A DNA stretch of 43,673 nt from Parvularia atlantis (Eukaryota; Opisthokonta; Rotosphaerida). Made by a program: the position numbers and the translations under genes. Of this stretch, positions 1-43,673 are shown in pieces. The DNA lies in contig CALSCO010000533.1 in the NCBI GenBank assembly GCA_943704415.1, forward strand, positions 1 to 43,673. The letters run 5' to 3'. Positions within the stretch are counted from its first letter, which is position 1; the number at the start of each line of letters is the position of its first letter. The notes beneath the pieces are model-generated. The model was not told the DNA's origin, did not search any database, and saw only the letters and a program-made list of their open reading frames with translations.

Positions 1-11
1 CGCCCGCCCAG

Positions 12-793
12 TACCACGAGTACCTCGTCGTGGGCCGCAAGCGGCCGACCGAGCGCGAGGCGCAGCCCAAGATCTTCCGCATGCGCCTGTTTGCGCCGAA
101 CCCGCTCGTCGCCCGGAGCAAATTCTGGTGCACCTCGCGGGCCGTTCCGCGCCGCACGCCGCGTTCTGACGACCTGCGCGCCCAGGTACTTCCTGCGGCG
201 CCTCGCCAACGTGAAGAAGATGAGCGGCGAGATCCTCGCGACGACCGAGGCACGTGCGGCCGCGGCGTCTGGCGCCAGGCGACGTCGCGCTGACCGGCCT
301 GCTGCTGCTGCTGCGCGCACAGATCTTCGAGAAGAAGCCGCTCGTGATCAAGAACTTTGGCGTGTGGATCCGCTACGACTCGCGGTCCGGCACGCACAAC
401 ATGTACAAGGAGTACCGCGAGCTGACCCGCGCCGACGCCATCTCGGCCTGCTGTGCGTCGCGTGTGCGCTCGTTGTGCTATGCCAGAGGCTGACCCGCGC
501 GCACGCGGCAGACAAGGACATGGCCAGCCGCCACCGCGCGCGCTTCAGCAACATCCACATCATGCGCGTCGGCGAGGTGGCCGGCGAGGAGAACGTCAAG
601 CGCGTGTACACGAAGCAGTTCATGGTGCGCCCGCGCGCGCGCGCGCTTCCGACCACTCGCCTGGCTCACCGTGCGACCGTGCACACAGAACTCGAAGATC
701 AAGTTCCCGCTCCCGCACCGGCGGATCCGCGCGCCGTCCAAGGCGCTGCACACGACCTTCAAGGCCAAGCGCCCCAACACGCACCTGCAGTGA
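12..793 (+). CDS. RPL18A: 60S ribosomal protein eL20 (RPL18A), 5' partial
   Basis: Component of the large cytosolic ribosomal subunit. Five exons join in one frame: 12-127, 186-249, 323-452, 512-624 and 689-793 (TGA at 791-793). The conceptual product is 175 residues. It aligns without gaps to animal and yeast eL20 through recognisable stretches: FAPN, the tryptophan-aromatic block after the first intron, [24 protein letters not shown] and [14 protein letters not shown]. Bases 1-11 look like the end of an intron, so only about six N-terminal residues lie upstream of the window. The intron at 250-322 has a GC donor (GAG|GCACGTGCGG). The gap-free alignment to the family there leaves little alternative. 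The other introns begin GTGCG and end CAG. Convergent with the TFIIH gene; 164 bases separate the stop codons. Confidence 0.95.
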
Positions 794-957
794 GCGCGCG
801 CCGTGCGGCTCGCGCGGCCTGGAGGCGGTGGCCAGCTTCTCGCGTCGGTCTGTGTCTCCCGTCCTGTCCTTTCCGCACCTCCCTCCTGTTTGCGTGTCTG
901 TGTCCCGCCGCGCCAAGGTCGTGTGGTCGTTCAAACAGCGCACATCGTACAGCCTCG
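794..957. other. Convergent 3' intergenic spacer
   Basis: This gap lies between the stops of the eL20 gene (+) and the TFIIH p34 gene (-). It is pyrimidine-rich on the + strand. I see no AATAAA signal and no further coding sequence. It probably holds the two facing 3' untranslated regions. Confidence 0.5.
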
Positions 958-2375
958 TCACGCGTCGCTGCGCACGGGCGCGACGGTCTCGAACTTGGTG
1001 CTGCGCGCGCGGTGGCGTCAGATCCGCAACAGTGTAAGTCACGACGCACTTGCACGTCGTGCACGCGAGCATGTCGCGTTTACAGAAGACTGCCGCGCCC
1101 CGGCATCAGCGAAAGCACACCCGCGTCGCACAAACAAGGCCCCCGCACGCACTCGACAGGCACACGGAGCACACGTAGCCGATGTCGATCAGGCGCTTGT
1201 GGCAGAAGCACGACGCGCGAAAGTCGACGTCGTGCTTCTGCGGCAGCACGAGCAGCTTGCGCGTGTGCCGGTCGGGCAGGAACGCCGACTGCGTCGCGCG
1301 CGCGTGAGGCTGAGCCGCAAGACCCGTGTGCGCGCCTGCGCACTAGCAGCGTCGGCAGGAACGTCGCCAGCGACGCCGAGCGCACAAACAGCCCGCCAGT
1401 GAGGTGCGCCGCCTGCTGCATGAAAATGGACTCGGTCACGGTGAGCGAGCACACGTCGACCGGGATGGACTGGGCGGCGGCGCGTCGCTAAGAGGGGTGT
1501 CCACACACGCACAATGCGCGCCGTCACGCGCACCAGCTTCTGCGCCGAGAAGAGGCAGTTCATGATCGGGATAAACTGCACGGGCGCGTCCGGGCACACG
1601 TTGACGACGAGGACGCGCGGCTTGACGTCGCTCAGCTGGTCATTACGCAGCACACGATTGATGTCTGCACGCACGCGGGTGAGAGCGGCGTGAGTTCGCG
1701 CGGTGCAGCGGCAGAGGGACGCACAGCACAGCGCCGACGACAGGCACGCCGACAGCGCCGATGCTGCGCGCAGCGTGTGCGTCAGCCAGGCATTGGCGCA
1801 GCGTATCGCGGCCGCACAGGTGTTGCCCGGCGGCGGTCTCCCGGCGGTCTCGACGAGGGCCTTGAGGTCGCGCGCCACGATGCGGTCGAGCGTGGCAAAC
1901 TGCTCGTACTTGCCACGCAGCTGCGCCAGGTGCGACCGCGTCATGCGTCTCCCATCCCCACGCAGCGCGCGCACCTCGGCCGCCGCGACGTCGCTCAACG
2001 TGCGTTCGGCCTCGACCGTGCCCTCGGGCCCGTTGGCAAAGACGAGGACGCTGATCGGTGCGCTCAGCCGCGTCCGCCCCGCCTCATCCGCCCCGCCCGC
2101 ACCTCCGCGCGTGGTGCGCCGCAAACACGGCGACGAGGTTGTCCTCGCGCATGGCCAGGAACGCGTTGAGGAACAGCAGCAGCTGGTTCATCGTCTGCGC
2201 CGTTCGGGTCACGCGCATCCGGCCTGCCCTTGGCGCGCACCGACTCGACCACCGTTGTCTGGTCGCCCAGCTGCGTCGCCCACGCGACCGGGTTCGTCTC
2301 GAGCACGAGCACGAGCAGGCTCCGGTCGTCCTCGCTCACGGCCGCCGCCGTCGCCGTCGCGAGGCTCGCCGGCAT
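958..2375 (-). CDS. GTF2H3: TFIIH core subunit p34 (GTF2H3/Tfb4)
   Basis: Subunit of the general transcription and nucleotide-excision-repair factor TFIIH, where p34 pairs with p44. Eight exons on the minus strand: 2375-2241, 2194-2103, 2050-1725, 1664-1534, 1469-1344, 1288-1153, 1089-1050 and 1000-958. The total is 1029 bases and 342 residues (human about 308). The N-terminal half is the VWA-like fold ([13 protein letters not shown] near the start, then AMRED and VLVFANG). ALCYINRV matches the family motif ALCYIHRM, but only if a 60-base stop-free intron (1724-1665) is removed. The C-terminus has the family C4 zinc finger: [17 protein letters not shown], then CTTC. Start chosen at the first ATG before the VWA strand. 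The gene diverges from the bZIP gene. Confidence 0.93.
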
Positions 2376-2377
2376 GC

Positions 2378-2392
2378 TTGAGTGACACTCAA
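2378..2392. promoter_or_regulatory. Perfect 15-base palindrome at the TFIIH p34 start
   Basis: TTGAGTGACACTCAA reads as two 7-base arms around a single A. It ends three bases upstream of the p34 ATG (minus strand), so it lies in that gene's 5' leader or core promoter. It could be a dimeric factor site or a small leader hairpin. Function is inferred from symmetry and position only. Confidence 0.45.
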
Positions 2393-2412
2393 CGAAAAAC
2401 TAAAATAACCCA

Positions 2413-2420
2413 TGACGTCA
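2413..2420. promoter_or_regulatory. CRE/ATF element in a shared divergent promoter
   Basis: TGACGTCA is the consensus full CRE bound by CREB/ATF and related bZIP dimers. Flanking bases extend the palindrome to ATGACGTCAT (2412-2421). It lies in the 150-base gap between the TFIIH p34 start (2375, minus) and the bZIP start (2526, plus). It sits in a locally AT-rich patch (AAAACTAAAATAACC) that is unusual for this DNA. Because a bZIP gene adjoins it, autoregulation is an attractive inference. Confidence 0.6.
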
Positions 2421-2525
2421 TCAGTCACCTTAGCTGAACGCGTGGATTGCGCAAGACGTGACTTTGTCGCTGCCGCCTTGCCATGCACCGTGCCGCGCGC
2501 CGACAGCCGCCCACCGCCCGCGATC

Positions 2526-3059
2526 ATGCTGCGCACCGTCTCCTGCGGCGACTCGCTGGCCATCGCCCTGCCCGACTCGCCCCCGGGCACGTTGCTGTGG
2601 CTGCGTCGCGCCTCGTCGTCCGGCTGTGACGCACCGGGCGTCGATGTCGGCGGCCTTTCGCCCTGCTCCTCGGCCGACTTTGCCGCGCTCGTCCCGTCCG
2701 CCGCCGCCGCCACCGTCGCCGCCTCGCCGTCCGCCAAGCGCAGCGGCCGCAGCGCCACCGCAAACGCAAACGCACCCAGCGCCAAGGCCAAGAAGAAGGG
2801 CCCGCAGCTCAGCTACGCCGACCGCCGGCGCATGAACAACAACGACGCGTCGCGGCGGGCACGCGCACGTCGGCGTGAGCGCGAGGACGCGGCGATCGAG
2901 CGGGTGCGTCGTGTACGGTGCAGTGCAGCGCTCACGCGACGCGGGTAGCAGGCTGACGGCTTGATGCGTGACAACGTCGAGCTCAGGGCACGTCTGGAAG
3001 GCCTGGAGCGCGAGCTGGCGGTACTGCGGCGGGCGATCGGCGAGGCGGGCGGCGTGTAA
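2526..3059 (+). CDS. bZIP transcription factor (C/EBP/PAR-like basic region)
   Basis: Predicted nuclear DNA-binding factor. Two exons, 2526-2903 and 2952-3059 (TAA), give 161 residues. The 48-base intron has the GTGCG donor, a CTCAC branch and a CAG acceptor. The N-terminal part is Ala/Ser-rich. Residues ~98-118 form the basic region (RRRMNNNDASRRARARRRE), where NN-x-DASRR resembles the C/EBP-PAR type more than CREB. Exon 2 supplies a zipper with leucines exactly every seven residues: GL-MRDNVE-L-RARLEG-L-ERELAV-L. The protein stops nine residues after the last leucine, so the bZIP is C-terminal. An in-frame ATG at 2412 would add 38 residues, but it overlaps the CRE, so 2526 is preferred. Its 3' end converges on the BEACH gene with only 53 bases between stops. 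Confidence 0.85.
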
Positions 3060-3112
3060 ACCTATATGCGTGCGAGAGAGAAAGAAAAAAAAAACAGCAA
3101 CAATTAGAGGCT

Positions 3113-16691
<13,579 letters not shown>

Positions 16692-17192
16692 GATCTCCTG
16701 TCAGCCGACAGCAATGCCGGCGACTTTGCGCTTATCACGAGTCGGGCGACGGTGATGCCGGCGCAGTGCTTGCCGCCTCTCTCTCATTGGACGCGCGCTG
16801 CACCGCGGTCGCTGCGCACCGCTCGGGAGCCGTCGCCGTGCTACGCGCGAGCAACGGGCGGACCAGCATGGGCGGGCGCCGTCGCTCGGGGCGGCCGCAT
16901 GGGGGGCGCGCGCAGGCCGCTGCAGTGGTGACGTGTGCCCATTGGCCGGCTGCGTTGCCGCCGCCCGTGTGCTTCGTCTGGACCGCGGGCGTCTTTTTCG
17001 CCAGCAGAAGGGGCTCTGGACGGTGCACGGCCGTGCGCGCGCCTCGTGCGCCGCGTTCTGCTGTGGCGGGAGGGCGGAACATTGCCGTGGTCGTGCCGCT
17101 CGTCCTGGCGCTTAACTAAGGGGGCGCGCGGCGCAGGAGGCGCCGCATCATTATCAGCAGCCCGTGGACGGCCCGGACCGACGACGACGCGG
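16692..17192. promoter_or_regulatory. Divergent promoter region, BEACH gene / double histidine kinase, with two CCAAT boxes
   Basis: This 500-base gap separates two divergent starts. ATTGG (CCAAT on the minus strand) occurs at 16786-16790, about 95 bases upstream of the BEACH ATG, and again at 16941-16945. A conventional NF-Y position is about 60-100 bases from the start site, so the first could serve the BEACH gene. Open frames here have no ATG-led, family-like protein, so I call no upstream exon. A distal 5' exon for the kinase cannot be excluded. Confidence 0.4.
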
Positions 17193-20100
17193 ATGGGCAG
17201 CAGGAGAAACCCGCCGCCGCGGCGCGTGTTTGGCGGCGGGGAGATGGGCGAGCTCGTGCGGACGTTTGCGTGGGGCGCGCACCCTCTTGGGCCGATCGAG
17301 CAGTGGCCCCATGTCCTCGTCACCACCGTCAACACCCTGCTCAACTCGCGCTTCCCCAAGGTCGTGTACTGGTCGCGCGAGCTCTATGCCATCTACAACA
17401 ACGGCTACCGCGCCATCCTCGGCGCGCGCCACTCGCCCGAGCTCGGCCGCTACGGTGCGTCGTGCGGGTTGCTGGGTTCGGTGGGCCTGGTCTGTGGGCA
17501 ACGCGCGCGTGGGAACGCGCAGCTGGCGGGTGCGGACTGGCCCGGTGGCCTGCCTGGTCTGTGCTCCCGTGCGATGCGCCTGCTCATGCGTCTTCGCTCT
17601 CTGCACGATGCCACTGGTCTCGCTGCGATGAGCCGCTGTCCTCATCCTCGCCCTCCTTGTCTCTTTGTCTCACCTTCGTCGTCGCACAGCCGCCGACATC
17701 TGGCCCGAGATCAAGGAGTACATCGTGAGCATGGTCGACGCCGTCCACAGCACCGGCGAGCCCACGTTCCTCTCCGACCACGCCCTCATGATTACGCGCA
17801 GCGGCTACGTTGAGGAGGGCTACTTCACCTTCTCGTGTTCGCCCGTCTACCTCGAGAACGGCACGTGCGGCGGCGTCCTGACCACGGTGCGCGCCGCAAC
17901 CCTCGCCCTGCGCCGCCCGCGCTCACCGCACAGCCGCGCAAGATCACCGAGACGACCGAGCGCATCGTCGGCGAGCGCCGCCTGCGTGCCCTGCGCGACC
18001 TCGGCTCGATGACGTCGGGCAAGCGCACGGTCGACGAGGCCGCGGACGCAATCAGCGAGGTCCTGCGCATGCACAACGCCGATACGATCTTCAGCCTGCT
18101 GTACCTGCCGGGCGACAACGTGCAGCGGGTGCGGGCTAGTGTGCCACACGCTCGCCGCTGCCGTCGCTCACCAGTGTCGCGCACAGCTGCACCTCAAGGC
18201 ACGCTCGTGCATCGCCGCTGAGCACCCGGCCGCTGCGCGCGAGATCAACCTCGCCGCCGGCGCTGCATGCTCGCCCCTGCCGCTGTACGACGTGGTGCAG
18301 CACCGGCGCATGCAGGTCGTCGGCGACCTCGACCGGCTGTACAGCGCGCCGCTACCCGGTGCGCACAGGCAGAAATATTTCCCTTTTTGGGCGACTGACT
18401 CCTCGTTCGCTTGCAGGCGGCCGCTGGGCTGACGCGGCGCAGACCGCGGCCCTGTGCCCGATCGCGTGCACGTGGGACGAGCGCGCGCTCGGCGTGCTGG
18501 TGATCGGCCTCAATCCGCGCCGGCCGTTCGACGAGAGCTACCGCGCGCACATCGAGCTGCTCGCGGGCCAGGTCGCGAATGCCATCAGCACGGCCAAGTC
18601 GTCGAGCGACGACCGCAAGCGCGTGCAGGTGCGGCTGTCGGCATCCGCGCTGACTGTGTCGCGCCTGACGGGGCCGCGCGCACTTCCCTGCAGATGCTGG
18701 CCGAGCTCGACCGGGCCAAGACCGCCTTCTTCTCCAACGTCTCGCACGAGCTGCGCACACCGCTAACGCTCGTCCTGGGCTCGCTGGAGCAGATCGCGAG
18801 CGACCGTGAACACGCCATCCCGATCGAGCAGCGCGGACGCCTCAACCTGGCGCAGCGCAACTCGTCGCGCCTGCTCAAGCTTGTCAATGCCCTGCTCGAC
18901 TACAGCCGCATTGAGGCAGGGCGGCTCAGCGCGTGCTTCGTGCCGACCGAGCTGGGCACGCTCACGGCCGACCTTGCGAGCATGTTCCGGTCGCTGATGG
19001 AGACGGGCGGGCTGCGATACGACGTGGTGATCGAGCCGATTGGCGAGGCGGTCTACGTCGACGTGGACCTGTGGGAGAAGATCGTGCTCAACCTGCTGTC
19101 GAACGCGTTCAAGTTCACCCTGCGCGGCACGGTGCTCGTGCAGCTGCGCCGCGGCACGCTCGAGCGACACGTTGAGTCGACGCAGAGCAGCCTGCTCGCG
19201 GGCGCGCCCCAGGTCGACTCCGTGCCGGCCGCCGTGTTGAGCGTGACCGACACGGGCTGCGGTGTGCCGGCCGACAAGCTGGCGCGCCTGTTTGAGCGCT
19301 TCTACCGGGTCGAGGCGTCACAGGGGCGCAGCTACGAGGGCTCGGGCATCGGCCTCGCGCTCACGCACGAGCTCGTCAAGCTGCACGGCGGGCGCATCGA
19401 CGTCCGCAGCGAGCACGGCGCTGGATCGACCTTCACCGTCACCATCCCGCTCGGCTCGCGCCACCTCCCGCCCGAGCAGGTGCACGACTCTGCGCCGCGC
19501 CTGCTCGGCGACAAGAGCAACACCGGTCGCGGGCGCCTTAGCACGCCCTTTGTCGAGGAGGCCTCGCGCTGGCTGCCCGACACCGAGGCACGCATGCGCC
19601 ACGACCCTGTCAACCTCGGCACCGTTGCACCGTCGCTCGCGGGGCGGCACGAGATGGACGTCGAGTCGGCTAGCAGCCTCAGCAACAGCGCGAGCGGGCC
19701 CGCCCAGAGCGGCTCGTCGATGTCGCTGCTCGCGGCCGAGGACGACATGGAGGTCAACGAGTCGCTCAGCACGCTTACACGCCTGGCCCTCAGCGGCGCA
19801 CCGACGGGCGGGAGTGAGGCAAGCACGCTGCCGATGTCGACCGCCTCGGGCCAAGCCCTCGTCCCGCTCGCCTCGACCAGCACCGTCGCCCCGCTCGAAG
19901 CAAAGCCCGCACGCTCCCGCCGCGCCAACAAGACCGACCCGACGCGGTCGCTCGAGTGGTCGCCATCCGGCGGGGCGTCGCTCGAGGACGACGAGACGAT
20001 GTCGCCGCAGACGATCTACCGGCATGTGCTGCGCGGACGGCACCCCGACGGCAAGAAGCCGACGGTGCTGCTGGTGGACGACAACGCGGACATGCGCATG

Positions 20101-22893
20101 GTGCGCGCCATGGGCGTTTGTGTGTGCACACGCACTCAGCAGCCGCGCGTGCCCACAGTTCATGCAGTCGCTGCTCAGCACCGACTTTAGCGTGTTCACG
20201 GCCGTGGACGGGCAAGAGGCCCTTGAGCGCGTGCTCGCGTCCATGAACACGTTCAGCGACGTGCCGGACGTGGTCGTGGCCGACGTGATGATGCCGCGGC
20301 TGGACGGCCTCGGCCTCGTGCGGCAGCTGCGCGCGCAGGAGGGCACGCGCCACATCCCCGTCATCCTGCTGTCAGCGCTCGCGGGCGAGGACGCGCGCGT
20401 CGAGGGCCTGCAGAGTGGCGCGGACGACTACCTGTGTAAGCCGTTCTCGGCCAAGGTGCGACCTGCGCCGGGTGCGAGGCGAGTGCGCGCGCATGCTGAC
20501 CGCCCCCCGCCTCGCACAGGAACTGCTCGCGCGCGTGCAAGCGCACCTGAGCATGAGCCTGCTGCGCGCGCACCTGGAGGAGATGGTCCAGCAGCGCACG
20601 CGGCAGCTGCTTGATACGCAGGAGCAGTTCCGCAACCTCGCGCACCTGAGCCCCGTCGGCATCCTGCGCTCGACGATGGAGGTGCGCACCTGGTCAGCCG
20701 GCAAACGGTCGTGCACGGTCAAACGACTGCGGCGCGCAGGGCCACATTGTCTACGCCAACGACCGCTGCCTGGCCATGCTCGGCGTCGAGCGCTGGGAGG
20801 CCGACGCCAAGCCGACGTTGGCGCAGTGGGTGTACGCCGACGATCGGCACCTGTTCGCGTCCCCCGTCTACGAGGCGCATCTGCGCGAGCAGTGCGAGTT
20901 CCGGCTGGTACGGCCGGGCGACGGGCGCGTGGTGTGGGTGTGCGGCCAGAGCGCGCCCGAGATGGACCCGCAGACGGGCGTGCTCCGGGGCTACATCTCG
21001 GCGCTGACCGATATCACCGAGCAGAAGCGGCTCGTGGCCGAGCACTTTGCGGCCGTGGCGCGCGCCGAGCAGGAGGCGCAGCAGCGCGCGACCGATGCGG
21101 ACGAGCACCGGCGGCAGCAGGAGACGTTTGTGGACATGGTCTGCCACGAGATTCGCAACCCGCTCAACGGCATCGTCAACAACATGGACCTGCTCCAGAC
21201 CAACACCATGCGCCGGCGCGAGCTGCTCCTCAGCCTGCCCGAGAGCGCCGAGCGGGCGCAGCTGCTGGAGCAGGTGACGGACGACCTGTCGATCTTCACC
21301 TCAGTCGACATCTGCATGAAGCACCAGGTGCGACCGCGCCGCGCTGTGCGTGTGCGCTCACACGCATCACGACGACGCGCAGCGCAAGGTCACCGACGAC
21401 GTGCTCAACCTGTCGCGCCTGAGCTCGGGCAACGTCGCGCTGAGCCTCGAGCCAATGCGGCCTGTACCGATCGTGCGCTCGATTGCGGACATGTTTGCGG
21501 CACAAGCGCGCGCGCACGCGATCGACCTCGTCTGCGACCTGCCCTCGCCGCCGCAGGATGACATCGTATTCCAGTGCGACCCGTACAGGCTCTCACAAGT
21601 GCGCGGCTCTATGCGCTGCTGCGGCATGCCGCTAACTCTTGAGGCGCAGGTGCTCATCAACCTTGTGTCGAACGCGATCAAGTTCACCGCGCGAGCGGCC
21701 GAGCGGCGCGTGACGATCAAGCTCGCGATCGCGCCGCACGTCGACGCCAGCAGCAGCAGCAGCAGCAGCAGCGACGTCAGCAGCAGACGATCGAGCGAGA
21801 GCAGCAGCCGGGCGACGGCGTCGTCGTCGTCGTCGTCGGCCGCCGTGTCGACGTCAACCTCAGGCGCGCTCGTGCCGCAGCCGGGCAACGTCGTTACTCT
21901 GCGCGCGACGGTGTCGGACACGGGCATTGGCATCGCGCCGGACGAGCTCACGACGCTGTTCCAGCGCTTCCGCCAGGCCAACTCGAAGACGTACAACCGC
22001 TACGGGGGCTCGGGACTCGGCCTGCATATCACTAAGCTCGTGCTGGGGCTGATGGGCGGCAGCGTGGACGTGACGAGCGTGCCGCTGCAGGGCTCGACGT
22101 TTGTCGTGACCGTGCCGTGCCGCGTGTGCCACAAGAGCGAGCTGCAGCCGACGGCGGCCAGCGAACACATGGTCGCCATTGCGGCCGCAGCCACCGCGCC
22201 CGCGCAAGAGACCCTGAAGCGGCACGCGGAAGAGGAGTACGACGGCCCGTCGTCCGAGTCGCTCGCGCGCCCGAGCGTTTCGCTGCCGGGCAAAGTCGGG
22301 GCCGAGGGCGAGAACTCGGCGTCGCCGCTGCCGCGCCGACGTCGGCTGTCGCAGGACGGGCAGCGGCGGGTGCTCAACATTTTGGGTGCGCAGCGGGCCT
22401 GCCGTGCGCTGCTAGCCTGGCACTGAGCCGCGGTGCGCGCACACTGGCAGTCGTCGAGGACAACGACATCAACCAGCGTGTGCTGCGCCGCCAGCTCGAG
22501 CTCGCGAGCGAGTTCAAGTGCCAGACGCAGGTCGCGTCAAACGGGCAGGAGGCCGTCGACCGCTACGTGCACGAGGGCCCGTTCGACGTGATTTTGATGG
22601 ACGTGGAGATGCCGGTCATGGACGGGCTGGCGGCGACGCGGCGCATCCGCGAGCACGAGGCCGCGGCGGGGCTGCGCGCTGTGCCGATTGTGGGCGTGTC
22701 GGGCAACGCGCGCGACGTGCGTCCCATGGGTGAACGCGCGTTGCCGTGCTAATTTGGCACGCGCGTGCGCGCGCAGGTGCACATCGCCGCCGGGTTTGCC
22801 GCGGGCATGACCGAGTACCTCATCAAGCCGTACAAGAAGGAGCAGCTGGTGCAGCTGGTCATCCAGGCGACCGCGTGGCCGGCGCCCCAGTGA
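17193..22893 (+). CDS. Double hybrid sensor histidine kinase (PAS-GAF-HK-REC-PAS-HK-REC)
   Basis: Predicted multistep phosphorelay sensor of 1605 residues, 13 exons: 17193-17454, 17690-17886, 17943-18128, 18187-18358, 18417-18628, 18694-20100, 20159-20455, 20520-20681, 20740-21327, 21383-21598, 21650-22385, 22451-22716, 22777-22893. Order: PAS-like sensor (GAHPLGPIEQWP, then SRFPKVVYW), GAF-like region, HisKA 1 (SHELRTPL, His361), HATPase 1 (NAFKF, DTGCGVP, GSGIGLAL), REC 1 (LLVDDN, Asp854 in ADVMMP, CKPF), coiled linker, PAS (GHIVYANDRC, DITEQKR), HisKA 2 (CHEIRNPL, His1101), HATPase 2 (SNAIKF, DTGIGI, GSGLGLHI), REC 2 (VVEDND, Asp1529 in MDVEMP, IKPY). All catalytic motifs look intact. No transmembrane segment seen, so likely cytosolic. 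Intron 1 (235 bases) is the longest read here. The GAF region lacks a phytochrome context. Confidence 0.9.
21748..21771 (+). repeat. (CAG)8 microsatellite inside the kinase gene
   Basis: Eight CAG units, read as AGC (serine) in frame, lie in the second HATPase domain between the NAIKF and DTGIGI motifs. A short GTC/TCG run follows at about 21819-21837, also coding serine. Both expand a loop that is normally short in HATPase domains, and they are likely length-variable. Confidence 0.7.
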
Positions 22894-23504
22894 GATGCTC
22901 TGCCTTTGCAATTTGGTGTCTTGTGTACTGCAACGCGCACCGCCAGGTGAGAGGACGCGCTCTGGTGCGAATCGGGTGATTTGCCGATCCATCACGCAAA
23001 TCATGTTTCAGGCAAAACCTCTGCGACCACGTGGCCGACGCGCTCGACTGGGTGCTGCGCGAAGAGGGTGTGGCGGTGGGCCCCGGTTCCAATGAGCGGA
23101 AAACATGGCCGCGATAAGGCGCCAACATGGCCGTGGCTGGCGCCTGTTTTGCTCTCTTCGTCCCTTATGCCCGCGCGTGCCGCTGCCGCGCTGACGTCCG
23201 ATACGCGCGCTTCCCCCCCCCCCCCCCCCCCCCCCGCGTGTTTGGTGCGGGTGCTGTGCGTGCTCGGAGGCGCGCGCGGCAACATGAAGCGTCCTGGAGG
23301 CCTGTTTGCCGCGCTTGTCCCGCAGCGCATGCTGTCCGCTAGCGCCGCTCTGCGCGCTCGCTGCGTCTGCTATGCTCGCCTGCCCAGACACGCGCTCACC
23401 GCCCGCGCGCAGAGTGCGGCCGGCACCTCGCCGCGGCCCGCGAACAGTGCAGGTGAAGCGGCGTGAGCCTTGTGCCCTCGCGCTGAGCTCAGCAGCGACC
23501 GCCG
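22894..23504. other. Tandem intergenic region with an unexplained short open frame
   Basis: This 611-base gap separates the kinase stop from the RS-protein start. An intron-like segment (GTGAG at about 22948 to CAG at 23011) is followed by 35 codons, 23013-23117, ending TAA. They contain protein-like CDHVADALDWVLREEG. I found no ATG-led exon that joins it in frame, so it is not called as a gene. It may be a spliced 3' untranslated region. A 23-C homopolymer lies at 23213-23235. Confidence 0.4.
23213..23235 (+). repeat. Poly-C tract of 23 bases
   Basis: An uninterrupted run of C lies about 270 bases upstream of the RS-protein ATG. Such a run can form G-quadruplex or i-motif structures and is prone to length error in cloning and sequencing, so the exact count may be wrong. 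No role can be read from sequence. Confidence 0.8.
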
Positions 23505-26500
23505 ATGGCCCTGCCGAGCGCGACAGGGCCGTTGATGCCCGGGCCTGGCGACCAGGCGACCATTTCCGCCACATCCGCATCCGCATCCGCCGGCGGCGCA
23601 TCATCTGCGTCTGTATCTGCCTCCCATGGGCTGAGCAGCATCCCCAGTGATCCGCGCCAGCGCACCCGATCGTCTGGGGCGACTGATAGCGCTGCCGGTG
23701 CATCCCGGTGGGGCATCGGCGCTCCGCAGCATCGCACGCCGCAGGCCAAGACCGCGCACTGGACCATCTTCAACAGCACGTCGTCGTCCTCCAGCACCAG
23801 CGGCGATGCGGCGCGCCAGCACAACCACAACGCGAACGGTTCCCGGCGTGAGCGAGCGCCGCAGCCCGCACCGCCGCTCAGCAGGGTCGCTGCCGCCCTG
23901 TCGCTGCTCAACCACAAGACAACGCCTGTTGTATCGTCACCCAAGCCAGCCTCTGTGCCAGTGCCTCTAGCGCAGGTCAAATCAGCCTCGGCCTCGGCGC
24001 CACCACCAACCAGCCTAGCCGTGGTGCCAACTCTTCCAGCGCCACCCGGGCCAGCCGCAGCGCCGACTCTTCCAGCATCACCCAGGCCAGCGGCAGCGGT
24101 AGCACCAGCATTACCGCCACCCAGGCCAGCTGCTGGACTACAAAACAAGCCGACAGCCATGCGCTCTTCGCTGAGCAAGAGTACTTTGCGCGCGAGGTCC
24201 CGTTCGCGCTCCCGATCACCCTCGCCACCGCGCAACGGGATCGCGGCAGTCAAGCCCGGCCCCCGCTCGCGATCACGGTCGCGCTCGCCGCGCTGGCGCA
24301 GCCGATCACCTGCATCGTCACGCCGCCGTCTGCGTCGCTCCGTCTCGCCCATCGACTTCGCCCGGCGTCGCAGCGCCAGCCTACGCCGACGCAAGCCACG
24401 CTCGCGGTCGCGCTCGCGCAGCCCAAGCCCGCCCCGACGAGGCCGAGGCCGTACATCTCCAGCCACGCGGCGCCCTCGGTCTCTTTCGCGCTCGCGCTCG
24501 CCCCTGCGTTCGAGCTCGCGGTCGAGGTCTCGCTCGCGGTCTCGGTCCCGGTCGAGGTCGTCGCTGTCACCGTCTCGCCCTGCCCGCAGCTACCGGCGCA
24601 ACCGGTCACCGCCCAGCAGGCGCTGCGTGCGCTCGTCGTCGCGCTCGCCGGGCCGTACCCGCTCGCGCAGCCGGTCGCGTTCGTCGTCACCGCGGTCGCA
24701 CTCGCGCTCGGACTCGCGCACCAGCAGCAGCAGTCGCTTCAGCCTCGCCGTCGCCGCTGCGCGCGCCCAAGACAAGATCGACACGCGCTATCAGCGCAAG
24801 GTGAAGAAACTGCAGGACGCCTCGCCCAACGAGACTCTGGCAGCGCGCGGCGGCGTGGCGGCAGCGGCCGCACCCAAGGGCTCATCCGTCGCGTTCTGGC
24901 CCGGCTTGGCGCCTGACATCGTCCACCCTGCGCGGTTGCGGCAACCAATCGACCTGCGCTTGCGGCACCGTCTGCCCCCGCCCTCGCCACCGCGCTTGCT
25001 TCCCCTGACCATCACACCAAACATCCTCGCGTCGCTGCAACTGCTTCGCGACAACGTGACACACCACGTCTGCACGCCCGCCAAGACCAAGCTGACCGAG
25101 CTTCTGCTGCCGCGCTTGGACGTTGCCAAGATGTCGATAAACGATCCTGGTGCGTGCGGTCGGCGCGCACCGCTGCGATGCGCGCATGCTAACGGTCAGC
25201 GCAGTCCTGCAGAGCCGGATCGTGCTCGCGCGCAACCAGATCATGCTGGTCACCAGTATGACGCAGCACGGGCTGCCGGCGCCCGTGCGCATCTGGCTCA
25301 AGCGCGCCATGTTTAAGCACGAGCCGCTGTCCGCGCCACTGGGCAGCGCGATGCAGTCGCTGTTGGATGACCCGTCGCAGCTGAAGGACGAGTCGGAGCT
25401 GCTCAAGAGTATGATGGACACGATGACGCAGACGAGCAGCGAGCCGATGGACGATGCCACGATCGCCAAGATTGTCGAGCTGCAGCGCGCAGACGAAAGC
25501 GACCGCAGCGAAGCGGTGCAGGCGTCTGGGCCTGAGATGCATGTCATCAGCGACGATTCGGACGCGGCGGACAGCTCCAGCCCCAGCACAATGACGACTG
25601 CGGCCAGCGCGACCACTGCCGGTGGCGCTGCAAGCGCGCCGTTGATGTTCGACGACATCAGCGACGACGACACGCCTTCCGGCGTCCAGCCTGCGCCGGC
25701 CATCGCGCTGGCACCCGTCGAGGTGGAGGCGATCAGCGACGACGAGCTGCCGCCGCTCGAAGTCGCGATGCAGTCGACGCCGTCCAGGCCATCCCCTTCC
25801 ACAGCGACCAGGACCGCCCCTCAGGCTGCCTCTGCGGCGGCCAAGCAGCCGCCTACAGCTGCAGCACCCGCCGCAGCGCCTGCACCTGCCGCGGTCGAGA
25901 AGAGCCCAAAGGTCGTGGTCTGCTCCGAGAGCGCTACGACTGTGCGCACGCGGCGGCGCGTCTTGGCCATGACAAGCATGGACGATGTTTCGGTCTCGCA
26001 GAAGTTGAGCACCGCGAATACCTTGCCGACGGCGACCGCAGACTCGCCCACGGACGCGCACGATCGCCAGGCTGCGTCGGCGTTTTCTGACTGGGTCCGC
26101 GATGAGGACACTTTGTCACGCATGTGGACGGCCGGCAAGAGCACTGCCAGCGCAGGCGGCGACACGGAACCGGCGCCTTCTTCCGCGACGGACAGCGAAA
26201 TGGTTGCCGCTGTCACAAGCAGCCAGTTCTCGACCGGCCTGCCCGTTAAGAGCGTCCGCAAGGCCGCCGTGTCGGCTACGATTAAGTCGCAGCTGCTCAT
26301 CTTGTCAGCGGCGCGCGCGCCGCGGTCTGCGCGCGTCAGCCACAGGGGCGGGGGCCGCAGCGGCGGTCGGCAGGCGCCTGCAGACGACTCGCCAGCGGGC
26401 GACGGCGAGACAAAACAGTCAAACGCGTCAGCCGCCGTGAAGCCTCAGCAGCCGGAGCCAGCGCCTGAGCAGCAGACTCCCAGCAGCGACAAGGACTCGG

Positions 26501-29500
26501 AGCTGGTGACGGCACCGCCTGCACCGCCGCAGCCCACGCCAACTGCGGCCGCGCTGCCGTCGCTCAGCACGCCGCCGCCCAAGCTTGGCGTCATCGCCGA
26601 GCCAAGCAGCGACAGGGACTTTGGCGCGTTGACCGACATGAGGCGCACGAGGACGCACACAGGGACGGAGCTGCCCGGGGACGTGACGCAGATGCTGCAC
26701 GTGCTCAAGAGCGTGTTGAGTTTGCAAGAGTCGCAGCAGGTAACGGCCGCCGAGGTCGCGCTGCCAGACGAGCTTGACGCGCTCACGTTCCCGCAACTCT
26801 TCGTGCGGTGCCGGCGCGGGCTGTACGACACGGCCGCCGCGGTGCATCACGACGTCGTGCGCCTGATGGAGACGCTGTTCAACGGCCTCGCGCCTGCGTC
26901 GGACACCTACGCCGCGGCTGTGGTGCGCACGGCACTGCGCTGGCTCCGGCCGTGACTGACCACGGGAGGCCCGCGTGTAGCTGCTCATGCGCGAGTACGC
27001 TCGCTCGCTCACCCAGAGCGCGTTGGCGCCCCTGCTGCTCAAGGAGGCCCTGCCGAACGTGTACAAGCCGCTGCCGAGCAAGTCGCGCGCGCTGACGGAG
27101 GAGTGCGTCCTGCTGGCGGCGCGCGGTCAGCTCGAGCCGTGCGTGCTGACACGGCTCGCCGCTGCAAAGGGAGGAGAACAACCTGTTGCTGACGATGGAC
27201 CAGGACCGCGAGGTCGACGGCATGCGCTACATCTTCTACGAGATGCTCACGTACGGCGCGATGCGCATGTTCTTCACGTCGCAGCCCGGCTACCCGCCGA
27301 CACGTCAGCATCTGCAGGTGTGCGGCGTGCCTGTGTGCCTGACGGTGTGCTGGCGGCCCGGCTGACGCGCACGTCAGCTCATCGGCCTGCATCTCAAGTA
27401 CCCGTTCAAGTACGGCTACACGGAGGTCAAGCACTTTGCGCGCGAGCTCGTCTTCACGCTGGCGGTGTGGCGCGCACACTTTGCGGCAGTGTCAGTCGAG
27501 GGGCGCGCGGTCACGGACGCGAAGGGCCACTTCACCGGCATCATCCAGGCGCTGATGGAGAAGCCGCTGCTGGCGCTGAGCGACCAGCGTCTGCGCCCGT
27601 ACACGACGCGCGACGGCATGCGCAACCCGACGGACACCATGCGGTCGCTGGGCGTGCTCGGCGAGGACGAGATGCTCGAGAACCTGAGCCGCTATCAGGC
27701 CGACCTGTCGTTCCCGCGCATCATGCTCAGCTACGCGAACGACCCGATGCCGAACCTGCTCGAGAGCGTGCGCGCGGCCCACGCCGAGTCGGCGTTGCCA
27801 CGGCGCACCAACAGCAAGAGCGCGAGCAAGCGGCCGCATGCCGACGTCACACCCGCGCTCGAGGCCGCCGTGTCGTCGGTGATTGACGAGAACTTTGAGC
27901 TGGACCTGACGAACGTGCACGGGCCACCGTCTGCGGGTGCGAACGAGCGCAGCAGCAGCAGTAGTAACGGCAACGGCAACGGCAATGGCAACAGCAACAG
28001 CGGTAAGCAGGCCGAGCGCGAGGGCGAGTTGCACGCCAAGAAGAAGGCGCGCAAGGCGAGCGGCAGCGGTCGGGCACCGGCGCCCGCGGCCCCCGCGCCC
28101 GCGAGCCCGCAGTCGTCTCTTGCGGTGCAGGCAGTCAACGACGATGATGCCAGCGCGGGCCGAGCGGCCGCGAGCAACATTAAGTGCACCTATTGCCACA
28201 AGGTCCTGGGCCACAATCGACACAACAACACGATCGTGAACGGCGTGCACCACAAGGTCTGCGGCTCGTGCTGGTACCGGGACAAGGAGCAAGGCGGGGC
28301 TAGCAGGCACGTGCACAAGCAGCGCGGGTCGTCATCGGGGCGTGGGGCACCCGCGGCAGTGCAAGGCGTTGAGCTTCTTCTGTCTAGCAGCCCACCTTCC
28401 GCCGCCAATCTTCCAGCAGCGTCGTCGCCCCTCACGGCCGAGGCGACACCCAAGCCGCCGCGCTTCGTCAAGGCCGCGAGCTCGCCCGTGGTGGCCGCTG
28501 CTTCGCGCGCGCCTGAACCCGAGACCCTCGCGCACGAGGCGCCGCCGCTGGGCGCGGCGCTGTCGAGCACGACGCCGCTGGTGTGGACGATCGATGGGAA
28601 CGTGCTGATCGAGTGCCAGCTGCCATCGCGGCTGGGCAACAAGCTACGGTTCCTGCCGTGCGTGTATCAGCTCGTCCGTGCGCACGGGGGAGCGGTTGTG
28701 CTGACTTGTATCGCGCGACGCAGCGCGACCACGTCACGCGCATCATCGACACCGGCAGGCTCAGCCTCGCCGACACGGCCGACCGCGCCGACCGTGAAGC
28801 CGTCACTGTCGGAGCTACAACTCGTGTGGGCACGCATCGACGTGGCCAAGGGCGTGCTCCTGCCGGCATTTGTGTGGGGCTCGGACGAGCACGAGAGCGC
28901 GTTCTTCTCGCGACGGTCGGACGGGTGCGAGACGCCGAGGCGTGCGCATCGCAGCGCTGACCGCCGCGTCTCGGGGCGGCAGGCTGGAGCAGTACTTTGT
29001 GCGCGAGGTCGCCGAGCCGCACCGAACGGCGTGGGTGCCCAACGTGCCGGCGGCGCTGCAAGAGTTTAGCAGCCGAGACCAGCTGCTCCTGTGCAACCCC
29101 AACGTGACGCTGACAGAGGCGCACGAGCAGGCGGCGGACATAGTATGCGCACGTGTACGCGTTTTCTTTCTCGGCTTGCCGTCTGACTGGTAGCGATTGC
29201 AGGCGCAGCAGATCTTTGACCGGGAGCTGACGGCGCTGTGCGCTGTTTGCCACGACAGCGTGAACGACTCGCCCCCGTACTCGATCTGCGGCCAGTGCGG
29301 GCTCATGTGCGTTTGGCAGGATGCGCGCGTGTGCGGGGCGGTATTATGACCGCGCGTGGCGACAGGGTCGACGTGCCGCGCGTGGCGGCGGTACACGAGG
29401 CATGCCGCCCGCCCAGGGCCGACGAGGACGCGAGCGAGCCGTGGCTGTGCGCGTTCCATACGTATCACTCGACGCTGCCGCTGCCGGAGGACTACATGGA

Positions 29501-30894
29501 CTTTACGCCGGGCGGTGCGTGGTTGAACTGTGCTTGTGTGCTGCTGCGCGGGCTAAGTGCGGGTGTCGTGTACGCAGACGACACCGTTGCCGTGAGCTTG
29601 TCTGGCATGAACGTGGCCGTAGCGGCGCGCGATCGACCTTGGAACGCCGAGGCCGAGCGGCGTACTGAGCGCGCCGAGGCCGAGCGGCGTGCAGAGGCAG
29701 AGCAGCGTGCGGAGGCGGAGCGCCGTGCGGAGGCCGAGCATGCCGAGGCAGTGCGGCGCGCAGCGGCTTTGCGCGTGGAAACCGAGCGCATCCAGGCCTT
29801 GCGAGTGGCGGCCTTGCGCGCAGCAGCCGTGGGTGCCAACGCCGAGCGCGCAGCAGCCGAGAAGGAACAGGCCAGCATCCAGCCGCCAGCTGACGACGAC
29901 GTTGAGGACGAGGACGACGCAGAGGACGAGAGCCTAGACATGTCGACCGAGATGGCCTTGCCGCTGCCGGCAGGCGCTGTGCCGGCAGTGAGCGCGACGG
30001 TGAGCCAGGAGGCGCAGCTGAACCTTCAGAAGGTCACTGAGCAGCTGCCGTTGGAGACGAAGGTGCGCAGCGCGCCTCTCTGCATGACGCACGCTGACCG
30101 ATGCGGCCAGGCCATTTACCTCATGTGCATTGCCAAGGACGACGAGCTGGCGCGGCTGTGGGAGGACATTGTGCAGCTTCGCCAGCAGCTGTCGATGGGT
30201 GCGCGGCGCAAGCGTGGTCGGCGCCTCGTGCTGATTGGGACGTTCAGGGCGGCCAGACCAGATGGTCGTGAAGACCGTCATTGGTGCGCATGCGTTTGTG
30301 CGCTCGTTTCTGCCAGGAAACTGACGACTCGGATGCGTGCAGGCGATATCATGTGCAACGCGATCGTGCAGGACAAGCTCGCGAGGGTGCAGCGCTTCGT
30401 GATGAAGCTGTCGAAACCGACCAACCTTGGCAAGACGCTGATGGAACTGCGGGCGGGGATAGTGTGCGTCGACCACGTGTGCCGCGAGACCCGCCGTGGC
30501 TGATTGCACTCGTGCGAAGCCTGGACGACGACCAGACGACGTTCGTGGCGCAGTCGCTCGCACGCGCCCAGCTGCTCCGCGTGAGTCACCCCAGTCAGCT
30601 GATGACGCACCGGCAAGTGCGCTGGCAGGTGCGCGGCCGCCCCCGTGGTCGTGCCTCCGCTGATTCGGCCGTCGCCAGCGCGTTGAGCAGGTTGACAGCG
30701 CCTCGCTTGAGACGATCGGGGAGACGCTCCAGCTGGCTATGTCGATGGGCCACAATGCTGTGCTCTCTGAGCTCGGGCTCGCCGGGCCAGCGCAGCCCGC
30801 GGTGCCAGCACAGCCAGCACAGCCAGCACAGCCAGCGGCGCATTCAGCACAGCCAGCGCAGCCCGTGGCGCAGCCGAGCACTGCCCCATTGTAG
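23505..30894 (+). CDS. Large RS-rich nuclear protein with GATA-like and PHD-like zinc fingers
   Basis: I do not recognise the family. Fifteen exons total 6561 bases (2186 residues): 23505-25149, 25205-26922, 26981-27102, 27170-27317, 27378-28657, 28724-28924, 28983-29142, 29203-29306, 29366-29514, 29578-30063, 30112-30198, 30257-30283, 30343-30463, 30520-30628, 30691-30894 (TAG). Visible parts: Ser/Pro/Ala-rich start; RS domain ~228-412; conserved-looking helical segment (APVRIWLKRAMFKHE) ~560-600; three ISDD acidic motifs ~663-730; disordered stretch; a folded block from ~1120 (YIFYEMLTYGAMRMFF, LKYPFKYGYTEVKHF); C-x2-C-x21-C-x2-C finger ~1480-1510; PHD-like finger ~1768-1825 (CAVC, CGQC, VHEAC, WLCAFH); Glu/Arg/Ala coiled coil ~1864-1940; acidic patch; Ala-Gln-Pro repeats at the C-terminus. 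Likely acts in chromatin or RNA processing. It has an RS domain but no RRM, so it is not a classical SR protein. Confidence 0.75.
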
Positions 30895-31079
30895 ACGTAA
30901 CAGACGCACTAGTTTTCATACGCCGCGCTCTCGTGGTCACACACAGCTCCCAGACGGATGGGCGGGGCGCGAGGAGACGGGAAGAAAGGGGGAGAAAACA
31001 CAGGGACAACGGAGGGACGGCCACAAAAAGAGGACAGGGTCAGAGGAGAGAGGCGCGCGCGAACGGCCGGCGCGCACAC
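30895..31079. other. Convergent 3' spacer with a polypurine tract
   Basis: This gap holds the facing 3' ends of the RS-protein gene (+) and the V-ATPase c gene (-). Bases ~30961-31053 are almost all purines on the + strand, so the V-ATPase transcript would end in a long pyrimidine-rich 3' untranslated region. No other gene is seen. Confidence 0.6.
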
Positions 31080-31875
31080 TCACTCGATCACGCACTTGGC
31101 CTGCTGGGCCGACGTGTTGAGGATGAGGGCGACGATGAGGCCGTAGAGACCCAGCACCTCGGCGAAAATAAGAATGAGAATCATGCCGACGAAGAGCTTT
31201 GGTTGCTGCGGGCGCGCAGCGAGGGATCGGTCGCGTGAGCACGCCGGCGCCGCGGACCGCACGGCGATGCGCACCTGGGCCGTGCCGCGCACACCGGCGT
31301 CACCGACGATGCCGACAGCGAAGCCGGCGGCGAGACCGGCAAGGCCGACGCTGAGGCCGGCGCCGAGGTGGATGAAGCCGCTGCGATCGCGCGAGGCGTG
31401 AGCCACCCCACCCAGGACACACGCACGCACAAGCAGCACGCACGCGAAGAGCGGGTACTGGGCAAAGTTGAGGCCGCCGTTGATGAGCACGCCGACGACG
31501 AGGCCGTAGATGGCGATGATACCCGCCTGCGACGGGGCGCGTCGTGCACGTGTCAGGTGTGTGTCAGGTGCGCGCGGGCGGGAGGGCGGCCGGCACCATG
31601 ATCACGGGCACGACCGACTTCATGATCAGCTCGGGCCGCATGATGCCCATCGCCATGATGCCCACGCCCGACTTGGCCGTGCCGTACGCGGCGCCGAGGC
31701 CTGTTGCGCGGCGCGGTTTTGCGCGCCGGCGCCGCGTCGTGAGCGGGGCGGGAGGGGGCCGGCGCACGGGGTCACGCGCGGGCGCACAGGTGAAGACGAC
31801 CGCGCTCGTCACGCCCATCACGCCGAAGAACGGCGCGTACGCCGGGCAGAGCTCGTTGGGCAGGACGACCGACAT
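31080..31875 (-). CDS. V-type H+-ATPase proteolipid subunit c
   Basis: Forms the rotating c-ring of the membrane V0 sector that pumps protons into vacuoles and endosomes. Five exons: 31875-31788, 31700-31597, 31526-31444, 31380-31275 and 31205-31080 (TGA). The product is 168 residues, close to the usual ~155-165. Four membrane helices are evident. [41 protein letters not shown]-type sequence, [15 protein letters not shown] and [15 protein letters not shown] are near-identical to yeast Vma3 and animal ATP6V0C. The essential proton-carrying glutamate is Glu143 in the last helix. Splice phases keep every motif in frame. It diverges from the CaMKK-like gene across a 484-base promoter region. Confidence 0.96.
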
Positions 31876-32359
31876 TGTGCTGGACGGGTGTGCGGCGGGC
31901 GACGCGAGGCGGGTGGGCGGGATGGCGCGCTGCGGCGTGACGTGAGCGCCGCGCCGGGTGATGGCTCCTCGGCGCCACGCGGCGGCAGCAGGGAAAAGCA
32001 GCGGGACCAAAAAAAAAAACGAACCAGCACGAAAAATGCGCCGCTCTCCGCGTCCACGCGCCCGCAGCAGCAAGCAAGCAGCGCAGGCGGCAGCGCAGCG
32101 CAGGCGGAGGGAGCGAGCGACGGGACGGGAAGAGGGTCATGCGGCCGCGCTTGCCGTTCAGAACGGGTTTATCCGTGCCAGAAACTAGCCATTGCTTGCA
32201 TCACAGCCAGGCGACAGCTGTGGACGCGCGGCATTGACCCGTTTCAGATATGCGTATTTGGCCGTTTCGGGGTAATTGAAGTCGTCCACGCTGCATGCGC
32301 ACCTAGGATGGCTGTGTGCGCAGAACGTAGCAAACGGAGGCCATCGTGGGTTTCGCGCA
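31876..32359. promoter_or_regulatory. Divergent promoter region, V-ATPase c / CaMKK-like gene, with four Myb-core motifs
   Basis: The CaMKK-proximal part (about 32150-32340) is clearly AT-richer than its surroundings. It holds four AACGG cores, the usual Myb-domain half site: 32162-32166 (+), 32239-32243 (-), 32262-32266 (-) and 32333-32337 (+). The first two lie in an inverted pair, AACGGGT and ACCCGTT. A poly-A run lies near 32010. Function is inferred from motif match only. No coding sequence recognised. Confidence 0.35.
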
Positions 32360-34192
32360 ATGGCAGACACGGGCGTCGCGTTCCCGGCTGTCCAGGCGCG
32401 TCGCGTCTCACACACGGCGCGTGGCGTGGCTGGCCCCGCTCAACGCGCGGCGGCGGCGGCGGCGGCAGGGCGACGCGTTCCGCCCCGTGCGGCAGACGGC
32501 GCAGGTCGAGACGCTCGAGGGCGAGCGCGTGAACCAGTACACGATCAAGAACGAGCTGGGCAAGGGCGCGTACGCGACCGTGTACCGCGTGTGCAACGAC
32601 GACACGCACGAGATCTTTGTGGCGTTTTGCGCGGATCCCGCGCGCGGCGTGCTCATCGCCACGTGCACTGCCCCCGCCTCGCAGGCCATGAAGGAGATCG
32701 ACAAGAACAAGATCCGCCGCAAGTCGATGTCGTTTGCGCGCCGCCCGCCCGCACGGCCCGGGCCGCCTGCCGCGCGCGGCACCGGCGCCTCGCCCGCCGC
32801 GCTGACTGGTGCGACGCGGCCTGCCCCGTTGCCATGCCGCCGGTTTTATGACGCGTTTTGTGACAGCGGCCGACCCGTTGGAGGGCATCAACCGCGAGGT
32901 CGCGATCATGAAGCAGCTGCGGCACGTCAACGTCCTGCGCCTCGTCGAAGTGCTCGACAACAACGACTCGGAGTACCTGTACATGGGTGCGTGTGGCATC
33001 GTGCTGCTCCTGCGCATCGGCTGACGGGCGCGCACACGTGGGCACAGTGCTTGAGTTTGCAGAGCGCGGCGCGGTGATGAAGATCGCGAGCTGCTTCGAC
33101 GTGGTCACGCCGCTGCCGGGCGACATCTGCCGCGTCTACTTCCGCGACTTTGTGCTCGGGCTCGAGTACCGTGCGTGCGCACGATCGCGCTGCCCGTCAT
33201 CGCGCTCACGCTGGGGGCGCGCCAGTGCACGAGCAGGAGATTGTCCACCGCGACCTCAAGCCCGAGAACCTGCTTATCGCGGCCGACGGCCGGCTCAAGA
33301 TCGCCGACTTTGGCGTGTCGCAGGTGCGCCGTTGCGCTGTGGTCGTGCGGCAGGCTGACATGCGACGCGCGCACAGACGGGCGACCGCTTCCGCAGCGGC
33401 GCCGGCAGCCCCGCGTTTATGGCGCCCGAGACGCTCGGCATCAAGGGTGCGCCGAGTGCAGCCACGGCACGGCGGCGGACGCTCACGCGGCTGCGCAGAC
33501 GCGTCGACGTCGTTCTCGGCCAAGAAGGCCGACATCTGGTCCGCGGGCGTGTGCCTGTACTGCTTCGCGGTCGGCCACGTGCCGTTCCAGAGCAACGACC
33601 AGCTCGAGCTGTTCCGGCTGATCCGCGAGAACGAGTGCGTACGCGCCGGCTGCTCATCGCGCGTGCGCGCGTGCGCGCTCACGCCTTGTCGACGCGCGCA
33701 GGCCGCAGTACCCGGCCAACCTCGACCCTGAGCTGCGCGCGCTCATCGGCCGCATGCTCGTCAAGAACCCGGACAAGAGAACATCGCTGGCCGAGATCAA
33801 AGTGCGCTGCCGCTCGACGGTGTGCATGCACGCGGGGTCTGAGCGTGCACGTGCGCCGCGCCGCAGCTGGACCGGTGGGTGACCGAGCACGGCAAGGTCG
33901 TGCTGCCGACGGTCGAGGAGCACTGCCGGTCCAAGGTCAACCTCATTCCGACCGAGGAGGAGATCCTCAACGCGATCACGCGCATCTCGTCGTTCTCGGC
34001 GATGATGTCGGCGGTGCGCGGCGCGCTCGTGCGATGCACGGCCCGTGCTGAGGCCAGCCGCGGCGCCAGCTCCGCGCGGCCAAGAAGCTCAAGGGCTTCA
34101 TGGCGCTCAAGCGCAACCAGACCAGCCCCGGGCCCGACCACGACGTCGAGCCGGTCGAGAGCATCGCCGTCTCGGTCATGATGACGCTCTGA
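32360..34192 (+). CDS. CaMKK-like serine/threonine protein kinase
   Basis: Predicted Ca2+/calmodulin-dependent kinase kinase type enzyme, which activates CaMK and AMPK-class kinases. Eleven exons (408 residues): 32360-32395, 32469-32618, 32685-32808, 32867-32986, 33048-33170, 33226-33323, 33377-33446, 33499-33634, 33702-33801, 33867-34013, 34070-34192. Seen: Gly loop GKGAYATVY, AMKEIDK (beta-3 Lys), an Arg/Pro-rich insert (RRPPARPGPPAARG) in the N lobe that marks the CaMKK family, HRDLKPEN, DFGVS, an activation segment with GSPAFMAPE, and the family tail WVTEHG...LPTVEEHC. The last exon is basic and amphipathic (RAAKKLKGFMALKR), a plausible calmodulin-binding segment. Intron 1 (32396-32468) has a GC donor. 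An in-frame GTG upstream is ignored because no family sequence lies there. Confidence 0.9.
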
Positions 34193-34259
34193 GCACCTCA
34201 CTTCACCCCACTTGTTGCGGCCGCTATCGATCCGTTCCTTGAGTGCATCAACCAGTCAA

Positions 34260-35679
34260 TCACTCGTCCAGCAGCTCGGCCAGCTCGGCCTCCTCTTCGG
34301 CCGTGAGCTCGCCCGCGCCCTGCGGCGTCTGCTGCGGCGACGCGTTGTCCTTGTCGGGCGCTGCGGTGTGCACGCGTCGTGGTGAGCGAGCCGCGTGGGC
34401 AGGCAGCGTGGCGCACCGTCGAGGTCCCAGAAGCGCACGGTGCAGTCGAGCGAGCCCGAGATGATGCGGCGCCCACGCACGACCAGGCTCGTGACCTCGT
34501 CAAAGTGGCCCTCGATGCGCCGCACGGCCGCACCCGTCTGGAGACTCCACACCGTCACGGTCTCGTCGCGCCCGCCCGTCACCAGGTGCAGCCCGCTCAC
34601 GCCCGCGCCGGGGCACGTCGCGCACGTCTTGACCCAGTCGTCGTGCTCGAAGACGGCGACGTCCTTGCCGGTCTGCGCGCGCGTGCGCGCGTGCGTGCCG
34701 TGCCATGAGCCGTCGTCGTGCTCGTTGCGGCGCGGGCGCAATCAGCACACCGCGAGGTCCCAGCGGCGCGCCGTCTTGTCGGCCGAGACCGAGAACAGCG
34801 CGACGACGCCCTCGGCCTCGTCGAGCGCAAAGTGCAGCGCGAAGACGGTCGTGGCGTGGCCGAGCAGCTGCTGCACGGCCTCGTCGGGCGCGCGCTCGTC
34901 CCAGCGGCGGATCGACCCGTCCGACCCGGCGCTGAAGATCTGTGCGCGCGCCGCCGCCGTCGCCGTCACGTCGTTGTCACCTCGGCGGCACGTCGGCGGC
35001 ACGTCGGCGCACCTCGCCCGCGTGCACTGCGACGTGCTCGACCGGGCGCGTGTGCCCGCGCAGCACCGTCTCGGCGCGCCCGCTGCGCACGTCCCACACG
35101 CGCAGCGTCCGATCCGAGCTCGCCGTCACGACGGTGCCGCGCCGCGCCCCCGCCGCCACGCCCTTGACAAAGTCGCCGTGGCCCGTGAGGCGCTGCACGA
35201 CGCGCGCCGGCGCCGTGCCGACGTCCCAGACGGCCGCCGTCTTGTCCCACGAGCCCGTGACGAGCGCGGCATCGCCGTCGAGCAGCGCGACCGCCGTGAC
35301 CGGCCCGTGGTGCACGCCGCCGCCCAACGTCGCCGCCACGCGCCGCGCGCCGCCGTCGATCCGCGCCGCCGCGAAGCCCGACGTCGCCGCCCAGAGCGCC
35401 CCGTCGCCGCCGCCCGCCGCGGCCAGCGCCAGCACCTTGCTCTTGAGCTGCACAGGGCGGCCGCGCGTGAAGTTGGTGCGCTGCCGTGTGCACGGAGGTC
35501 GCGGTCAGTGCGCGAATGCGCACGGCCAGCGCGGGCGACAACGACGCGACCTCGGCACGCCGCCGGCGCACGTCCAGGTCGCGGTCCGACTGGAAGAAGG
35601 CGTCGACGTCGTCCGTCACCGACATCCGAGTCTGAAGCGAACGCTCTGCGTCCTTGACAGGCTCGGAGAAGGCTGCCAC
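34260..35679 (-). CDS. WD40-repeat protein
   Basis: Predicted beta-propeller scaffold of unassigned pathway. Five exons: 35679-35524, 35480-35013, 34939-34751, 34672-34417 and 34360-34260 (TGA). The product is 389 residues. Repeats end in typical WD pairs: VTGSWDKTAAVWDV, TASSDRTLRVWDV, SAGSDGSIRRWDE, SADKTARRWDL, TGGRDETVTVWSL and SGSLDCTVRFWDL. With a diverged first blade this makes about seven blades. An N-terminal ~55-residue helical segment precedes the propeller, and a short acidic tail follows it (TAEEEAELAELLDE). Introns are 43, 73, 78 and 56 bases; the 73-base one has internal repeats of GCCGACGTGCC. I do not assign an orthologue. Confidence 0.85.
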
Positions 35680-35786
35680 CTACCAACGTCACGGTGCTAG
35701 CAGCTTGGGCTCAGTCTTGGCGCCGGCACTGGGGCTGCTGGACGTTGTCGTAGGCGGGGCGGATGCGGCGTGGACGTCTCACTTGC

Positions 35787-35837
35787 GCTTCACTCGTGCT
35801 TCACTCGTGCTTCACTCGTGCTTCACTCGTGCTTCAC
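35787..35837 (+). repeat. 11-base tandem repeat, about 4.6 copies
   Basis: GCTTCACTCGT is repeated four times without change (35787-35830), then seven bases of a fifth copy follow. It lies in the 202-base gap between the SARM1-like gene stop (35882) and the WD40 gene start (35679), both on the minus strand. It is therefore about 110 bases upstream of the WD40 start. The 11-base period is near one DNA turn, so repeated factor sites on one face are possible. Confidence 0.85.
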
Positions 35838-35881
35838 CGCTGTCGCGACCGAAACAACGAAAGTAGCACAACACCGTGACC

Positions 35882-38800
35882 TCACTGCGCGCACTGGTGC
35901 GCCGCGTGCAGCAGCTGCGGCACCTGCGCGTCAAACTTCTCGGGCGTGCTCAGGTCCACGTAGAGCTTGCCCGTGAGCAGAAAGCTGCGTGCGCGGCGTC
36001 CGTCAGGCCCCGCGTGCACGAGGCGCGACAGCGCACCCGAGCTCGCCCTTGGGCGGCCACGACCGCGTCAGCTGCTCCTCAAGGAAGACAGGGATGATGA
36101 CCTTGCTGAGCTCGGACGCGAGCGAGACCTCGCGGCGGCAGTTGATCGACTGACCCGAGCCGATCAGCCCACGCGTGCAAGGGTGTGGGCGCGCGCTCGC
36201 GTGCCTGGAGGTACGACGACGAGATGCACGCGATCAGCACGCTCGTGCTCCGGATGCCGTTGTCGATCTTCTCAAACAGCGAGTCGCCACTGCGCATGAC
36301 CGCGTCGTCCATCCAGCAGCGCATGCCTACCGCGCTGTCAATGAGCAGGGCGCACCAGCAACGGCAGCAACAGCAGTGCGTGCAGCCACACCGCCGCTCG
36401 TGAGCACGTCAAATAGGCGCCGCGCCGCGGGCTTGTTGGACCACGAGTACGAGATGAAGACGTCGTTGCGCGCCGCGGAAGCCTCAGCTGGCGTCAAAGC
36501 GGCCACCGCGATCGCCGTCGGCACGGCAGCGGTCGGCTCGGTGTCGTCGTCGTCCGTCTGCGCCGGCGGTGTGTGAGCACTAGCAGGGTGCGCCGCAATG
36601 TCACGCAGCGTGCACCATGTACAGCGGGCGCAGTTTACGCAGGCTCGAGGCCATGCGGATGAACAGGCCGCGCTTGATGTCAAGGCGCTCCAGCGACTTT
36701 TCGATCTGGTCCACCGAGCATGAGCACCGTATGCTACTGGCGGCCAGCGCACGCACCAGGTCGGCGTCGCACGTGAGCAGCGTGTCCATGTCGATGCCCT
36801 CGGCCTGCAGCGCCTTGACGTGCTTGCCCAGGATTTTGCCGTCGGCGCCGCCCGCAAAGCCGCGCAACCAGACCTCGAGGTCGCTGCTCTGTTGCAGCGC
36901 GCCGTCAGCACGCTCCTCTCAGCACGTGCGCCGTCCGCACCGCCAGGAAGACGTCGTCGTCGAGTGTGCGCAGGCACTGTGCGGCAAGGAAGCGCGCGCG
37001 CGACGTGCCCGTCACGTAGAGATGGCGCAGCGTCGGCAGAACGCGCTTGCGCATCGCGACGCGCTGCCAGCGCGATGTTTGCAAGCCGCGGCGAGGGGCA
37101 GCCGACGCACCTGGCTGTCGTGCTTGAACTCGCTGCTCGCAAAGTAGCGCGCCGCCGTGAACGCCGCAAAGCCGAGCACGACCGGATCCTGTCGCAGCGC
37201 AGGGAGCAATCAGCGCACGCCGAGCGGACCGCAGTGGCCGCACTTGGCTGCGCAGCAGCTGCAGGAAGAAGCGGAACTCGCGCGGGGGCAGGATGAACGA
37301 CCCCCTGCTCCGCCGCCGTCAGCAGCTGTCGCACCACCAGCGTGCTGCACGCGCGCACTCAAACAGCGGCGAGTGCTCGATGAATTCGCCGACGGCGCTC
37401 AGCAACTTTTCGGCCTGAGGCATGTGCGTGCGTGAGCAGCGAGTGTGAGCGGTCGCGGTGGGCGCGCACCTTCAGGATCGAGAGCGCTTGCGGCTCGAGC
37501 GCCATGAAGGCGACTGCGCAGGCGCAAAGGGCCACGTCAGCCACTTGAAGCCGCTGCGCACGGGTACGCGCACCGGCGGCAGAGGCGTTGAAGGCGGTTG
37601 TGAGGTTGCTCGAGCGCACCTTGGCGAGCAGCGCCGGCAGGCCCACGTTCTTGACCTTCTCGCTCGAGAGCAGCTGTGGCACAGCATCAGCGACCGCGTG
37701 ACCGCGCGCACGCCTAACGTGCCTGGTAGACAAAGCCGCGCACGTTAGCGTGGTAGCACAGGCACGCCAGCGCGCCCGCGGCCGGCCTGGCGATGAGATG
37801 GTCAGCGCACGCACGACCGTGGAACGAGAAGACGCACCGCTCAAGCAGGTCCTCGTTGACGTGGCCCGTGCCCGGCTGGAGGCACTCGAGCAGCGGCACG
37901 ATGCCCTCGTGCATGGTGATCTTCATGGCTGGCACGCGCGCGTGCGTCGTGAGCACGGCAGCAGAAGCAGTCAACGTGACGCACCAATCTGCGGTACGGC
38001 GCTGAGGTTCCACAGGCACGACGCGACGGCTGCGCGGGTCTGTGCGACAAGTGCGCCCCCGTCAGTGGCAACGACGATGTGTCGCGAGCGGGCGATGTGC
38101 GCGCCTTGGCCTCGGGCAGGCGCAGGAACTTGATCAGCACGGGCACGCACTCGCCCTGTCGTGCACGCGTGCGTTCTTGTGAGGGCACGCGGCACGCGGG
38201 GGCGGGGGTGCGTGCGCGCACCTGGCTCACGACGGCCAGCTCGGCCTCGTCGAACGAGGTGGACGCGCGGACGATGATCGCGGCGATGGCCTGTGCCGCG
38301 ACCGAGTTCTTGGCCGCTTTAAGCTGCGCCACGACGGCGTCCATGAGACCGCAGTCGGCGGTGAGCAGCACGGAGCGGGTGAGCGGCGTGACGACGAGCT
38401 GCGCGCCGCGCCGCGCCGTCAGCCGCGATGTGCAGCGCAGCGGGCCCCCGCGCCGCGCACCGCCTCCAGCAGCGAGCACAGCGAGAGCTGGACGACGCCG
38501 ACCTTGTGCGTGCCGATGACCCGCGCGATGTCGCGCGCGCACGCCACGCCACCCGCGCTGGTCAGCACCCGATCCCACGCCGCCGCGTTCTCCTCGCACA
38601 GCGCGAGCACGTCGCTGGCCAGGTCCACGAGCGTCTGGCGCTCGGCGGCTGCTGATCGTGAGCGTCTCACGACGGAGCAGCAAGCGGAGCAGCGCACGCG
38701 TCAGGTCCTTGCCCAGGTTGCGATCGAGGCTCTGCACGGCCGTGCGCATGAACGTAGCGAAGCGCTGTGCCGCCTCGGCCTCGCGCTGCTCGCCCGTCTG

Positions 38801-39013
38801 CGATGTGCGCTCGTGGGACGTTGCGGATCACGCGCGGCCGGCGCGCACCATCGACGCGACCGCCAGCGACGTCTTGCGCAGCCGCACCGTGCCGTGCTCG
38901 CCGCCGTCGACCGTCTCGGCCAGCAGCGCCGCGGCCGACGGCAGCGTCGCCGCGGCGCCGGCCGCGCTCTCGGCCGCTGGGCGGGCGATCTTGGCCGCGC
39001 GCGCCGCAAACAT
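35882..39013 (-). CDS. SARM1-like ARM-SAM-TIR protein, predicted NAD+ hydrolase
   Basis: Predicted TIR-domain NADase of the SARM1 architecture, 685 residues (human SARM1 is 724). Twenty exons: 39013-38849, 38797-38698, 38648-38461, 38398-38222, 38155-38105, 38039-37985, 37928-37838, 37786-37744, 37673-37574, 37513-37470, 37414-37359, 37304-37244, 37188-37111, 37063-36941, 36888-36757, 36705-36616, 36557-36392, 36326-36205, 36149-36037, 35984-35882. Residues ~56-444 are armadillo-like helices (TRAAVASCLWNLSAVPQ; AAGALACLCYHAN). ~445-518 are one SAM domain (LEVWLRGF; LERLDIKRGLFIRMASSL). ~549-660 are TIR (NDVFISYSW; CWMDDAVMRSG; STSVLIACIS; KVIIPVF). Glu621 in CRREVSLA sits 13 residues before the Pro of IIPVF, as the catalytic Glu642 does in SARM1. 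Two introns (38104-38040, 36204-36150) have GC donors. The SAM intron 36756-36706 is in frame and less certain. Confidence 0.87.
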
Positions 39014-39109
39014 CCTGATCAGAAGAGAGCACAACGGGTCACTCGGCACGCCGCGAGTCGGCACACCGGGCTACGTGCGTACTCGCAAACAACAACACAC
39101 GAGGAGAAC
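39014..39109. other. Short tandem intergenic gap
   Basis: Only 96 bases separate the stop of the Cys-repeat receptor (39110) from the start of the SARM1-like gene (39013), both on the minus strand. The receptor's 3' end and the promoter of the SARM1-like gene must share this space. I see no TATA box. Confidence 0.5.
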
Positions 39110-42100
39110 TCACCGCGAGTCACGCCCGATCATCTCCAGCGACGAGCCCGAGCCCGACGGCCGGCTGCCCGGCGGCGGCGGCGGCGCGCCCGGCGCGAGC
39201 TCCTCGAGCGAGTAGGCCGGCCCGGACGGCTCGTCGGCCGCGTGCAAGCTCTTCTGCCGCGTGCGCATCTGGTGCAGGAAGTACGAGAAGCCGAAGGCGA
39301 CCATCTGGCCAAAGGCGATGACACCGGCGCCGATGGCGACGATGGACGAGATGAACGTGAGCGGCGAGATGTTTTGCACCTGCCGCACCTGCGCGCACGT
39401 CGCGGCGTGTCAGCGGCGTGCGGCACAAAGGGCGAGCGCGTGCCTGGAGGAAGTAGGGCGGTGCCGTGACGGCAAAGAGCATCTCGAGCTTGTTCGCGGG
39501 CGGCGCGGCCACGCCCTCGCTCACGCTGATCAGCGACCAGTCGAAGCCGGTCGACGTCGTCACGTCAAAGATGTTGATCGACTCGGTCGCGACGGCCGCG
39601 AGCTCGACCGTCGTCGTGCCCGTCACGGTCACGTTGCCACTGCTGCCGCCGTCGCCGTCGCCCGAGGCCGAACCGCCGTCGCCGCCCGCGCTCTCGGCCA
39701 CGATCGTCTGCGACACGTTGTACCACGCGCCGTCGAAGCGCTGCGCCGCGAGCCAGTACGCCACGGCTGGGGCAAAGACGGGCGCGTTGGGCGCGATGCC
39801 GGTCACGGCGAGCACGATCGAGGTCGCGGTCGAGGGCAGGGTGCCATCGAGCTCGATCGTGACGGTCGTTGTGCTGGTGCCGTCGGTCGTCGTGGCGCAG
39901 CCAGTGATGTTGGCCGAGGGCGGCGACAGCACAAAGACGAACGCGGATGCGGGCGCGCCAGGGCATGTAATGGGAGAGGCGATGTACGAGATCGAGCCGA
40001 CGACGCGCGTGGACGCCGAGAGGATCGGGGCGCCGCCGGTGAAGGTCGTGCCGGGCTGGAGCGTCGCGAGCGTGCCGTACTGGTTGAGCACGTAGTTGTG
40101 GATCTGGTAGGCCGTGAGCACCTGTGTGCGCACGTTCACGGTCAGTGCCTTTGGGTGGGCGCGCGAGCAAGGCCACCAGCACGCCGATGATCGTCCAGAC
40201 CGCGATCATGCCGCGGAACGACGAGCGCAGCTCGACCAGGCGCAGGCCGTGCACGTCGAGCCGGAAGAGCCACCGCGGCGTGCGCAGGATGACCGCAAAC
40301 GGGCCGAGGACTGGGCGCAGACGCTGGCGGTAGATCGCCGCGGGGATGGCCACGAGCACGGCCAGGCCGAAGAACACGATCAGGTAGATGTAGCCCAGCG
40401 TCAGGCCGAGGTATGCGCCGAGGACAGAGTTGTTGAGCGCGGCCGAGGTCGTCTGCACGGCTTGGGCGTCGGACGCTACAGTCTGCGCCGCCGCCGCGCC
40501 GGTCGGGCACCACTGCGTCTCGGTGCAGGGCGCGCAGGTCGACGTGGCGGGCACGCGCACCGTGCCGGCCGGGCACACGATGCACACCGCGGCCGACGCG
40601 CCGCCGGCCGTGCCGTTCGTGACCGTGCCGGCCGGGCAGGCGATGCAGGCGAGGCCGTCGACGGCCGCGTACGAGCCCGCGGCGCACGGGACACACTGGT
40701 TGCCCGGGCCGACGCGCGCCTGGCCGAGCGGGCAGACCGAGGTCACGCCCGAGAGCGTCGTGACGGCGAGCGGGTCGGTGCTGACGGCGACGCCGTCGAG
40801 CTGCGCCGTGAGCTGGAAGGTGTAGGTCGTGGCGGGCGAGAGCAGCGGCAGGGTGTACGGCAGGCTCGGTGTCTTCCACGCCGAGTAGGTGAGCACCGCG
40901 ACGCCGTTGATCGTGAAGGTGATCACGGTCGCGACCGACGGCTGCGGCACGGGCGTCCACGTGAGCTGCACCGACGACGTGGTTCGCTGCAGCAGCACGA
41001 GTTCCGCCGCGGGCACCACGGGCAGCAGCGGTGTGCACGACTCGTCGCCGTTGTCGCTCACCGTCGGCTGGGTGATCGACACGACGTCGAGCTGCGCCAC
41101 GTTGAGGTTGCACAGGCGCGGATTGTTGACCACCGTCACCGCCGCCACGCTCGCCAGCGTCGCCGTGAGGCCGTCGGCGTTGGTCAGGTTCTTGCAGTCC
41201 TGCACGACCACGCTCTGCTCGACGCGGATCAGGCCCGCGAGCGAGTCCAGCGTGACCACGTCCGCGTTCAGTAGCTGCAGCGAAATCAGGCGCTGGCTCG
41301 CGGCGACGCTGGCGAGCAGCGACAGCGGCACGCGCGCGTCCACCAGCGCCAGCCACGAGCTCGTCGCAAACGGGATGAACGCGCTTGGTGCCTGGCCCGT
41401 GAACGTGTAGTTGACCGGCAGCACCGCCGCAAACGGGCTGCCGCACGACATGCACAGGAACGCGACCTGCCGCGCCGACGTGAACGGCAGCGCCGCGGGC
41501 AGGTCGAGCGACTTGAGCGATGCGCAGTCGACGCAGGACACGGTCAGCTTGGCCGTAGCGTACGCCAGGCCCGAGTACGTGGGCGCGCTGATGAGCGTAA
41601 GCGCGGGCGTGCTCGCGACCGTGACGAGCGCCGGGCACGTTGTGCAGCGCAGGTCAATCTGTGCGCGGTCGCGCGCGGTCAGCGCCTCAGCCGCAGCCCG
41701 CGCGCGCGGCCTGCGCACCGTGACTGTGTAGAACGTCGTGCCGCTGCCGGCGGTCGGCGGCGTCGCGCTCAGCGCCTGCAGCGCCGGCAGGCTGCCCAGC
41801 GTCGTGAGGGCGCCGCAATCGGTGCAGCGCACGGCGACAATCGCTGGCGCCTGCACGCCCGCGGCGACCGGCGGCTGCGCGAGCGCGAGCTGCGGCAGGA
41901 CACCGATGCTCGTGAGGCTCGGGCAGGTCGTGCAGGCGAGCGTGAGCGAGATCTCGCCCGAGACGGTCACGTTGGCCAGCGCCGTGAGCGACGGCAGCGC
42001 GGTGTGGTTGGTGAGCTGCGCACATTGCGTACTGCGCGCGCGGACGCGTGAGTGTGGTATCGCGCACGCAGTGCATGCGCACAGGCGGCGCGCACCACGA

Positions 42101-43651
42101 GACCGAGACAAAGCCCGAGACGATGCTTGTGAGCGTGAGGGCCGGCAGGGTCGGCAGAGCCGCACACGAGACGCAAGCGAGCGTGAGCTGGCCGCGGACG
42201 GTGCGCAGCGAGGCAAAGGTGCCGAGGCTCGTGAGCGCGGGGCAATTGGTGCACGTCGCCGTGAAGAAGCCGAGGCCGGCCGCTTGCGTCAGCGTCTGCA
42301 GCGCCGAGAAGGTCGGGAAGCTCTGGATGCCCGCACAGGCTGTGCAGCGCAGGGTGAGCGTGCCGGCGACAAAGTTGCTCGTCGGGGCAAGCGCAACGAG
42401 GCTCGTGAAGGGGCCCAGCTGCAGCGCGGCCGAGGCGCACGTGTCGCAGGTGATGGTCAGGTACGAAACGGCGGCCTGGTTGGCGGCAGCGGACGAGATA
42501 AGCTGCATCGACGGGAAGCTGCCGAGCGTCGCGACGACGGGGCAGGCCGTGCAGGCGACCGTGAGCGACGTGTCACTGCTCGTGATGGCCAGCGCGATCA
42601 GCTGCGGGAACACGCCCACGGTCGTGACGGCGGCGCAGTCGGTGCAGTTGAGCGTGATCGCCGCCGTCGTGGCGTAGCTGAGCCCCGTCAGCGCCGCGGG
42701 GAAGCTGCCCAGCGTCGTGAGCGCGCCGCACGTCGTGCACGTGGCGGAGAGCGCAACGCTGAAGAAGGGCGCGCTGCTCGACGTCACCGCCGTCACGCCC
42801 GTCAGCGCCGGGAAGGTTGCGAGGCTCGTGAGCGCGGCGCAGCGTGTGCACGCGAGCGTGAGCGTCGCCGCGGCCGTGCCTGAGTACAGCGTCGCGGTCG
42901 AGGCCAGCAGCGGGAAGTCTCCGTGCGTGGCGAGCGCGCCGCAGTCGGTGCAGCGCAGCGCGATCGTGGTCGTCGCGCGGCCTGCGTGCGCGTGCGCGTG
43001 CGCGTTCGTCAGCACGGCCGCCCGCACGCGATGAGATCGCGCCGCACCGCCAACCGCGTTCTGCCCGCGGCTCAGGCTGAGCAGCGCCGGGAACAGGCCG
43101 AAGCTCGTCAGCGCCGGGCAGTTGGTGCAGGTCAGCTGGAGCGTCGCGACGGTCGGCTGGTTGAGCGGCGAGACGGCGCCGTACGCGAGCGCTGTGAAGT
43201 TGCCAAAGGTCTGTGGCGGGGCGTCTGAGCGGTCGATTGCGACATGCTGCGGTGCGCACCGCCAGCGCCGAGCAGTTGGTGCACGAGATCGACACGGACA
43301 CGCTCGACGACGCCGACAGGGTCGAGGTGCTCAGGGCCGTCAGGGCGGTAAACGCGGCGAGGCTCGTCAGCTCGGCGTCGCAGTCGACGCAGCTGACGGT
43401 CAGCACCGCGCCCGCGTCGAGCGACGCCAGCGCCTCGTCGTACACGCCCTGCGCAACCGTGCAGCACGCTGCGAGCGGGTGGCGAGCGCACCGTGCGCGA
43501 GGTCAAAACAACGTCGAAACGGGAGGTTTCACAGCCGAGACGCACCGGGCAGCGGCGTCGCGCCGTGCGCCGTACGCGCCGCCGCCACGACCAGCACCAG
43601 CACCAGCACCAGCGGCAGCAGCATCACCGCAGCCGTCCGCAGCACGCGCAT
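39110..43651 (-). CDS. Large membrane receptor with tandem CxxC leucine-rich-like repeats, FN3, GCC2-type Cys repeats and three TM segments
   Basis: Predicted cell-surface protein, 1375 residues, eight exons: 43651-43546, 43468-43260, 43210-43048, 42981-42096, 42031-41719, 41658-40165, 40121-39444, 39388-39110. A signal peptide starts at the first ATG (AVMLLPLVLVLVLVVAAA). About eighteen tandem units of ~35-45 residues follow, each with C-x2-C then A-L-T-x-L and F-P-A-L. Next come LRR-like strands, an FN3-like domain (SVQLTWTPV; TYTFQLTAQLDG) and three ephrin-receptor/GCC2-type motifs (CAAGSYAAVDGLAC, CPAGTV). TM1 is ~984-1002, TM2 ~1042-1057, then ~235 residues outside, TM3 ~1295-1320 and a ~55-residue cytoplasmic tail rich in Pro/Ser. 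Two introns (40164-40122, 39443-39389) have GC donors. No kinase or other enzymatic domain. Ligand unknown. The gene is complete in the window. Confidence 0.82.
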
Positions 43652-43673
43652 GCTTGTTATGTTTGTAGGGCTG

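What the first reader, a model, noticed from the sequence alone, without database searches (positions are those of the whole stretch)
35882..39013. A SARM1-type ARM-SAM-TIR protein in a protist, with the catalytic glutamate conserved
The joined exons give armadillo helices, a SAM domain and a C-terminal TIR domain in the SARM1 order and at nearly the SARM1 length. SARM1's NAD+ cleavage depends on Glu642, 13 residues before the Pro of its IVPI strand. Here Glu621 (RREVSLA) lies 13 residues before the Pro of IIPV. Differences are also informative: only one SAM domain is seen where SARM1 has two, so the octamer interface may differ, and the last region (LLTGKLYVDLS) looks like that of microbial TIR proteins. 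If real, an ARM-gated NADase would predate neurons and could be a self-destruct or defence switch in a free-living cell.
Basis: partly seen in the sequence, partly recalled or inferred. Interest (0 to 1): 0.88.

Follow-up and report, generated by a model that had tools for sequence, protein, structure and literature searches.

The report
Protist ARM–SAM-like–TIR protein, not SARM1
A single-celled eukaryote appears to carry a gene laid out like the animal nerve-death enzyme SARM1 (armadillo repeats, a probable SAM domain, a TIR domain), but its TIR part looks more like bacterial TIR proteins, so it may be a parallel construction rather than an ancient copy of SARM1.

Summary
The observation largely holds. 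A minus-strand gene (39013..35882) splices through 19 short introns into one 692-aa frame. The TIR domain is certain (TIR_2, E 8e-24). ARM-type repeats are likely, though every ARM match is below its curated cut-off. SAM is probable but weak (SAM_1 E 0.061, only with intron 15 removed). The Glu is residue 628, not 621.

That Glu is no SARM1 mark: Glu in 84 of 84 rows aligned here, and in over 70% of TIRs per PMC7075850. Three published hallmarks of the SARM1 TIR are absent, including the ligand-binding Trp four residues before the Glu (Asn here). No SARM1 chain is among the PDB sequence matches. The nearest relatives found are bacterial TIRs, but the collections searched hold almost no eukaryotes. 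One SAM-like segment is seen where SARM1 has two. SARM1-like proteins in choanoflagellates, amoebae and algae are already reported.

Best reading: an ARM-restrained, SAM-clustered TIR effector that works like SARM1 without being a demonstrated SARM1; NADase activity plausible, unproven. An in-frame splice to the upstream receptor-like gene is not excluded.

The parts
35882..39013 (-). whole gene, 20 exons, 692 aa: ARM-type repeats - SAM-like domain - TIR
   Evidence: gene model; 18 of 19 introns recovered by a window-trained gene finder that was seeded with it
38849..39013 (-). exon 1, Ala/Arg-rich N-terminus MFAARAAKIARPAAES; a targeting peptide is possible but not supported beyond chance
   Evidence: sequence; 8% of shuffles reach its hydrophobic moment
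36941..38797 (-). exons 2-14, residues 56-451: likely ARM/HEAT-type repeats
   Evidence: ARM_ARMC5 E 1.9e-4, HEAT_2 0.0043, Arm 0.035, all below cut-off; designed ARM protein E 2.7e-7 summed over stretches; reversed segments show no ARM/HEAT match
36616..36888 (-). exons 15-16 with intron 15 between: probable single SAM domain, residues about 452-522
   Evidence: SAM_1 E 0.061 with intron 15 removed, no match with it kept; pairwise z 3.6 to SARM1 SAM1 and 0.3 to SAM2; fold of the contiguous piece inconclusive
35882..36470 (-). TIR domain, residues 555-692 (parts of exons 17-20)
   Evidence: TIR_2 E 8.2e-24, profile 1-122 of 122, best stretch residues 558-684
36129..36131 (-). codon of Glu628, the candidate catalytic residue (Asn624 stands where Trp is usual, four residues before)
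   Evidence: Glu in 84 of 84 rows, Trp at -4 in 72 of 84 rows, window and human SARM1 included in the 84
36327..36391 (-). intron 17 (GTGTGG...TAG), the least certain junction, inside the TIR
   Evidence: weak acceptor; no gap at this point against bacterial TIRs; the gene finder chose other joins or a gene break
39015..39113 (-). possible 99-nt intron (GTGAGT...CAG) that would join the upstream receptor-like gene in frame; otherwise intergenic
39110..43651 (-). upstream gene model, 9 exons, 1359 aa, receptor-like by eye; weak ephrin-receptor-like and fn3 matches below cut-off
34260..35625 (-). downstream gene model: WD40 repeat protein

Best explanation
A TIR effector protein of a protist. 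The ARM repeats hold the C-terminal TIR apart and sense a ligand or partner, the SAM-like domain gathers several chains, and on release the TIR domains pack together and cleave NAD+ through Glu628, as a self-destruct or defence step. Shown: one continuous spliced frame (by model, not by transcript) with a TIR domain, likely ARM repeats and a probable SAM, in that order, and a Glu aligned with the TIR catalytic Glu. Inferred: restraint by ARM, clustering by SAM, NAD+ cleavage and the defence role. The TIR resembles bacterial TIRs more than the SARM1 TIR group, so the SARM1 layout was perhaps reached in parallel.
For: Gene model. TIR_2 84.9 bits, against 45.8 bits for human SARM1. ARM-type matches, below cut-offs; human SARM1's own ARM part scores worse in Pfam (Arm 0.48, HEAT_2 0.15). 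SAM_1 match only when intron 15 is spliced. Reversed segments without such matches. Glu in 84 of 84 rows. Best locus L001, 40% identity over query residues 5-123. Endings KLYADMSSDEKY, KFYADFTVEEKY and KLYADFTSPEKY in L001-L003 against KLYVDLSTPEKF here. Top PDB TIRs 3h16, 7uxr, 7uwg and 8g83 (named AbTIR, an NAD+ hydrolase). TIR-only matches to anti-phage families (PADLOC PDC-S66 8.9e-13, bSEFIR 3.8e-9; NCBIfam retron-TIR 2.4e-8, far below its cut-off). ARM restraint and SAM octamers in SARM1: PMC7688312 (passages).
Against: The Trp four residues before the Glu, which binds ligand in SARM1 (PMC7075850, passages), is Asn624 here; 12 of 84 rows, the window included, lack Trp, so NADase activity is uncertain. 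The SAM match is below Pfam's cut-off, the PDB search with the SAM piece gave one unrelated hit, and a low-confidence fold (mean pLDDT 54.6) had no PDB match at E 0.001 or better. The gene finder breaks the gene inside the TIR in 3 of 5 settings. No expression data, no protist relatives in the collections used, no structure of the spliced protein.
Confidence: 0.5

Rival explanations
1. The TIR is not an enzyme: it is a scaffold or adaptor that recruits partners by TIR-TIR contact, with ARM and SAM as further binding parts.
For: Asn instead of the ligand-binding Trp at -4 of the Glu. PMC7075850 (section 10) says Glu frequency does not necessarily track enzymatic activity and that it exceeds 90% in TLR subgroup 3.2.
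Against: The top PDB matches are bacterial TIRs, one of them named an NAD+ hydrolase; TIR-only matches to anti-phage families; Glu kept.
Confidence: 0.25
2. A true but strongly diverged SARM1 orthologue, inherited from an early eukaryote or passed between eukaryotes, which lost one SAM domain.
For: Same domain order and near-equal length. Shuffle z against human SARM1: TIR 4.95, SAM to SAM1 3.6, ARM 3.5, whole protein 2.3. SARM1-like proteins reported in other protists (PMC6040629, PMC13142454).
Against: No SARM1 among the PDB matches at E up to 5 or 10, while human SARM1 finds C. elegans TIR-1 at 1.6e-137. SARM1 TIR hallmarks absent. In a rough tree the window TIR and SARM1 fall on opposite sides of a supported split (98/88), but SARM1 sits on a branch of 8.02 and the program calls such places unsure.
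Confidence: 0.12
3. The gene is the intracellular end of a membrane receptor: the upstream receptor-like gene is spliced in frame to the ARM-SAM-TIR gene through a 99-nt intron (39015-39113).
For: A GTGAGT...CAG intron joins the frames exactly and removes the upstream TGA; the gene finder makes the join in 2 of 5 cost settings. The upstream protein has a hydrophobic N-terminus and further hydrophobic stretches (by eye).
Against: The same two settings also join the downstream WD40 gene, so they over-join; the other three separate the genes. 99 nt exceeds 97% of the 176 modelled introns, itself included. GTGAG donors are 2 of 176 in the joined model, this one included, and GTGCG 123 of 176. The TGA and ATG give a simple gene boundary.
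Confidence: 0.1

Closest known systems
SARM1 (human 7knq; C. elegans TIR-1 8p2m)
   Same: ARM, then SAM, then C-terminal TIR; similar length; Glu 13 residues before the Pro of the next strand
   Different: one weak SAM-like segment instead of two; BB loop, Trp at -4 and EE loop differ; TIR nearer to bacterial TIRs in these searches; no significant similarity over ARM
Bacterial TIR_2 proteins (L001 Paracoccaceae MAG, L002 Agitococcus lubricus, L003 Anaerocolumna MAG; PDB 3h16, 8g83)
   Same: L001-L003 31-40% identity over the TIR and a shared KLYxDxS/T..EK-like ending
   Different: Trp kept at -4 in L001-L003; their other domains were not examined
TIR proteins of microbial eukaryotes (choanoflagellate SARM1 and Arm-TIR proteins, PMC6040629; uncharacterised eukaryotic TIR clades and SARM1-like TIRs, PMC13142454)
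   Same: TIR proteins of single-celled eukaryotes; Arm-TIR combinations already reported

Membership tests
TIR domain (Pfam TIR_2) | score above the curated cut-off | tested here: met
   84.9 bits against 28
SARM1 | ARM, SAM, TIR in this order in one chain | tested here: inconclusive
   TIR met; ARM and SAM matches below cut-off
SARM1 | two tandem SAM domains forming an octamer ring | tested here: not met
   one SAM-like segment; human SARM1 gives two SAM stretches in the same library
SARM1 | catalytic Glu | tested here: met
   Glu628 aligns with the SARM1 Glu; Glu in 84 of 84 rows, so not diagnostic
SARM1 | ligand-binding Trp four residues before the Glu | tested here: not met
   Asn624; W71 and E75 bind ligand per PMC7075850 passages
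SARM1 | BB loop E(R/K)LEAG | tested here: not met
   window reads DDAVMRSGDS; motif from PMC7075850 passages
SARM1 | EE loop H(D/E)YQ | tested here: not met
   window reads LSTPEKF there by alignment; motif from PMC7075850 passages
SARM1 | significant sequence match to known SARM1 | tested here: not met
   not among PDB matches at E up to 5 and 10; pairwise BLAST E 0.042 against a single sequence
SARM1 | ARM allosteric NAD/NMN pocket | not testable with these tools
SARM1 | NADase activity | not testable with these tools
   needs an enzyme assay

The most novel reading that the evidence does not exclude
The SARM1 plan (ARM restraint, SAM clustering, TIR NADase) was invented a second time in a protist, by joining a bacterial-like TIR to ARM repeats and one SAM domain, giving an independent ARM-gated NAD+ self-destruct switch; possibly even as the inner end of a membrane receptor.
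Probability: 0.3. Interest if true: 0.65.

Novelty: new variant of a known kind. Interest (0 to 1): 0.42.

Why it matters
If the protein is an ARM-gated NADase built on a different TIR, the nerve-death enzyme's layout would be a solution reached more than once, and there would be a second natural system for asking which parts of SARM1 control are essential. If it is inactive, it shows that layout and the Glu alone do not predict NADase activity.

Tried and rejected
A whole-genome search was not possible because no genome is held for this window. A viral-contig search with the TIR found 19 pattern matches, none a relative. The fold of the contiguous SAM piece, which includes 17 residues read from intron 15, was of low confidence and gave 3 PDB matches at E up to 10, none at 0.001 or better. 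A targeting peptide at the N-terminus was not supported beyond chance. The TIR tree was kept only as weak evidence: few columns, very long SARM1 and window branches, bootstrap not settled, one SARM1 row. A comparison of the ARM pocket was dropped because the ARM parts do not align. The organism was not identified; one literature search on the splice donors gave no lead in its listing.

Full report
What is there. The minus strand of 39013..35882 carries a gene of 20 exons. Joining them gives 692 codons and a stop. The 19 introns are 47-66 nt long; 16 begin GT and 3 begin GC, 18 end CAG and one ends TAG. The window as a whole has this style: a gene finder written here and trained on the window models 172 or 176 introns, depending on the cost of a new gene, median 56 nt, with GTGCG as donor in 122 of 172 or 123 of 176. 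The finder was seeded with this gene, so its recovery of 18 of 19 introns exactly is a check of consistency only, and the splice scores come from the same training set.

Results against the model. Intron 17 has a weak acceptor, and the finder places other introns there. Five cost settings were tried: two join this gene to both neighbours, skipping its last codons and stop; three separate it from both neighbours but cut it in two at 36312/36327, inside the TIR. The homology argues for my join: TIR_2 matches profile positions 1-122 of 122 across it, and bacterial TIRs align with no gap at that point (there is one gap earlier in that alignment).

Domains. TIR: TIR_2, 84.9 bits, E 8.2e-24, residues 558-684. 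ARM: ARM_ARMC5 E 1.9e-4, Arm 0.035 and HEAT_2 0.0043 on pieces, all below their curated cut-offs; a designed ARM protein at 2.7e-7 over the whole protein, summed over four stretches with individual E-values of 0.068-0.34. Human SARM1's own ARM region scores worse in Pfam (Arm 0.48, HEAT_2 0.15), so weak ARM scores do not count against it. SAM: SAM_1, 14.1 bits, E 0.061, only with intron 15 removed; no match with it kept. Pairwise z is 3.6 to the first SAM of SARM1 and 0.3 to the second. A PDB search with the SAM piece gave one unrelated hit at E 0.12. A single-sequence fold of the contiguous DNA reading, which contains 17 intron-derived residues, gave five helices at mean pLDDT 54.6 and no PDB match at E 0.001 or better: inconclusive. 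Reversed segments (residues 56-297, 252-451 and 447-530, close to but not the same cuts as the forward pieces) gave no ARM, HEAT or SAM match.

Is it SARM1? The whole protein and the TIR alone were compared with the PDB chain sequences; 26 and 18 distinct sequences matched at E up to 5 and 10, and none is named SARM1. The best TIR matches are bacterial. As a yardstick, human SARM1 finds C. elegans TIR-1 at 1.6e-137. BLAST against human SARM1 gives 23 bits, E 0.042, over the TIR. Shuffle z-scores are 4.95 for TIR, 3.6 for SAM to SAM1, 3.5 for ARM and 2.3 for the whole protein: distant kinship of single domains is likely, but this does not show orthology. A survey of TIR domains (PMC7075850; section 10 and passages seen) lists marks of the SARM1 group: BB loop E(R/K)LEAG, EE loop H(D/E)YQ, and a Trp and a Glu (positions 71 and 75) that bind ligand. 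Of these the window has the Glu only. The survey says that the Glu occurs in more than 70% of TIR domains and does not necessarily track activity.

Relatives. A SARM1 TIR search in 29 of those genomes found matches in 7 and gave nine more loci. Of the 88 loci, 82 gave a usable TIR. With the window and human SARM1 this made 84 rows. The Glu column is Glu in 84 of 84; Trp at -4 in 72 of 84; the window has Asn. The loci were chosen by likeness to an alignment led by the window TIR, so the counts describe that sample, not TIRs at large. L001 is 40% identical over query residues 5-123, and L001-L003 share the C-terminal ending. In a tree of the 84 rows the nearest rows to the window by path are L003, L001, L002, L006 and L064, and a supported split (98/88) separates the window from SARM1; but the SARM1 branch is 8.02 and the window branch 3.29 changes per column, and the program warns that such places are unsure. 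Human SARM1 is the only other eukaryotic row. The nearness to bacteria is therefore partly a result of what could be searched.

What is in print. PMC6040629 (passages) reports choanoflagellate SARM1 homologs with the conserved Glu, and TIR proteins with Arm domains in choanoflagellates. [quoted passage not shown] PMC7688312 (passages) describes the SARM1 octamer, the tandem SAM domains and the ARM NAD+ site. In the listings of six searches of the open library I saw no report of this particular combination; most subscription papers are not held and most listed papers were not opened, so absence is weak evidence.

Neighbours. Upstream (39110-43651) a nine-exon model encodes 1359 aa with a hydrophobic start and further hydrophobic stretches (by eye), and ephrin-receptor-like, fn3 and DUF7130 matches below cut-off. 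A 99-nt GTGAGT...CAG intron could join it in frame to the ARM-SAM-TIR gene. The finder makes this join in 2 of 5 settings, the same two that also join the downstream WD40 gene. The length exceeds 97% of 176 modelled introns, and GTGAG donors are 2 of 176, this one included, so separate genes are likelier. Downstream (34260-35625) lies a WD40 protein.

Verdict. A well-formed gene with a SARM1-like layout; kinship with SARM1 not shown; NADase activity plausible from the Glu but doubtful from the missing Trp. How it most likely works: ARM restrains, SAM clusters, TIR acts on NAD+; all three steps are inference from SARM1 and bacterial TIRs.

Noticed in passing
whole window: Modelled introns use GTGCG donors (122 of 172), 24 of 172 are GC-AG, 158 of 172 end CAG, median 56 nt; an unusual splice style in a window of about 69% GC.
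   Followed up: partly
window 39015-39113: Possible in-frame intron that would fuse a receptor-like protein to the ARM-SAM-TIR protein.
   Followed up: partly
window 39110-43651: Large receptor-like protein with many Cys-containing repeats (by eye); best Pfam match DUF7130, below cut-off.
   Followed up: partly
window 35779-35837: Tandem repeat, 11-nt unit, 5.4 copies, shortly after the stop codon of the TIR gene.
   Followed up: no
window 17193-22893: Gene model that by eye encodes a hybrid histidine kinase with receiver domains; not scanned.
   Followed up: no
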